A stretch of DNA of 64,000 nt, taken from the NCBI RefSeq assembly GCF_024158035.1, contig NZ_JAMZEK010000003.1, forward strand, positions 248,001 to 312,000, read 5' to 3'. Source of the stretch: Dyella lutea (GTDB lineage: Bacteria > Pseudomonadota > Gammaproteobacteria > Xanthomonadales > Rhodanobacteraceae). Each line of letters starts with the position of its first letter. Position 1 is the first letter of the stretch. The position numbers and the translations under genes are program-made. The notes beneath the pieces are model-generated. The model saw only the letters and a list, made by a program, of their open reading frames with translations, made no database searches and was not told the origin of the DNA. Shown piece by piece: positions 1 to 64,000 of this stretch.

Positions 1-555
1 GACCTGCACTCGCTCACCGGCCGCTTCAGCCAGACCCTGACCGATCCCAATGGCCACGATGGCAAGACCAGCTCCGGCACGCTGGCGCTGGAGGCGCCGC
101 GGCAGTTCCGCTGGGACACGCTGGCGCCCTACAAGCAGACCATCGTCGCCGACGGCAGCCGCGTGTGGATGTACGACCCCGAGCTGGAGCAGGTGACCGT
201 GCGCACCCAGAGCAGCGCCGAATCGCACAGCCCGTTGACCGTGCTCACCGACGTCAAGCGGATGGACAAGGAGTTCACCGTCACCGAGGAAGGCGCGCAT
301 GACGGACTGCTGTGGCTGCGCCTCACCTCGAAGGCGAAGGACCCTCAGTTCGACCATGCGGAGCTGGGCTTCGGCGAAGATGGCCTGGACGAGATGGTGT
401 TCCGCGACCAGCTCGGCGCCACCACGCTGATCCGGTTTTCCGACTGGAAGCGCAATGCGCCCATCCCGGACAGCACGTTCAACTTCACCCCGCCGCCGGG
501 CGCCGATGTGATCGGTGATGCACCGGTGCTGACCACCCAGCCGATCAAGGATTGA
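1..555 (+). CDS. lolA: Outer-membrane lipoprotein carrier LolA (5' end outside window)
   Basis: The frame is open from base 1 and 184 residues are visible, so the signal peptide and first strand of the LolA half-barrel lie upstream. LolA is the periplasmic chaperone that takes lipoproteins from LolCDE and hands them to LolB. Seen: the GRFSQTL segment, the SGTLALEAPRQFRWD stretch (the conserved LolA pattern with the F-R-W core), then YKQTIVADG and VWMYDPELEQV, and the C-terminal pattern DQLGATTLIRFSDW followed by FNFTPPPGADV. These fit the family along the whole visible length. It precedes rarA and serS, as lolA does in Xanthomonadales, but here three further genes intervene. Function is from the family; identity is secure. 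Confidence 0.95.
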   Translation, partial: DLHSLTGRFSQTLTDPNGHDGKTSSGTLALEAPRQFRWDTLAPYKQTIVADGSRVWMYDPELEQVTVRTQSSAESHSPLTVLTDVKRMDKEFTVTEEGAHDGLLWLRLTSKAKDPQFDHAELGFGEDGLDEMVFRDQLGATTLIRFSDWKRNAPIPDSTFNFTPPPGADVIGDAPVLTTQPIKD

Positions 556-565
556 AGCGACCCCC

Positions 566-1255
566 ATGTTGCGACAGCTGCCGCGTTGGGCCTGGATCGG
601 CGGCGGACTGCTGGCGCTGGCGGCCGGCTGCATCAATTCGGTCGGCTACCTGTGCTTCCGCCATCAGCCGATCACCCACCTCACCGGCACCAGCACCGAA
701 CTCGGCCTCGCGGTGGCCCGGCTGGACCTGGCCGAGATCGCGCACTGGGGGCTGGCGATCCTGTCGTTCCTGGGCGGTGCCATGGCCAGCGGTTTCATCG
801 TGCAGCAGCGCACGCTGCAGTTGGGCCGGCGCTATGGCGTGGTGCTGATGATGGAGTCGGTGCTGCTGTTCGCGGCGATGCCGCTGATCGCTGGCCACCA
901 CGACCTCGGCATCTACCTGGCATCCACCGCCTGCGGACTGCAGAACGCCATGGTCAGTACCTACAGCGGCGCCACGTTCCGCACCACGCATGTCTCGGGC
1001 ATCTTCACCGACCTGGGGATCTATCTCGGCCAGCGTCTGCGCGGGCTCGAAGTGGACATGCTGCGCATCCACGTGTGCGTGCTGGTGGCCAGCCATTTCA
1101 TCATCGGCGCGATCCTCGGGACCCTCGGTTTTGCGCGGATGGGCGAGCGTGTATTGCTGATACCGGCGACGCTCACCGGCGTGGTCGGCCTCAGCTACGC
1201 GGTCTATCGCCACTACGCCATGGCGCGCAGCAACGCCAACGGCTCGACCGACTGA
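566..1255 (+). CDS. DUF1275 (YoaK-family) integral membrane protein
   Basis: 229 residues, almost entirely hydrophobic with about six predicted membrane helices. Family features seen: an N-terminal ALAAGCINSVGYL segment, HLTGTSTELG after the first helix, and later the paired GLQNAMVS and THVSGIFTDLG motifs that characterise DUF1275/YoaK proteins. Their transport or sensing role is unknown. It starts 10 bases after the lolA stop on the same strand and could be read through from the lolA promoter. It ends 8 bases from an oppositely oriented lipoprotein gene. I infer an inner-membrane location and cannot assign a substrate. Confidence 0.85.
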   Translation: MLRQLPRWAWIGGGLLALAAGCINSVGYLCFRHQPITHLTGTSTELGLAVARLDLAEIAHWGLAILSFLGGAMASGFIVQQRTLQLGRRYGVVLMMESVLLFAAMPLIAGHHDLGIYLASTACGLQNAMVSTYSGATFRTTHVSGIFTDLGIYLGQRLRGLEVDMLRIHVCVLVASHFIIGAILGTLGFARMGERVLLIPATLTGVVGLSYAVYRHYAMARSNANGSTD

Positions 1256-1263
1256 CACTGGAG

Positions 1264-1704
1264 TCAGAGAGCATCTTGCGGCCTACCTGGAAGGTTGTAC
1301 AGCATGCCGCCAGGCGGAGCAGAGGGGTCATTGACACCAGGTACCAGCGCTATGGTGACGGTGCGGCCAAGGATTGCTTTCGTTGGGCGCAGCACCTTTA
1401 CGCGCCGGGCCTCCAAGTACTCGACCTTGACCAGCGACGTATTCGCCCAGTGAACGTTTACGCCATACGCTTGATCGCTTCGAGTGGCTCCATAGAGTTG
1501 GACCAAGGAGCTCGCGACTGTGCAACTCGCACCGTGAGGAGCGAGGCATACGTCGTACGTGAAGGACGTTGTGGCGCCACCATTTGATTCGACCACAACG
1601 GCGTCAACGGCACCGTCCGGTGATGTTGAGCGCGCGACCTGATCGTGCGAGGAGCAGCCCGCGAGGCAGCCGACCAGAAGTGTTAAAAGCAAACGACCGC
1701 CCAT
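1264..1704 (-). CDS. Small predicted lipoprotein of unknown function
   Basis: 146 residues. I chose the ATG at 1704 because an AGGTGGG ribosome-binding site lies just before it and because it gives a clean type II signal peptide (MGGRLLLTLL...) ending in the lipobox LAGC-S, so Cys17 should be lipidated. The longer open frame that continues upstream is a shadow of the cyclase gene. The mature part has a sequence resembling small proteins that report dry cell-surface folds (SPDGAVDAVVVE, TTSFTYDVCLAP), with two Cys residues that could pair. It resembles hypothetical lipoproteins; I do not recognise a named family. It is convergent with the DUF1275 gene and lies 23 bases downstream of the cyclase gene on the same strand. 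Confidence 0.7.
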   Translation of the reverse strand: MGGRLLLTLLVGCLAGCSSHDQVARSTSPDGAVDAVVVESNGGATTSFTYDVCLAPHGASCTVASSLVQLYGATRSDQAYGVNVHWANTSLVKVEYLEARRVKVLRPTKAILGRTVTIALVPGVNDPSAPPGGMLYNLPGRPQDAL

Positions 1705-1727
1705 TCCCACCTGGTGCTCCCTAACGG

Positions 1728-4700
1728 TCAGTCCCCGGCCAGCACCACGCAGTTGCGACCCCGACGTTTCGCTTCGTAGAGCGCTGCATCGGCGCGTGAA
1801 AGCCATTGCTCCATGCTCTCGTGCCGATGGATGGCCGCCACGCCGATGCTGGTGGTGACCCGGATGCTGCGCCCCTCGTGATGGACCTCCGCGCGGGCCA
1901 GCGCTTCGCGGATACGGCCGGTCACCCGCATCGCCTCGGTCGCCGTGCAGTCGGGCAGGCAGATCACCAGTTCCTCGCCACCGTAGCGTCCGACCAGGTC
2001 GCCCGGGCGGCACTGGTTGACGATGATGTCGGTCATCGCGCGGATCACCGCATCGCCGGCGAGGTGGCCGTAGCCGTCGTTGATCTCCTTGAAGCGGTCC
2101 AGGTCCAGCACCGCGAGGCAGGCCTGCCCTTCGGCGGAGAGGGCGCGCACGCCCTCGGCGAGCGCGAGGAAGCGGCGGCGGTTGTAGACCCCGGTGAGCT
2201 CGTCGGTGCCTGCCAGCTTGTCCAGTCGCGCGTTGGCATCCTGCAGGTCGCGGGTGCGCTCGTCGATCTGTCGCTGCAGCCGTTTGGCCTGCCGCCGCAG
2301 ATAGATCGTGCGCAGGTGGACCAGGGCGAATACCGCGGCGATGCCGGCCAGGATGACCAGGGTGCGCAGCCAGACCGTTTCGTACCAGCGCGGCTGCACC
2401 GCGACCCGCAGGTCGGACTCGACCGTGGTCGGAAACATGCCTCGCGTCGTCGCGCGCAGCCGCAGCGAGTACTCGCCGTGCGGCAGGTTGGTGTAGACGG
2501 CGTTGGGGGACGAGCCGACCGGTATGTCGGTCCATCCGTCGTCGAAACCTTCCATGCGATAGCTGTAGTGCGTTTCCAGCGCAGCACGGTAATCGAGCAC
2601 GGCGAAGCTCAGCTGCAGTCCGCGATGGCCATTGTCGATGGTCAGGGTGTCGCCGGATCGGGGCAGGGCTCCGGGCGGCAGCTCCCGCCCACCGACCCGA
2701 GCGGAGGTGACCGACGGAGGGGGAATCTCTGCCGGCTTTTCCTCATTGGCGTGCCTGCGCACCAGGGTGAGGCCTCCCTGGCCACCGAACAGCAACGATC
2801 CGTCGGGAGCCCGCGCCGTGGCGAGGTAGATGTAGCTGGGAATGTGCAGCCCGTCGCGAGCGCCGAGGTTGCGGACCTCACCGGTCGCGACATCGATCAT
2901 GGCGATGCCGTTGGAAAGGCTGGTCCAGAGATGGCCGCGGTCGTCCGGCAGCACGGCGTTGACCTTGTCGCTGGACAGTCCCGAGGCGGTATCGAAGATG
3001 CGGAACCGGGGTTGCGGATCGAGCCGGCCTCCCGGCAGCTCGGCCACGCCGCCGAAGGTGGCCAGCCACAGGTTGCCGCTGGCGTCCTTGGCGATCGAAC
3101 CGACGTAGTCGTGCGGCAGGCCGTCCGGCTGGCCGGGCTGCTGGCGGATGTTGCGGAAGCCACGGTCGTCGCCAGCGCGGTCCGCCACGCTGATGCCTGC
3201 CGTGGTGGCGTACCAGATCTTGCCGTCCACCTGGGCGATGTAGCGCACCGTGTCGCTGGCCAGCGAGGTCGGGTCGGCCGGGTTGTGGCGGAAGTGGTCG
3301 AGCTGCCCCGTAGCCGGGTTGAACCGGTAGACGCCGTCGTAGGTCCCCATCAGCAGGACCCCGTCCACGTTGGTCATGCTCAGCACCGGATGCGTGGTCA
3401 ACGGTGGCAGCACATCGTTGGTGACGCGCAGGGTGTCCGGGTCGATCCTGGCCAGGCCCAGCGTGCCGACCCAGATGGTGCCGTCCGGGGTCTCGGTGAA
3501 TGCCAGCACGTCGCGGTGGCTCTGCGCGCCGCCCATGACCAGGTGCTGCAGGCTGCCCTGCTTCAGATCGATCAGGTCGATGTGGCCGTTGCCCAGTCCC
3601 AGCCAGATCCGCCCGCGGCTGTCGACCAGGATGCCCTGCACGTTGCTCTCGGACAGACCGAACCGGGCCAGCGGCGAGGGCAGCAGCGAACACACCATCT
3701 GCGCCTGGGTGTTGGTGTGGGCTGCGCCGAGATCGGTGGCGACCCACATGTTGCCCGCCCTGTCGAAGAGCAGGTCGCGGATCGAGTCTCCCTGCAGCGA
3801 GGAGGCCACCGCCGGGTCGTGGGACACCCGGCGTGCCGCCGGCTGTCCGGCCCGGTAGATCAGCACACCTTCGCCGTCGGTGCCGATCCACTCCTCGTCC
3901 GCTGCCGATTGCGCGAAGTGGCGCACCGTGGGGAAGTTGCGCCGATTCGGCGACGGGCTGAAGCCCGGCACCGCGTGCCAGCTGCCGTCACTGTTCCGGT
4001 ACACCGCGCCAGCCTGGCCGCTGCCTACCCAGAGGCGACCGTCCCGGTCCTGGTGCAGTGCCCATACCTGGTTGTGCAGCACGGCGGAGATGGCGGGATC
4101 GGCGGCATCCACCCGCACAAAGGACGACGCGCCGGCGCGTCGCACGAACAGGCCACGGTCGTTGCCCAGCCACAGGTCGCCCTGGTCGTCCTGCAGCACG
4201 CTGAAGTTGCGCGGTGCCGGTACGGTGCCGATCGGCACCACGGTGATCCTGCCCGATGCCACGTCGAGATGGTCGATGCCGCGATCGGTGGCAATCCACA
4301 CGCCACCGCGCCCATCGCTGGCCAGGTCGTAGATCTTCGGGTCGGAGACGCCGCCGGGGCCGGTCGGGTAGTTCTGGAAATGGCCGGTCGCAGCCTGGAA
4401 CCGTGCCAATCCACCGGCGTTGGTACCCACCAGCATGTCGCCGCCGGGGAGGGCCAGCAGGGTGCGCACATAGGCGTCGCGCAGGGTACCCGGCGCGCGG
4501 CCACCATCGAACACCTGCATGCGGAAGCCGTCGTAGCGGACGAGGCCGCCCATCGTGCCGATCCACACCAGGCCGCGGGTGTCCTGGGCCAGTGCGGTGG
4601 TGACCGAGTGGGGCAGGCCGTCGCTGGTGCCGACGCGCTCGAACCAGGGGGTGAGGAAGGGCGCCCACGGATCGGGTGCCTGGGCGCGCAGCGGCGAAGT

Positions 4701-4772
4701 CGCTCCGGCCCACAGCAACACCAGCAACAGCCATGACCACCCGTACCGGGCATGCCCCCATCGCGTACTCAT
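1728..4772 (-). CDS. Diguanylate cyclase with periplasmic two-component-regulator propeller and Y_Y_Y domain
   Basis: 1014 residues. A signal peptide (about 1-31, cleavage near LRAQA) is followed by a long run of propeller repeats with DxxGxLWxGT-like blades to about residue 690, a Y_Y_Y domain (about 700-790), one membrane helix (about 800-820), a short coiled coil (QIDERTRDLQDANARLDKL) and a C-terminal GGDEF domain. The active site is GGEEL at 931-935, which is competent, and RPGD at 922-925 is the RxxD inhibitory c-di-GMP site five residues before it. The protein should make c-di-GMP in response to a periplasmic ligand, probably a sugar or polymer. The architecture matches hybrid sensors of the reg_prop family with the kinase replaced by GGDEF. 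Ligand unknown. Confidence 0.92.
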   Translation of the reverse strand: MSTRWGHARYGWSWLLLVLLWAGATSPLRAQAPDPWAPFLTPWFERVGTSDGLPHSVTTALAQDTRGLVWIGTMGGLVRYDGFRMQVFDGGRAPGTLRDAYVRTLLALPGGDMLVGTNAGGLARFQAATGHFQNYPTGPGGVSDPKIYDLASDGRGGVWIATDRGIDHLDVASGRITVVPIGTVPAPRNFSVLQDDQGDLWLGNDRGLFVRRAGASSFVRVDAADPAISAVLHNQVWALHQDRDGRLWVGSGQAGAVYRNSDGSWHAVPGFSPSPNRRNFPTVRHFAQSAADEEWIGTDGEGVLIYRAGQPAARRVSHDPAVASSLQGDSIRDLLFDRAGNMWVATDLGAAHTNTQAQMVCSLLPSPLARFGLSESNVQGILVDSRGRIWLGLGNGHIDLIDLKQGSLQHLVMGGAQSHRDVLAFTETPDGTIWVGTLGLARIDPDTLRVTNDVLPPLTTHPVLSMTNVDGVLLMGTYDGVYRFNPATGQLDHFRHNPADPTSLASDTVRYIAQVDGKIWYATTAGISVADRAGDDRGFRNIRQQPGQPDGLPHDYVGSIAKDASGNLWLATFGGVAELPGGRLDPQPRFRIFDTASGLSSDKVNAVLPDDRGHLWTSLSNGIAMIDVATGEVRNLGARDGLHIPSYIYLATARAPDGSLLFGGQGGLTLVRRHANEEKPAEIPPPSVTSARVGGRELPPGALPRSGDTLTIDNGHRGLQLSFAVLDYRAALETHYSYRMEGFDDGWTDIPVGSSPNAVYTNLPHGEYSLRLRATTRGMFPTTVESDLRVAVQPRWYETVWLRTLVILAGIAAVFALVHLRTIYLRRQAKRLQRQIDERTRDLQDANARLDKLAGTDELTGVYNRRRFLALAEGVRALSAEGQACLAVLDLDRFKEINDGYGHLAGDAVIRAMTDIIVNQCRPGDLVGRYGGEELVICLPDCTATEAMRVTGRIREALARAEVHHEGRSIRVTTSIGVAAIHRHESMEQWLSRADAALYEAKRRGRNCVVLAGD

Positions 4773-4983
4773 GCTGCCGTCATGCCTCCCGTCCCGAAGG
4801 ACGCGGCGACCAGGGTACGAACCGGACGGGCGAGGAGGGGCGTGACGATCCGGGCATGGGATCCGGTCCGGGTGAAGGGAGCTCGGGGACGAATGATACC
4901 GGGTGGCCCGGCCCCGTGCCGGGTGTCTGAGGTTTCATGCGTCGGCGCCCGGGTGGGGCGGGGCCTTGCCTTATGATCGGGGA

Positions 4984-6324
4984 ATGTCACGCTCCTCCCT
5001 CACCCCCGACGGCAGCCTGTTTGTCGAGCCCGAAGCGCTCAAGCCGCTGGCCGAGCGCATGCGCCCGCGTACGTTGGACGAAGTGGTGGGCCAGCAGCGG
5101 CTGGTCGGGCCGGGCAAGCCGCTGCGGCGGGCGCTGGAGGCCGGGCGGGTGCATTCGATGGTGCTGTGGGGGCCGCCGGGCTGCGGCAAGACCACCCTGG
5201 CCCTGCTGGTGGCGCGCTACGCCGAGGCCGATTTCCGCGCCATCTCGGCGGTGATGTCCGGCCTGCCCGAGGTGCGCAAGGCCCTGGCCGAGGCGGAGGC
5301 CAACTTCGCCCAGGGCCGCCGCACCGTGCTGTTCGTCGACGAGGTGCACCGCTTCAACAAGGCCCAGCAGGACGCCTTCCTGCCGCATATCGAGCGTGGG
5401 GTGATCGTGTTCATCGGCGCCACCACCGAAAACCCCTCGTTCGAGCTGAACTCGGCGCTGCTTTCGCGCTGCCGCGTGCACGTGCTGGAGGCGTTGTCGC
5501 CGGAAGACATTGTGCAGGCCCTGCAGCGCGCGCTGGAGGACACCGAACGCGGGCTGGGCGGGCAGGGGCTCAGTGTGCCTAACGAGGCGCTGCGGCTGAT
5601 CGCCGAAGCCGCCGACGGCGACGTGCGCCGCGCGCTCACCCTGCTGGAGATCGCCGCCGAGCTGGCCGACGAGGGCCGCATCGACCAGACCACGCTGGAA
5701 CAGGTGCTGGCCGACCGCACCCGCCGGTTCGACAAGGGCGGCGAGCAGTTCTACGACCAGATCTCGGCGCTGCACAAGTCCGTGCGCTCGTCCGATCCGG
5801 ACGCCGCGGTCTACTGGCTGTGCCGCATGCTCGACGGCGGCTGCGATCCGCTGTACCTGGCCCGGCGCCTCACCCGCATGGCGGTGGAGGACATCGGCCT
5901 GGCCGAGCCGCGCGCCTGGCGCATGGCGCTGGACGCCTGGGACACCTACGAGCGGCTGGGCAGCCCGGAGGGCGAGCTGGGCCTGGCGCAGCTGGCGATC
6001 TGGCTGGCCATCGCCCCGAAGAGCAACGCCGCCTACACCGCCTACAACCAGGCCCGCGCCGTGGTCGCGCAGACCGGCACGCTGGAGGTGCCGATGCACC
6101 TGCGCAACGCACCGACCAAGCTGATGAAGGGCCTGGGCTACGGCAAGGGCTACCAGTACGACCACGACGCCGAAGGAGGCATCGCGCTCGACCAGCAACT
6201 GCTGCCCGACGCCCTGGTCGGCACTGAGTTCTACCAGCCGGTGGACCGCGGGCTGGAGATCAAACTGCGCGAGAAGCTCGCCGCGCTGCGCCAGGCGCGG
6301 CGCAAGGCGCGCGGCGAGGGCTAG
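4984..6324 (+). CDS. rarA: Replication-associated recombination protein A (RarA/MgsA AAA+ ATPase)
   Basis: 446 residues with the start at 4984 (MSRSSL...). RarA acts at stalled replication forks and is related to clamp loaders. Seen: [13 protein letters not shown] near the N terminus, Walker A GPPGCGKT at 63-70, Walker B FVDEVHRF with D119-E120, sensor 1 [20 protein letters not shown], sensor 2 GDVRRAL, and the C-terminal oligomerisation region with DPDAAVYWL and KGYQYDHD. Length is normal for the family. A TATGAT hexamer ends six bases before the ATG, so the transcript may be nearly leaderless. It is divergent from the cyclase gene and sits in the conserved lolA-rarA-serS neighbourhood. Confidence 0.96.
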
Positions 6325-6325
6325 G

Positions 6326-7063
6326 TCAACGCGACGCGGTGCCTGCGGCCGGCGTGAACCGGATATCCCCGAACCAGGCGTTGGCCTGCGAGCGGGTGTT
6401 GTCGGTATCCGAGGCGATGGCGATGCCGGTGATCGGCGGCGGGTCGCGGCCGAAGGCCTTGCGGTAGTCGGCGGCCAGGTCGCGGGTCTCGGCGACCCAC
6501 TGGCCAGCCTTGGCGTTGCCGCTCTCGATCACGAAGGTGTGCACCGGCGCGTAGAACGGGTTGGGGGCGACGGTGCCGATGGCGTGGTGGTTGTCCCACA
6601 CGTAGCAGATCGCCACCGCGGGCAGGTTTTCGCCGGTGAGGTGGCGGGCGATCGACAGCGTCATCCGCTGGCCGAAGCTGAGCTGGCTGGTCGGCACGTC
6701 GAAGAACACGTAGACCCGCGCGGCGAAGTCGTCGCCCGAACGCTTGGCGAGATTCCCCTTGGCCACGGTGTGGTCGATCTTCCAGCGCCAGGCCAGGGTG
6801 GCGTCGGGCGCGGCGCGGAAGCGGTCGACGATGGCGCCGGCGCTGCGGTCGGCATTGATGTGCACCACGCTGCGGCCATCGAGGGTTTCCACCGTCACCG
6901 CGGCCGGCGGCTTGTGCCGGGACATGGTGTAGCGCTGCCAGCCGGCGGGCAGGGCGGTGCCGGTCGGTGCACGGGAGAAATCCAGCGAGGTGGTATCGGC
7001 CAGCGCGGGCAGGGCAAGGGCGATCAGCAGGGCCGCGAGAACGGGCCGGGAGCGTCGGTGCAT
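6326..7063 (-). CDS. DUF3047 family secreted protein
   Basis: 245 residues with a Sec signal peptide (positively charged start, hydrophobic core, cleavage near PALA-D at about residue 22). The mature part carries the DUF3047 pattern: DFSRAPTGTALPAGW near the front, LAWRWKIDH, GDDFAARVYVFFD, CYVWDNH, and a C-terminal GIAIASDTDNT. The biochemical role of DUF3047 is unknown; the fold is probably a beta-sandwich that may bind sugar or another ligand, which is inference. The stop codon lies one base from the end of rarA and the two genes converge, leaving no room for a separate terminator between them. Confidence 0.88.
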   Translation of the reverse strand: MHRRSRPVLAALLIALALPALADTTSLDFSRAPTGTALPAGWQRYTMSRHKPPAAVTVETLDGRSVVHINADRSAGAIVDRFRAAPDATLAWRWKIDHTVAKGNLAKRSGDDFAARVYVFFDVPTSQLSFGQRMTLSIARHLTGENLPAVAICYVWDNHHAIGTVAPNPFYAPVHTFVIESGNAKAGQWVAETRDLAADYRKAFGRDPPPITGIAIASDTDNTRSQANAWFGDIRFTPAAGTASR

Positions 7064-7157
7064 CGGGGAGTCCAGGGTGGTGGCGGGTGCCTGCCGGGGG
7101 CCAAACGGCCGCGGCAGTCTGGCGAACCGGATGTGCAGCGCGTGTTACATCGCATGA

Positions 7158-8875
<1,718 letters not shown>

Positions 8876-8986
8876 TACCATGCGCGGCGGTTGCTGCACT
8901 TGTGGCCGCAACCTGGGGTCGGCCTCAGCGCTGATGCCGACAAAAGCTTGAAGCGGATGGTGCAATGCCATCCGGACAATCCAAAC

Positions 8987-9076
8987 GGAGAGATGGCCGA
9001 GCGGTTTAAGGCACCGGTCTTGAAAACCGGCGAAGGGTCAAACCTTCCGTGGGTTCGAATCCCACTCTCTCCGCCA
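8987..9076 (+). tRNA. tRNA-Ser (anticodon TGA)
   Basis: Class II tRNA of 90 bases including an encoded CCA. The acceptor strands GGAGAGA and TCTCTCC pair. The anticodon loop CTTGAAA gives TGA. The T arm is GTGGGTTCGAATCCCAC, and the variable arm is long, as in serine tRNAs. An accessory locus begins directly downstream, so this tRNA is a plausible integration site. Confidence 0.98.
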
Positions 9077-9260
9077 ACTTCTGTTATCCATTTGTTTTGA
9101 ACTTTGCGATGTCATGTTCGCTTGGCTCGTGCGTATGGTGCTTGCGCACGTATGGCCATGCATGACGCGACGCCGGATGCTGCCGCCTACAGATCAGATG
9201 GTTATATTCTGAGCGCTGGATCACGCCTCGGAGCTTCCGGGGTGGAAGGGAGGGGGACTT

Positions 9261-12200
9261 ATGGAAGCGGAACAGGGAGCGGCCACCACCGCTTTTGGGG
9301 ACGACCGGGCGATCTTTCAGAGCAATCTGCCGCTCGCCGAGAAATTGGAGCGCGCCCGCGTCGAGCTCCTGGATCTTTCAGCCCGTAACCGGCTGCTCAA
9401 CATGCCTCGGGGTGCCCGTGGCGGTCGTTCGATCGAGATCGTTGACGAAAAGACCGAAGAGATCTTCCGCTTACTGGTTCGCGAGGGGAAAACTTTCACC
9501 TTCGTGGCCGGGCGTGCCGCCGAAGCCAAAGAGCTGGCGCCTCCCTCGAGTGCGGTCGAGGAAGGGGCTGCCGACTACGCGATCAGTGACAAGGCAGAAA
9601 ATGCATCGCCAGCGGTTGAGCCTGATGAAATCGAAGATCTCGCTCAGCCCGACGACGACAGCACGGACGAGCGCGGCGTATTGCGCCGGCATGCCGATAC
9701 CAAGCTTCAGACGCGACTGACCAGCAAGGGCCTTCAGAAGCGCCTCCTGGAGCTCTATCTCGATGCGAATACCCTGGAGGAAGAGCAGGGTGTCAACGTG
9801 CTCTTTCTGGCGCTGGGCGCGCTCAAATGGGTCGATCCCAACAATGCCGAGAACGTCCGTTATGCCCCGCTGCTTCTCATTCCGGTCCAACTCGACCGAG
9901 GCAACGCTGGCGAACGGTTCAACCTGAAAGCTCGGCAGGACGACTTTGCTTCCAACCTCTCACTGGAAGCCTACTTGGATCGGGTTCACGCGTTGCGCAT
10001 GCCCGCATTCGAGGCCACAGATACGTTTGAACCACTCGATTACATCGAACAGGTCCGTAAGAGTGTCGAGGTCAAGACGGATTGGGAAGTGCTGCCCGAC
10101 CACATGACAGTGGGCTTCTTCTCGTTCGCCAAATTTCTGATGTATCGGGATCTGGACCCGGCAGTGTGGCCCAAGGGCGCCACTATCAGCGAACACCACT
10201 TGATCCGCTCATTGCTCGCCGATGGGTTCGCTGGCAGCGATGACTTGGTGGACGAAGACGCCAATATTGATCCGCTGATCCCACCTGCCGAAATGCTCCA
10301 CATCCTGGACTGCGACAGCTCCCAAGCGCTGGCCATCCACGAGGTGCGGCGTGGGAAGAACTTGGTCATTCAAGGCCCACCGGGCACAGGCAAGAGCCAG
10401 ACCATCGCCAACATCATCGCGGCCGCCGTCAAAGACGGCAAAAGCGTGTTGTTCGTGGCCGAAAAGATGGCCGCCCTGGACGTGGTCAAGCGTCGCCTCG
10501 ACGATCGCGGGGTGGGCGATGCCTGTTTGGAACTCCATAGCAACAAAACCAGCAAGCGGGCGGTGCTCGAAGAATTGCGGCGTACCTGGGAGCTGGGCGC
10601 GCCTAAGGCACCCAGCCATGGCAGCTTGTTCGACCGACTTACCGAAGCCCGGGACAAGCTCAATGCCCACGTGCAGCGGCTTCATGAGCCGGATCCGGCT
10701 TCAGGACTGACCCCGTTTCAGGTGATGGGCCAGCTCGTCCGGCTCAGGGAGCAGGGCGAGCGCCCCAACGACATCCAACTGATGGCGCCCGAACAGTGGG
10801 GGCGGGACGGCTTTGTCGCTCGCTTGGACTTGCTGAGTGACTTGGCGAGCCGTGTCGCGGAGATCGGCAAGCCCGCAGATCATGCGTGGGTCGGAGTGGG
10901 CCTTGACGCGATTTCTCCGATGGATGCGGACCGCTTGGTCGGGCGCGTGCAAAAGCTCTCTGAACAGTTGGCCACAGCCCGGCAGCAGTTCAATACGGCC
11001 GCCACCTTGCTGGAACTGGATGTACCCTTGCGGCTCTCGGATGTGCCGCCGATGGTGGAGTTGCTTCAGCGCCTCGCCCCTGCGCCGACACTTTCCGAAG
11101 CCGCCATGGGCAGCGAGGTCTGGCAGAACCCATGGCCCATCACCGAATTGTTGAACCTTGGCGAGCGTTACACCGCGGAGCACGTGACCCTTCTGGGGAG
11201 AGTGACTGAGACGGCTTGGGACGCCAGCCTGGAAGAGACGTTGCTCGCGTTGAGCGAGCTGCCTGAGGCTTTCAGCGCAGAGCAATTCAAGCGCCTGGCA
11301 CGCCTTCCGGACGAACTTCCGCGCTTGATGGGAGAGGCGGCGGCGCTGGCTCGCCTATTGGGAAGAGAGCCGGGTGGCTCCCTCGGGGATTTTCAGACCT
11401 TGGCTCGCATCGGTGAGCGGGTTGCGGCGGCTCCGCCGGCCAGCCCCGAAACCTTTGCCTCGGATCTGTGGGACGGCGGCGTCGAGCGAGCCGGTGAATT
11501 GGCGCAGGCCGTGGCCGATTACGAGGGCGCCAAGGCCAGCATCGGATCCCAGCTCATCGATATGGCCTGGTCCCTGGATCTTGCCTCGGCCCGGTCCGTC
11601 TTGGCTGCACGTGGAACCAGCATGTTCCGCTTCTTCAGCGGAGAGTGGCGGGCGGCTAATCGGTTGGTCGGTTCAGTCCTGGCAACTCCGAACCAACCTT
11701 TGCCGATGACCTTGGGCCTTCTCGACACCTTAGCGAAGGGGCAGAACGCCAAGAAGGTGATTGAGGGAGAGGACACCTTCGGACGTAGCGCCTTTGGAGA
11801 CGACTGGCGTGGTGCGCGGTCGCATTCGGCGCCTCTCCTGGCGCTGGTGGAGTGGATGCGGTCCCTGAAAGGCTTGGGCGCCGAGCCTCGCCTTATCGCC
11901 TCACGGAGCCCGGAAAAAACGGAAGTGGCTGCCCGCGCCAAACAGCTGTCGGGCGCATGCTTCCAGATCGAGCGGGATTTGCGGGCGGCTTGGGACGATC
12001 TGGGGCGTGCCCGGGGATCGTCTTTCGGTGAGGTCGCTTCGGTCGAGCGTGCGGATCTGGACGTCCTGGTGCAGGTTGCTTCGCGCTACACCGCAGCTCA
12101 CACGGCAGCGGCTAACTGGGTGACCAGCGGGGCACAAGAAGCTGGAGCCATCCACGCAGTATTAGAAGAGTTGCAGGCAGGCCAACGGGATCGGCAGACC

Positions 12201-14894
12201 CTCCGCGATCAGGTTGCTCTAGGACAGGCGGCATTCGATGACGCGTGGAAAGCGGAGCAATCCGATTGGGACCACCTCAAGACGGCTTCATCCTGGCTGG
12301 AGCAGAACCAGGATATCCGCGCCTTGGCGGGGCGGGTCCGTGAGCGAGAAGCGCTATTGCCGCGCGCCAAGGTCCTTGCTGCCTCCCAAGCCCACATCCA
12401 GGCCAGCTTCAAAGCCTTGGCCGATGACCTCCAACTGGATGTTGAAGTCTCGATAGGCGGCACCCTCTCCGACGCACTGTTGGAAACCATGGCCTGGCGA
12501 CTTCAGCGTTGGAGCCAAGAGCATGAGCAGCTCTTCCGCTGGGTGAACTATCGCGACCGCTCAGCCAAGGCCACTTCCATGGGGTGCGGTGAACTGGTCA
12601 CTCGCTTGGGGGACGGCCGGCTGAGCCCGGACACGGTGACGTCCGCATTTGAAATGGCGTATTTCGAGGCAACCTACGCCCGGATGGCGCGAGCGCAACC
12701 CGCCTTGGCTCGTTTCGATGGTTCCACCCACGGGCGCCTGGTCCAGGAGTTCGCGGATCTCGATCGCCAGCGCATTGCCGCAGCGAGCGTACAGGTGGTC
12801 AAGGCACACTACGAAAGCGTTCCGCCGCGGGATGGCAGTGCACTCGGGCCTCTGGGTGTGCTGCGCGGCGAGATCCAGAAACGCAGGGGCCATATGGCAG
12901 TGCGTAAGCTCGTCGAGAAGGCTGCCCCTGCACTGCGGGCGCTCAAGCCGGTCTTTATGATGAGCCCTTTGTCCGTGGCGCAGTTCCTGGTGCCGGGTGC
13001 CATGGAGTTCGATCTCTTGGTCATGGATGAGGCCAGTCAAATCCAGCCCGTGGATGCGCTCGGGGCAATTGCCCGGGCCAAGCAGGTGGTAGTGGTGGGC
13101 GACCCCAAGCAGCTGCCGCCGACCGCGTTCTTCGCCAAGATGACCTCAAGCAGCGAGGATGACGAGGACGAAGAGGGGGCTGCCGTCGCCGATATCGAGA
13201 GCATCCTCGGCCTCTTCATGGCCCGGGGCTTGCCCACCCGGATGCTCCGTTGGCATTACCGCAGCCGGCATCAGTCACTGATTGCCGTCAGCAACCGCCA
13301 GTTCTACGAGAACAAGCTCTTTATCGTGCCCAGCCCCTACACCGCTCAGGGCGGGCGAGGCTTGCGGTTCCACCACATCCACGACGGTTTGTTCGATACC
13401 GGTAACAAGCGCAACAACCTGATCGAGGCCAAGGCGGTCGCTGAGGCGATCATCGCTCATGCCCAGACCTACCCGAAGTTGTCGCTTGGCGTTGCGGCTT
13501 TCTCTGCGGCGCAGCGACGGGCCATCATTGATGAGCTCGAAGTGTTGCGTCGGGGCTTGCCCGCGGAGGTTGAAGACTTCTTCAGGGCACACCGATCTGA
13601 GCCGTTTTTCGTCAAGAACCTGGAAAACGTCCAGGGTGACGAACGCGACGTCATCTTTATTTCGGTGGGTTACGGCCGCTCCGTTCCCCATGGACGAGTG
13701 CCGATGAGGTTCGGTCCGCTGGGCACTGACGGCGGCGAACGGCGCTTGAATGTGTTGATCAGTCGCGCAAAGCAGCGATGCGATGTGTTCGCCTCGATGA
13801 CCGATGAGGATATTGACCCCACCTACGCGGCGAGCAAGAAGGGCGTCTATGCCTTCCGCCTGTTCCTTCAATACGCGAGGACGGGGCGGCTTCCTATGGC
13901 CGAAGTCACGGGGCGGGACCACGACAGCGTGTTTGAGGAGCAAGTGGCCAACGCATTGCGGGCGCGTGGCTACGACATTCAGGCCCAGATCGGCCTTGCC
14001 GGCTTTTTCATCGACCTGGCTGTGTTGGACGAGGAGCGTCCGGGCCGGTTCCTCCTGGGAATCGAGTGCGACGGTGCCGCCTACCACAGCTCGCGCTCAG
14101 CGCGGGACCGCGATCGTCTGCGGCAAGCCGTGTTGGAGGAGCATGGCTGGACCATCCATCGGATCTGGAGCACCGACTGGTTTCAGCGACCGGGTGAGCA
14201 GTTGGATCAGCTGGTCCGCCGTATCGAAACCATCAAGGCGGAGTATGACGAGCACCAGGAAGAGGTGGCCCTGACCGTGCAGTTGGACACGGAAGCGCCC
14301 TATGTGGAGCGCGAGTCCGTTGAAGACGACGGGGGCGAGGTGGGGTTCGCCCCCTATCAGGAAGTCACCCTGACGCGACCCCGGCATGTGGTGGTGGACC
14401 TTCATGAAGCGCCTCAGGGCATCCTGACCCAACTGGTCGAAGAAGCTGTCCGCGTCGAAGGACCGGTCCACCGGGATCAGGTCATTACGCGGATACGAGA
14501 AGCCTGGGGATTAAAGCGTGCCGGTGGGCGAATCGAGGATGCTGTGGAACGCTCCATCGAGATTGCAACCAAGACGCAACGCATCGCGCGACATGGCGAC
14601 TTCCTGTCCCTTCCTGGCCGTGAGCCAGTGCCGAGGGATCGCTCGGAGGTCACGGCGACTGCGCTTCGGAAAGCGGAAATGCTGCCGCCTACCGAGGTCG
14701 AGGTGGCCGTATCCCAGCTGGTTCAACGGAGCTTTGGGGCTACGCGCGATCAGGTGATCCAAGCCGTCTCACGCGGGTTCGGTATTCGCAATACCAGCAG
14801 CCAGGTGCGGGGCGCACTGGAAGACGTGATCGAGAAGATGATCGTCCGTCGGCAACTGAAAGAGGTGGCCGGACTGTTGACCGTGGTCGAGTAA
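9261..14894 (+). CDS. DUF4011 / superfamily 1 helicase / MTES_1575-type nuclease / DUF3320 protein
   Basis: 1877 residues, start at 9261 after a strong GGAGGGGG site. Domains in order: DUF4011 (from about residue 25, with LLDLSARNRLLNMP), a split SF1 helicase with Walker A GPPGTGKS near 373-380, a long alpha-helical insert (about 450-1200), motif II VMDEASQIQP near 1254 and GDPKQLPPT near 1280, late motifs NVQGDERDVIFIS (about 1457) and LNVLISRAKQRC (about 1495), then a restriction-endonuclease-like domain (GIECDGAAYHSS to GWTIHRIWSTDWF, about 1600-1640) and a C-terminal DUF3320 region. All ATPase and nuclease core residues look intact. Such proteins are large DNA/RNA-dependent helicase-nucleases often found in defence islands; an anti-phage role here is inference. 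A TATATT hexamer near 9203 may be its -10 element. Confidence 0.92.
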   Translation: MEAEQGAATTAFGDDRAIFQSNLPLAEKLERARVELLDLSARNRLLNMPRGARGGRSIEIVDEKTEEIFRLLVREGKTFTFVAGRAAEAKELAPPSSAVEEGAADYAISDKAENASPAVEPDEIEDLAQPDDDSTDERGVLRRHADTKLQTRLTSKGLQKRLLELYLDANTLEEEQGVNVLFLALGALKWVDPNNAENVRYAPLLLIPVQLDRGNAGERFNLKARQDDFASNLSLEAYLDRVHALRMPAFEATDTFEPLDYIEQVRKSVEVKTDWEVLPDHMTVGFFSFAKFLMYRDLDPAVWPKGATISEHHLIRSLLADGFAGSDDLVDEDANIDPLIPPAEMLHILDCDSSQALAIHEVRRGKNLVIQGPPGTGKSQTIANIIAAAVKDGKSVLFVAEKMAALDVVKRRLDDRGVGDACLELHSNKTSKRAVLEELRRTWELGAPKAPSHGSLFDRLTEARDKLNAHVQRLHEPDPASGLTPFQVMGQLVRLREQGERPNDIQLMAPEQWGRDGFVARLDLLSDLASRVAEIGKPADHAWVGVGLDAISPMDADRLVGRVQKLSEQLATARQQFNTAATLLELDVPLRLSDVPPMVELLQRLAPAPTLSEAAMGSEVWQNPWPITELLNLGERYTAEHVTLLGRVTETAWDASLEETLLALSELPEAFSAEQFKRLARLPDELPRLMGEAAALARLLGREPGGSLGDFQTLARIGERVAAAPPASPETFASDLWDGGVERAGELAQAVADYEGAKASIGSQLIDMAWSLDLASARSVLAARGTSMFRFFSGEWRAANRLVGSVLATPNQPLPMTLGLLDTLAKGQNAKKVIEGEDTFGRSAFGDDWRGARSHSAPLLALVEWMRSLKGLGAEPRLIASRSPEKTEVAARAKQLSGACFQIERDLRAAWDDLGRARGSSFGEVASVERADLDVLVQVASRYTAAHTAAANWVTSGAQEAGAIHAVLEELQAGQRDRQTLRDQVALGQAAFDDAWKAEQSDWDHLKTASSWLEQNQDIRALAGRVREREALLPRAKVLAASQAHIQASFKALADDLQLDVEVSIGGTLSDALLETMAWRLQRWSQEHEQLFRWVNYRDRSAKATSMGCGELVTRLGDGRLSPDTVTSAFEMAYFEATYARMARAQPALARFDGSTHGRLVQEFADLDRQRIAAASVQVVKAHYESVPPRDGSALGPLGVLRGEIQKRRGHMAVRKLVEKAAPALRALKPVFMMSPLSVAQFLVPGAMEFDLLVMDEASQIQPVDALGAIARAKQVVVVGDPKQLPPTAFFAKMTSSSEDDEDEEGAAVADIESILGLFMARGLPTRMLRWHYRSRHQSLIAVSNRQFYENKLFIVPSPYTAQGGRGLRFHHIHDGLFDTGNKRNNLIEAKAVAEAIIAHAQTYPKLSLGVAAFSAAQRRAIIDELEVLRRGLPAEVEDFFRAHRSEPFFVKNLENVQGDERDVIFISVGYGRSVPHGRVPMRFGPLGTDGGERRLNVLISRAKQRCDVFASMTDEDIDPTYAASKKGVYAFRLFLQYARTGRLPMAEVTGRDHDSVFEEQVANALRARGYDIQAQIGLAGFFIDLAVLDEERPGRFLLGIECDGAAYHSSRSARDRDRLRQAVLEEHGWTIHRIWSTDWFQRPGEQLDQLVRRIETIKAEYDEHQEEVALTVQLDTEAPYVERESVEDDGGEVGFAPYQEVTLTRPRHVVVDLHEAPQGILTQLVEEAVRVEGPVHRDQVITRIREAWGLKRAGGRIEDAVERSIEIATKTQRIARHGDFLSLPGREPVPRDRSEVTATALRKAEMLPPTEVEVAVSQLVQRSFGATRDQVIQAVSRGFGIRNTSSQVRGALEDVIEKMIVRRQLKEVAGLLTVVE

Positions 14895-14931
14895 CCGTAA
14901 AACGGAACGGCGCAGTTATGGCGAATTAATT

Positions 14932-14968
14932 CCCTCCGTCCCCTTTAGCGTTTTATCATGACGGAGGG
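14932..14968. repeat. Inverted repeat after the helicase gene
   Basis: CCCTCCGTC at 14932-14940 and GACGGAGGG at 14960-14968 form a perfect 9-bp inverted repeat around a 19-base T-rich spacer. No T tract follows, so it may be an operator or a weak terminator between the helicase gene and the next one. Confidence 0.4.
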
Positions 14969-14993
14969 GCTCAGGTAGACACGGGCTACAAAC

Positions 14994-15605
14994 ATGAGTG
15001 ATGGGGCGAAGTTCGAAAGTCTTCTTGACCGCGAGTTTCGCTGGCCTCGCAAAGGGGACAGGGCGTTCATCCAGTCTACAAGCCGACCACAAAACGCCCT
15101 TATCGAGCCATACGCGCACAGTCGTTTGGTGATGATGATGGCTGGATATAAGAAAGCGGCAGACTTGATGGTCGAGCGTGGAGAAGCTGATCGATTCGAC
15201 CGCGATGAACTGGTCTACCCCATTATTTTCAACTATCGCCAATTTATTGAGCTATCCCTCAAGTATCTCATTGCAACGTATGGCTCCACTGTCGGCGTTG
15301 AAGCAATTTGGAATAAGCATGACCTCGATGTACTCTGGAAGGCTTTTACTAAGTTACTGGATGGTTACGGTTGCAAGGATGTAGAAGAGACAGATCCTGT
15401 CGTTGCTGAGATCATTGCGGAATTTTCCAAGGTTGATCCCGCATCGTTCTCCTATCGATACCCTGTGGATACCAAGGGAAATCCCATCCCGCTTGCTTAT
15501 GAGGAGCTTGATTTGACGGCGTTGGCCGACGTGATGAAAGCCCTTGAAGGTTATTTCAACGGATGCGACGGCTACTTTGATTCCTTACAGGGCGCCGAAT
15601 CTTAG
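14994..15605 (+). CDS. HEPN-like hypothetical protein
   Basis: 203 residues, visibly poorer in GC than the neighbouring core genes. I do not recognise a named family. What can be seen: a helix with FNYRQFIELSLKYLI, which resembles the R...ELxLK helix of HEPN-fold proteins, followed after a short gap by KHDLDVLWKAF and a later FSYRYPVDTKGNPI segment. This order (RxxxELxLK, HDLxxLW, F-RYPxDxxG) is shared by a set of hypothetical proteins I recall from restriction-modification and defence neighbourhoods. It begins 99 bases after the helicase gene, on the same strand. HEPN assignment is inference from pattern only. Confidence 0.65.
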   Translation: MSDGAKFESLLDREFRWPRKGDRAFIQSTSRPQNALIEPYAHSRLVMMMAGYKKAADLMVERGEADRFDRDELVYPIIFNYRQFIELSLKYLIATYGSTVGVEAIWNKHDLDVLWKAFTKLLDGYGCKDVEETDPVVAEIIAEFSKVDPASFSYRYPVDTKGNPIPLAYEELDLTALADVMKALEGYFNGCDGYFDSLQGAES

Positions 15606-15633
15606 AGTTTAGGCCATCCTGAGGGGAGGGGTG

Positions 15634-16272
15634 ATGATGGAAGGCGGAAGACGCTTAACCGAGGAAGAGTTAGCTGAGATCGGCAACCACGTGAACCTTA
15701 CTCACGGCAGGCTAGGGGAGTGTTATTCCGCTTTCATGCTGCTCAAAGAGATCGAACGCACTCGCGAAGTGTCGCCGTTCATGATGGACCCTAACACTCG
15801 ATATGGTGACTTTTGGCGCGAGGTTCGCCACTGCGCTATTTCAAAAGCGATCATCGATATAGGCGCATTGGTGGACAAGAGAAAGGACGTAGCCTCGCTC
15901 TGCTCGCTATATCGACTATGCGTGAAAATTCACTCGACACATTGCATCCAGGCAAAACATTGCATCGACGAAGTGCGCGATACGTGGGAAAAGTATCGAC
16001 ATAAATTGATTGGGCACAACGATGCGAGTCGAGACGTGGTGATGATCGAATTTTCTAACGAAGGTTTTACAATTGAGCGTATGGAGGAAGAAATTGGCAA
16101 GCTCGGCTTTGCATTCAATGTGCTGTTTGCAGTGTTCTACGGACAGATCCCGCCGCGTTTCGAGGATGGCTTGTCGCAAGATGCGCATTTCATAACCGTC
16201 GGTGAGAAAGTCCGATTTGATACTCGGTCGTTCTTGGACGCTATCGCTCAGCATTTGCCGCAGATGGGTTAA
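15634..16272 (+). CDS. HEPN AbiU2-like protein
   Basis: About 212 residues; ATG at 15634 or GTG at 15631, both following GGGGAGGGG. Pattern: FWREVRHCAISKAIIDIGALVDKRKDVASL, then a helical middle and WEKYRHKLIGHND near residue 120. The FW...A...I..I..L.D..K......SL pattern followed by a YRxKxIxHxD block fits the HEPN AbiU2 family, whose R(x4-6)H motif is the presumed ribonuclease site; here R-HKLIG-H is present. AbiU is a lactococcal abortive-infection system. Codon use is more AT-rich than the flanks, consistent with transfer. The gene lies 25 bases after the previous HEPN-like gene in the same direction. Family assignment is moderately sure, biological role inferred. Confidence 0.65.
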   Translation: MMEGGRRLTEEELAEIGNHVNLTHGRLGECYSAFMLLKEIERTREVSPFMMDPNTRYGDFWREVRHCAISKAIIDIGALVDKRKDVASLCSLYRLCVKIHSTHCIQAKHCIDEVRDTWEKYRHKLIGHNDASRDVVMIEFSNEGFTIERMEEEIGKLGFAFNVLFAVFYGQIPPRFEDGLSQDAHFITVGEKVRFDTRSFLDAIAQHLPQMG

Positions 16273-16726
16273 CGAGTTTTTGCAGCATCCGGATATGCCG
16301 CCGATGCTGGATCAAGAAAGGCTTGAATGTGCCCAGGCCGTCGCTGACTTTCTGGCCACACATCCTCGTCTGAGTCTCGACGGCATCCTGTTCAAGTCAG
16401 TCCAACACGATGGAGGGCAGGCGGATGCGGGACGCAACGTGGTGCTCTTTAACAAAGCCTCTCGTGTTGAGGGTTCTGGACGAGGGGCTGATGGGGGCGT
16501 TGAGCGCGTCTCCCTATTCGAGTTCGATGAGGACGGGGACTACTGGTTTCCCAGCATCACCTTGAAGAAGCCGGAGGACATCGAGCCTGAGGGAGCCATG
16601 CAGATGGAAGCTGATACTCGGGAGGTGGCGTTGCAGATGCACCTAGGCGAACTGCAAGTCAGTGCGGTCAAGAGTGCGGAGTATCGGACCGACGATGAGA
16701 AGGTCCGTGTATCACGGCCCCGATGA
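16273..16726 (+). pseudogene. 3' remnant of a RES-domain (NAD+-degrading toxin-like) gene
   Basis: An open frame (in phase with 16202-16726) encodes the C-terminal part of a RES domain: QAVADFLATHP, LDGILFKSVQ, then RNVVLFNKASRVE, which is the usual end of RES proteins, followed by about 80 extra residues ending VRVSRPR. The N-terminal part of the domain, with the conserved Arg and Glu of the NAD site, is missing. Upstream of 16272 the frame runs through the AbiU2-like gene without RES similarity, so the gene appears cut at that junction. RES enzymes are usually paired with a Xre-type antitoxin; none is present here. Probably not functional. Confidence 0.65.
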
Positions 16727-16913
16727 CGATGGACATTGCAATAATTGGGACGTGGCTAATTAAATTCGTTCGTAGGCTGGTTGAACACAACTTAGGCCGC
16801 CTTACCACGCGTTACCTTTTGCAGGCTGATCGCGATGCATACTCGCCTTGACTCTGATCCACCCCGGTAGCAGACTCGATCCCAAGGAGCGTCGAAACTC
16901 CCCTTAGAGCGGT

Positions 16914-16943
16914 ACCCACCTCCGTCAAACCGGTGGGTTTTTT
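16914..16943 (+). terminator. Rho-independent terminator
   Basis: ACCCACC (16914-16920) and GGTGGGT (16932-16938) form a 7-bp stem with an 11-base loop, followed by a T run to 16943. It lies 188 bases after the RES remnant and closes the accessory locus on the plus strand. Confidence 0.65.
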
Positions 16944-16981
16944 GTGCCTGCATCTGTGGGTGCATCCGACGTAACACCTGC

Positions 16982-17056
16982 GTCGGGAGGGCGGCTAATA
17001 CAACACCCGCAAGGGAAATACGCCCGCCGGCTCTAAGCGGTTTCGAACCTCCCGAC
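16982..17056 (+). other. Possible structured RNA element upstream of the XAC0095 gene
   Basis: Within the 381-base gap between the RES remnant and the next gene, GTCGGGAGG (16982-16990) pairs with CCTCCCGAC (17048-17056). Inside it GGCGG (16990-16994) can pair with CCGCC (17024-17028), and CCC-GCAA-GGG (17006-17015) is a GNRA-type hairpin. The rest of the gap holds the terminator above and nothing else I recognise. It could be a cis-acting leader of the gene at 17108 or a small RNA. It is not a tRNA. Confidence 0.4.
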
Positions 17057-17107
17057 TTCCCGTCGCCACCCTGGCGCACGGGTACTTCATGGAACGAGGA
17101 GGCAAGC

Positions 17108-17788
17108 ATGTCGACCATCGATTCGGAAGATCGGAATGTCACCGGCTATTTTCTGCCGAAAGATACCCAGCTACGGCTGAAGCAGCTGCGCGAGTACGTG
17201 GGTTTCCTCACCAACCTGGCCCGACCTCGGCGGCCGGACGAAGACAGCGAGTGCTACAACGAGATTCGCCCGGGCGAGGTGGCGATCTGCTTTGAACTGA
17301 TCGAGGAGCAGATAGGGTGGGTGCTGGACGAACTCTCCTATCCGGCGGAACGTGGCGAGGGAGCGTCGGAGGAAGCGCCCAAAGCCGAGACGGCTGCGGA
17401 CTTCGACGAGACGGAGACGCCCACCGAGGCCGCGGACACCGCCGAACCCGCGGCGGCCAAGCGCTACAGCTACGGCCTCACCCTGGAGCAGCTCGACGAC
17501 ATGCAACTGCTGCTCAGCAGCCTGCGCGCGCTTGCCAACGTGGTCACCTGTGCCGACCACGCCGAGTACAACAAGGCGACGCTGTCGATCATGGGCGATG
17601 CCATCCATCGCGATGTGGAAAAGCTGCAGGGCATGCTCGATGCCGTCGACGACACGCAGCGGTTGAACCCGCGGCCAGCCCCGCGGCCCGGCGTGGAGGA
17701 GGAGCACGCCGCCTACCTCGCGCACCCGACGCACGTGCCGTTGGTCAGCAGTGCCTGCTTCGTGCGGGAGCACCCCACGTACCAGTAG
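17108..17788 (+). CDS. XAC0095 family protein
   Basis: 226 residues; ATG at 17108 with a GAGGAGG site a few bases upstream. The N-terminal 80 residues match the XAC0095-like domain known from Xanthomonadaceae: GYFLPKDTQLRLKQLREYVGFLTNLA, then RPGEVAICFELIEEQIGWVLDELSYPA. A low-complexity acidic/Ala-Thr linker (about 85-120) follows, then a helical C-terminal part with LDDMQLLLSSLRALANVV. The family has no known function; its narrow distribution supports the taxonomic placement. The linker plus helical tail is longer than in typical single-domain members. Confidence 0.8.
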   Translation: MSTIDSEDRNVTGYFLPKDTQLRLKQLREYVGFLTNLARPRRPDEDSECYNEIRPGEVAICFELIEEQIGWVLDELSYPAERGEGASEEAPKAETAADFDETETPTEAADTAEPAAAKRYSYGLTLEQLDDMQLLLSSLRALANVVTCADHAEYNKATLSIMGDAIHRDVEKLQGMLDAVDDTQRLNPRPAPRPGVEEEHAAYLAHPTHVPLVSSACFVREHPTYQ

Positions 17789-17951
17789 CGGGATGCGGGC
17801 GGAGGGAGCGGCCTCAGGCTGACTTCCTCCGCCCCCGTGGGCGGCGGGGCGCGCCGCGGGGCAGGGAACACGGGGCCGAGTCTGGCCATTTGTCATCACC
17901 ACGAAAGACGAGTTGCCCAAGCGGGCCGCATCTTTTTGCGGACTTTCCGAC

Positions 17952-18110
17952 ATGCGCACCGAAGCGGTGATCGATGCGGTGGGGCTGGCGGCGACGCTGG
18001 TGCTGGTGGCCGTGCTGCTGCTTGGGCTCTCCTGCTCGACCGGCGGCTATCTGGCCTGCACTCCGGCGTCGGTCGGTCTTGCTTCTTTTGTCTTGATCCG
18101 CGCCGGCTAG
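17952..18110 (+). CDS. Possible small single-span membrane protein
   Basis: A 52-residue frame from the ATG at 17952 (MRTEAVIDAVG) with one strong hydrophobic helix (AATLVLVAVLLLGLS) and a second weaker one. No convincing ribosome-binding site; an upstream start at 17913 is also possible. Nothing else occupies the 425 bases between the XAC0095 gene and the response regulator. Tentative. Confidence 0.3.
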   Translation: MRTEAVIDAVGLAATLVLVAVLLLGLSCSTGGYLACTPASVGLASFVLIRAG

Positions 18111-18212
18111 GATTTTTTCCTAGGTTGGAAATGGATTCTTCCGCTCGAGCGGCGCGCAGGTAGACTGTGGGGCTTATGCCGCATCTGCTGTAGGTGCGGG
18201 CTGGGGGAAGAG

Positions 18213-18608
18213 ATGAGCGCCACCCGGGTGGTCCTGATCGTCGACGACGATCCTGCCGTGCTTGAGACCATGCGCATCCTGCTGGAGGGCAAGGGTGGGT
18301 TCGAGGTGTCTTGTGCGCTGGGCTCGCACGGGGCCAGGCATCTGATGTCGCGTCTTGATCGGTTGGACGTGCTGATTGCCGACGTGATCCTGGCGGGCGA
18401 GGCCACGGGCGTGGACATCTGCCATGAGGCGATGACGCGCCACCCCGAGGTGGCACTGGTGGTGATCTCGGCCGACCCCCGTGCGGAAGCGACGCTGTTG
18501 CCGGAAAGCAGCGTGTTCATCCGCAAGCCGTTCGGCGGCTACGAGTTGATGGCGGCGATCGACCAGGCCGCCCATCTCGCCCGGGAACGCCAGGCCCAGC
18601 CGGGCTGA
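18213..18608 (+). CDS. Stand-alone response regulator receiver protein
   Basis: 131 residues with a single receiver (REC) domain and no output domain. Acidic pocket DDD at 11-13, predicted phospho-acceptor Asp57 in LIADVILAG, a Ser in the VVISAD strand and the invariant Lys in FIRKPFGGYE. A single-domain receiver of this type usually relays phosphate between proteins or acts by binding a partner. No sensor kinase is in the window, so the cognate kinase is elsewhere. A GC-rich hairpin with a TTCG loop (18621-18650) follows the stop codon and may help end the transcript. Confidence 0.88.
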   Translation: MSATRVVLIVDDDPAVLETMRILLEGKGGFEVSCALGSHGARHLMSRLDRLDVLIADVILAGEATGVDICHEAMTRHPEVALVVISADPRAEATLLPESSVFIRKPFGGYELMAAIDQAAHLARERQAQPG

Positions 18609-18709
18609 TCCCGCGTTGACGCGGCGGCACCGCTTCGGCGGTGCGCCGCCATGCATCTGGCTAACCGGGTTCCGCGTACGCTCTGGCTATTGCCTGCACC
18701 GGATGCCCC

Positions 18710-20125
18710 ATGTCTCTTGCCATCGTCTGGCTGCGCCGCGACCTGCGCCTGGCCGACAACCCCGCCTTGCATGCCGCCTGCGCCGCTCACGAGCGCGTGC
18801 TGCCGGTGTACATCCACGCGCCGCAGGAAGACGGCGACTGGGCGCCGGGCGCGGCCAGCCGCTGGTGGCTGCATCACTCGCTTGAGGCCCTTCGCAGCTC
18901 GCTGCACACCCACCACGCCGAGCTGCATCTGCGTTCCGGCGACAGCCTCGGCGCGCTCACCGCACTGATCAAGGCGACCGGCGCCGAGGCGGTGTACTGG
19001 AACCGCCTGTACGAACCGGCCGCGATCGCGCGCGACACTCGCATCAAGCAGGCGCTGCGCGAGCAGGGCGTGGCCGCGCAGAGCTTCAACGCGGCGCTGT
19101 GGCGCGAGCCGTGGCAGGTGGAAACCAAGACGGGCGACCCGTACCGGGTGTTCACGCCGTTCTGGCGCAACCTGCGCACGTTGATCGACGACGCCGAACC
19201 GCTGCCGGTGCCACAGCCGTTGCGCGGAGCAACGGCTGAGGGCGGCGTATCGCTGGAGTCGCTGGAGCTGCTGCCGCGCATCCGCTGGGATGCCGGCATG
19301 GCCAAGGCGTGGACGCCCGGCGAGCGCGGCGCGCAGGAACTGCTGGAGCTGTTTGCCGACGACGCGGTGAACGACTACGCCGAAGGCCGCGACATCCCCT
19401 CGCGCCACGGCACCTCGCGGCTTTCGCCGCACCTGCACTTCGGCGAGATCTCGCCGCGCCAGGCACAGGCCGGCCTGCATGCGCTGCTGGCGAGGCGCAC
19501 CGGCAAGCGGCCGGACGTGGAGCCGTTTTTGCGCGAGCTGGGCTGGCGCGAGTTCGCCCATCACCTGATGTTCCACTTCCCGGAAACGCACACCGCCAAC
19601 TTCAACCCGAAGTTCGACGGCTTTCCCTGGGCCAAGGCCGACGACACGCTGATCGAGCGCTGGCAGCGCGGTCGCACCGGCATCCCGCTGGTGGACGCGG
19701 GCATGCGCGAGCTGTGGCACACCGGCTGGATGCACAATCGCGTGCGCATGGTGGTGGCCAGCTTCCTCACCAAGAACCTGCGCCAGCACTGGCACCACGG
19801 CGCGCGCTGGTTCTGGGACACGCTGGTGGACGCCGACCTGCCGAACAACTCGCTGGGCTGGCAGTGGGTGGCCGGCTGCGGCGCCGACGCCGCGCCGTAT
19901 TTCCGCGTGTTCAACCCGGTCAGCCAGTCGCAGAAGTTCGACGCCAAGGGCGAGTACCTGGCGCGCTGGCTGCCCGAGCTGGCCGGCGCGGTACCGGCGC
20001 TGCGGCACGAGCCGTGGAAGGATCCGTCGCTGCTGCGCAAGTCCGGTTATCCGGCGCCGATGGTGGATCTGGGTGAATCGCGGGCGGCAGCATTGGCGGC
20101 TTACGGGGCGCTGCAGGGGCGTTGA
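18710..20125 (+). CDS. phrB: Deoxyribodipyrimidine photolyase
   Basis: 471 residues, the standard length for a class I CPD photolyase. It repairs UV-induced pyrimidine dimers with FAD and blue light. Seen: WLRRDLRLADNPAL at the N terminus (antenna-binding Rossmann domain), VYWNRLYEP, then in the FAD domain SRLSPHLHFGEISPRQ, REFAHHLMFHFP, GIPLVDAGMRELWHTGWMHNR, and the C-terminal ANNSLGWQW-like block (LPNNSLGWQWVAG) with YFRVFNPVSQSQKFD. All hallmark segments are intact. The start at 18710 fits the family N terminus. It stands alone on the plus strand between the receiver gene and a small ORF. Confidence 0.96.
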   Translation: MSLAIVWLRRDLRLADNPALHAACAAHERVLPVYIHAPQEDGDWAPGAASRWWLHHSLEALRSSLHTHHAELHLRSGDSLGALTALIKATGAEAVYWNRLYEPAAIARDTRIKQALREQGVAAQSFNAALWREPWQVETKTGDPYRVFTPFWRNLRTLIDDAEPLPVPQPLRGATAEGGVSLESLELLPRIRWDAGMAKAWTPGERGAQELLELFADDAVNDYAEGRDIPSRHGTSRLSPHLHFGEISPRQAQAGLHALLARRTGKRPDVEPFLRELGWREFAHHLMFHFPETHTANFNPKFDGFPWAKADDTLIERWQRGRTGIPLVDAGMRELWHTGWMHNRVRMVVASFLTKNLRQHWHHGARWFWDTLVDADLPNNSLGWQWVAGCGADAAPYFRVFNPVSQSQKFDAKGEYLARWLPELAGAVPALRHEPWKDPSLLRKSGYPAPMVDLGESRAAALAAYGALQGR

Positions 20126-20316
20126 GGTTACGGGACGGGGACCTGCCAGTAGTGCTTCATCGGCTCCGGGGATGGGGGCCGTCGGTGGATTTCGTCCCAC
20201 CTGCGCGATGTTCAAGGAAACGGGAACATGCGGCTAACAGGTGACGGTCCAGATTGGACGGTGCTGGCAGGCACTTACTGTCACCCGACGATCCGGTTCG
20301 CGCTCGAGGATTCCCC

Positions 20317-20577
20317 ATGACGACCCACACCACCCCGTTTGTCCATCCGAGCGAGCCGTCGCATCGCTGGTTCGGTGGCTTTCGCCGTCTGTTCGGGCGG
20401 CCCGAAGTCCCGGTCTCCAAGCCTTCCGATGCGCCGATGAGTCGTCGACACATGTTGCTCGCGCTACAGGAGTCGAAAAAGCGGGCCGAGCGTATCCGGC
20501 TGATGGAGACCCTGCAGCAGTCCAAACGCGACGCCCCACGGGGCTGGCGTCTCTTTCGCCACGTCGCCGGGAAGTAA
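20317..20577 (+). CDS. Small basic hypothetical protein
   Basis: 86 residues from the ATG at 20317, preceded by GAGGA. It is rich in Arg and Lys (RWFGGFRRLFGRPE; QESKKRAERIRLMETLQQSKRDA) with a predicted amphipathic helix in the second half. I recognise no family. It could be a small DNA- or membrane-associated protein. The frame could extend upstream to 20254, but that start has no ribosome-binding site. Confidence 0.45.
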   Translation: MTTHTTPFVHPSEPSHRWFGGFRRLFGRPEVPVSKPSDAPMSRRHMLLALQESKKRAERIRLMETLQQSKRDAPRGWRLFRHVAGK

Positions 20578-20663
20578 CGTCTGCCCCTCACACGGGCGCG
20601 TCGTCGGTGCCGCATGGGCTTCGGCGAAAATCTCCGCCGCGCAGCAGGGGAGAATGAGGGCGC

Positions 20664-21845
20664 TCAGGTTTCCGCGGTCGATCCACGCTTGAGCAGCATC
20701 GCCAGCACCGGCGGCGTGACCATCGCGGTGAGCAGCGACATCGCCACGATGATCGCGTAGACGCGCTCGTTGAACACGCCGGCGGCGAGGCCCAGGCTGG
20801 CGATCACCACACCGACTTCGCCGCGCGGCACCATGCCGAAACCGACGATGGCGGCGCTGCGCTTGCCCAGCGACAGCGCGCCGAGGAAGCCGCCGGCGAG
20901 CTTGGAGACGATCGCGATCACGGTGACGATGGCCAGCATCACCAGCGCGTCCACGCTGGCCAGCTCGGACAGGTTCACCTTGGCGCCGGTGATGACGAAG
21001 AAGAACGGGGTGAGGAACGAAAGCAGCGGCAGCGTCTTGTGTTCCAAGTCCTCGCGCTGGCGCGTCTCCGAGGCGATCATGCCGGCGAGGAAGGCACCGA
21101 TGATCGCGGCCAGGCCGAAGCGCGTGGACAGCCAGGCCAGGCCCAGGCACAGCGCCAGCACCAGGGTCAGCGGAGAGTGCGGGCTGATCGGCTTTTCCAG
21201 CCAGCCGGAGCCGCGGCGCATCACCTTGGTGCCGCCCCAGCCGATGATCGCAACAAAGCCGATCGCGCCGGCCAGGGTGAGCAGCAGCGACTGCAGGTTG
21301 AGTTCGCCGCCGCCCTGCAGCGAGGACACCACGCCGAGCAGCAGCATGGCGAGGATGTCGTCGATCACCGCCGCGCCCAGGATCACCCTGCTTTCCACCC
21401 GCGACAGCACGCCCAGCTCCTGCAGCACGCGCGCGGTGATGCCGGCCGAGGTGGCGACGAACGCCGCGGCCACGAACAGCGACTTGATCCAGTCGAAGCC
21501 CTCGCCGTGCGCCCACAGCGCGCCAAGCCCGAACGGCACGATCACCCCGAGCACGCCGACCAGGAACGCGCTCTTGCCGACTTTCTTCAGGTCGTCGAGC
21601 CGCGTCTCCAGGCCGACGGAGAACAGCAGCAGCACCACGCCGACCTCGGCCAGCACGTCCAGCGGCGTGCCGGGAAGGATCTGCTCGGGGGTGAGCCAGC
21701 CCAGCGCGGAAGGGCCGACCACGCAACCGGCGGCGATCTCGCCGACCACGCCAGGCAGTTTCAGCCGCTGCGCGATTTCCGCGCCGATCTGCGCGGCGAT
21801 GAAGATCACGAACAGGGTCAGCAGGATGTCGGCGGCGTGGTGCAT
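20664..21845 (-). CDS. CPA2-family cation:proton antiporter without regulatory domain
   Basis: 393 residues with about 12 membrane helices and no C-terminal RCK/TrkA-N domain, unlike KefB/KefC. Seen: QRLKLPGVVGEIAAGCVVGPSALGW (the CPA2 N-terminal signature), LLLFSVGLETRLDDLKK, VIDDILAMLLLG with the paired acidic residues, GAFLAGMIASE, and GMVPRGEVGVVIASLG. It probably exchanges Na+ or K+ for protons at the inner membrane. It is 55 bases downstream of nhaD on the same strand, and the two may be transcribed together. Confidence 0.88.
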   Translation of the reverse strand: MHHAADILLTLFVIFIAAQIGAEIAQRLKLPGVVGEIAAGCVVGPSALGWLTPEQILPGTPLDVLAEVGVVLLLFSVGLETRLDDLKKVGKSAFLVGVLGVIVPFGLGALWAHGEGFDWIKSLFVAAAFVATSAGITARVLQELGVLSRVESRVILGAAVIDDILAMLLLGVVSSLQGGGELNLQSLLLTLAGAIGFVAIIGWGGTKVMRRGSGWLEKPISPHSPLTLVLALCLGLAWLSTRFGLAAIIGAFLAGMIASETRQREDLEHKTLPLLSFLTPFFFVITGAKVNLSELASVDALVMLAIVTVIAIVSKLAGGFLGALSLGKRSAAIVGFGMVPRGEVGVVIASLGLAAGVFNERVYAIIVAMSLLTAMVTPPVLAMLLKRGSTAET

Positions 21846-21900
21846 GCGTCGGTCTCTCCCTGGAAACGCCGCCCATCCTACAGGGCAAAGACGACGATCT

Positions 21901-23292
21901 TCAGCCGTGGAACACGTGCCCGGCCAGCCACAGGTGCAGCACGATGCTGGCGACGTAGCCGAGCGCGATCGCCCAGGTCCAGCGCAGATGGCTCATGAAG
22001 GTGTACTGCCCGCGCGAGGCGCCCATCAGCGCCACGCCGGCGGCCGAGCCCACCGACAGCAGGCTGCCGCCGACGCCGGCGGTGAGGGTGATCAGCAGCC
22101 ACTGCGCCTCGTCCATCGGCGGGTTCATCTTGAGCACCGCGAACATGATCGGGATGTTGTCCACCACCGCCGAGGTCACGCCCATGATCGCGTTCGCCAG
22201 CGTAAAGCCGAGGTTGCCGTAGAGCTGGTGCGAGGCCAGCTCCAGGTAGCCGAGCGCGGCCAGGCCGCCGACGCAGGCGAACACGCCGTAGAAGAACAGC
22301 AAAGTGTCCCACTCGGCGTTGGCGATGATGCGGAAGATGGAATAGGTCTGCGGCTCCTCGCCCTGCGCCAGCGCGTAGCGGCGCTGGTGACGGTCGATGC
22401 GCGTGGCCACCAGGTTGAGAAACGCCAGGCCGGTGAGCATGCCGTAGGCCGCCGGCATGCCCAGCCACTGGCGACCGATCACGGTGATGGCGATGGTCAG
22501 TGCGAAGGTGAGGCAGATGCCGATGCCGCCGGGCTTCAGCGAGTTGCCGCTGCCGGCCGAATCCGGCTGCCCCTTGGGCAGGGCGAAGGCCATCAGGATC
22601 GCCGGCACCAGCCAGTTCACCAGCGACGGCCCGAACAGCCGGAAGAAGTCGAAGAACCCGCTCTTGCCGGCCTGCCACACCATCAGCGTGGTGATGTCGC
22701 CGAACGCGCTCCAGGCGCCGCCGGCATTGGCGGCGACGACCAGGTTGATCATCGCCAGGGTGATGAAGCGCCGATTGCCGCCGGCCACGGCGAGGATCAC
22801 CGCCGACATCACCAGCGCGGTGGTGAGGTTGTCCAGCACCGGCGAGAGGAAGAACGCGATCAGCCCGGTGATCCAGAACAGCGAGCGGTAGCCGAAGCCG
22901 CGCCGGATCAGCGTGTCGCGCAGCGCCTCGAACACGTTGCGCTCGCCCATCGCGGTGACGTAGGTCATCGCCACCACCAGGAAGAAGAAGATCTCCGCGT
23001 ACTCGAGGAACATGCCCTCGAAGGCGGTGGCGGCCGGAGTGATGCCCTTGGCCGGATCACCGGTAACCCAGGCGATCATGCCCCAGATCAGCGCCGCGGC
23101 CAGCATCACCGGCTTGGACTTGGCGATGGACAGGTGCTCTTCGAAGATCACCGCGAGGTAGGCCAGCACGAACAGCATCAGCGCGACCACGCCGACCGGG
23201 TGGTCGGTGAGGTGGAAATTCACGTCCTGGGCCTCGGCTGCCGCGGCGGGAGCGCTGGCGAGCAGGGCGGCGAGGGCGAGGGTCCAGCGCAT
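21901..23292 (-). CDS. nhaD: NhaD-type Na+/H+ antiporter
   Basis: 463 residues, start at 23292 after an AAGGAA site. A cleavable N-terminal signal sequence (MRWTLALAALLASAPAAAA) is followed by about 12 helices. The family pattern is clear: FHLTDHPVGVVALMLFVLAY, LVVAMTYVTAMGERNVFEALRD, SPVLDNLTTALVMSAVI, VVAANAGGAWSAFGDITTLMVWQAGK, and DNIPIMFAVLKM with GVGGSLLSVGSAAGVALMG. NhaD exports Na+ (or Li+) in exchange for protons at alkaline pH. It lies between a DHA2 exporter gene and the CPA2 antiporter gene, all in one direction. Confidence 0.93.
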   Translation of the reverse strand: MRWTLALAALLASAPAAAAEAQDVNFHLTDHPVGVVALMLFVLAYLAVIFEEHLSIAKSKPVMLAAALIWGMIAWVTGDPAKGITPAATAFEGMFLEYAEIFFFLVVAMTYVTAMGERNVFEALRDTLIRRGFGYRSLFWITGLIAFFLSPVLDNLTTALVMSAVILAVAGGNRRFITLAMINLVVAANAGGAWSAFGDITTLMVWQAGKSGFFDFFRLFGPSLVNWLVPAILMAFALPKGQPDSAGSGNSLKPGGIGICLTFALTIAITVIGRQWLGMPAAYGMLTGLAFLNLVATRIDRHQRRYALAQGEEPQTYSIFRIIANAEWDTLLFFYGVFACVGGLAALGYLELASHQLYGNLGFTLANAIMGVTSAVVDNIPIMFAVLKMNPPMDEAQWLLITLTAGVGGSLLSVGSAAGVALMGASRGQYTFMSHLRWTWAIALGYVASIVLHLWLAGHVFHG

Positions 23293-23340
23293 GCATGCGT
23301 TCCTTGGCGAATGGATCAGGCCAGGAAGATTACCAGCCCG

Positions 23341-24810
23341 CTATGGCCCGGCAGCGCCGTCGCGGGGTGCCACACCCGGATGATCGGGACGTAGCCGCAG
23401 GAAGATCGTCGCGGCCAGCGCGGTGACGGCGGCCAGCACCAGCACGGTGATGTGGAAGGCGGTCACGTAGGCATGCGCGGCATGGGCCTGCCGCCCCACG
23501 AACACCTCCATCAGCAGGGTGGCGAACGCGATGCCGAAGCTGATCGACAGGTACTGGGTGGTCGAGGCCATCGACGAGGCCATCGAGGCGTGGCGGATGT
23601 CCACGTCGGTGTAGGCCAGCGTGTTCATGGTGGTGTACTGCAGGCCGGTGAAGCAGCCGTAGACGTACACCAGCATCGCGATCAGCCAGGTCGACGTGCT
23701 GCCATCGACCCGCGAGAACAGGGCCAGCATCACCGCCACGGCCGTGGTATTGGCCAGCAGCAGCCGGCGGTAGCCCAGCCGCAGCAGCAGCCGGTTGACC
23801 ACCCACTTGGAACTGATCGAACCCAGCGCCTGCGGCACCATCATCAGGCCGGCAAGGGTGGGCGACCAGCCGCAGCCGACCTGCAGGAACAGCACCAGCA
23901 GCAGGAACATGCCGCCGATGCCGAGCCGGGTGAACAGGTTGCCGACCAAGGCCACCGACAGGCTGCGCACCCGCAGCAGGGTGAGGTCCGCCACCGGGTG
24001 CTCGGTGCGCCGGCTGTGCCAGACGTAGGTGGCACCCAGCAGTGCGGCGAGCGCGATGCATGCGGCCACCAGCATCCAGTGGTGGATCTGCGCACCGGCC
24101 TGCTCGGAAGCGGTCAACAGCAGGGCCGACGCGGCAGCGAACAGCAGGAAACCGGCCGTGTCGAACGGACGTGCCTGCTCCAGCCGGTATTCGGGCATGT
24201 CGCGTTGGTTCATCCACAGTCCGGCCAGGCCCACCGGGACGTTGATCAGGAAGATCAGCCGCCAGCTGGTGAACTCCACCAGCAGGCCGCCGAGCAGCGG
24301 CCCGAGCACCGAGCCGAGCAGGCCGAAGGTGGCCACCGTGCTCATCGCCGGTACGTACTCGCGCTTGTCGATGGTGCGCACCAGCACGTAGCGGCCCACC
24401 GGCATCAACGAGGCGCCGCCGATGCCCTGGATCACGCGGGCGACCACCAGCTCGGGCAGGGTCTGCGAGATACCGCAAAGCAGGGAGCCGATGCCGAACA
24501 CGGCGATCGCGGCGGCGAACACGCGGCGCGTGCCGAAGCGGTCGCACAGCCACGGGCTGGCGGGGATCAGCACGGCCAGGGTCAGCACGTAGCTGGTCAG
24601 CGCCGTGCGCATGCCAAGCGGCGTCACGCCCAGCGCCCCGGCCATGGCCGGCACCGCGGTGTTGACGATGGTGGAGTCCAGCGCCTGCATGAAGAAGGCG
24701 GCAGCAACCAGCCACAGCAGCCCGCGATAGCGGACACGCGACGATTCCGCGTCGGTCGCGGCAGGTGTGTCGGTCAGGGTGGCCGCGGACGTGGCGGGAG
24801 GCGGGGACAT
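23341..24810 (-). CDS. MFS multidrug exporter, DHA2 (14-TM, MdtD/EmrB-like) family
   Basis: 489 residues. Helix 1 holds FFMQALDSTIVNTAVPAMAG (the DHA2 motif D1), then SYVLTLAVLIPASPWLCDRFGTRRVF (motif A), RVIQGIGGASLMPVGRYVLVR (motif B), and GLLGSVLGPLLGGLLVEFTSWRLIFLINVPVG (motif C, drug:H+ antiport). About 14 helices fit the length. It should export hydrophobic or amphipathic toxic compounds with proton influx. No EmrA-type adaptor is nearby. The start codon falls almost at the predicted transcription start, and a direct repeat overlaps the -10 element. That suggests a leaderless mRNA under local repression. Confidence 0.92.
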   Translation of the reverse strand: MSPPPATSAATLTDTPAATDAESSRVRYRGLLWLVAAAFFMQALDSTIVNTAVPAMAGALGVTPLGMRTALTSYVLTLAVLIPASPWLCDRFGTRRVFAAAIAVFGIGSLLCGISQTLPELVVARVIQGIGGASLMPVGRYVLVRTIDKREYVPAMSTVATFGLLGSVLGPLLGGLLVEFTSWRLIFLINVPVGLAGLWMNQRDMPEYRLEQARPFDTAGFLLFAAASALLLTASEQAGAQIHHWMLVAACIALAALLGATYVWHSRRTEHPVADLTLLRVRSLSVALVGNLFTRLGIGGMFLLLVLFLQVGCGWSPTLAGLMMVPQALGSISSKWVVNRLLLRLGYRRLLLANTTAVAVMLALFSRVDGSTSTWLIAMLVYVYGCFTGLQYTTMNTLAYTDVDIRHASMASSMASTTQYLSISFGIAFATLLMEVFVGRQAHAAHAYVTAFHITVLVLAAVTALAATIFLRLRPDHPGVAPRDGAAGP

Positions 24811-27721
<2,911 letters not shown>

Positions 27722-27810
27722 GTTCGCTCCTGAAGTTTGACGAGCTTTTCGCTCCCTCTCCCCTGGCGCAGCCGGGGGAGAGGGTTGGGGTGAGGGGGGC
27801 TCTTTAATCC

Positions 27811-28308
27811 ATGGAACGCGCCAAGACACTCCGCCATAACCCGACCGACGCCGAGCGCAAGCTCTGGACCCGCCTGCGCGCCGCCCAGCTTGGCGTGAAG
27901 TTCCGTCGCCAGCATCCGGTTGCCGGTTACTACGCGGACTTCTGCTGCGTCGAACATGCACTGATCGTGGAGCTGGATGGCGGCCAGCATGGTGAGGTCT
28001 CTGACGCCAAGCGCACTGCCGATCTCGAGCAGGCGGGCTTTCGCGTGCTGCGGTTCTGGAATGACGACGTGTTGCTGCACACGGACGATGTGCTTGAGGA
28101 GATCGTGCGGGTACTCAAGCAAGAGCGGCCCCCTCACCCCAACCCTCTCCCCCGGCGTCGCCGGGGGAGAGGGAGTTTGAGCGGGCGAGCTTTTTGCCCC
28201 CTCTCCCCTGGCTCAGCCGGGGGAGAGGGAGTGGTGGCCTGCGAGCTTTTTGCCCCCTCTCCCCTGGCGCAGCCGGGGGAGAGGGTTGGGGTGAGGGGGG
28301 CTCTTTAA
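27811..28308 (+). CDS. DUF559 endonuclease-like protein, copy 1
   Basis: 165 residues. About 106 N-terminal residues form a DUF559 (Vsr-like PD-(D/E)XK) domain: ERAKTLRHNPTDAERKLWTRLRAAQLG, KFRRQHPVAGYYADFCC, LIVELDGGQH with the catalytic-type Asp and Glu, and AGFRVLRFWNDDVL. The remaining 59 residues (PPHPNPLPRRRRGRG...) are translation of palindromic repeats and probably carry no function. The GAGGGGGG of the left palindrome, about 12 bases before the ATG, may be the ribosome-binding site. Its distinguishing residues against copies 2 and 3 are Gly in GQHGEVSD and His in VLLHTDD. The natural role of DUF559 proteins is unproven; nuclease activity is inferred from the fold. Confidence 0.85.
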   Translation: MERAKTLRHNPTDAERKLWTRLRAAQLGVKFRRQHPVAGYYADFCCVEHALIVELDGGQHGEVSDAKRTADLEQAGFRVLRFWNDDVLLHTDDVLEEIVRVLKQERPPHPNPLPRRRRGRGSLSGRAFCPLSPGSAGGEGVVACELFAPSPLAQPGERVGVRGAL

Positions 28309-28311
28309 TCC

Positions 28312-28809
28312 ATGGAACGCGCCAAGACACTCCGCCATAACCCGACCGACGCCGAGCGCAAGCTCTGGAACCGCCTGCGCGCCGCCCAGCTCGGCGTGAA
28401 GTTTCGTCGCCAGCATCCGGTTGCCGGTTACTACGCGGACTTCTGCTGCGTCGAACATGCACTGATCGTGGAACTGGACGGCGGCCAGCATGATGAGGTC
28501 TCTGACGCCAAGCGCACTGCCGATCTCGAGCAGGCGGGCTTTCGCGTGCTGCGGTTCTGGAATGACGATGTGTTGCTGCGCACGGACGATGTGCTTGAGG
28601 AGATCGTGCGGGTACTCAAGCAAGAGCGGCCCCCTCACCCCAACCCTCTCCCCCGGCGTCGCCGGGGGAGAGGGAGTGGTGGCCTGCGAGCTTTTTGCCC
28701 CCTCTCCCCTGGCGCAGCCGGGGGAGAGCGAGTGGTGGCCTGCGAGCTTTTGGCCCCCTCTCCCCTGGCGCAGCCGGGGGAGAGGGTTGGGGTGAGGGGG
28801 GCTCTTTAA
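28312..28809 (+). CDS. DUF559 endonuclease-like protein, copy 2
   Basis: 165 residues, nearly identical to copy 1 over the 106-residue DUF559 domain (differences: Asn instead of Thr in KLWNRL, Asp in GQHDEVSD, Arg in VLLRTDD). Same length, same palindrome-derived tail ending VGVRGAL, and the TAA stop three bases before the next ATG. The near identity implies recent duplication, or gene conversion through the flanking palindromes. All nuclease-core residues (YADF, VELDGGQ) are kept, so this copy is not decaying. Confidence 0.85.
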   Translation: MERAKTLRHNPTDAERKLWNRLRAAQLGVKFRRQHPVAGYYADFCCVEHALIVELDGGQHDEVSDAKRTADLEQAGFRVLRFWNDDVLLRTDDVLEEIVRVLKQERPPHPNPLPRRRRGRGSGGLRAFCPLSPGAAGGERVVACELLAPSPLAQPGERVGVRGAL

Positions 28810-28812
28810 TCC

Positions 28813-30237
28813 ATGGAACGCGCCAAGACACTCCGCCATAACCCGACCGACGCCGAGCGCAAGCTCTGGACCCGCCTGCGCGCCGCCCAGCTTGGCGTGA
28901 AGTTTCGTCGCCAGCATCCGGTTGCCGGTTACTACGCGGACTTCTGCTGCGTCGAACATGCGCTGATCGTGGAGCTGGACGGCGGTCAGCATGATGAGCC
29001 CTCCGACGCCAAGCGCACTGCCGATCTCGAGCAGGCGGGCTTTCGCGTGCTGCGGTTCTGGAATGACGATGTGTTGCTGCGCACGGACGATGTGCTTGAG
29101 GAGATCGTGCGGGTACTCAAGCAGGAGCGGCCCCCTCACCCCAGCGCTCTCCCCCGGCGTCGCCGGGGGAGAGGGAGCCAGAGGCTCGCCAGCTCGAACT
29201 CCTCCCCTGGCGCAGCCGGGGGAGAGAGCCTGCCCTCGACTCGATCGGAGGGCTGGGGTGAGGGGGCGCCTTTCGCTCTTTCAGCCACAAACCCACACGC
29301 CACCCTCCACCTGCGCGCCGCCGTCTACCGCCTCATCCGCCAGTTCTTCGACACTCGCGACGTGCTTGAGGTGGAGACGCCGATCCTCTCCGCCGCCGGC
29401 AACACCGACCCCAACATCGAGAGCTTCGTTACCCGCTTCACCGGCCACGTCGACGCCGGCGCGCCGCAGCGCTGGATGCGCACCTCGCCGGAGTTTCCGC
29501 TCAAGCGCCTGCTCGCCGCGGGCGTGGGCGACTGCTACGAACTGGGCCGCGTGTTCCGCAACGGCGAGGCCGGCGGGCGGCACAACCCCGAGTTCACCAT
29601 GCTGGAGTGGTACCGCGTGGGCTGGGATCACCATCAACTGATGGCCGAAACCATCGAGCTGGTGCAGGACGCGCTCGCCCTCGTGGGTCGGCGCGCCGAA
29701 GTGGTGATCAGCGGCTATCGCCAGCTCTTCCTCGACGAGCTTGGTATCGACCCGCTGCACGATCCACTGGAAACCCTGCAGGCGCCGCTGCGCCAGTACG
29801 GCATCGACCCGGCCGGGCTGGAGCGCGACGACTGGCTCGACCTGCTGATCACGCACAAGTTGCAGCCGGCGTTTCCGCGCGATCGCATCACGGTGATCCA
29901 CGACTACCCGGCCAGTCAGTGCGCGCTGGCGCGCATCCGCCCCGGCGAGCCGCCGCTGGCCGAGCGCTTCGAGCTTTACCTGGGGCGCTACGAGCTGGCC
30001 AACGGCTATCACGAATTGAACGACGCGTCCGAACAGGCGGCGCGATTCACCCGTGACAACGCCAGGCGCCGCGAACGCAGCCTGCCCGAGGTGCCCGTCG
30101 ACGCGCGCCTGCTCGCCGTGCTCGACGCCATGCCCGACTGCGCCGGCGTGGCCCTGGGCGTCGAACGCCTGCTGATGTGCCTGGCCGGCACCGACGGGAT
30201 TGCCGACGTGCTGGCGTTTCCGTTCGCCGAAGCCTGA
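28813..30237 (+). CDS. epmA: DUF559 copy 3 fused in frame to EF-P lysyltransferase EpmA
   Basis: 474 residues in one uninterrupted frame. Residues 1-106 are the third DUF559 domain (Pro in GQHDEPSD), about 107-155 are palindrome-derived (PPHPSALPRRRRGRG...SEGWGEGAPF), and from about 160 the class II synthetase core of EpmA begins: VYRLIRQFFDTRDVLEVETPIL, SPEFPLKRLLAAG, ELGRVFRNGEAGGRHNPEFTMLEWYR (motif 2) and ALGVERLLMCLAG (motif 3). EpmA attaches beta-lysine to a Lys of elongation factor P. No in-frame ATG, GTG or TTG lies between the last palindrome and the EpmA core, so the native start seems to be gone. EpmA must be made as this fusion, or from an internal start within the DUF559 part. 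The EpmA catalytic segments all look intact. Confidence 0.85.
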   Translation: MERAKTLRHNPTDAERKLWTRLRAAQLGVKFRRQHPVAGYYADFCCVEHALIVELDGGQHDEPSDAKRTADLEQAGFRVLRFWNDDVLLRTDDVLEEIVRVLKQERPPHPSALPRRRRGRGSQRLASSNSSPGAAGGESLPSTRSEGWGEGAPFALSATNPHATLHLRAAVYRLIRQFFDTRDVLEVETPILSAAGNTDPNIESFVTRFTGHVDAGAPQRWMRTSPEFPLKRLLAAGVGDCYELGRVFRNGEAGGRHNPEFTMLEWYRVGWDHHQLMAETIELVQDALALVGRRAEVVISGYRQLFLDELGIDPLHDPLETLQAPLRQYGIDPAGLERDDWLDLLITHKLQPAFPRDRITVIHDYPASQCALARIRPGEPPLAERFELYLGRYELANGYHELNDASEQAARFTRDNARRRERSLPEVPVDARLLAVLDAMPDCAGVALGVERLLMCLAGTDGIADVLAFPFAEA

Positions 30238-30354
30238 CGCCGGGTATCGCTATACTGAGCCAGGCCGAAGTCTGTCCGTGACGCGGGGGCGATTCACGAG
30301 CGGGCGGTAGCGGAAGCGAGCCGCCTCGACCAGATGATCAGGGGGATTGCCAAG

Positions 30355-32352
30355 ATGCTTCAACGTTTTCGCGCGGCGTGCCTGGCCGGTACGCTGCTTT
30401 TCGTCGCCGCATCCGGCGGCGTAGTGACCGCGGCTGACGCGCCGCTTCCGGTGTCCGATTTTGCCCGCATGGGCACTCTCGGCCACCCAGCCATGTCGCC
30501 GGACGGGCAATACCTGGCGCTATCGCTGCACAATGAAAAGGCCAAATGGGGCGAGCCGGACTATCAGCTGGTGGTCCTTCACCTGCCGGACCTGAAATAC
30601 GTCAGCCGGCTCGACATGGTGCGCAACTACCAGCCGGCCCAGATCATCTGGGTCAACGACACCCGCATGGTCGTGCCGCTGGCCTACACCACCAGTGCGC
30701 TGGAGGCTCCCCAGGGCACCGGCGACATCATCGCGGTGGACTTCGACGGCAGCCACAAGCAGACCCTCTACAGCCTGCGTAATCGCGGCAAGCTGGGCTC
30801 CGGGCCGCACTCGCTGGACATGCCTCGTGGATTTCCGGCGGTCGTCGGCGTGCCCTATCCGCGGAACGGCCACGTCTACCTTTCACTCGGCCTGATTCCC
30901 GAGCACAACGCGGCGGGTGACTGGGACAGTCACCGCAGCCAGGTCTACGACGTCGACTCGGTGAGCGGCAAGCCGACCCTGATGGGCGACATCGACCACG
31001 GCAGCATGTCTTTCGTGGTGCACGGCGGCGTAGCGAGGCTTGCCTACGGATCGCGTGACGCACACACCACGGACGTCTACATGCGCGCCGATGCGAAGGC
31101 GCCCTGGACGAAGATTTCCGATGCCGTCACCGGCAAGCAGATGACACCGCTGCGCATAAGCCGCGACGGCAGCACCCTCTGGTCCCTGTACAGCGACCAT
31201 GGCGGCCCGATGATGCTGGTGTCGAGCAAGCTCGACGGTACCGACCGCAAGGTGCTGGCGCACGATGATTTCGCTTCCGTGGCCGACGTGCAGTGGGACG
31301 TGACCAGCGGCAAACCCTACGCCGTGCTGTTCGAGACGGGCAGGCCGCATCTGGCCTATCTGGACGACAGCGTCGACGCGCAGGTGTCCAAGGCGCTGAA
31401 CGCGAAATTCGCCGATCACCTGGTGATGCTCGGCGGTTCGGACGATGCCGGCAAGCGGATGCTGGTGTTCGCGCAGAGCGACCGCGACCCGGGCAGCCTG
31501 GCGCTGTTCGATACCACCGGGATGAACCTGCAGCCGTTGTTCCAGGTGGAGCCGTGGATCCACGCCGAGCGGATGGCCGAACGCCGCCCGTTCCGCTTCA
31601 AGGCCAGCGACGGCATGGAGCTGGAGGGCTACCTGACGCTGCCGCACGGTTCGTCCGGCAAGAACCTGCCGACCGTATTGCTGCCGCACGGTGGCCCGAT
31701 CGGCATCCGCGACGGCTGGACCTATGACACCGATGCCCAGTTCCTCGCCAACCGCGGCTATGCGGTGGTGCAGGTGAATTACCGTGGCTCGGCCGGCCGC
31801 GGCCCCGGCTTCGAGATGGCCGGCTACAAGCATTTCGGTGACCGCATCCAGCAGGATCTGCTTGAAGGCCTGCACTGGGCGATCGATCAGGGCTACTCCG
31901 ACAAGAACCGTGTCTGCGTCTACGGCGGCAGCTTCGGCGGCTATTCCTCGCTGATGCAGCCGATCATCGCACCGGGCCAGTACAAGTGCGCCATCGACTA
32001 CGCCGGCGTGTCGGACTGGAGCATCGGCTTCGAGCGCAGCGACACCTCGCACGTGAGCGTGGGCCGCGCCTATTTTGCCGAGGCGATCGGCGACGAGGCC
32101 GCGGCCAAGGCGATCTCGCCGCTGTACCAGCTGGACAAGTTCAACGTGCCGGTGCTGATCGCCCACGGCGAGGACGATCCCCGCGTGCCTTACCAGAACG
32201 CCACCCGGCTGCGCGATGCGCTGGACAAGGCCGGCAAGCCCTACGAGTGGCTGAGCAAGCCGAAGGAAGGTCACGGGTTCTATGCGGTGGACAACCGCGA
32301 GGACCTGTACCGCCACATGGAGGCCTTCCTGGCCAAATACCTCGGTCAGTGA
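30355..32352 (+). CDS. S9 family (prolyl oligopeptidase-type) secreted peptidase
   Basis: 665 residues from the ATG at 30355, chosen over 30334 because AGGGGG lies about ten bases before it. A signal peptide (MLQRFRAACLAGTLLFVAASGG, cleavage near VTAA-D) is followed by a beta-propeller (about 30-400) and an alpha/beta hydrolase domain. Catalytic triad: Ser526 in GGSFGGYSS, Asp607 or 608 in GEDDPRVP, His640 in EGHGFY. The oxyanion segment is LLPHGGPIG. It should cleave oligopeptides in the periplasm or outside. TATACT at 30251-30256 is a likely -10. Xanthomonadales carry many such S9 enzymes. Substrate not deducible. Confidence 0.93.
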   Translation: MLQRFRAACLAGTLLFVAASGGVVTAADAPLPVSDFARMGTLGHPAMSPDGQYLALSLHNEKAKWGEPDYQLVVLHLPDLKYVSRLDMVRNYQPAQIIWVNDTRMVVPLAYTTSALEAPQGTGDIIAVDFDGSHKQTLYSLRNRGKLGSGPHSLDMPRGFPAVVGVPYPRNGHVYLSLGLIPEHNAAGDWDSHRSQVYDVDSVSGKPTLMGDIDHGSMSFVVHGGVARLAYGSRDAHTTDVYMRADAKAPWTKISDAVTGKQMTPLRISRDGSTLWSLYSDHGGPMMLVSSKLDGTDRKVLAHDDFASVADVQWDVTSGKPYAVLFETGRPHLAYLDDSVDAQVSKALNAKFADHLVMLGGSDDAGKRMLVFAQSDRDPGSLALFDTTGMNLQPLFQVEPWIHAERMAERRPFRFKASDGMELEGYLTLPHGSSGKNLPTVLLPHGGPIGIRDGWTYDTDAQFLANRGYAVVQVNYRGSAGRGPGFEMAGYKHFGDRIQQDLLEGLHWAIDQGYSDKNRVCVYGGSFGGYSSLMQPIIAPGQYKCAIDYAGVSDWSIGFERSDTSHVSVGRAYFAEAIGDEAAAKAISPLYQLDKFNVPVLIAHGEDDPRVPYQNATRLRDALDKAGKPYEWLSKPKEGHGFYAVDNREDLYRHMEAFLAKYLGQ

Positions 32353-32360
32353 TCGTGACC

Positions 32361-32391
32361 GATGCCGCGGGCCGTTGCGGCCCGCGGCATC
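32361..32391. terminator. Bidirectional hairpin between convergent genes
   Basis: GATGCCGCGGGCC (32361-32373) and GGCCCGCGGCATC (32379-32391) form a perfect 13-bp stem with a 5-base loop between the S9 peptidase gene and the convergent DUF4785 gene. No strong T tract. Confidence 0.55.
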
Positions 32392-32400
32392 GTCTCCTGC

Positions 32401-33663
32401 TTACGGGCGATCGAAACGCAGCGCCAGCGCGCGGCGCTCGACCAGGCTGATCGCCGGCTGGTCCTGCAGGCGCAGGTCGCGCAGTTCGTACGGCGCGCCG
32501 ATGCCCGCGATGCTCGACGGTTCGAAGTGCAGCACGAGCTGACGCTCGCCGGGCGTCAGCCAGGCGGCCGACTGGGCGAACGCGCCCGGCACCGTGCGGC
32601 CCTTCGCATCGCGTCCATAGAGCACGCCGGAGACCGCGAAGCGGCTGGCGCTGTCCACCGTGACGCCGAGCGCGATGTCGATGCCGTGGTGACCGGCGCG
32701 ATGGGTGTCGGCGGTGCCGCTCAGCTTCGCATCCGGGGTGGCCACGGCGAACACGCTGGTGGTGTCGCGACGCACCGCATGGCCCTGGCCATCGTCGCCG
32801 ATGGTGAAGCTGTGCAGCTCCCACAGGCCGGGCGTACTGCTCGGCTGCACCGGCGCCACGTCGGTGCTGAAGCTGCCGTCCGTGTTGGCGCGATAGTCGA
32901 GCAGGGTGGTGCTGCCGTCCGGCGCGCGCAGGAAGCCGCCGACCGCCTGCAGTGGCCGCTGGCGGTCGCCGTCCTTCATCGTCACGTCCAGGTGCAGGCG
33001 CTGGCCCAGCAGCAGGTCGTCGCGGTCGGCCCTGGCGGTCACCGTGAACGGGCTCTTTGGCTCGAACACATGCACCACGTAGCGGCCGCTGGCGTTCGGC
33101 GCCTGCAGGGTCACCGGGCCCGCGCCCAGTTCGGGACGCAACTGCATCACCAGCGAGGCATCCGGCACGGCCATGCCGGCGGCACGCAGCGAGGCCACGT
33201 CGCCGACCGTGCTGGCCGCGCGGTCACCGGCGAGGGTCTGGCCGTTCATGCGGAAGGTCACGCCGGTGGCGTCGAGTCGCCCGCCCCTGGGGTCGCTGGG
33301 GCTGATCCGGATCACCGCGCCGGGAGCGGACAGTGGCAGGTCGACGCCGCGTTGCATCTCGGTGGCCGAGACATCGGTCCAGTACTCGCGACTGGCGCGG
33401 GCGAACGGTTGCGGCACCGGGTTCACCGGGGCGTCGGCGGGTAGGGCCCAGCTCACGCTGACTGGCTGGTGCTCGGCGTGCGGGCGCGGGATGTCCACGC
33501 CGGCGAGGGCGGCCGCCGTGGCGGAGGCCGGCGCGGGAGCGGCCTGCAGGGCGACCGGCACCATGTCGGTCGGTGTGGCGGGCAGCAGCGTATGCGTGCC
33601 GGCAAAGGCGGAGGTGGCGAAAAGGCCGGCGAGGACGCCGGCGGCAAGGATCCGTCGGTTCAT
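32401..33663 (-). CDS. DUF4785 family secreted protein
   Basis: 420 residues with a Sec signal peptide (MNRRILAAGVLAGLFATSAFA). The start at 33663 excludes the upstream frame, which is a shadow of the hydrolase gene. Seen: REYWTDVSATEMQRGVDLPLSAPGAVIRISP, an N-terminal segment with conserved aromatic and acidic residues, then VHVFEPKSPFTVTARADRDDLLLGQRLHLDVTM, a beta-sandwich-like domain, and a C-terminal beta domain (GVLYGRDAKGRTVPGAFAQSAAWLTPGERQLVLHF). This is the DUF4785 layout known from Xanthomonas and Legionella, with no established function. It starts 5 bases after the hydrolase stop codon, so the two are probably one operon and may act together outside the cell. Confidence 0.83.
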   Translation of the reverse strand: MNRRILAAGVLAGLFATSAFAGTHTLLPATPTDMVPVALQAAPAPASATAAALAGVDIPRPHAEHQPVSVSWALPADAPVNPVPQPFARASREYWTDVSATEMQRGVDLPLSAPGAVIRISPSDPRGGRLDATGVTFRMNGQTLAGDRAASTVGDVASLRAAGMAVPDASLVMQLRPELGAGPVTLQAPNASGRYVVHVFEPKSPFTVTARADRDDLLLGQRLHLDVTMKDGDRQRPLQAVGGFLRAPDGSTTLLDYRANTDGSFSTDVAPVQPSSTPGLWELHSFTIGDDGQGHAVRRDTTSVFAVATPDAKLSGTADTHRAGHHGIDIALGVTVDSASRFAVSGVLYGRDAKGRTVPGAFAQSAAWLTPGERQLVLHFEPSSIAGIGAPYELRDLRLQDQPAISLVERRALALRFDRP

Positions 33664-33668
33664 CGCGA

Positions 33669-34526
33669 TCACCCCTTCAGGTCGTTGGCGAGGATGGAGG
33701 GCAGGCCGAAGCAGGCGCGCCGGCTCTGGTTGTGGTTCAGCACCTGGCCGCCGCTGGTACGCGTCCTGTCCTTGAACCAGAGCGTGCCGGCGGCCTGCGC
33801 GCTGGAGCACTCGATGAAGCCGTCGGAGCAACTGCTCAGCCAGTTCTGGGTGATCTCCAGGCCCACGCTCTGGGTGTAGCCGCCGCAGTAGGCCTGGCTG
33901 GACCACACCGCCGACACCACGTCGGTGCCGACCACGTCGCGGAACGGCACCGGCAGGGCGGGACGTCCGGAGGTACCGAGCAGGTACTGCTGGTTGTAGG
34001 TGGCCATCCAGCCGACCTGCTGCTGCCGCACCGCGTCGGTCTTGTAGCCGAGCAGCCAGCCCAGCGAGGTTTCGAACACGTTGCCGGCGATCGCCGCGTC
34101 GGCCAGCGGCGTGCCGGCGCTGGACGGTGCGATCGCGTCCACCTTGACGATGCGCTGGATGATCGCCGGGTAGCGCGCATCATAGGTGGGGTTGGACAGG
34201 ATCCAGCGCATCACGTTGCCGCCGTTGGAGTGGGTGATGACGATCAGGCGGTCGATGTTGCGGTTCTGGATGAAGCTGGTGAGCTGGCCGGCGAGGCAGC
34301 CGGCCGCGCGGTCGTCCCACATGTATTGGTCGAAGTCGCAGTTCACCACCAGCAGGTTGTTCGGATCGGCCAGGCCCTTGCGGATGCCCTCGACCATGTC
34401 CGACTGCCAGTAATCGTTGTAGGCATCGGTCTGCTTTCCGGTGCCGTGCACCAGCGCCACTCCGGTGGCGGCCTGTACCCCTGCACTGGCCAGTGCCAGC
34501 GCCCCTGTCAGCATCATGCGTTTCAC
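33669..34526 (-). CDS. Secreted alpha/beta hydrolase (lipase-like)
   Basis: 285 residues from a GTG at 34526, preceded by GAGGGAGA; the second Met (KRMMLTG) is an alternative start. A signal peptide ends near GVQA-ATG. The hydrolase core has VALVHGTGKQTD (oxyanion loop) and LIVITHSNGGNVMRWIL with the nucleophile Ser in H-S-N-G-G. At least six Cys residues in the mature part (VNCDFD, GCLAG, YCGGYT, SSCSDG, ECSSAQ, RACFGL) suggest disulphides of an exported enzyme. I infer an esterase or lipase; the Asp and His of the triad are not certain by eye. Co-transcribed with the DUF4785 gene. Confidence 0.8.
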   Translation of the reverse strand: MKRMMLTGALALASAGVQAATGVALVHGTGKQTDAYNDYWQSDMVEGIRKGLADPNNLLVVNCDFDQYMWDDRAAGCLAGQLTSFIQNRNIDRLIVITHSNGGNVMRWILSNPTYDARYPAIIQRIVKVDAIAPSSAGTPLADAAIAGNVFETSLGWLLGYKTDAVRQQQVGWMATYNQQYLLGTSGRPALPVPFRDVVGTDVVSAVWSSQAYCGGYTQSVGLEITQNWLSSCSDGFIECSSAQAAGTLWFKDRTRTSGGQVLNHNQSRRACFGLPSILANDLKG

Positions 34527-34820
34527 GTCGTCTCTCCCTCTCGATGCGGCCGTGCGGCCGCGCGTGGGATCGCCTGCGGACGCAGGCACGGGCGAGACAA
34601 ACCATCCGTGGCTTGCGGCAGGTCGACCATGGCATGTGGCGCCTCCCCCGAGGGCACCGACTGCCGCCGCGGCTTCTCCGGAAGACCATGCGGCGGCGCA
34701 TGGACGCTAGCAGCCTTGCCGGGCGCGGGTCTTGACGCATAGCCGCAGGAAGGTGCGGTGCGTCACAGCCTGCCGCTTCGGGTATGTTGGCGCGCCCGCC
34801 ACGTCACGAGCCGCTTCCGC

Positions 34821-36137
34821 ATGCGCAGCCCCGTTGCCGCCGTCCCGTCTCCCGCAACCGACCGCCTCGGTCGGTCCGACATCCGGACCCTGGCGCTGGC
34901 CGCGTTGGGTGGGGCACTGGAGTTCTACGACTTCGTCGTGTTCGTGTTCCTCGCACTGCCGTTGAGCGAGCTGTTCTTTCCGAAGGGCACCTCACCCTGG
35001 CTGGCGCAGCTGCAGGTGTACGGCATCTTCGCCGCCGGCTATCTGGCGCGGCCGCTGGGCGGCATCGTGATGGCGCACTATGGCGACCTGCTGGGACGCA
35101 AGCGGATGTTCACGCTGAGCGTGTTCCTGATGGCCTTGCCGACCCTGCTGATCGGCCTGCTGCCGGTATATGCGCAGATCGGCATCCTGGCGCCGGTGCT
35201 TCTGCTGGTGCTGCGCGTGCTGCAGGGTATCGCGGTGGGCGGCGAGGTGCCGGGCGCCTGGGTGTTCGTGGCCGAGCACGTGCCGGCGCGGCGCGTCGGC
35301 ATCGCCTGTGCCAGCCTCACCAGCGGGCTCACGGTGGGCATCCTCATCGGTTCGCTGCTCACGGCGGCGATCCACGAGCGGATGACGCCCGCGCAATTGC
35401 TCGACTACGGCTGGCGGCTGCCGTTCCTGGCCGGCGGCGTGTTCGGTTTCATTGCGGTGTGGCTGCGCCGATGGCTGCGCGAGACGCCGGTGTTCGAGGC
35501 GATGCAGGCGCGCCGCGCGCTGGCCGACGAGCTGCCGCTCAAGCGCGTGCTGCGCGAGCATCGCGGCGCGGTGCTGCGCTCGATGGCGGTGACCTGGACG
35601 CTCACCGCGGCCATCGTGGTGGTGATCCTGATGACGCCGACCCTGGTGCAGGCGGTGTTCCACCTGCCGGCTGCCACGGCGTTCCTGGGCAACAGCCTGG
35701 CCTCGTTCGCGCTGGCGATCGGCTGCCTGGCGTTCGGTGCGGCCGCGGACCGCTTCGGCGTGGCGCGCACGCTGGCCGGCGGTGCGGTGCTGATGACGCT
35801 GGCGACGGGCGCGCTCTACCTCGATCTGCAGTGCGGCGCGGCGCATTTTCTGCCGCTGTACGCGCTGGCGGGTTTCACCGTGGGCGTGGTGGGGGTGGTG
35901 CCCACGGTGATGGTCGACGCGTTTCCTCCGGCGGTGCGCTTCAGCGGGCTGTCGTTCTCCTACAACGTGGCGTACGCCGTGTTCGGCGGCATCACGCCGC
36001 CGCTGATCGGTGCGCTGGTGAAAGGCCTGGGCTCACTGGCGCCGGCGTATTACGTGGCGCTGGCCGCGCTGGCGGCTGTGGGGGTTGCCATGGGTCTGCG
36101 GACAGGCGGCCGGGTCGCAGAAAAGCGTCGGGGCTGA
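34821..36137 (+). CDS. MFS transporter, metabolite:H+ symporter (MHS) family
   Basis: 438 residues from ATG 34821 (MRSPVAAV). Twelve helices. Family signatures: LGGALEFYDFVVFVFLA, then YLARPLGGIVMAHYGDLLGRKRMFTLSVFLMALPT (the MHS motif A), LRVLQGIAVGGEVPGAWVFVAEH, and RWLRETPVFEAM after helix 6. Relatives are ProP, KgtP and ShiA, which import osmolytes or organic acids with protons; the substrate here is unknown. The last codons (...KRRG-stop) lie inside a REP sequence, so the C terminus was probably changed by insertion of that repeat. An upstream start at 34758 exists but would add a non-conserved tail. Confidence 0.9.
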   Translation: MRSPVAAVPSPATDRLGRSDIRTLALAALGGALEFYDFVVFVFLALPLSELFFPKGTSPWLAQLQVYGIFAAGYLARPLGGIVMAHYGDLLGRKRMFTLSVFLMALPTLLIGLLPVYAQIGILAPVLLLVLRVLQGIAVGGEVPGAWVFVAEHVPARRVGIACASLTSGLTVGILIGSLLTAAIHERMTPAQLLDYGWRLPFLAGGVFGFIAVWLRRWLRETPVFEAMQARRALADELPLKRVLREHRGAVLRSMAVTWTLTAAIVVVILMTPTLVQAVFHLPAATAFLGNSLASFALAIGCLAFGAAADRFGVARTLAGGAVLMTLATGALYLDLQCGAAHFLPLYALAGFTVGVVGVVPTVMVDAFPPAVRFSGLSFSYNVAYAVFGGITPPLIGALVKGLGSLAPAYYVALAALAAVGVAMGLRTGGRVAEKRRG

Positions 36138-36396
36138 AGCCCCTCCCACAACGCCCACCTCGCCCTTTGTAGGAGCGACTTCAGTCGCGATGCTCTGTAG
36201 CCCCTCCCACAAGGCACCCAGGCGCCTGGTCTCTGTGGGAGCGACTTCAGTCGCGACGTACTTCGCCAAGCTCGCCGATCACCTGCCGAAGGCTTGTAAG
36301 AGCTCCGGTTCCTGCGCAGCGAGCTTGCGGGAAAGCGTCGGGGCTGAAGCCCCTCCCACAACGCTCTTTATGGGAGCGACTTCAGTCGCGATGCTC
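36126..36396. repeat. REP doublet cluster
   Basis: Two REP types alternate head to head: GTCGGGGCTGAAGCCCCTCC (36128, 36337) and GGAGCGACTTCAGTCGCGA (36171, 36239, 36373), with a partial copy CCCCTCCCACAA at 36201-36212. Pairs in opposite orientation at 36128/36171 and 36337/36373 could fold into large cruciform-type hairpins. The sequence GCGCCTGG (36223) and the spacer 36260-36335 are unique. It fills the 291-base gap after the MFS gene; no other gene is seen there. Confidence 0.85.
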
Positions 36397-36428
36397 TTCG
36401 GCAAGGCTGCCGGATCCGTCGCGGCTCG

Positions 36429-37115
36429 CTAGAACTCCAGCTCCTGCGCCGCGCACAGGTAGTCGTTGAGCGGGGCGATGTGGCGGTAAATGTCCACCAG
36501 CGTCGGCAGCAATTTCGGCGAGCAGGCCAGTGCCTCGTCGAAGCCCTGGCCCGCGGCGAAGTCCTTGCGCTTGAGGTCCTCGATCAGCTCATGGCCGGGA
36601 TCGTAGCCGCGCGGTGGCCGGCTCAGCGACTCGCCCCAGAACTCGAAACGCTCACGGAAGGTCTTGCTCCGCGTGGCCTTCTTCCAGGCTGCGGGGTTGT
36701 CGGCGAGGAAAGCGCGGATGCGCTTGAGGTCGTCCGGCTCCGGGTGCCACATGCCGCCGCCGGCGAAGCAGTCGCCGGGCTGGATGTGCACATAGAACGA
36801 GGGCGCGGCGATCTCGTGCCGCCGCTCGTGGAAAAAGCGCGCGCCCTGCCAGGGCTTGTACGGCAGCTTGTTGTTCGAGAAGCGCGTGTCGCGATGGATG
36901 CGGAACAGCGAGCCGCCGTTCTTGCGGGCATCGGCGCGGTAGTGCGGGCTGATCTTCGTCAGCGGCGCCTGCATGTCGGCGATCAGGGTGAGGAAAGGCT
37001 CGCGCACGTGCTGCTCGTAGTCGGCCTTGTGGTCGAGGAACCACTCGCGGTTATTGTTGCGGTCCAGGGCCTTGAGGAAGCGGAAGGTCGCGGGCGAAAA
37101 GTAGGTGGTGGGCAT
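36429..37115 (-). CDS. DUF2461 / TIGR02453 family protein
   Basis: 228 residues, the usual length. Pattern: FSPATFRFLKALDRNNNREWFLDHKADYEQHVREPF, ISPHYRADARKNGGSLFRIHRDTRFSNNKLPYKPW, YVHIQPGDCFAGGGMWHPEP and SRPPRGYDPGHELIEDLKRKDF. The family is widespread in bacteria and fungi and has no proven function. The start at 37115 gives the family N terminus, and the gene lies 11 bases after the sbcB stop on the same strand, so they are likely co-transcribed. Confidence 0.92.
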   Translation of the reverse strand: MPTTYFSPATFRFLKALDRNNNREWFLDHKADYEQHVREPFLTLIADMQAPLTKISPHYRADARKNGGSLFRIHRDTRFSNNKLPYKPWQGARFFHERRHEIAAPSFYVHIQPGDCFAGGGMWHPEPDDLKRIRAFLADNPAAWKKATRSKTFRERFEFWGESLSRPPRGYDPGHELIEDLKRKDFAAGQGFDEALACSPKLLPTLVDIYRHIAPLNDYLCAAQELEF

Positions 37116-37126
37116 TGGCGGATCGG

Positions 37127-38572
37127 TCAGGCGAGCGGTTGGAGTTCGTCGGCGAGCTGGCGGCCCCAGGCTTCGAGCTGGTCGAGCAGGGGACGTCGCT
37201 CCGCCAGCGCGGGATCGTGCCGCATCTGCTCGAGGCGGGTGAAGTATTCGTCCAGGGTGAGGCCGGTCAACGGGGTGCGACGGGTCAGCCGGTCATGCCG
37301 GAAGGCTTGCCATCGATCCTGCTCCTCCACGCTTAGCGTCTGCGGCCAGTTGCGCGCGCGATAGCGGAACAACAGCTCGGTGTAGCGTGGGTCGCGGAAG
37401 GTGATGCCGGCCGCGGCCAGCGCCTCGGGCGGGGTGCCGCGTACCTCGGCGAGACGCCGTTTGTCCGCGTCCGGCAGGAAACCGTCGTACAGCGCCAGCT
37501 CGGGATCCTCCGCCGGAGGCATCGCAGCCGCCTGCTCGAACAGGCGCTGCACCTTGTCGCGCAGGCCAGCGGCGTCGCGTAGCGTGGTGGCGTGGGCGAG
37601 GCAGCGGTCGACGTCGAGCTGCAGCCGGTCCATGTCCGCACCCTTCAGAACCGACAGCGGTGCCACCGCCGGCGCACGGTTGGCGCGCACGGTGCGCAGG
37701 GCGATGCGCTCGACGCCCTCGGGCAGGTCGGCGCGGGCGGTGAACACGCGGTCGGCGATGTCCTCCACGTCCAGCGCGATCAGCTCGGCCGGATCGTGGC
37801 GCAGGTCGTAGACGATCACCTCGCCCGGTCGCGCCGGATGCAGCGCCAGCGGGGCGATCAGGGTCAGGCAGTGCTGGCTGGCCGGATAGCGCGAGGACAC
37901 GTGCACCAGCGGCGTCATGCCGGCCACGTCGAGCAGTTCGAACACCCGCTGCTTGCGGCGCAGGGCGAAGTGCCAGTCCCACAGCCTGGGCTGGCGTACG
38001 CGCAGCAGGCGGGCCAGGTCGATCAGCGCATGCACGTCCGAGAGCGCGTCGTGGGCGCGCTCCTGCTGCAGGTGGTTGGCCCGGGCGAGGTGTTCGAGCT
38101 TGAAGCTGGGCGAGCCGTCGTCACGGGTCGGCCAGGCGATGCCCTCCGGCCGCAGCGCCTCGCACATGCGCACCAGGTCGATCAGGTCCCAGCGCGAGTT
38201 GCCGTTTTCCCACTCGCGACCGTAGGGATCGTAGAAGTTGCGGTACAGCAGTTGGCGTGTGACCTCGTCGTCGAAGCGCAGCGAGTTGTAGCCCACGCCG
38301 CAGGTGCCCGGTTCGGCCAGTTGCTCGTGCACGCGGGCGGCGAATTCGGCCTCGATCACGCCCTCGCGCTCGGCCTGCTGCGGCGTGATGCCGGTGATCA
38401 GGCAGGCTTCGGGGTGGGGCAGGGCGTCCGTGGGTGGCTTGCCGAAGAACATCACCGGCTCGCCGACGATCTCCAGTTCCATGGTGGTGCGGATGCCGGC
38501 GAACTGCACCGGCCGGTCCCGCCGGCTGTCCGCGCCGAAGGTTTCGTAGTCGTGCCAGAAGAAGGTCTGCAT
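37127..38572 (-). CDS. sbcB: Exodeoxyribonuclease I
   Basis: 481 residues, start at 38572 ([13 protein letters not shown]). It degrades single-stranded DNA 3' to 5' and helps in recombination and mismatch repair. The N-terminal DnaQ-type exonuclease domain shows Exo I HDYETFG, Exo [16 protein letters not shown] and the later Exo [17 protein letters not shown]. The SH3-like and helical C-terminal parts follow, with [20 protein letters not shown], a motif typical of the family. Length matches E. coli ExoI (475). Divergently transcribed from orn, another exonuclease, 67 bases away. Confidence 0.96.
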
Positions 38573-38639
38573 CGGGCGATCATCGCATGGGGCGGCGCGT
38601 GGCATGCCTGCTGCTAGAATCCGCAGCCCGGGAGGGCAC

Positions 38640-39197
38640 ATGAGCCAAGACAACGACAACCTGATCTGGATCGATCTTGAGATGACCGGCCTCGACACGG
38701 ATGCCGATTCCATCCTGGAGATCGCCACCATCGTCACCGACAAGGATCTCAACATCCTGGCCGAAGGGCCGGTGTTCGCGATCCGTCATGAGCTCGACCG
38801 GCTCGAAGCCATGGACAGCTGGAACCGCAACCAGCACAGCCGCTCCGGTCTGTGGCAGCAGGTACTCGAATCCACCGCCGACCACGCGGAGGCCGAGCAG
38901 GCGACGGTGGAATTCCTCAAGGCCTGGGTGCCGGCGGGCAAGTCGCCGATGTGCGGCAACTCGATCTGCCAGGACCGCCGCTTCCTGCATCGCCAGATGC
39001 CGCAGCTGGAGCGCTACTTCCACTACCGCAACCTCGACGTGTCCACGCTCAAGGAGCTGGCCCGCCGCTGGGCTCCGGCGATTGGCAAGGGCTTCAGCAA
39101 GGACTCGGCGCATACCGCGCTGTCGGACATCCGCGACTCCATAGACGAGTTGCGCTACTACCGCCAGCACATGGGCACGCTGGGCGGGCTGGCCTGA
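38640..39197 (+). CDS. orn: Oligoribonuclease
   Basis: 185 residues, ATG at 38640 after GGGAGG. A DEDD-type 3'-5' exonuclease that removes 2- to 5-mers and completes pGpG turnover in c-di-GMP degradation. Seen: [11 protein letters not shown] (Exo I), [32 protein letters not shown] (Exo II) and [18 protein letters not shown] (Exo III). Family length is 180-185. folP follows 8 bases downstream. The upstream TAGAAT at 38615-38620 may be the -10 box. Confidence 0.97.
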
Positions 39198-39205
39198 GCA
39201 CGACC

Positions 39206-40117
39206 ATGTCCGCCGCCGACCTGTTCGCCACCGTACTCGACTGCAACGGCCGCCCGCTCATGCTGGATCGTCCGCGCGTGGTCGGCATCCTCAACGTCAC
39301 GCCCGACTCGTTCTCCGATGGCGGCCTCTACGCCGACCTCGATGCCGCCGTGGCGCACGGCCTGGCGATGGTGGCGCAGGGTGCCGACATGCTCGATGTC
39401 GGCGGCGAGTCGACCCGTCCGGGCGCGGCCGACGTGTCGGAGCAGGACGAACTGGCGCGCGTGCTGCCGGTGATCGAGGCGCTGGTCGCACGTACCGACA
39501 AGCCGATCTCGATCGACACCTCCAAGCCGGAAGTAATGCGCGCCGCTGTGGCCGCCGGCGCCGGCATGGTCAACGATGTGTATGCGCTGCGCCGCGAGGG
39601 GGCACTCGATGCCGCCGCGTCGCTCGGCGTGCCGGTGTGCATCATGCACATGCAGGGCGAGCCGCGCGGCATGCAGGACGATCCCCGTTACGACGACGTG
39701 GTCGGCGAGGTGCATCGCTTCCTCGCCGATCGCCTGTTCGCCTGCGAACTGGCCGGTATCGACAAGCGCAAAGTGCTGGTCGATCCGGGCTTCGGCTTCG
39801 GCAAGACGCTGGAACACAACCTCGAGCTGCTGCGCGAGTTGCGGCGTTTCACCGACTTGGGCAGCGGCGTGTACGCCGGCCTGTCGCGCAAGTCGATGAT
39901 CGGCACGATCACCGGGCGCAGCGCTCCCGCGGACCGCGCTGCCGGTTCGGTCGCTGCGGCACTCATCGCCGTGCAGCAGGGAGCGAAGCTGGTGCGCGTG
40001 CACGACGTGCAGGCCACCGTCGATGCACTGGCGGTGTGGCATGCGGTGGACGCCAACCGGCCCGCGCGCCGCAAGGATCCGGCGCCGTCGATGCCGCGCT
40101 GGCCGGATGACGACTGA
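39206..40117 (+). CDS. folP: Dihydropteroate synthase
   Basis: 303 residues, ATG at 39206. It condenses p-aminobenzoate with the pterin pyrophosphate in folate synthesis and is the sulfonamide target. Seen: VVGILNVTPDSFSDGG (pterin/phosphate loop), DVGGESTRPGA, ISIDTSKPEVMRAAVAAGAGMVNDVYAL, MHMQGEPRGMQ, DPGFGFGKTLEHNLELL, and LSRKSMIG. The C-terminal RARRKDP tail is unremarkable. It follows orn closely and precedes glmM by 57 bases, the conserved folP-glmM pair of gammaproteobacteria. Confidence 0.97.
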   Translation: MSAADLFATVLDCNGRPLMLDRPRVVGILNVTPDSFSDGGLYADLDAAVAHGLAMVAQGADMLDVGGESTRPGAADVSEQDELARVLPVIEALVARTDKPISIDTSKPEVMRAAVAAGAGMVNDVYALRREGALDAAASLGVPVCIMHMQGEPRGMQDDPRYDDVVGEVHRFLADRLFACELAGIDKRKVLVDPGFGFGKTLEHNLELLRELRRFTDLGSGVYAGLSRKSMIGTITGRSAPADRAAGSVAAALIAVQQGAKLVRVHDVQATVDALAVWHAVDANRPARRKDPAPSMPRWPDDD

Positions 40118-40174
40118 TCCGCTGCCGTCGATGGTGGCTGCCCGACTTCCTTTCCAGGCTTCAAGGACATCTGC

Positions 40175-41557
40175 ATGACCCAGCGCAAGTACTTCGGTAC
40201 CGACGGCATCCGCGGCCGGGCCGGGCAGTGGCCGATCAGCGCCGACTTCATGCTGCGCCTCGGTCGTGCCGCAGGAACGGTGCTGGCCGCGCGCGCCAAA
40301 CCCAGCATCGCCGGTGGCCAGGTACCGAAGCACCCGGCGGTGGTGATCGGCAAGGACACGCGCATTTCCGGCTACATGTTCGAGTCCGCGCTGGAGGCAG
40401 GGCTGGTGGCGGCTGGCGTGGACGTGCGCCTGCTCGGCCCGTTGCCGACCCCGGCGGTGGCCTTCCTGACCCGCTCGCTGCGCGCCGTTGCCGGCATCGT
40501 GATCAGTGCCTCGCACAATCCGTTCGACGACAACGGCATCAAGTTCTTCTCCGCCACTGGCGAGAAGTTGCCGGACGAGGTCGAGCTGGCGATCGAGGCC
40601 GAGCTGGAGCGCGACTTCGTCACCGTGCCGTCTGAGAACCTGGGCAAGGCCACCCGCATCGACAACGCCGTGGCGCGTTATGCCGAGTCCTGCAAGGCCA
40701 CCGTGCCGGAGGAGCTCAGCCTGCACGGCATGAAGGTCGTGCTCGATTGCGCGCATGGCGCCACCTACCAGGTCGCGCCGAAGGTGTTCGCCGAGCTTGG
40801 CGCCGAGGTCGTCACCATCGGCGACACCCCGGACGGCTTCAACATCAACCGGGGCGTCGGTTCCACCCATCCCGAGGCGCTGCAGCAGGCCGTGGTCGAA
40901 CGGGGCGCGGACCTCGGTATTGCCTTCGATGGCGACGGCGATCGCGTGCTGCTGGTCGATCGCACCGGTGCCGTCGCCGATGGCGACGACATCCTCTATG
41001 TGCTCGCCCGTGCCTGGCAGGCCAAGGGGGAGCTGAAGGGGCCGGTGGTCGGCACCCTGATGAGCAACTACGGGCTGGAGAAGGCGCTGGCCGCGATGGG
41101 TGTGGAGCTGATCAGGGCCAACGTGGGCGATCGCTACGTGTTGCAGCAGCTGCGCGCGCACGGTGGGGTGCTCGGCGGCGAGACCTCCGGCCACGTGCTG
41201 TGCCTGGACCGCGCCACCACGGGGGATGGCATCGTCGCCGCATTGGCCGTGCTCGAGGCGCTGGCCGAGTCGGGACAGGATCTGGTCCAGGCCCGTGCCG
41301 GGCTGGTGAAGCTGCCGCAGGTGATGCTCAACGTGCGCTTCAGCGGCAATGCCAAAGCCGTGCTGGAGGACGCCGAGGTGGCAGCGGCCGTGGGTGCCGC
41401 CCAGCGGCAGATGGCGGGCCGCGGCCGGGTGTTCCTGCGCGCCTCGGGTACCGAGCCGGTGGTGCGCGTCACCGTCGAGGGGGCAGACGCCTCCGAGGTG
41501 AAGGCTTTGGCACAGAGCCTGGCAGACGTCGTAAAATCCGTCGCCGAACGCTCGTGA
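40175..41557 (+). CDS. glmM: Phosphoglucosamine mutase
   Basis: 460 residues, start at 40175. It converts glucosamine-6-phosphate to glucosamine-1-phosphate for peptidoglycan and LPS. Seen: [14 protein letters not shown], the phospho-serine Ser113 in [12 protein letters not shown], metal loop FDGDGDR with Asp252, 254 and 256, [12 protein letters not shown] (sugar-binding) and [15 protein letters not shown] (phosphate-binding). All residues required are present. In other Xanthomonadales tpiA and secG usually follow at once; here three genes intervene. Confidence 0.97.
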
Positions 41558-41658
41558 GCCTGCTCTAGCTGTATCCAGGTCGCCATGGAATGGCCCGACG
41601 TGCCCCGCCCTTGCGGTGGCGGATGAAATCGACCGCACGCCAACCTGGAGCTCCATAA

Positions 41659-42594
41659 ATGAAGAACGTTCCCACCCTGGACATCCGCCGTTACGACACC
41701 GACCGCGACGCCTTCGTCGCCGAGCTGGGTGCGGCCTATCGCGAATTCGGCTTCTGCTGCATCAGCGGCCATGGCATCGATCCGGCACTGATCGACGGCG
41801 CCTACGACGCCTTCAAGCGCTTCTTCGCGCTGCCGGCCGAGACCAAGATGAAGTACCACGTGCCCGGGTCCGGCGGTGCGCGTGGCTATACGCCATTCAA
41901 GGTGGAGACGGCGAAGGACAGCAGTTACCCGGACCTGAAGGAATTCTGGCACGTCGGGCGCGAGATCCCGCGTGATTCGAAGTTCGCCGACGTGATGCCG
42001 CCGAACCTGTGGCCGGAGGAAGTGCCGGACTTCAAGGCGTACGGCTACGGCCTGTTCGAGGCTCTGGACCAGCTCGGCACACGCGTGTTGCGCGCGCTGG
42101 CCCTGCACATCGGCCTGCCGGAGAGCTACTTCGAGGACAAGACCGACCAGGGCAATTCGATCCTGCGGCCGATCCACTACCCGCCGATCACCGAGGACAA
42201 CATCCCCAACGTGCGCGCCGGCGCCCACGAGGACATCAACTTCATCACCCTGCTGGTCGGTGCCAGCGCCGAAGGCCTGGAAGTGCTGACCCGCGAGGGC
42301 CAGTGGCTGCCGATCACCACCCGGGGCGACGCCATCGTGGTGAACATCGGCGACATGCTGCAGCGGCTGACCAACCACGTGTATCCGTCCACCACGCATC
42401 GGGTGGTGAACCCGCCGAACGACAACGCGCGCAAGCCGCGCTATTCGGTGCCGTACTTCCTGCATCCGAACCCGGACGTGGTGCTCGATCCGGTGCCGGA
42501 GTGCGTCACGCCGGACAACCCGAGCCGTTACGACACTTCGATGACCTCGCACGAGTACCTGATGCAGCGCCTGCGCGAGATCAAGCTGATCTGA
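41659..42594 (+). CDS. Isopenicillin N synthase-family Fe(II)/2-oxoglutarate oxygenase
   Basis: 311 residues. A DIOX_N part (VPTLDIRRYDTDRDAFVAELGAAYREFGFCCISGHGID) precedes the jelly-roll core with the metal ligands His and Asp in AHEDINFITLL, the distal His in STTHRVVNPP, and the Arg/Ser cosubstrate pair in RKPRYSVPYFLHP. All are intact, so it should be an active non-haem iron dioxygenase. The substrate is unknown; family members act on peptides, hormones and amino-acid derivatives. The gene lies 101 bases after glmM and ends at a good terminator. Confidence 0.9.
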   Translation: MKNVPTLDIRRYDTDRDAFVAELGAAYREFGFCCISGHGIDPALIDGAYDAFKRFFALPAETKMKYHVPGSGGARGYTPFKVETAKDSSYPDLKEFWHVGREIPRDSKFADVMPPNLWPEEVPDFKAYGYGLFEALDQLGTRVLRALALHIGLPESYFEDKTDQGNSILRPIHYPPITEDNIPNVRAGAHEDINFITLLVGASAEGLEVLTREGQWLPITTRGDAIVVNIGDMLQRLTNHVYPSTTHRVVNPPNDNARKPRYSVPYFLHPNPDVVLDPVPECVTPDNPSRYDTSMTSHEYLMQRLREIKLI

Positions 42595-42624
42595 TTTTCC
42601 GAGCTGACGGCACTGCGGATGAAG

Positions 42625-42648
42625 CGGGGAGCGAAAGCTCCCCGTTTT
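42625..42648 (+). terminator. Rho-independent terminator
   Basis: CGGGGAGC (42625-42632), GAAA loop, GCTCCCCG (42637-42644), then TTTT. It follows the oxygenase gene by 30 bases and faces the convergent gene at 42653. Confidence 0.8.
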
Positions 42649-42652
42649 GCAT

Positions 42653-43333
42653 TCAGGCCATCCAGAAAAACAGGGCGGTCATCCGTTTGGACTCGACACC
42701 ATCCATCCCCCAGTAACTGCTGGCGCTGTGGATGATGTTGGACCTGTACACCAGCAGTCGGTTGTAGCGGTGCGGCACGCGCACGTCCTCGACGAAGGCC
42801 GTGGGCGCGACGAAACGATTCCCCAGCGCGTCGACCAGGTTGCGATGGGGCGGCATCACCATGTTGCCGGCCAGCTGGCCGTTCGGCATGCGCTGGCGGA
42901 AAAAGCTGGTGCCGCAGCGCTCCGGCACGTCGGGATTGAGATAGATCACCGCGGCGTAGCGGCACAGGTTGAGCGAATCGGTGTGCGGCTTGACCGCACC
43001 CTCCAGCGAACCGACCACCTGCACCGCGTTGTGGTTGAGCCTGAGGCCGTCTTCGGTCTGGCCCACCCACAGGCGTTTGGCGCCCGTGAGCTGGCGCACC
43101 CGCGCCTCCAGCGCCTCCAGTTCGGCCGGCAGCAGCGCGTCGTTCGCGCGCATGCCTGGCCAGACCTCGCCCGTGGCCGGATAACCGTATTCCCAGTCGG
43201 TCTTGGCAAGGCAGCGTTGGCGCACCTCGTCAGGGTTCGGCAGCACCTCGTCGACCACCCAATAGTCGCGCCCCTCGGTCGGCTTCCGGTAGGGCAACGG
43301 CCGCATCGCAGGGTGCGTGGGAAACAAGGACAT
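42653..43333 (-). CDS. DUF6445-like Fe(II) oxygenase-fold protein
   Basis: 226 residues. A cupin-like double-stranded helix is suggested by GAVKPHTDSLNLCRYAAVIYLNPDVPERCGTSFFR and by SNIIHSASSYWGMD. The H-x-D pair (PHTDS), distal His (IIHSAS) and a following Arg (ESKRMTALFF) suit a prolyl-4-hydroxylase-like iron site. The pattern matches DUF6445, proteins often next to tryptophan halogenases and SapC-like genes; none of those is seen here. The substrate is unknown. The assignment to DUF6445 is from memory of its pattern. Confidence 0.75.
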   Translation of the reverse strand: MSLFPTHPAMRPLPYRKPTEGRDYWVVDEVLPNPDEVRQRCLAKTDWEYGYPATGEVWPGMRANDALLPAELEALEARVRQLTGAKRLWVGQTEDGLRLNHNAVQVVGSLEGAVKPHTDSLNLCRYAAVIYLNPDVPERCGTSFFRQRMPNGQLAGNMVMPPHRNLVDALGNRFVAPTAFVEDVRVPHRYNRLLVYRSNIIHSASSYWGMDGVESKRMTALFFWMA

Positions 43334-43383
43334 GCTGGGATCTCCCGACGACGGTCCAGACTGCGCACGTTAGCGCATGGGCC

Positions 43384-44193
43384 TCAGTCGTGGCGGTTGC
43401 GGTAGCGCGCGGATTCGCGGTGGGACAACCACAGGGCGAGACGATCGGGCAGCAGTTCCGTGACGGTCTTGATGATGCGGTTGACGCGCCCCGGAACGAA
43501 CACCACCGCGCCGCGCTCGACGGCGTCGACACCCTGCTGAGCGACCTCCTCGGCGCTGAGCCACATGAAGCGAGGCATCGCATTCATCTTCTGGCGGGTC
43601 CCCGTGACGTCGTGAAACTCCGACCAGGTAAAGCCCGGACAGAGTGCGCAGACATGGACTCCGGTATCCCGGTTCTCCAGTGCCAGCGACTGCGAAAGCT
43701 TGATCAGATAGGCCTTGGAGGCTGCATATAGCGTGTGACCGGCCGTGCCAGGAACGAAACCGGCCAGCGAAGCCACGTTGATCACACGCCCATGGCCCCG
43801 CGCGCGCATGCCGGGCTGCAGGCGCCAGGCCAGTTCGGTGGGCGCGGTCATCATCACCTGGATGAAGTCGGCGTGAGCCTGCCAGGGATTGGCGACCAGG
43901 GTGCCGGGCAGGCCGTAGCCGGCATTGTTGACCAGCCAGTCGACGGCATAGCCCTCCGCCTCCAATGCTTCGCACAGGCGCTGCGGAGACGATGGATCGG
44001 CGAGGTCGGCGGCAAGCACCAAGGAGCGCGTGCCGTGCCGCTCACGCAGCGCCTCGGCCAGTGCGTGCAGGCGATCCTCGCGGCGTGCGACGAGCACCAG
44101 GTCATGGCCGCGGGCGGCCAGCGCCCGGGCAAAGGCTGCACCGATGCCTGCGGAGGCGCCGGTGACGAGGCTGCAGGGGCGTTTGTCGGACAT
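43384..44193 (-). CDS. Short-chain dehydrogenase/reductase
   Basis: 269 residues. Rossmann motif TGASAGIG at 11-18, then LVARREDRL (suggesting NADP preference from the Arg pair), LVNNAGYGLPG, INVASLAGFVPG with catalytic Ser and the YAASK active-site motif, and CPGFTWSEFHDV after it. Classical SDR tetrad residues are all visible. The C-terminal part (VVFVPGRVNRIIKTVTELLPDRL) resembles SDRs of the lipid-associated DltE/YqjQ group. Substrate unknown. It is transcribed away from tpiA. Confidence 0.9.
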   Translation of the reverse strand: MSDKRPCSLVTGASAGIGAAFARALAARGHDLVLVARREDRLHALAEALRERHGTRSLVLAADLADPSSPQRLCEALEAEGYAVDWLVNNAGYGLPGTLVANPWQAHADFIQVMMTAPTELAWRLQPGMRARGHGRVINVASLAGFVPGTAGHTLYAASKAYLIKLSQSLALENRDTGVHVCALCPGFTWSEFHDVTGTRQKMNAMPRFMWLSAEEVAQQGVDAVERGAVVFVPGRVNRIIKTVTELLPDRLALWLSHRESARYRNRHD

Positions 44194-44307
44194 GATGGAG
44201 TTCCTTGCGGGCAGGCGGTCATCTTCGCGGGTGTCGGCATTGGCTGCCAGCGCAATTGTCCGGGGCCCAGAGCATCGCTAAGCTCGCGCTTTTTTGCGGG
44301 ACATCCC

Positions 44308-45057
44308 ATGCGCAAGAAGCTGGTCGCAGGCAACTGGAAGATGCATGGCAGCCGTTCCATGGCGAGCGCGCTCGTCGCCGAGCTGGCTGCCCATCGGACA
44401 CCGGAAGTGGATGTGCTGGTGATCCCGCCGTTTCCCTATCTGGCGCTGGTCGCCGATGCGTGTGCCAGCGCCGGGATCGGTCTGGGCGGGCAGGATGTGA
44501 GCGAGCATGAGGGGCAGGGTGCCTATACCGGCGAAGTATCGGCGGCCATGCTCGCCGACGTGGGCGCCGGCTGGGTGCTGGTCGGTCACTCGGAACGCCG
44601 CCAGTACCACGATGAGGGCGACACATTGGTGGCCCGCAAGTTCGTCGCCGCGCTCGGCGCCGGGCTGACGCCGATTCTCTGTGTGGGCGAAACGCTGGCC
44701 CAGCGCGAAGCGGGGGAGACCGGGCAGGTGGTGCAGCGTCAGGTCAAGGCGGTGCTCGACCTGGTGGGTATCGCGCCGTTCGATACGGCGGTGATCGCCT
44801 ACGAGCCGGTGTGGGCGATCGGCACCGGCCACACGGCCACGCCGGAGCAGGCGCAGCACGTGCACGCGCTGATTCGTAGCCAACTGGCCAGGGAGGATGC
44901 TATGATTGCGGGTCTGACTCGGCTGCTTTACGGCGGCAGCGTCAAGCCCGGAAACGCTGCGCAACTGTTCGCGCAGCCGGATGTCGACGGGGGCCTGGTG
45001 GGCGGTGCCTGCCTGCAGTCCGGCGATTTCCTCGGCATCTGCGAAGCCGCTCGTTGA
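44308..45057 (+). CDS. tpiA: Triose-phosphate isomerase
   Basis: 249 residues, ATG at 44308. It interconverts dihydroxyacetone phosphate and glyceraldehyde-3-phosphate. Seen: VAGNWKMHGS with Lys11, GQDVSEHEGQGAYTGEVSAAMLADVG, VLVGHSERRQYH with the electrophilic His, AYEPVWAIGTG with the catalytic Glu and loop 6, and LLYGGSVKPGNA. Everything expected is present. secG begins 24 bases later, so the pair is an operon. Confidence 0.98.
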   Translation: MRKKLVAGNWKMHGSRSMASALVAELAAHRTPEVDVLVIPPFPYLALVADACASAGIGLGGQDVSEHEGQGAYTGEVSAAMLADVGAGWVLVGHSERRQYHDEGDTLVARKFVAALGAGLTPILCVGETLAQREAGETGQVVQRQVKAVLDLVGIAPFDTAVIAYEPVWAIGTGHTATPEQAQHVHALIRSQLAREDAMIAGLTRLLYGGSVKPGNAAQLFAQPDVDGGLVGGACLQSGDFLGICEAAR

Positions 45058-45081
45058 GCGCAACGGAATCCAAAAATAGTC

Positions 45082-45516
45082 ATGTTCGTCATTTTCAGCG
45101 TGTTCTACATCCTGGTGGCCGCGGCGATGATCGTGCTGATCCTCATGCAGCGCGGCGCGGGCGCCGATGCGGGCTCGGGATTCGGTGGCGGCGCCTCGGC
45201 TACCGTGTTCGGCGCCCGCGGCTCGTCCAACTTCATGAGTCGCACGACGGCGGTGCTGGCGGGCCTGTTTTTCCTGCTGAGCCTGGGCATGGGTATGTAC
45301 CTGAGCCACAGCGGTACGCCGAAGGTATCGGACAACGATCTTGGTGTGATGGCGGGGGTTGCCAAGTCGGCTCCAGCCTCCCAAAATGCGCAGCCCGCCG
45401 CGGTGGTGAACAGCGACGTGCCGCAGGCGGCCAAGCCGGCCAGCACCAGCGCCGTTCCCGCAGCAGCGCCTGCTGCCGCGGCTCCCGCATCGGCGGCTAG
45501 CAGCAGCAAGAAGTAA
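45082..45516 (+). CDS. secG: Preprotein translocase subunit SecG
   Basis: 144 residues. Two membrane helices (FVIFSVFYILVAAAMIVLILMQ and TTAVLAGLFFLLSLGMGMYL) flank the conserved cytoplasmic loop GAGADAGSGFGGGASATVFGARGSSNF. SecG stimulates the SecYE channel. The tail from about residue 95 is an Ala/Pro/Ser-rich low-complexity stretch (AVPAAAPAAAAPASAASSSKK), longer than in E. coli (110 residues) but usual in this order. Followed by tRNA-Leu after 7 bases. Confidence 0.96.
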   Translation: MFVIFSVFYILVAAAMIVLILMQRGAGADAGSGFGGGASATVFGARGSSNFMSRTTAVLAGLFFLLSLGMGMYLSHSGTPKVSDNDLGVMAGVAKSAPASQNAQPAAVVNSDVPQAAKPASTSAVPAAAPAAAAPASAASSSKK

Positions 45517-45523
45517 TACACCT

Positions 45524-45608
45524 GCCCAGGTGGCGGAATTGGTAGACGCACTACCTTGAGGTGGTAGCGCCGAGAGGCGTGGGGGTTCGAGTCCCCCCTT
45601 GGGCACCA
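45524..45608 (+). tRNA. tRNA-Leu (anticodon GAG)
   Basis: 85 bases including CCA. Acceptor GCCCAGG pairs with CTTGGGC. The anticodon loop TTGAGGT gives GAG; the anticodon stem is CTACC/GGTAG. The variable arm is long and the T arm is GGGGGTTCGAGTCCCCC. It follows secG, as in many gammaproteobacteria. Confidence 0.98.
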
Positions 45609-45648
45609 ACAACAGCGGGGCATGCAGAGCAGCGCCAGCCCCGGATCG

Positions 45649-45673
45649 AAAGCCGCCGCAAGGCGGCTTTTTT
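45649..45673 (+). terminator. Rho-independent terminator
   Basis: AAAGCCGCC, GCAA loop, GGCGGCTTT with a run of six T. It closes the tpiA-secG-tRNA-Leu transcript. Confidence 0.85.
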
Positions 45674-45768
45674 GTTGGTCGTTGTTTTTGTGGTCGCAGC
45701 GTGCACGTGGCGTGAAGTGTTGCTAACCTTTTCCCGCGGCTGCGCAGGGGCAGCTGTGGAGAGTCAAA

Positions 45769-45972
45769 ATGCAAACGATGCATGCGGGCTCGGCGCTGCG
45801 GCGCGGGCTGCGGTTGTTTGCAGGGATGCTGGCGGGCGAGAAGGCCCGTTCGACCGCGCCCGAGGCGTTGGCGGCAAGGAGCGACCTGGTTTCCTGGTGT
45901 TCCGAGGCTCGCACGAGACGAGAGGACGAACTGGCGCGTAGCCGGTTCCTGCAATCTTTTCCCGAAAGCTAG
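45769..45972 (+). CDS. Possible small ORF of unknown function
   Basis: 67 residues (MQTMHAGSALRRGLRLFAGM...) with GGAGAG five to six bases before the ATG. It is rich in Arg and Ala, and no family is recognised. It is the only plausible gene in the 595-base stretch 45674-46268, which otherwise holds the hairpin at 46114-46135 and presumably the promoter of the regulator gene. It could be spurious. Confidence 0.3.
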   Translation: MQTMHAGSALRRGLRLFAGMLAGEKARSTAPEALAARSDLVSWCSEARTRREDELARSRFLQSFPES

Positions 45973-46113
45973 CTGTCGGTCCGACTTGACGGCCGGCGCG
46001 CGGGACATTGTGCGACCGCTGCCACTTTCCGCCTGCCTTCCGGTGGATACCGTACGCGGTCAGTAGGCGTGCTCCTACGGCATCGACCCACAATGCGATG
46101 GCAAGCTATTTTT

Positions 46114-46135
46114 CGTTCGTCGGTTGCGACGAACG
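46114..46135. other. Perfect hairpin/inverted repeat upstream of the regulator gene
   Basis: CGTTCGTCG (46114-46122), GTTG loop, CGACGAACG (46127-46135), about 134 bases before the regulator start. TTTTT lies before it rather than after it, so it is not a plus-strand terminator. It may be an operator or a leader hairpin. Confidence 0.4.
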
Positions 46136-46268
46136 TCTTGATGCCGGCCCGTCTGTGTCATCCAGGGTTGAATGGGTGATTTGATGGCAAGCGGACATGC
46201 TTTGCCGGCTGCTGGCGCGCAGTGGAATTTGCGCGCAAGATGATTCAATACCCAAGGAGGGTAGCGTA

Positions 46269-46922
46269 GTGATCAATGTTGTCCTGGTGGATGATCACGA
46301 GCTGGTTCGCACCGGCTTCCGGATGATCCTGCAACAGCAACCGGATATTCGCATTCGCGGGGAGGCGGGGAGCGCGGAAGAGGGCTTGCGCCTGATCCGC
46401 ACACTGGCGCCCGACATCGCACTGGTGGATGTCCATATGCCTGGCATGAGTGGTATCGAACTCACCGAGCGGGTGGTGCGGTCCAAGTTGCACACGCACA
46501 TCGTGATCGTGACGGTGGTCGACGATGCCCGGTTTCCGAAACGCCTGCTCGATGCCGGCGCACTCGGTTATCTGACCAAGGGGTGTACCGCTGAAGAGCT
46601 GCTGGCGGCGGTTCGCCAGGTGGCCAGTGGCCGTCGCTATCTTGCACCGGCTGTAGCGCAGCAGCTGGCGCTGGCAACGCTGGATGGCAGCGACTCGCCG
46701 TTCGACACGCTCTCCAGCCGCGAGCTCGAAGTGGCGATGATGCTGGTGCGAGGCAAGCCGCTGACGCTGATCGGCGAGCAGCTCAATCTCAGTCCGAAGA
46801 CAGTGTCGACGTACAAGCAGCGTCTGATGGAAAAGCTCAACGTCGACCACGTGATCAGTCTCGCCCACCTGATGGCCGTGCACGGACTGATCGATACTCA
46901 GGCGCAGCACGCCAACGCCTGA
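46269..46922 (+). CDS. LuxR-type response regulator, GacA/UvrY-like
   Basis: 217 residues from the GTG at 46269, eight bases after a strong [11 protein letters not shown] domain (VVLVDDHELVRTGFRMIL; phospho-Asp54 in ALVDVHMPGMSG; YLTKG with the conserved Lys) is joined to a LuxR/FixJ HTH (LSSRELEVAMMLVRGKPLTLIGEQLNLSPKTVSTYKQRLMEKLNV). The whole protein follows GacA/UvrY. In gammaproteobacteria these regulators turn on CsrB-type RNAs. The partner sensor kinase (BarA/GacS) is not in the window. uvrC, often next to uvrY, is also absent. Confidence 0.9.
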   Translation: MINVVLVDDHELVRTGFRMILQQQPDIRIRGEAGSAEEGLRLIRTLAPDIALVDVHMPGMSGIELTERVVRSKLHTHIVIVTVVDDARFPKRLLDAGALGYLTKGCTAEELLAAVRQVASGRRYLAPAVAQQLALATLDGSDSPFDTLSSRELEVAMMLVRGKPLTLIGEQLNLSPKTVSTYKQRLMEKLNVDHVISLAHLMAVHGLIDTQAQHANA

Positions 46923-46950
46923 GCGGCATGGCATCTGCGTGGTAGCAAAA

Positions 46951-46978
46951 CAAAAGCCGGGCATTCGCCCGGCTTTTG
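46951..46978. terminator. Bidirectional rho-independent terminator
   Basis: CAAAAGCCGGGC, ATTC loop, GCCCGGCTTTTG. It has an A tract on one side and a T tract on the other, so it serves both the regulator gene (plus) and rne (minus). Confidence 0.88.
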
Positions 46979-47012
46979 TTCAATGGGAACACCGGCTTTC
47001 GCCGGCATCCGG

Positions 47013-50000
47013 TCAGCTCACTTTGGTGTTGCCATCCTGTTTGCGTTCCGGTGCGTCTTCCTTGTCGGCTTCCGGCGTTTCGGGGGCAGGGTTCCCGGTC
47101 GCTGCTGCCGGTTCAAGTGTTGCATGCTCGGCGGCAGCGGGCGGTTCGATCGCCTCCCGAGGAGGCGTGTGCGTTGGCGTCGCAGTCGCCTGCGCAAGCA
47201 GATCACCCTGCGCCGGACCTGCAGCGATGGTGGTCGCAGGTTCGGCAGCCGCGCTGGTTGCGGGGGCGGACACCATGGCATCGGTGTCGGTCACGCCAGG
47301 CAGCACCGTCTCGTTGTCTGCCTGAGGTAGCTCGGCCACGGACACCGTGCCGTCCTGCTTCTCCTCGTACGCGGCCACCGCCACTGCTGGTGCCGCCGCG
47401 GTGATCGACGGTGCCTCCTGGACCTGTTCGTCGGCCTCGGAAGAGTTGCCTTGAGTGCGCTCGGTCGATGCCTGCGGAATTGGCGGCAAGGTGGGCAGGT
47501 TGAACGATGTCATCGCCGACGGTGTCATCGTCGCCACCGGCGGAGCCATGGTCATGGCCACGGCTTCGGCCGCATTCTCGGTGTTGACCGCGAGGGTGGG
47601 CTCGGTCGGCACGTCAGTCGACGAGGAGGCCACGATTGTCGCTGCGATCGCGACCGCACCGGCTTCGGCGGGGCGCGCCGACGGTGCGGGTGCGGCGCCT
47701 TCGCCGGCGCCATCGTGCTGATCGTCGCGATCCTCGTCATCCAGTCCATCGGCCTGCTGCGCAGCATCGGCTGTCGTACCGGCGGCGCCTTCGTCATGGC
47801 GGCGGCGGCGGCGCCCGCCGCGGCGACCGCGGCGGCGACGCGGGGTGCTGCCGTCGGTGGCCTCGGCAGCGCCTTCCACAGGAGCCTGCCCGGTCGCAGC
47901 GACAGGCTCGGCGGCTGCCGCTGCCAACTTCTGCAGCTCTTCGGCCGGTGCTTCGTTCACGACCGGGCCCTGCGGCGGTTGCGGGCGCGTCGCTGCGGGA
48001 GCCTGGCGCTCCGGGCGATTGCCGGTCGGCGCGGTGCCGGCCGAATCCGCCTTCACGTTCGCCGATTCCGGCTTCGGCTGCTGACGGGGCTGGGGTGCTT
48101 TGTCCTGGCGAGGACTATTGCCGGAAGCGGTCTTTTCCTGGCGAGACCGGCCCGCCTGCTCCTGTTCGCCACCGCGCTGGCGGTTGCCTTTCTGCTGCGC
48201 GGCATTGCCACCTCGACCGGGCTGCTGACCCTGTTCGCGGCGATTGCTCCTGTTGCCCTGGGATGCGTTATTGGCCTGAGCCTGCTGGGCGGGGCGATTG
48301 CGCTCGTCGCGGCGCTGCCCCTGACGGCGACTGCCGGAACGCTCGTTGCTGTCCGGTTCGGACGGCGCAGACGCCTCGGTCGGGCCGCGGAACCAGCCGA
48401 GCAGTCGCGTCAGCAGGCCGCCGGACGGGGCCGGTGCGGGTGCCGCCGCCTGGCGACGCGGCGCGGCCTTCGGGGCAGGTGCCGTGGCGACGACCTGAGC
48501 GGTTTCCTCTCGGACCGGTGCCGGTGTAGACGGCACAACGCCGCTGACGGCGGGCTGCTCGCTGCTGCCCAGGGTCTGGCCCATCTTCGGGATCGGCGAC
48601 GCCTCGACAGCGGTCAGGCGCTCGTAGCTGGGCTTGCTGTGTTCGCCCATCTCCGCCTCCTTGATCCGCTGGATCTCGATATGCGGCGTCTGCAGCTTGC
48701 GGTCGGCGACGATGACCACGTGCACTTTGTTGCGCAGTTCGATCTCGACGACGCTGGCGCGCTTCTCGTTGAGCAGGAAGTTGGCGACCGTCGGCGGCGC
48801 CTGCACCAGCACCTGGCCGGTGTTGTCCTTCATCGCGTGCTCTTCGATCAGGCGCAGGGTCGACAGCGACAGCGATTCCACGCTGCGGATGTGGCCGTGG
48901 CCTTCGCAACGCGGGCAGACGATCTGGGTCGCTTCGCCCAGACTCGGGCGCAGGCGCTGGCGCGACATCTCCAGCAGGCCGAAGCGCGAGATGCGACCGA
49001 CCTGCACGCGGGCGCGATCGAGCTTGAGGGCGTCCTTCAGCTTCTCCTCGACCTCGCGCTGGTGGCGCGGGCTGTCCATGTCGATGAAGTCGATGACGAT
49101 CAGGCCGCCGGCGTCGCGGATGCGCAGCTGGCGGGCGATCTCCACTGCGGCTTCGCAATTGGTGTTGAAGGCGGTTTCCTCGATGTCGCCGCCCTTGGTC
49201 GACTTGGCCGAATTGATGTCGATCGCGGTCAGTGCCTCGGTCTGATCGATCACGATCGAGCCGCCGGAGGGCAGGCGTACCTGGCGATCGAACGCACTCT
49301 CGATCTGCGTCTCGATCTGGTAGCGCGAGAACAGCGGGGTATCGTCCTTGTAAAGCTTGAGCTTGCGCAGGGCGTTGGGCATCACCTGCTGCATGAACTC
49401 CCGCGCGTCGTTGAACAGCGACTCCTCGTCGATGAGGATCTCGCCGATGTCATTGCGCAGGTAGTCGCGCAGGGCACGGATGAACAGCTTCGATTCCTGG
49501 TAGATCAGGAACGGAGCCTTCTGCTTGGCGGCGGCTTCGGAGATCGAGCGCCACAGGGTGAGCAGGTAGTCCAGATCCCACTGCAGCTCTTCGGCGTCGC
49601 GGCCCATGCCGGCGGTGCGCACGATCAGGCCGACGTCGTCCGGTACGTTGAGCAGGTCCAGCGCTTCCTTCAGCGCCTGCCGGTCCTCGCCCTCGATCCG
49701 GCGCGATACTCCGCCGGCCTTCGGGTTGTTCGGCATCAACACCATGTAGCGGCCAGCCAGGCTGATGTAGGTGGTCAGCGCGGCGCCCTTGTTGCCGCGC
49801 TCTTCCTTCTCCACCTGGACGACCAGCTCCTGGCCTTCCTTCAACAGCTCGCGGATGTTCGCCTTGTGTGGGTCCAGGCCCGGGGTGAAGTACTCGCGGG
49901 CGATTTCCTTGATCGGCAGGAAGCCGTGACGCTCGGCGCCATAGTCGACGAAACAGGCTTCCAGCGAGGCTTCGACGCGGGTGATACGGCCCTTGTAGAT

Positions 50001-50120
50001 GTTGGCCTTTTTCTGCTCGCGCGAGGGGATTTCGATATCGAGGTCGTACAGGGTCTGGCCATCGACGATGGCCACACGCAACTCTTCACGCTGAGTTGCG
50101 TTGATCAACATGCGCTTCAT
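47013..50120 (-). CDS. rne: Ribonuclease E
   Basis: 1035 residues from the start at 50120 ([17 protein letters not shown]). It is the main mRNA-decay and rRNA-processing endonuclease and degradosome scaffold. The catalytic half has the S1 domain (about 35-120, [31 protein letters not shown]), the 5' sensor, the DNase I-like part with [22 protein letters not shown] and IVIDFIDMD, and the Zn-link [12 protein letters not shown] near residue 401. The C-terminal half (about 520-1035) is low complexity, Arg/Pro/Ala/Gln rich, with [14 protein letters not shown]-like RNA-binding stretches. The sequence of that half is not conserved with E. coli, as is usual. Confidence 0.97.
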
Positions 50121-50462
50121 TGTGTTGTTTTCCTTGGACCTTCCGCGCGTCGCGTGCCACGGTGGCGCCACTGGGGGCGGCCTGCCGGGGATCGCGCCGC
50201 TTGCGGGAGGGCGGCAAAAGTACGACACCATTCCGGGTGCCGGCGATGATTCCTCTAGCTGTCACGCCGCGGTCGACCGTTCCTTCGATGGATCCGGACA
50301 AACCGCCATCCGACCCGTTACGATGAAAGGGAGCAGCGACCGGGCGCCCGGGGAAGGCGGCCGGCGCAATCCTCGCCGACGTGACGGACGGGGCCCGCAC
50401 GATCACTGGATCGGGCAGGGCGAAGCGCCGGTCGAGTATCCTATCGAAGCGGATTTTTTTCA
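50121..50462. other. Divergent rne/rluC intergenic region
   Basis: 342 bases without a supported gene. On the minus strand it should hold the long rne leader, in which RNase E binds to regulate its own mRNA in other gammaproteobacteria; the palindrome GTGGCGCCAC near 50161 and GC-rich inverted stretches around 50349-50371 are candidate hairpins. On the plus strand TATCCT (50437-50442) is the likely rluC -10. It has the conserved divergent rne-rluC arrangement. Confidence 0.6.
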
Positions 50463-51431
50463 ATGCAGACGGTAACTTCCCCTGACGCACCTCACGGGGT
50501 GCGTCAAGTCGAGGTCGGCCCGGAACGGGACGGCCAACGGATCGACAACGCCTTGGCCACGCTGCTTAAAGGCGTCCCCAAGAGCGTCATCTATCGCATC
50601 CTTCGTACCGGCCAGGTACGGGTGAACGGCAAGCGCGCGAAGCCGGACACCCGGCTGGCGGCCGGTGATCTGCTGCGCATCCCTCCCGTTCGCGTCGCAG
50701 AGAAGCATGAGACGAAGGGGCCCGCCTCCGCCCAGGTCGCCGAGGCTGCGGCTGCGGTGATCTTCGAGGACAAGCATTTCCTGGTCATCGACAAGCCATC
50801 GGGTATGGCCAGCCATGGCGGCAGCGGGGTGAGTCACGGGGCGATCGAGCTGATGCGCGCGGCCCGGCCGAACGAGCATCTGGAGCTCGTCCATCGACTG
50901 GATCGGGATACCAGTGGCGTACTGGTGTTTGCCAAGACCCGCGCGGGCCTGACCGGTCTGCAGGCGGCGATCCGAGATGGCCAGGTGGTCAAGCAGTACC
51001 TCTGCCTGATGGTCGGCCACCCGTCCAAGGCCAAGTTCAATGTCAATGCGCCGCTGGCCAAGTCGGTGCTGCAGGGCGGTGAGCGAATGGTAAGAGTGTC
51101 CGATAACGGCAAGCCGTCGCTCACTTTTTTCCAGGAAATGGAGCAGTATCCGGGCGCCCGGCTGATGCAGGCGACGCTGGGGACGGGACGCACCCACCAG
51201 ATTCGCGTGCATGCCGCGCACATCGGCCATCCACTGGCCGGCGACCCGAAATACGGCGACAAGGAGGCCAACAAGCGCTTCCGCGGCCGTGGGCTGCACC
51301 GGCTGTTCCTTCACGCCTCGCACATGAGCTTCGAGCTGGACGGTCGGTCGTACGGGTTTTCAGCGCCACTACCAGATGACTTGAAGTCTTTTCTGGATTC
51401 TCTTGGAACTAAAGGAAAAAGCGCCCGCTGA
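50463..51431 (+). CDS. rluC: 23S rRNA pseudouridine synthase RluC
   Basis: 322 residues. It makes pseudouridines at 955, 2504 and 2580 of 23S rRNA. The N-terminal S4 RNA-binding domain (QRIDNALATLLKGVPKSVIYRILRTGQVRVNGKRAKPDTRLAAGD) is followed by the catalytic domain with VIDKPSGMASHGGSG, ELVHRLDRDTSGVLVFAK (catalytic Asp147), GRTHQIRVHAAHIGHPLAGD and a C-terminal LHASHMSFE. It is divergent from rne, as in E. coli. Its last 23 bases overlap the 3' end of the opposite-strand membrane-protein gene. Confidence 0.96.
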   Translation: MQTVTSPDAPHGVRQVEVGPERDGQRIDNALATLLKGVPKSVIYRILRTGQVRVNGKRAKPDTRLAAGDLLRIPPVRVAEKHETKGPASAQVAEAAAAVIFEDKHFLVIDKPSGMASHGGSGVSHGAIELMRAARPNEHLELVHRLDRDTSGVLVFAKTRAGLTGLQAAIRDGQVVKQYLCLMVGHPSKAKFNVNAPLAKSVLQGGERMVRVSDNGKPSLTFFQEMEQYPGARLMQATLGTGRTHQIRVHAAHIGHPLAGDPKYGDKEANKRFRGRGLHRLFLHASHMSFELDGRSYGFSAPLPDDLKSFLDSLGTKGKSAR

Positions 51432-52896
51432 CCTCCAGCGATCGCAACACCGGCCCGATCAGGGTGGCACCTGCGATCACGGCACTGGCGGCATGTGCGA
51501 TGGCGACCGGCAGCAGGCTTCGGTTGCGCAGGAAGCAGGCCGCCCAGAACAGTTCGGACAACAGGCATAGCTGCATCAGCGTGCCGTTCGGCGTATGCAT
51601 GAGGGCGAACAACGCGGCGACGCTGAGGATTGCCCATGGCCCGGATCGCAGGATCCGCTCCAGCCGCGGCAGGGCGAAGCCGAGCAGCAACCACTGCTGC
51701 ATGCCTGCCCAGCCAAGGTAGAGCAGTGCCCGCCAAGGTTTGATCGGCTCGATCGAATGGCCCCACGCCAGGCCGGTGGCCGCCGCGATCGGGATCAGCA
51801 GCAGGGGAGCCCACCATCCGATCGACCGCCAGCGGCCGATCCACTCCCAGCGGCGGGGGCCGTCGCGGGAGGTCGACCAGGCCGCGAAGGCGAAGGCGGC
51901 CGTCACGACGACTATCGCGGGCCAGCTGTTGTCCTCACCCCAGTGCCGGCCCGCGATCAACCACAGTGCGCCGGCGAACACGGCCGCCAGGGTGACCAGG
52001 TCCCCTCGAGGTCGCCACGCCAGGTGAAGCAACGCGGCTGCGTAGGCGCCGCAGGCCAGCCAGGTCAGCCATTGGGGCGGGATCGATCGCGGTGTGCGTG
52101 GGGGCAGGTCTGCGCGCACGACAATGGCGCCAGCCTGCCTGCGAATGGCTTCATCGCGCCAGGTGAGCAGTTCCTCGGCCGATGCGTTTACCGGAAGCCA
52201 GATGAGCGGCGACGCGGTCCGGCCGGTCAGGGCCGGCAGTTGCGTCGTGGGCGACGGCAGCGAGGGAGGGGGCAATGCTGGTCGCGTCCCATGCTCAGTT
52301 GCCGGATCCGCTGCCTCCAGGGCGACGTGCCTGAGAATCCAGGATGTCCCGGGCGGTGCGCTGACGCGCAGCCGCAACATGGACGCACTCAGCGGCAAGG
52401 CGCATGGGTGACCGGCCGGGTCACGACCCGTTCGCCGACGCAGATCGATGCGGAGCGGGGCGCCGACGTGCCAGGCCTGTGCTTGAGTCAGGCAAGCCGT
52501 TCCCTGGCCATCCTCCCATACGATGGAGACACGTGCGTCGGCACGACCCTCGGAATCGACGGCGAGTATGGGCCAGTGCGCCAGGTCCAGCCGTTGGGCG
52601 ATGGGAAGTCCCAACTCGAAGGGATCCTTCCCGCTGCTGATGATTTCCAGTCCGTCAGATGCCCTTCGGACATCGCCGTCACCGAAAACCCGACCGGCGA
52701 TGAGGTCCCGGGGTACGCGGAGGCGCCATTGCCATCGAGGCTCGCCTCGCCGCAGCGTCTGCAGCACTCGCCCTGCGTCGTTGGCGAGATGAATCGCAGT
52801 CAGTTCGGCCGCGAGCCAGCCAAACGCCAGCAGCATTGCGATCACACTGGCCAGCAGGCCGGCGGTACGCGCGTAGCGTGATCGACCCAGGTGCAC
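51409..52896 (-). CDS. CPBP-family (type II CAAX/Abi-like) membrane protein with a divergent active site
   Basis: 495 residues from a GTG at 52896. One N-terminal helix (LLASVIAMLLAFGWLA), a long extracytoplasmic region (about 35-270), then about eight helices. The CPBP core is in the last 140 residues. Where CPBP proteases carry EExxxR this protein has GMQQWLLLGFAL, so both Glu are replaced (Gln-Gln) and the Arg is absent. The later His motifs are present (ALMHTPNG, AIAHAASAV). It is therefore possibly not a protease, or it uses different residues. Two bases separate it from phhB, its upstream neighbour. Confidence 0.75.
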   Translation of the reverse strand: MHLGRSRYARTAGLLASVIAMLLAFGWLAAELTAIHLANDAGRVLQTLRRGEPRWQWRLRVPRDLIAGRVFGDGDVRRASDGLEIISSGKDPFELGLPIAQRLDLAHWPILAVDSEGRADARVSIVWEDGQGTACLTQAQAWHVGAPLRIDLRRRTGRDPAGHPCALPLSASMLRLRVSAPPGTSWILRHVALEAADPATEHGTRPALPPPSLPSPTTQLPALTGRTASPLIWLPVNASAEELLTWRDEAIRRQAGAIVVRADLPPRTPRSIPPQWLTWLACGAYAAALLHLAWRPRGDLVTLAAVFAGALWLIAGRHWGEDNSWPAIVVVTAAFAFAAWSTSRDGPRRWEWIGRWRSIGWWAPLLLIPIAAATGLAWGHSIEPIKPWRALLYLGWAGMQQWLLLGFALPRLERILRSGPWAILSVAALFALMHTPNGTLMQLCLLSELFWAACFLRNRSLLPVAIAHAASAVIAGATLIGPVLRSLEVSGRFFL

Positions 52897-52898
52897 TG

Positions 52899-53240
52899 TC
52901 AGCGTGCGAGCAGCGCTTCGACCCTGGCGGCGCAGATGAAGTCGTTCAGCGAGAGGCCGCCGACATCATGCGTCGACCAGAGAACCTGGCAATGGCCGTA
53001 GCCGGCTTCCAGGTCGGGGTGGTGGTCTTCCCTGTTGGCCATGAAGCCGACGGCATTGATGAAGCCGAGCGTGCGATGGAAGTCGTCGAAGCGGAAGTCC
53101 TTGACGATCGCCTTGCCACCGTTGGCCAGCGACCAGCCGGGCATCCCGGCAAGCAGTCCGGCGACCGCGGTCGCGTCCATCGCATGCTCGCTGCCGCTGC
53201 GCGGGATGCAGTGCTGCTGGGCGAGATCGTCGATACGCAT
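52899..53240 (-). CDS. phhB: Pterin-4a-carbinolamine dehydratase
   Basis: 113 residues from the ATG at 53240, which follows GGAGAAAGG. It dehydrates the 4a-carbinolamine formed by aromatic amino-acid hydroxylases. The motif EDHHPDLEAGYGHCQVLWSTHDVGGLSLNDF contains the catalytic His-His-Pro signature ([EKH]xxHHP); MPGWSLANGGKAIVKDF is the N-terminal strand. No phenylalanine hydroxylase gene (phhA) is next to it. The frame upstream of 53240 is not conserved. Confidence 0.93.
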   Translation of the reverse strand: MRIDDLAQQHCIPRSGSEHAMDATAVAGLLAGMPGWSLANGGKAIVKDFRFDDFHRTLGFINAVGFMANREDHHPDLEAGYGHCQVLWSTHDVGGLSLNDFICAARVEALLAR

Positions 53241-53392
53241 GCCTTTCTCCGGAGCCGAGGTTCGGGGATGCGAAGGGTCGGAGCTGTGCGGCGAAATGTC
53301 AAAGCGGGCGACACGCTCTCGAAACAGTACTAAAATGGTGCTGTTTTCCTTCGGGTGACTCCAGAGCGCCCATTCAATCAACCGGTATCCCC

Positions 53393-54001
53393 ATGATCGA
53401 CATCTCCGAGCGGGCCCAGGCCCATTTCCGCAAGCTGCTCGCGCAACAGGGCGACGAAGAGCTGGGCATTCGGCTGCGGGTGACTGCCGCCGGCACCCCA
53501 GCTGCCGATTGCGAGCTCGAATTCTGCGAGCGGCGAGACCTGACCGGCGGCGAGTGGACGCTCGAGTGCGAGGGCTTTCAGTTCTACCTCGAGGGCGACA
53601 GCGTGCGTTGGCTCAACGAGGCCAGTATCGACTTCGAGCCGAACCCCACCGGTGGTCAGCTCAACATTCGTGCGCCTGGCATCAAGGGGCAGACCCCGGG
53701 CAAGGATGCCAGCCTGGTGGAACGCGTGCAGTACGTGCTGGAGGCGGAGATCAACCCGCGCCTGGCGTCGCACGGCGGACGGGTGAGTCTGCGCGAGATC
53801 GATGCCGAGGGCGTCGTGGTGCTGCAGTTCGGCGGCGGCTGTCACGGTTGCGGCATGGTCGACGTTACCCTCAAGCAGGGCGTGGAGAAGACCCTGCGCG
53901 AGCGGGTGCCGGAGGTGACGGCGGTGCGCGACGCCACTGATCATGCCAAGGGCAGCAAGCCTTATTACGAGGGGCGACGCGGCAGCTCGGCGATGGACTG
54001 A
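53393..54001 (+). CDS. nfuA: Fe/S biogenesis protein NfuA
   Basis: 202 residues. It carries 4Fe-4S clusters to targets under stress. The N-terminal degenerate A-type domain (MIDISERAQAHFRKLLAQQ; with GGQLNIRAPG and no Cys ligands of its own) is followed by the Nfu domain with the CxxC in GGGCHGCGMVDVTLKQGVE (Cys150 and Cys153). Length equals E. coli NfuA (191) plus a short tail. TAAAAT at 53331 may be its -10. It is divergent from phhB and convergent with the cytochrome pair. Confidence 0.95.
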   Translation: MIDISERAQAHFRKLLAQQGDEELGIRLRVTAAGTPAADCELEFCERRDLTGGEWTLECEGFQFYLEGDSVRWLNEASIDFEPNPTGGQLNIRAPGIKGQTPGKDASLVERVQYVLEAEINPRLASHGGRVSLREIDAEGVVVLQFGGGCHGCGMVDVTLKQGVEKTLRERVPEVTAVRDATDHAKGSKPYYEGRRGSSAMD

Positions 54002-54011
54002 CCCGCGTATA

Positions 54012-54040
54012 GCAAAAAGCCCGCCGAAGCGGGCTCTTTG
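54012..54040. terminator. Bidirectional terminator
   Basis: GCAAAAAGCCCGC, CGAA loop, GCGGGCTCTTTGC. It lies between nfuA and the convergent cytochrome gene; A and T tracts on the two sides suit both directions. Confidence 0.8.
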
Positions 54041-54063
54041 CAGGCTGCCGGAGCGCTTGGATC

Positions 54064-54414
54064 CTACTTGTCGCCCTGGATGTGCCCGTTCAGCGTGCTG
54101 AGCTTGGTCGGCAGGCCGGAGAAGTAGGCGGTGATGTCCTCGATGTCCTGGTTGGACAGCGTGGCGGCGAAGCCCTTCATGATGGGGTTGTTGCGGCCGC
54201 CGGTCTGGTATTCGTGCAGGGCCTGCTCGAGATAGCCCTGGTACTGGCCGGCCAGGCGCGGGTACTGCGGATCGACCGCGTTGCCGTCGGCGCCGTGGCA
54301 GGCGAAGCAGGTCGCGGCCTTGGTCTTGCCGGCCTGCGGATTGCCGGCCGCCATCAGGGAGGAGGAGGCGAACGCCAGCGCGGCGAACGAGATCAGGGTG
54401 AGCGCACGGGTCAT
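54064..54414 (-). CDS. Class I cytochrome c (monohaem, periplasmic)
   Basis: 116 residues: signal peptide (MTRALTLISFAALAFASSSLMAA), haem-binding CFACHGADG, then RLAGQYQGYLEQALHEYQTGGRNNPIMKGFAATLSNQDIEDITAYFSGL. The Met in PIMKGF is the probable distal ligand. It resembles one half of a dihaem cytochrome c4. A partner electron carrier role in respiration is inferred. It lies 18 bases after its neighbour at 54433 on the same strand. Confidence 0.92.
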   Translation of the reverse strand: MTRALTLISFAALAFASSSLMAAGNPQAGKTKAATCFACHGADGNAVDPQYPRLAGQYQGYLEQALHEYQTGGRNNPIMKGFAATLSNQDIEDITAYFSGLPTKLSTLNGHIQGDK

Positions 54415-54432
54415 GCGGAATCCTTTGGCAGC

Positions 54433-54756
54433 TTACTTGGCGAGGCTGGAGAGGTAGGCGGCGATGTCCTGGATGTCCTTGTCGGACAGGCTCTGCGCTT
54501 GGGCCATCATGGTCGGGTGGGTGCGGTCACCACTCTTGTACCCGTGCAGCGCATTGATGATGTACTGCTCGTTCTGGCCGGCGATGCGCGGCACCGGGTA
54601 GTCCGGGTAGGCGTTCGTATAGCCCTCGACGCCGTGGCAGCCGTTGCAGGTGTAGACGAGCTTGCGCCCGGCAGCCTTGTCGCCTTCGGCATGTGCGCTG
54701 CCCACGGTGAACAGGGCGGCGGCCGCGGCGAGGCCGAGCAGTTGCAGTCGAGTCAT
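54433..54756 (-). CDS. Class I cytochrome c (monohaem, periplasmic)
   Basis: 107 residues: signal peptide (MTRLQLLGLAAAAALFTVGSAHA), CNGCHGVEG haem site, PRIAGQNEQYIINALHGYKSGDRTHPTMMAQAQSLSDKDIQDIAAYLSSL with the distal Met in PTMMAQ. It is a paralogue of the next gene and precedes it in one operon. Together the two monohaem proteins correspond to the two halves of cytochrome c4. Confidence 0.92.
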   Translation of the reverse strand: MTRLQLLGLAAAAALFTVGSAHAEGDKAAGRKLVYTCNGCHGVEGYTNAYPDYPVPRIAGQNEQYIINALHGYKSGDRTHPTMMAQAQSLSDKDIQDIAAYLSSLAK

Positions 54757-54895
54757 TGCGTTAGATCCCCAGAGTCCGGCAAGTACGTGACACCAAAGTC
54801 ACCGAAGTATAGAGGCTGCCCGAGACCAGCGACAACAATCGGCCGGCACACGTGTCGGGCCGCCGGAGCGCAGCGCAAGGGCAGTTTCTTGCGGC

Positions 54896-56128
54896 TCAGA
54901 ACAGGCTGCGGAAGATGTGCACGCCGGCGCTGTATTCGCCGATCAGCGTGCCGATGCTGACCAGGAAAAAGTTCAGCAGGGTGCGGGCCACGCGGTTCTT
55001 CCACCAGCCGGTCCAGTGGCCGACCTGCTCGCGCAGGGTCTCGAAATCGCCCACCCGCGGCTTGCGCACCCACGCTTCGGCCATCGCGCTGATGCCGCCG
55101 GCCGGCACGCCGGGGCGGAACGGCTTGATCGGGGCGGCCACGAAGGCGGCGGCCACGCTTAGCGGATGCCCCCCGGCCACCAGCGCGCCGAGCGCGGCGA
55201 AGCCGCCGGTGAACAGCACCCAGTGCCAGAGCGCATCGGCGCCCAGCGCCGCGTTGCGGTGGAAGGCGTAGGCGATCATCGCGAACACCGCGAGCACCAG
55301 GCCGATCGCCAGCCACTTCGGCCACCGCGCTTTCGGTGGTGTCTGTGCCAGCGCGGCGGCGGTGGAGGTCGGGTCGCTCCGGTCGTCGCGCAGTTGCGTG
55401 GCCAGGCCCTTCAGGTGGCCTGCACCGATCACCACCAGCACCTTGTGCACCGAAGGCGCGGCGAGTCCGGCCTCCTCGCGCAGGCGCGCCGCCATGTAAC
55501 TGTCGCGTTCGCCGATCAGGCTGCGGTAGAGCGGCTCGGACTGGCTGGCGAACTCGCTGAAGGCGCTCTCCAGCAGGTCGCTCTGCTTGAGCTTCTCGAT
55601 CTCGTGCTCGGCGATGTCCTCGCGGTCGAACACGCTGGCCAGCAAGCTGCCGAGCAGCCCGAAGCGCTGCCAGAAGCCGACGCTGCGCCAGGCGCGCTTG
55701 AGCGTGGTGCCGACATCGCGATCGACCAGCCACACCGGCGTGCCCCGCGCTTCGGCCCCGTCCATCGCCGCCTTCATCTCGGCGCCCGGCTGGATGCCGT
55801 ACTGGTCGGCCAGTCGCTGCTGGAACGAGGAGAGCACCAGGCTGGCCGCCACCATGCCGGCCTTGCCTTGGCGGATCACCTGGAACAGGTCGGTGCGGCG
55901 GAACGCCTCCGGGTCGCGCATGCCGTGCGCGCGGCTGTCGCACAGCTCCACCGCCACGGCATCGAAGGTTTCGTGCGCGAGCATCGCCTGGACCGCGTCC
56001 ACGCTGGCGCGCGACACGTGGGCCGTGCCGAGCAGCACGTACTCCACGCCGTCGCGCTCGACGCGTTCGATCGGTTGGTCGACCAGCGCGGCGGGCAGGG
56101 GGGACAGGTCGGAAGCGTCAGCGGTCAT
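54896..56128 (-). CDS. TraB/PrgY family membrane protein
   Basis: 410 residues from 56128 (MTADASDL). The N-terminal soluble domain has the TraB/GumN signatures: YVLLGTAHVSRASVDAVQAML, VAVELCDSRAHGM, and later VLVVIGAGHLKGLATQL with the conserved His. The C-terminal 150 residues contain about four membrane helices (WLAIGLVLAVFAMIAYAFH; WHWVLFTGGFAALGALVAGG). TraB proteins such as enterococcal PrgY block a peptide pheromone; the fold may be a metallopeptidase. The role here is unknown. The gene runs in the same direction as the agmatine genes and lies 95 bases downstream of them. Confidence 0.88.
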   Translation of the reverse strand: MTADASDLSPLPAALVDQPIERVERDGVEYVLLGTAHVSRASVDAVQAMLAHETFDAVAVELCDSRAHGMRDPEAFRRTDLFQVIRQGKAGMVAASLVLSSFQQRLADQYGIQPGAEMKAAMDGAEARGTPVWLVDRDVGTTLKRAWRSVGFWQRFGLLGSLLASVFDREDIAEHEIEKLKQSDLLESAFSEFASQSEPLYRSLIGERDSYMAARLREEAGLAAPSVHKVLVVIGAGHLKGLATQLRDDRSDPTSTAAALAQTPPKARWPKWLAIGLVLAVFAMIAYAFHRNAALGADALWHWVLFTGGFAALGALVAGGHPLSVAAAFVAAPIKPFRPGVPAGGISAMAEAWVRKPRVGDFETLREQVGHWTGWWKNRVARTLLNFFLVSIGTLIGEYSAGVHIFRSLF

Positions 56129-56223
56129 GCGGCGGAACCGGGTCGGGGGAATGCCAAGCATGGGGACCGTGCCGGTGCCGGACAAGCACGACCGGCGGCA
56201 CGGTTCAGGCTCGGGCCGTGGGC

Positions 56224-57114
56224 TCAGTCACGGAATCGCTTGAGCAGGTCGGCATAGGCGTCGATGCGGCGATCGCGCAGGAACGGCCAGATGCGCCGCA
56301 CGTGCTCGCTGCGCGCCATGTCCACGTCGACGATCAGCAGTTCGCGGGCGTCGGTGCCGGCTCGGGCGAGGAATTCGCCCTGCGGCCCGGCCACGAAGCT
56401 GGTGCCCCAGAACTGGATGCCCGCACCCACGCCCGACGGATCGGCCTCGTAGCCGGTGCGGTTGCACGACAGCAGCGGCAGGCCGTTGGCCACCGCATGG
56501 CCGCGCTGCACGGTAACCCACGCCTCGCGCTGGCGGTCCTTCTCGTCCTGCGCATCGTTCGGGTCCCAGCCGATCGCGGTGGGATAGAGCAGCAGCTCGG
56601 CGCCGGCCAGCGCCATCAGGCGCGCCGCTTCCGGATACCACTGGTCCCAGCACACCAGCACGCCGAGGCGGCCGACCGAGGTGTCGATCGGCTCGAAGCC
56701 CAGGTCGCCGGGCGTGAAGTAGAACTTTTCGTAGAACGACGGATCGTCCGGGATATGCATCTTGCGGTACTTGCCGGCGATCGCCGCCGAGCGGTCGAAC
56801 ACCACCGCGGTGTTGTGGTACAGCCCGGTGGCGCGCTTCTCGAACAGCGAGGCGACCACCACCAGCTTGAGTTCCTCGGCGAGCTTGCCGATGCGTGCGG
56901 TGCTGTGGCCGGGAATCGTCTCGGCCAGGTCGAACTCGTCCACCGACTCGCGCTGGCAGAAGTACGGCCCGTTGTGCAGCTCCTGCAGCAGCACCAGCTC
57001 GACGCCGGCGGCGGCCGCCTCGCGCAGGCCGGCCTCGATCGCGTCGAGGTTGGCGTCGCGGCTGCCGCGATGGGTTTCCTGCAGCAGGGCCACCTTGAGG
57101 GTCTTGCGGGTCAT
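56224..57114 (-). CDS. aguB: N-carbamoylputrescine amidase
   Basis: 296 residues, nitrilase superfamily. It hydrolyses N-carbamoylputrescine to putrescine. Seen: LKVALLQETHRGSRDANLDAIEAGLREAAAAG, LLQELHNGPYFCQ with the catalytic Glu, YRKMHIPDDPSFYEKFYFTPGDLGF with the Lys, RLGVLVCWDQWYPEAARLMALAGAELLLYPTAIG with the nucleophile Cys, and ANGLPLLSCNRTG. It lies 33 bases after aguA, so the two-step pathway is one operon. Confidence 0.96.
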   Translation of the reverse strand: MTRKTLKVALLQETHRGSRDANLDAIEAGLREAAAAGVELVLLQELHNGPYFCQRESVDEFDLAETIPGHSTARIGKLAEELKLVVVASLFEKRATGLYHNTAVVFDRSAAIAGKYRKMHIPDDPSFYEKFYFTPGDLGFEPIDTSVGRLGVLVCWDQWYPEAARLMALAGAELLLYPTAIGWDPNDAQDEKDRQREAWVTVQRGHAVANGLPLLSCNRTGYEADPSGVGAGIQFWGTSFVAGPQGEFLARAGTDARELLIVDVDMARSEHVRRIWPFLRDRRIDAYADLLKRFRD

Positions 57115-57147
57115 CTCGGGAATCCTGTGTCGTGGAACGTCGTCGGC

Positions 57148-58194
57148 TCAGCCGACCAGCCCGGCCGGCAACTGCATGGTGATGCAGTGCAGGCTGCCGT
57201 TCTGCCAGATCAGCGGGCGGCAGGGCACCTGCACGACCTCGCGGCCCGGGTGGGCCTCGCCGATGATCCGTGCCGCTTCGTCGTCGGCCGCATCGCCATA
57301 GGCGGGCACCAGCACCGCACCGTTGACGATCAGGTAGTTCGCGTACGACGCCGCCAGTCGCCGCCCTTCGTCGATGATCGGTCGGGCCCACGGCAGCGGG
57401 TGCAGCGCGTACGGACGACCGTCGGCCGTGCGCAGCGCGGCCAGCTCGGTGCCCATCCGCTGCAGTTCATCGAAATGGGGATCGCTGGCGTCGTCGCAAG
57501 CCTGGTACACGATCCGGTCGCCGGGCGCGAAGCGCGCCAGCGTATCGATATGGGCGTCGGTATCGTCGCCTTCCAGGTAACCGTAGTCGAGCCAGAGGAT
57601 GCGCGAGGCGTGCAGGCCGTCGCGCAGGATGGCGTTCATTTCCTCGCGGGACTGCTCCGGATGGCGCTGGTTGAGGCAGCGCCAGGTGGTCAGCACGGTG
57701 CCGGAGCCATCGCTCTCGATGCCGCCGCCTTCCAGCGCCCAGTCGATGCGGCGGTGCGCGGCCTGGCCGAACACGCCGGCGTCGACCAGGCCGGCGATCA
57801 GCGCGTCGTCCTGCTCGGCACCGAACTTGCCGCCCCAGCCGGTGAAGCGGAAGTCGGTCAGCTGGAAGCGGCCGGCGTCGTCGCGCAGGGTGATCGGGCC
57901 GGAGTCGCGCAGCCAGGTGTCGTCATAGGGCAGGGTGACGAAACGGATGCGCTCGAACTTCGCTCCTGCGGTGCGCACCAGTGCCTCGGCGTGGGCTTGC
58001 ACCTCGGCGTCCGGCACCACGATCACCAGCGACTCGAAACGGGTCACTGCGGCAGCCAGCGCAGAGTAGGTGGTCTCGACCGACGCCAGCCGGTCGGCCC
58101 AGTCGGTACTGGCATGCGGCCAGGCGATCAGCACCGCGGCCTGCGGTTCCCATTCGGCCGGCAGGCGCAGGGTGGAGTCGTTCATCGGGGGCAT
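57148..58194 (-). CDS. aguA: Agmatine deiminase
   Basis: 348 residues, start 58194 (MPPMND) with MNDSTL three codons on as an alternative. It converts agmatine to N-carbamoylputrescine and ammonia. Seen: LPAEWEPQAAVLIAWPH, YDDTWLRDSGPITL, FRFTGWGGKF, ALEGGGIESDGSGTVLTT, YLEGDDTDAHIDTLARF with the catalytic His, and a C-terminal NGSLHCITMQLP with the nucleophile Cys337. All guanidine-binding and catalytic residues are present. With aguB it makes putrescine from arginine-derived agmatine. Confidence 0.96.
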   Translation of the reverse strand: MPPMNDSTLRLPAEWEPQAAVLIAWPHASTDWADRLASVETTYSALAAAVTRFESLVIVVPDAEVQAHAEALVRTAGAKFERIRFVTLPYDDTWLRDSGPITLRDDAGRFQLTDFRFTGWGGKFGAEQDDALIAGLVDAGVFGQAAHRRIDWALEGGGIESDGSGTVLTTWRCLNQRHPEQSREEMNAILRDGLHASRILWLDYGYLEGDDTDAHIDTLARFAPGDRIVYQACDDASDPHFDELQRMGTELAALRTADGRPYALHPLPWARPIIDEGRRLAASYANYLIVNGAVLVPAYGDAADDEAARIIGEAHPGREVVQVPCRPLIWQNGSLHCITMQLPAGLVG

Positions 58195-58253
58195 TCGCTC
58201 GTCGGGAAAACACGGAGCGGCGAATTGTAAGGCACCGGATGTCCCGGTGCGGC

Positions 58254-58277
58254 AGCCCCGGCCCGCCGGCCGGGGCT
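58254..58277. other. GC-rich hairpin downstream of the small secreted-protein gene
   Basis: AGCCCCGGCC, CGCC loop, GGCCGGGGCT. It has no T tract on either strand. It lies between the small secreted-protein gene and aguA on the minus strand. Confidence 0.45.
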
Positions 58278-58285
58278 GGGGGCGA

Positions 58286-58627
58286 CTACTTCGCGGCCGA
58301 CGGATCGGTGTTGTTGCCGGCCGGCGTGTTCAACACGCTGTGGATCACGTGGTTCTTCTCGAAGTACACGATGAACGTCGCGTAGTCCCAGCGGTTGATC
58401 ACCGGGTGCTTCGCGCTGTCCCCGCCACGCGGGCTGAGCTTGCGCTGCGGCGCGCCGTACTTCTTTTCCACCTGCGCCATGGTCATGCCGCGGGTGGGCA
58501 GGTTCATGCCCTTTTCCTGCTTGACGCGGTTGATCAGCAGGTTGTCCGCGCGAGCGGCAGACGGCAGTGCGACGGCGCCGACGGCCAGGGCGCAGGCCAG
58601 TGCCAGGCTGAAACGACGGTTGATCAT
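58286..58627 (-). CDS. Small secreted hypothetical protein
   Basis: 113 residues from 58627 (MINRRF), with a clear signal peptide ending near SAARA-D. The mature part has NLLINRVKQEKGMNLPTRGMTMAQVEKKYGAPQRKLSPRGG and NRWDYATFIVYFEKNHVIHSVL. The MTMAQVEKKYGAP and W-Y-F-YFE-VIHSV pattern recalls the SmpA/BamE-type domain, which I suggest only tentatively. It is a known hypothetical family in Xanthomonadales as I recall. It is probably periplasmic or outer-membrane associated. Confidence 0.72.
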   Translation of the reverse strand: MINRRFSLALACALAVGAVALPSAARADNLLINRVKQEKGMNLPTRGMTMAQVEKKYGAPQRKLSPRGGDSAKHPVINRWDYATFIVYFEKNHVIHSVLNTPAGNNTDPSAAK

Positions 58628-58787
58628 GATCCCCTCTCCCACGGATTGCGTGCTGCGCCGTTTTAGCAGAAGCCCCGGCGCTTAGCCACGGCACGCTGCG
58701 CGGTTTGCGATGGGTTGGGCGTTCCGCAACCGCTATGATGTGCGGCTGCGGGCGCGGCGTGCGCCCGGTCCGTATGGTTTCCCTCGC

Positions 58788-60692
<1,905 letters not shown>

Positions 60693-60702
60693 GGTCGGTG
60701 GC

Positions 60703-61611
60703 ATGAGCCAGCTCGCTCCGGTCGCCCTCTGGCTGCCCGCGCTGGCGCGCTTCGAGCCAGACCATCCACTGCATCGCGCCCTGCGCCAGGGCAACCGCCA
60801 GCCCGATGGCCCGCGTGGCTACCTGGACGGGCTGGGGCATTACTTCCGCACGCATGCCCGCGCGCTGCCGGCCGCCGCCCTGCTGCGCCAGCACCTGGCC
60901 GGTGACGCCGGCGAAACGCCCTGGCTCTGTGCCGATCCGGCCTGGGTGCAGGCCGAGATGAACGGCGCGCGCCTGCTTGCCTGCGGACAACTGGGGCTGT
61001 CGCAGGACGAGGCCGAGGCGCTGGCTGCGCCGCTGCGCCCGGTGTTCGGTGATGCCGGCATGCAACTGGAGGTCACCGCGCCCGACCGCTGGCAGGTGCG
61101 CCTGGCGGAGGGCACGCCCGTGCCGGATTTTGCCGCGCCCGAGCAGGCGCTGGGCGAGGATCTGTACCAGCACCTTCCGCAGGGCGCCGAGGGACGACGT
61201 TGGCGCATCCTGATCAATGAACTGCAGGTGCTGCTGCACCAGCATCCGCTCAATGCCGAGCGCCGGGCCAGGGGGCTGCCGCCGGTGAACAACCTCTGGC
61301 TGTGGGGTGGTGGATCGCTGCCCAATCATGTGGTGGCTGGGCCGACGCGGGTGGTCGGCGACGATCCGCTGCTGCTGGCGCTGGCCGCACGGGCGGGCAT
61401 CCTGGCCGAGTCCCGTTCCACGAGTGCGGTCGCCGGTGCCTCGCCGGGCACCCTGGTCGACCTGCAGGATCTGCCGGTGGCCGAGCTGGAGCAGGCGTGG
61501 TGGCCGGTGATCGAGGCGTTGCTGGCGCAGCGCACCGTGCAGCTGGATTTCGCCAGCGGCGAGCGCTGGCTGCACAAGCCGCTGCACCGCTGGCGGTTCT
61601 GGCGCCGGTGA
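60703..61611 (+). CDS. rpfE: RpfE-like protein (phosphoglycerate mutase-related)
   Basis: 302 residues. N terminus PVALWLPALARFEPDHPLHRALRQGNR, middle GETPWLCADPAWVQAEMNGARLLACGQLGLSQDEA and WRILINELQVLLHQHPLNAERRARGLPPVNNLWLWGGG followed by a C-terminal WLHKPLHRWRFWRR. The NELQVLLHQHPLN-x-R-R-x-x-G-x-PPVN-S/LW-WGGG pattern marks the cofactor-independent phosphoglycerate mutase-like proteins known as RpfE in Xanthomonas. The neighbourhood supports this: recJ follows directly, as in the Xanthomonas rpf cluster. It ends overlapping recJ by four bases (GTGA). RpfE has only a weak role in virulence regulation and its enzyme activity is unknown. Confidence 0.85.
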   Translation: MSQLAPVALWLPALARFEPDHPLHRALRQGNRQPDGPRGYLDGLGHYFRTHARALPAAALLRQHLAGDAGETPWLCADPAWVQAEMNGARLLACGQLGLSQDEAEALAAPLRPVFGDAGMQLEVTAPDRWQVRLAEGTPVPDFAAPEQALGEDLYQHLPQGAEGRRWRILINELQVLLHQHPLNAERRARGLPPVNNLWLWGGGSLPNHVVAGPTRVVGDDPLLLALAARAGILAESRSTSAVAGASPGTLVDLQDLPVAELEQAWWPVIEALLAQRTVQLDFASGERWLHKPLHRWRFWRR

Positions 61612-63320
61612 GCATGGAGTTGCGTCGGCGCGAGGCGAAGGGCCGGCCGCAGGGCTGGGGCAGCGACGTGCACCCGGTGCTGCAGGCGGTCTATGCCGCG
61701 CGCGGCGTGCTCTCGCCGGAACAGGCCGAACATCGCCTGGCCCGGCTCGCCGCGCCGCAGGCGCTCGGCGGGATGGACCGGGCGGTCGCGCTGCTGGTCG
61801 AGGCGATCCGCAGTCGATGGTCGATCGTCGTCGCCGGGGACTACGACTGCGACGGCGCCACCGGTACGGCCGTCGCGCTGCGCGGCTTGCGCCTGCTGGG
61901 CGCCACCGACGTGCGCTACGCGATTCCCAATCGTTTCGTGCACGGCTACGGCCTCAGCGCGGCCCTGGTCGAATCGCTGCAGCCGACGCCGCAACTGGTG
62001 ATCACCGTGGACAACGGCGTGGCCAGCGTCGAGGGCGTGGCGGCGGCGAAGGCGCGCGGCATCCGCGTACTGGTGACCGACCACCATCTGCCTGGCGAAC
62101 GGCTGCCGGACGCCGATGCGATGGTCAATCCGAACCTCCCAGGCGACGGCTTCCCCAGCAAGGCGCTGGCCGGGGTCGGCGTGATGTTCTACCTGCTGCT
62201 GGCGACCCGCGCGGCGCTGCGCGGGCAGGGCGCCTTCGGCGACGGTGCAGAACCGGATCTCTCCGTTCTGCTCGACCTGGTCGCACTCGGTACCGTGGCC
62301 GATCTGGTGCCGCTGGACTTCAACAACCGCGTGCTGGTCGAGGCCGGGCTCAAGCGCATCCGCGCCGGTCGTGCCTGTGCCGGCATCACCGCGTTGATCG
62401 AGGCCGGCAAGCGCGGCGTGGCGACGGTGTGCGCCAGTGACCTCGGCTACGCGGTCGGCCCGCGGCTGAATGCGGCCGGGCGGCTGGAGGACATGAGCCT
62501 GGGTGTGGAGTGCCTGCTCACCGACGACCCGTCGCGCGCCATGCATCTGGCCGCCGAACTGGACCGGATCAATCGCGAGCGCCGCGACCTGCAGGCCTCG
62601 ATGGTGGCCGAGGCGGAGCAGATGGTCGGCGCGGCCCACGCCACCGATGCGGTGGGCGTGGCCCTGTTCGAGCCGAGCTGGCATGCGGGTGTGGTCGGGC
62701 TGGTGGCGTCCAAGCTGAAGGAGCGCCTGCACCGACCGGTGATCGCCTTCGCGCCGGCCAGCGAGGACGAGACCGAAGTGCTGCGAGGCTCAGCGCGCTC
62801 GATTGCCGGCTTCCATATTCGCGACGCGCTGGCTGCCATCGATGCGCGTCAGCCGGGGCTGGTGGAACGTTTCGGTGGCCATGCCATGGCCGCCGGCCTG
62901 AGCCTGCGCGCCGAGGATTTCGAGCGTTTCGCCGGAGCGTTCGACGCGGTGGCCCGCGAGTGGCTGGGCGATCGCCCGCTGCAGGCCGTGCTGGATAGCG
63001 ATGGCGAACTCGGGCCCGGGCAACTGGACCTGGATCTGGCCCGGTTGTTGCGGCACGCCGCGCCGTGGGGGCAGGCCTTCCCCGAGCCGGTGTTCGACAA
63101 CGTGTTCGAGTGCCGTTCCTGGCGAGTGATGGCCGAGAAGCATCTGAAACTGCAGCTGCGTGATCCGCGCGACGGACAGGTCTACGAAGCAGTGATGTTC
63201 AACGCCTACACCGGCGAAGCGCCACCACCGGTGCTGCGTGCGGCCTACGAACTGGCGGTGAACGACTGGCAGGGGCGCGAGAGCCTGCAGTTGCTGCTGC
63301 GGCATATCGAAGCGGTCTGA
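61608..63320 (+). CDS. recJ: Single-stranded-DNA-specific exonuclease RecJ
   Basis: 570 residues from the GTG at 61608, overlapping the rpfE stop codon; the ATG at 61614 is two codons on. It degrades ssDNA 5' to 3' in recombinational and mismatch repair. DHH domain: VVAGDYDCDGATGTAV (motif I with D-x-D), YAIPNRFVHGYGLS, ITVDNGVASVEGV, VLVTDHHLPGERLPDAD (motif III DHH), LAGVGVMFYL, LLDLVALGTVADLVPLD. The DHHA1 domain contains RSIAGFHIRDALAAID and ERFGGHAMAAGLSL. The C terminus has the OB fold. Length is normal. Confidence 0.96.
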   Translation: MSMELRRREAKGRPQGWGSDVHPVLQAVYAARGVLSPEQAEHRLARLAAPQALGGMDRAVALLVEAIRSRWSIVVAGDYDCDGATGTAVALRGLRLLGATDVRYAIPNRFVHGYGLSAALVESLQPTPQLVITVDNGVASVEGVAAAKARGIRVLVTDHHLPGERLPDADAMVNPNLPGDGFPSKALAGVGVMFYLLLATRAALRGQGAFGDGAEPDLSVLLDLVALGTVADLVPLDFNNRVLVEAGLKRIRAGRACAGITALIEAGKRGVATVCASDLGYAVGPRLNAAGRLEDMSLGVECLLTDDPSRAMHLAAELDRINRERRDLQASMVAEAEQMVGAAHATDAVGVALFEPSWHAGVVGLVASKLKERLHRPVIAFAPASEDETEVLRGSARSIAGFHIRDALAAIDARQPGLVERFGGHAMAAGLSLRAEDFERFAGAFDAVAREWLGDRPLQAVLDSDGELGPGQLDLDLARLLRHAAPWGQAFPEPVFDNVFECRSWRVMAEKHLKLQLRDPRDGQVYEAVMFNAYTGEAPPPVLRAAYELAVNDWQGRESLQLLLRHIEAV

Positions 63321-63400
63321 GGCGTTTTCACGCCGCACTGCTTGCACGGAGCGGCGGTTCGGAGTGCGATGGCGGCATCGTCCCGCAAGGAGTGTCATCC

Positions 63401-63766
63401 ATGATCGAGCAGATCACCGATCTTCCCGCCGGCGTGCTGGGTTTCCGCGCCCGCGGCCAGGTTACCGCCGCCGACTACGAGAACGTGCTGGTGCCGGACG
63501 TCGAAGCCGCCTTCGCGATGAACCCCAAGCTGCGCCTGATGTACCACTGCGGCGAGGACTTCACCGGCTTCGACGCCAAGGCCGCCTGGGACGATGCCAA
63601 GCTCGGCATGCGTCATTTCAGCGGCTGGGAAAAGGTCGCCCTGGTCACCGACGTGGGCTGGCTGCGGGTGGCGGCGCGGGCGATGCGCTTCGCGATTCCG
63701 GCCGAGTTCCGCCTGTTCGCCAATGCCGAGTACGCGCAGGCGCGGGACTGGCTGCTGGCGCCCTGA
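63401..63766 (+). CDS. SpoIIAA-like (STAS-superfamily) protein
   Basis: 121 residues from ATG 63401, eight bases after AAGGAG. Seen: MIEQITDLPAGVLGFRARGQVTAADYENVLVPDVEAAF, KLRLMYHCGEDFTGFDAKAAWDDAKLGMRHFSGWEKVALVTDVGWLRV, and FRLFANAEYAQARDWL. This is the full pattern of the SpoIIAA-like family (PF11964), widespread in proteobacteria. It lacks a clear phosphorylatable Ser like that of anti-sigma antagonists. Function unknown. It is transcribed with or separately from recJ, 80 bases downstream. Confidence 0.88.
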   Translation: MIEQITDLPAGVLGFRARGQVTAADYENVLVPDVEAAFAMNPKLRLMYHCGEDFTGFDAKAAWDDAKLGMRHFSGWEKVALVTDVGWLRVAARAMRFAIPAEFRLFANAEYAQARDWLLAP

Positions 63767-63792
63767 GCGGTATGGCCGTCCAGAAATAGTTC

Positions 63793-63821
63793 TTGCACCG
63801 CATCAAAAGTCGTGATCTAGT
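63793..63821 (+). promoter_or_regulatory. Predicted promoter of the leader ORF
   Basis: TTGCAC (63793-63798) and TCTAGT (63816-63821) are spaced by 17 bases. The transcription start would fall at about 63828, the A of the leader ATG. There is no ribosome-binding site, so the leader mRNA would be leaderless. Confidence 0.55.
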
Positions 63822-63827
63822 CGGGCC

Positions 63828-63956
63828 ATGACCCAGTCGTTCACCGCCGCCGTCCGTCTCGCCGATGCCCTGCATCGTGCGGCTGCGTGCGTCGCGAACG
63901 GCCTGAACAACCGCAATGGCAATAATAATCGCCTCACTGGGCGGGCCATCGCGTAG
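63828..63956 (+). CDS. Asn-rich leader peptide of a putative attenuator
   Basis: A 42-codon ORF too short for most gene finders. It begins MTQSFTAAVR and contains seven Asn codons in the last half, with the run N-x-x-NN-x-N-x-NNN (63897-63929). The final three Asn codons are AAT, uncommon in this GC-rich genome. It ends with TAG at 63954-63956. The stop codon lies just past the first arm of an inverted repeat (63935-63947). The layout (promoter, short ORF with a codon run, alternative hairpins) is that of an amino-acid operon leader, and Asn is the residue that would be sensed. The downstream gene is outside the window; I infer an asparagine-related gene such as an asparagine synthetase. No such leader is known to me. 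Confidence 0.65.
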   Translation: MTQSFTAAVRLADALHRAAACVANGLNNRNGNNNRLTGRAIA

Positions 63957-64000
63957 ACACAGTTTTCAGCTCCACATACGCGAAAAAGGCCCGCCCAGTG
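63935..64000 (+). promoter_or_regulatory. Attenuator: antiterminator arms and start of terminator
   Basis: CACTGGGCGGGCC (63935-63947) is the perfect complement of GGCCCGCCCAGTG (63988-64000), 40 bases apart. The second arm is preceded by AAAAA (63983-63987). This is how the 5' arm of an intrinsic terminator begins, so I expect a complementary arm ending in T residues just beyond the window. When the ribosome stalls at Asn codons, arm 1 stays free and pairs with arm 2 (antitermination). When it reaches the stop codon, arm 1 is covered and the terminator forms. The terminator's 3' arm is not visible. Confidence 0.6.

Follow-up and report, generated by a model that had tools for sequence, protein, structure and literature searches.

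An asparagine-rich leader ORF and candidate transcription attenuator conserved upstream of asnB in Dyella lutea and its relatives

The asnB locus at the window edge

The window, a 64,000-nucleotide stretch of the Dyella lutea genome (G000:C3:248001-312000), ended inside a hairpin that lies between a same-strand SpoIIAA-like ORF (63392-63766) and the next gene. Sequence beyond the window edge (locus L002, where window position equals L002 position plus 59999) identified this next gene as asnB, with its start at L002:4101, 100 nt past the window end. The asnB product of 558 residues matched the NCBIfam profile PRK09431 at 845 bits (cut-off 499). The first-pass annotation, made from the window alone, had inferred that an asparagine (Asn) gene lay downstream, and the asparagine synthase B gene was found in that place. 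asnB was followed (L002:6228-8982) by a class-I release factor gene with PCRF and RF-1 domains and by a class-II tRNA synthetase gene of the D/K/N type, presumably prfB and lysS.

The region upstream of asnB contained a short leader ORF, promoter elements and two overlapping hairpins (Table 1). The leader ORF translates to MTQSFTAAVRLADALHRAAACVANGLNNRNGNNNRLTGRAIA. Its seven Asn codons begin at 63897, 63906, 63909, 63915, 63921, 63924 and 63927. Both the 42-codon ORF with seven Asn codons, three of them consecutive AAT, and the 13-bp perfect inverted repeat whose first arm overlaps the ORF end had been described in the first-pass annotation, and both were present as described. When the 450 nt before asnB were dinucleotide-shuffled 3000 times, no shuffle contained an ATG-started ORF of 12-75 codons with seven Asn in 11 codons, and one reached at least five.

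Table 1. Positions of the asnB leader elements and of a second asparagine-synthase-family gene (window positions unless another locus is named).
Feature	Position	Strand	Basis or remark
-35 element TTGCAC	63793..63798	+	TTG at fixed spacing in relatives
Extended -10 element TG-A-TCTAGT	63813..63821	+	17-nt spacer from -35; TCTAGT = 63816-63821
Asn-rich leader peptide ORF, probably leaderless	63828..63956	+	42 codons plus TAG
Control region, 7 Asn codons in 11	63897..63929	+	Last three AAT AAT AAT; codon reading, shuffles
Antiterminator 5' arm (arm A) CACTGGGCGGGCC	63935..63947	+	Within ORF, 3' of Asn run
Inner antiterminator stem, 5' strand UCGCGUA	63949..63955	+	Fold; pairs with 63977-63983
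Inner antiterminator stem, 3' strand UACGCGA	63977..63983	+	Fold
Terminator 5' arm GCGAAAAAGGCCCGC	63980..63994	+	Loop 63995-63999
Antiterminator 3' arm (arm B) GGCCCGCCCAGTG	63988..64000	+	Preceded by AAAAA
Terminator 3' arm GCGGGCCTTTTTCGT	from 64000, past window edge (L002:4001-4015)	+	Then TTTT
Second asparagine-synthase-family gene	L010:1498-3447 (G000:C4, about 200118-201827)		TIGR01536

Arms A and B form the inverted repeat, and arm A would be covered by a ribosome standing at the leader stop codon. The second arm of the repeat doubles as the 5' arm of a terminator. In the window this arm had been read as terminator-like because of its A5 tract, and the sequence past the edge completed it into a strong intrinsic terminator, AAAAAGGCCCGC-CCAGT-GCGGGCCTTTTT followed by CGTTTTT, with a 15-bp stem and a dG of -26.7. 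RNA folding, proposed as a check in the first-pass annotation, gave z = -5.0 for the 186-nt segment 63815-64000 (0/200 shuffles as low) and z = -3.85 for leader plus terminator. That annotation had also said that the lack of a T-tract hairpin or of an amino-acid-related gene would speak against attenuation; both sit directly downstream.

Conservation of the leader among asnB relatives

Relatives of asnB were collected by genome search and contig listing, which sampled families and genera; the best 80 of 484 contigs included Rhodanobacter, Dyella, Frateuria, Fulvimonas and Dokdonella, plus MAGs. In total, 161 distinct asnB upstream regions were obtained. The closest asnB group (families f1, f2 and f3) accounted for 132, of which 130 were usable, the other two (L086 and L087) being shortened by contig ends. 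In the remaining 29, the asnB gene, from the same or another family, was about 60-70% identical. Upstream regions were filtered for an ORF with at least three Asn in 11 codons within 450 nt of asnB.

An Asn-rich leader ORF was found in 127/130 usable upstream regions, spanning three families of one order, so that the loss of the Asn run in related genomes, named beforehand as evidence against an attenuator, was not what the relatives presented. The same filter passed 2/29 distant upstream regions, L174 and L188, the former with a chance ORF ending about 290 nt before asnB. When alternative start codons were allowed, L187, L189 and L199 of these 29 also reached three Asn. The filter is loose, since 75/2440 shuffles reached three Asn, and the real cases went well past it: 122 upstream regions held 3-8 Asn per 11 codons, with at least five in 111/122, against a maximum of four in the 2440 shuffles. 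Only three or four Asn were present in 10/121 leaders. L174 was set aside by hand, while L178, L179, L180, L181 and L183 were added by hand, and L048, whose ATG lay too close to the 450-nt edge, did not enter the promoter and hairpin sets.

The leader was absent from three usable regions: L109, L119 and L182. For L182 (family f2, genus g93) and L119, the absence may reflect loss, rearrangement, misassembly or, in L119, which offers only 250 nt upstream, too little sequence. In L109 and L147 (Rhodanobacteraceae bacterium ZG21-1) the leader was replaced by several copies of a unit of about 50 nt containing ATGGATGGCCGGTA...CCGGAAA...GCAGGAGCA. One similar unit occurred 3' of the terminator in the window's genome, at about L002:4022-4060. 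The 14-base motif GGCCATGGATGGCC was absent from the window with up to one mismatch allowed.

Two distant upstream regions had features of their own. The short ORF of L188 (family f8), MFAIYNTINTTNNRLLRSAGSF, differs from the other leaders; it has four Asn and precedes a strong T-tract terminator, and its promoter, judged by eye, lay farther from the ATG. This ORF is perhaps an independent or far-diverged Asn attenuator. In L187 (family f10), an ORF with a GTG start and three Asn was accompanied by a terminator-like GGGGC...GCCCCGTTTTTTT immediately before asnB.

The Asn run is the conserved part of the leader peptide. Asn accounted for 18% of residues across the leaders; an adjacent Asn pair was present in 117/121 leaders and three adjacent Asn in 99/121. 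Among 98 aligned leaders, mostly from f1, columns 68, 69, 73 and 74 were 91-97% Asn, encoded by AAC as well as AAT, and the top residue of the N-terminal columns reached 14-54%, save for the start codon and some columns of Ala. Leader peptides of f2, such as MTSQRANNNRNNTSPPRVGR or MSLLRANANNANRNNLRANNRARPMRVRDQA, were otherwise dissimilar and still Asn-rich. The arm A codons near the stop were constrained at third positions (Ala was GCC in 87/92, Arg was CGG in 55/61), which fits a pairing requirement.

This pattern of conservation bears on what the peptide could do. rnTrpL and peTrpL of Sinorhizobium meliloti are reported to act in trans (PMC7298713), and the asnB leader shares their layout, in which the attenuated short RNA carries a leaderless leader ORF. 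The terminated short RNA or the peptide might thus act in trans in addition to attenuation, which we regard as unlikely for a peptide that, outside the Asn run, some Ala columns and the tail encoding the arm, is poorly conserved.

Known arrest peptides show constant residue patterns. The leader could instead sense a general translation slowdown or undergo ligand-dependent nascent-peptide arrest, with the Asn codons as an arrest requirement, and drug-sensing leader ORFs that act through ribosome stalling do exist. Against such an arrest, the downstream gene makes Asn, the number and order of Asn residues differ between families, as the f2 example above illustrates, and no other constant residue pattern was seen; it is very unlikely.

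The promoter had likewise been proposed in the first-pass annotation. Strict consensus promoter scans of the leader region returned no promoter, and the elements were recognised because they were compared across relatives, where counterparts stand at fixed spacing. The TTG started 35-37 nt before the leader ATG in 116/121 leaders and 39 nt before it in one, and was absent in four; relative to the ATG, T occurred in 65% of the 121 leaders at -13, 58% at -12 and 60% at -7, figures to be read with the start codon having been picked by a matrix built from these same sequences (seeded by the 69/122 leaders with a single possible ATG), which favours regularity. In the window, the -10 element ends 6 nt before the leader ATG, a distance so short that the leader ORF is probably leaderless, with a predicted transcription start at the A of the ATG. 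C preceded the ATG (position -1) in 97% of the 121 leaders. Shine-Dalgarno-like 4-mers were found before the leader ORF in 9/121 cases versus 117/121 before asnB.

Hairpins and simulated ribosome positions

A hairpin of at least 8 bp followed the leader stop codon in all 121 leaders with a modelled promoter, at a distance of 19-34 nt (median 24). The T-run after this hairpin was at least four in 104/121, at least three in 117/121 and shorter than three in 4/121. The duplex between the ORF tail and the terminator 5' arm had a median of -27.6 kcal/mol over the 121 leaders. It was matched by 0/100 shuffles in 80/121 and by at most five in 111/121; in the other 10/121 the duplex of arms A and B was matched by more than five of 100 shuffles (for example 55 for L149 and 40 for L143).

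Compensatory changes in the stems, which the first-pass annotation had proposed to look for, were strong in the terminator. In alignment A1 (Rhodanobacteraceae-type, 44 leaders out of the 89 collected at that stage), the terminator had 62 double-change cells where shuffles averaged 20 (0/500 shuffles) and a covariation score of 0.266 against 0.110 (0/500), with the number of pairs showing a double change (6 vs 5.5) and of further pair types (12 vs 12.2) not above shuffles. Within the same alignment the antiterminator had no covariation excess on any measure and 77.3% of its cells were paired versus 78.3% in shuffles, partly because its 8-bp core is nearly invariant; its outer pairs form in a minority. 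The inner antiterminator stem was paired in 85.9% of cells, with no double changes.

For the antiterminator, compensation appeared only as a difference between families. Leaders were split by terminator core into groups of 21 and 100, so that the arm B difference between groups arises by construction. Own-group pairings of arms A and B had medians of -27.2 and -27.9 kcal/mol, and cross-group pairings -19.2 and -19.9; no partner from the other group equalled a leader's own in 14/21 and 59/100 leaders. Arm A thus changes along with arm B between groups.

Control of asnB translation or of Rho access, in place of an intrinsic terminator, would be compatible with the Shine-Dalgarno-like motif of asnB itself, which lies well past the terminator in 117/121. 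It is highly improbable in view of stems of at least 8 bp in every one of the 121 leaders, a T-run of at least three in 117 and covarying stems. That the hairpin merely terminates the upstream gene and the Asn-rich ORF is there by chance is barely credible: the SpoIIAA-like ORF does end about 60 nt before the leader ATG, where a terminator would be ordinary, but the promoter elements keep a fixed spacing in relatives, the leader is kept in 127/130 while its flanking residues vary and shuffles fail to produce it, and just 2/29 distant upstream regions pass the filter, one with an ORF ending about 290 nt before asnB.

The pairings of the candidate attenuator were folded with a simulated ribosome, which was assumed to leave RNA available for pairing beginning 15 nt beyond the A-site codon's first base. 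When this ribosome occupied the last paired Asn codon and the transcript extended to arm B, the antiterminator formed in 121/121; when it occupied the stop codon, the terminator formed in 120/121. When the ribosome was stalled and the terminator complete, an antiterminator of at least 6 bp survived at equilibrium in only 80/121, and the model therefore needs kinetic, co-transcriptional folding. In simulations with no ribosome, the antiterminator formed in 106/121 transcripts reaching arm B, and the full-length minimum was the terminator in 91, the antiterminator in five and neither clearly in 25 of the 121.

No consistent protector hairpin was found among the 121 leaders. A hairpin before the first Asn had a mean z of -0.61 (68/121 were long enough), and the duplex of ORF start and arm A had a mean z of -0.87 (119/121 tested). 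The same folding lent no support to a conserved pause hairpin in the N-terminal half, which had also been considered.

The anatomy of the element, its conservation and its mutually exclusive pairing were established by computation; for its action, we infer the transcription start, translation, stalling and Asn response as follows. Transcription would start at or next to the leader ORF AUG, and a ribosome would translate the leader with RNA polymerase ahead. When Asn-tRNA is scarce, the ribosome would stall in the Asn run and leave arm A free to pair with arm B, blocking the terminator so that asnB is transcribed. When Asn-tRNA is plentiful, the ribosome would reach the stop codon and cover arm A; arm B would then join the downstream arm to form the T-tract terminator, ending transcription before asnB. 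We regard the element as very probably a transcription attenuator of asnB that is ribosome-mediated and would sense charged tRNA-Asn. Since no consistent protector hairpin was found, failed leader translation is predicted, with modest confidence, to leave the gene on ('default on').

Asparagine supply and relation to known attenuators

The genome encodes asnS (profile match over cut-off). A profile search found asnA absent and no gatA over cut-off (best 203 bits, cut-off 481; among the gat genes the search covered gatA). With asnS present and asnA and gatA not found, charged tRNA-Asn should depend on free Asn. A second asparagine-synthase-family gene encodes 649 residues and matched TIGR01536, a model of glutamine-hydrolysing asparagine synthase, at 498 bits (cut-off 267), which makes it a possible source of Asn besides asnB. 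No Asn-rich leader preceded this second gene. The free Asn would come from AsnB, from the second enzyme or by uptake.

In the same genome, the four fetched stretches upstream of hisG, ilvB, an aspartate kinase gene and asnS contained no leader that combined a matching run of codons with a terminator. The hisG upstream region (L224) had no His leader, and the ORF just before hisG contained YREIHERTAVSITTIGRVARYL, a stretch that we take to resemble TrpR-like repressors. Control of his by a repressor may therefore operate in the Dyella lutea genome.

Textbooks describe ribosome-mediated attenuation for a small number of amino acids. In Firmicutes, Asn genes are controlled by tRNA-Asn charging through the terminator switch of T-box riboswitches, whose RNA binds uncharged tRNA directly. 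The asnB leader differs in that its proposed sensor is a ribosome on a leader ORF. T-boxes are treated as a class in passages of PMC2965389, and none was among the Rfam scan matches. Scans with Rfam 15 gave no matching family and only sub-threshold matches at the window locus; for the leader families (Thr_leader, Leu_leader, Trp_leader), the best same-strand match was Thr_leader at 28 bits (threshold 55). Twenty further loci had no Rfam match at gathering score.

Several traits are shared with the attenuators of E. coli and Salmonella listed in PMC1183508: the leader peptide is enriched in codons for the amino acid that the controlled genes make, antiterminator and terminator exclude each other, and the ORF ends where a ribosome at the stop codon favours termination. 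Unlike these, the asnB leader is Asn-specific, its ORF is probably leaderless, arm A lies inside the ORF past the control codons, and no consistent protector hairpin was found. In trp, lost leader initiation favours termination (PMC1183508), whereas lost translation of the asnB leader is predicted to turn the gene on.

Two further systems resemble the asnB leader in part. The attenuator RNA of Sinorhizobium meliloti trpL likewise begins with the AUG of a leaderless leader ORF, and differs in its Trp specificity, its 14-residue peptide and its occurrence in Alphaproteobacteria (excerpts of PMC7298713). In Rhodobacterales, uORFC-8-2 upstream of cysS is likewise a computed candidate, with tandem Cys codons in a uORF and a terminator; there the amino acid is Cys and the controlled gene encodes a tRNA synthetase, not a biosynthetic enzyme (excerpts of PMC8632094).

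The first-pass annotation knew of no established ribosome-mediated attenuator for Asn, in agreement with the open-access literature, where none of the matches listed describes one in its title or the start of its abstract; an earlier mention is possible. Word searches of the main text of PMC2965389, PMC8632094, PMC1262725, PMC2659441 and PMC1183508 turned up no asparagine attenuator, and the asparagine-related matches in excerpts of PMC3771888, PMC5009743 and PMC5864092 concern other matters. What would be new is the specificity together with the stripped-down leaderless design, not the mechanism. On balance we lean towards the asnB leader being the first ribosome-mediated attenuator with specificity for Asn: a leaderless element of three families within one gammaproteobacterial order, lacking a protector hairpin and built as a 'default on' switch that completed leader translation turns off.

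If this holds, Asn would join the list of amino acids with ribosome-mediated attenuation, with strong comparative support, and the design would make the opposite prediction to E. coli trp upon lost leader translation. The asnB leader would then be a natural and directly testable sensor of Asn-tRNA charging.
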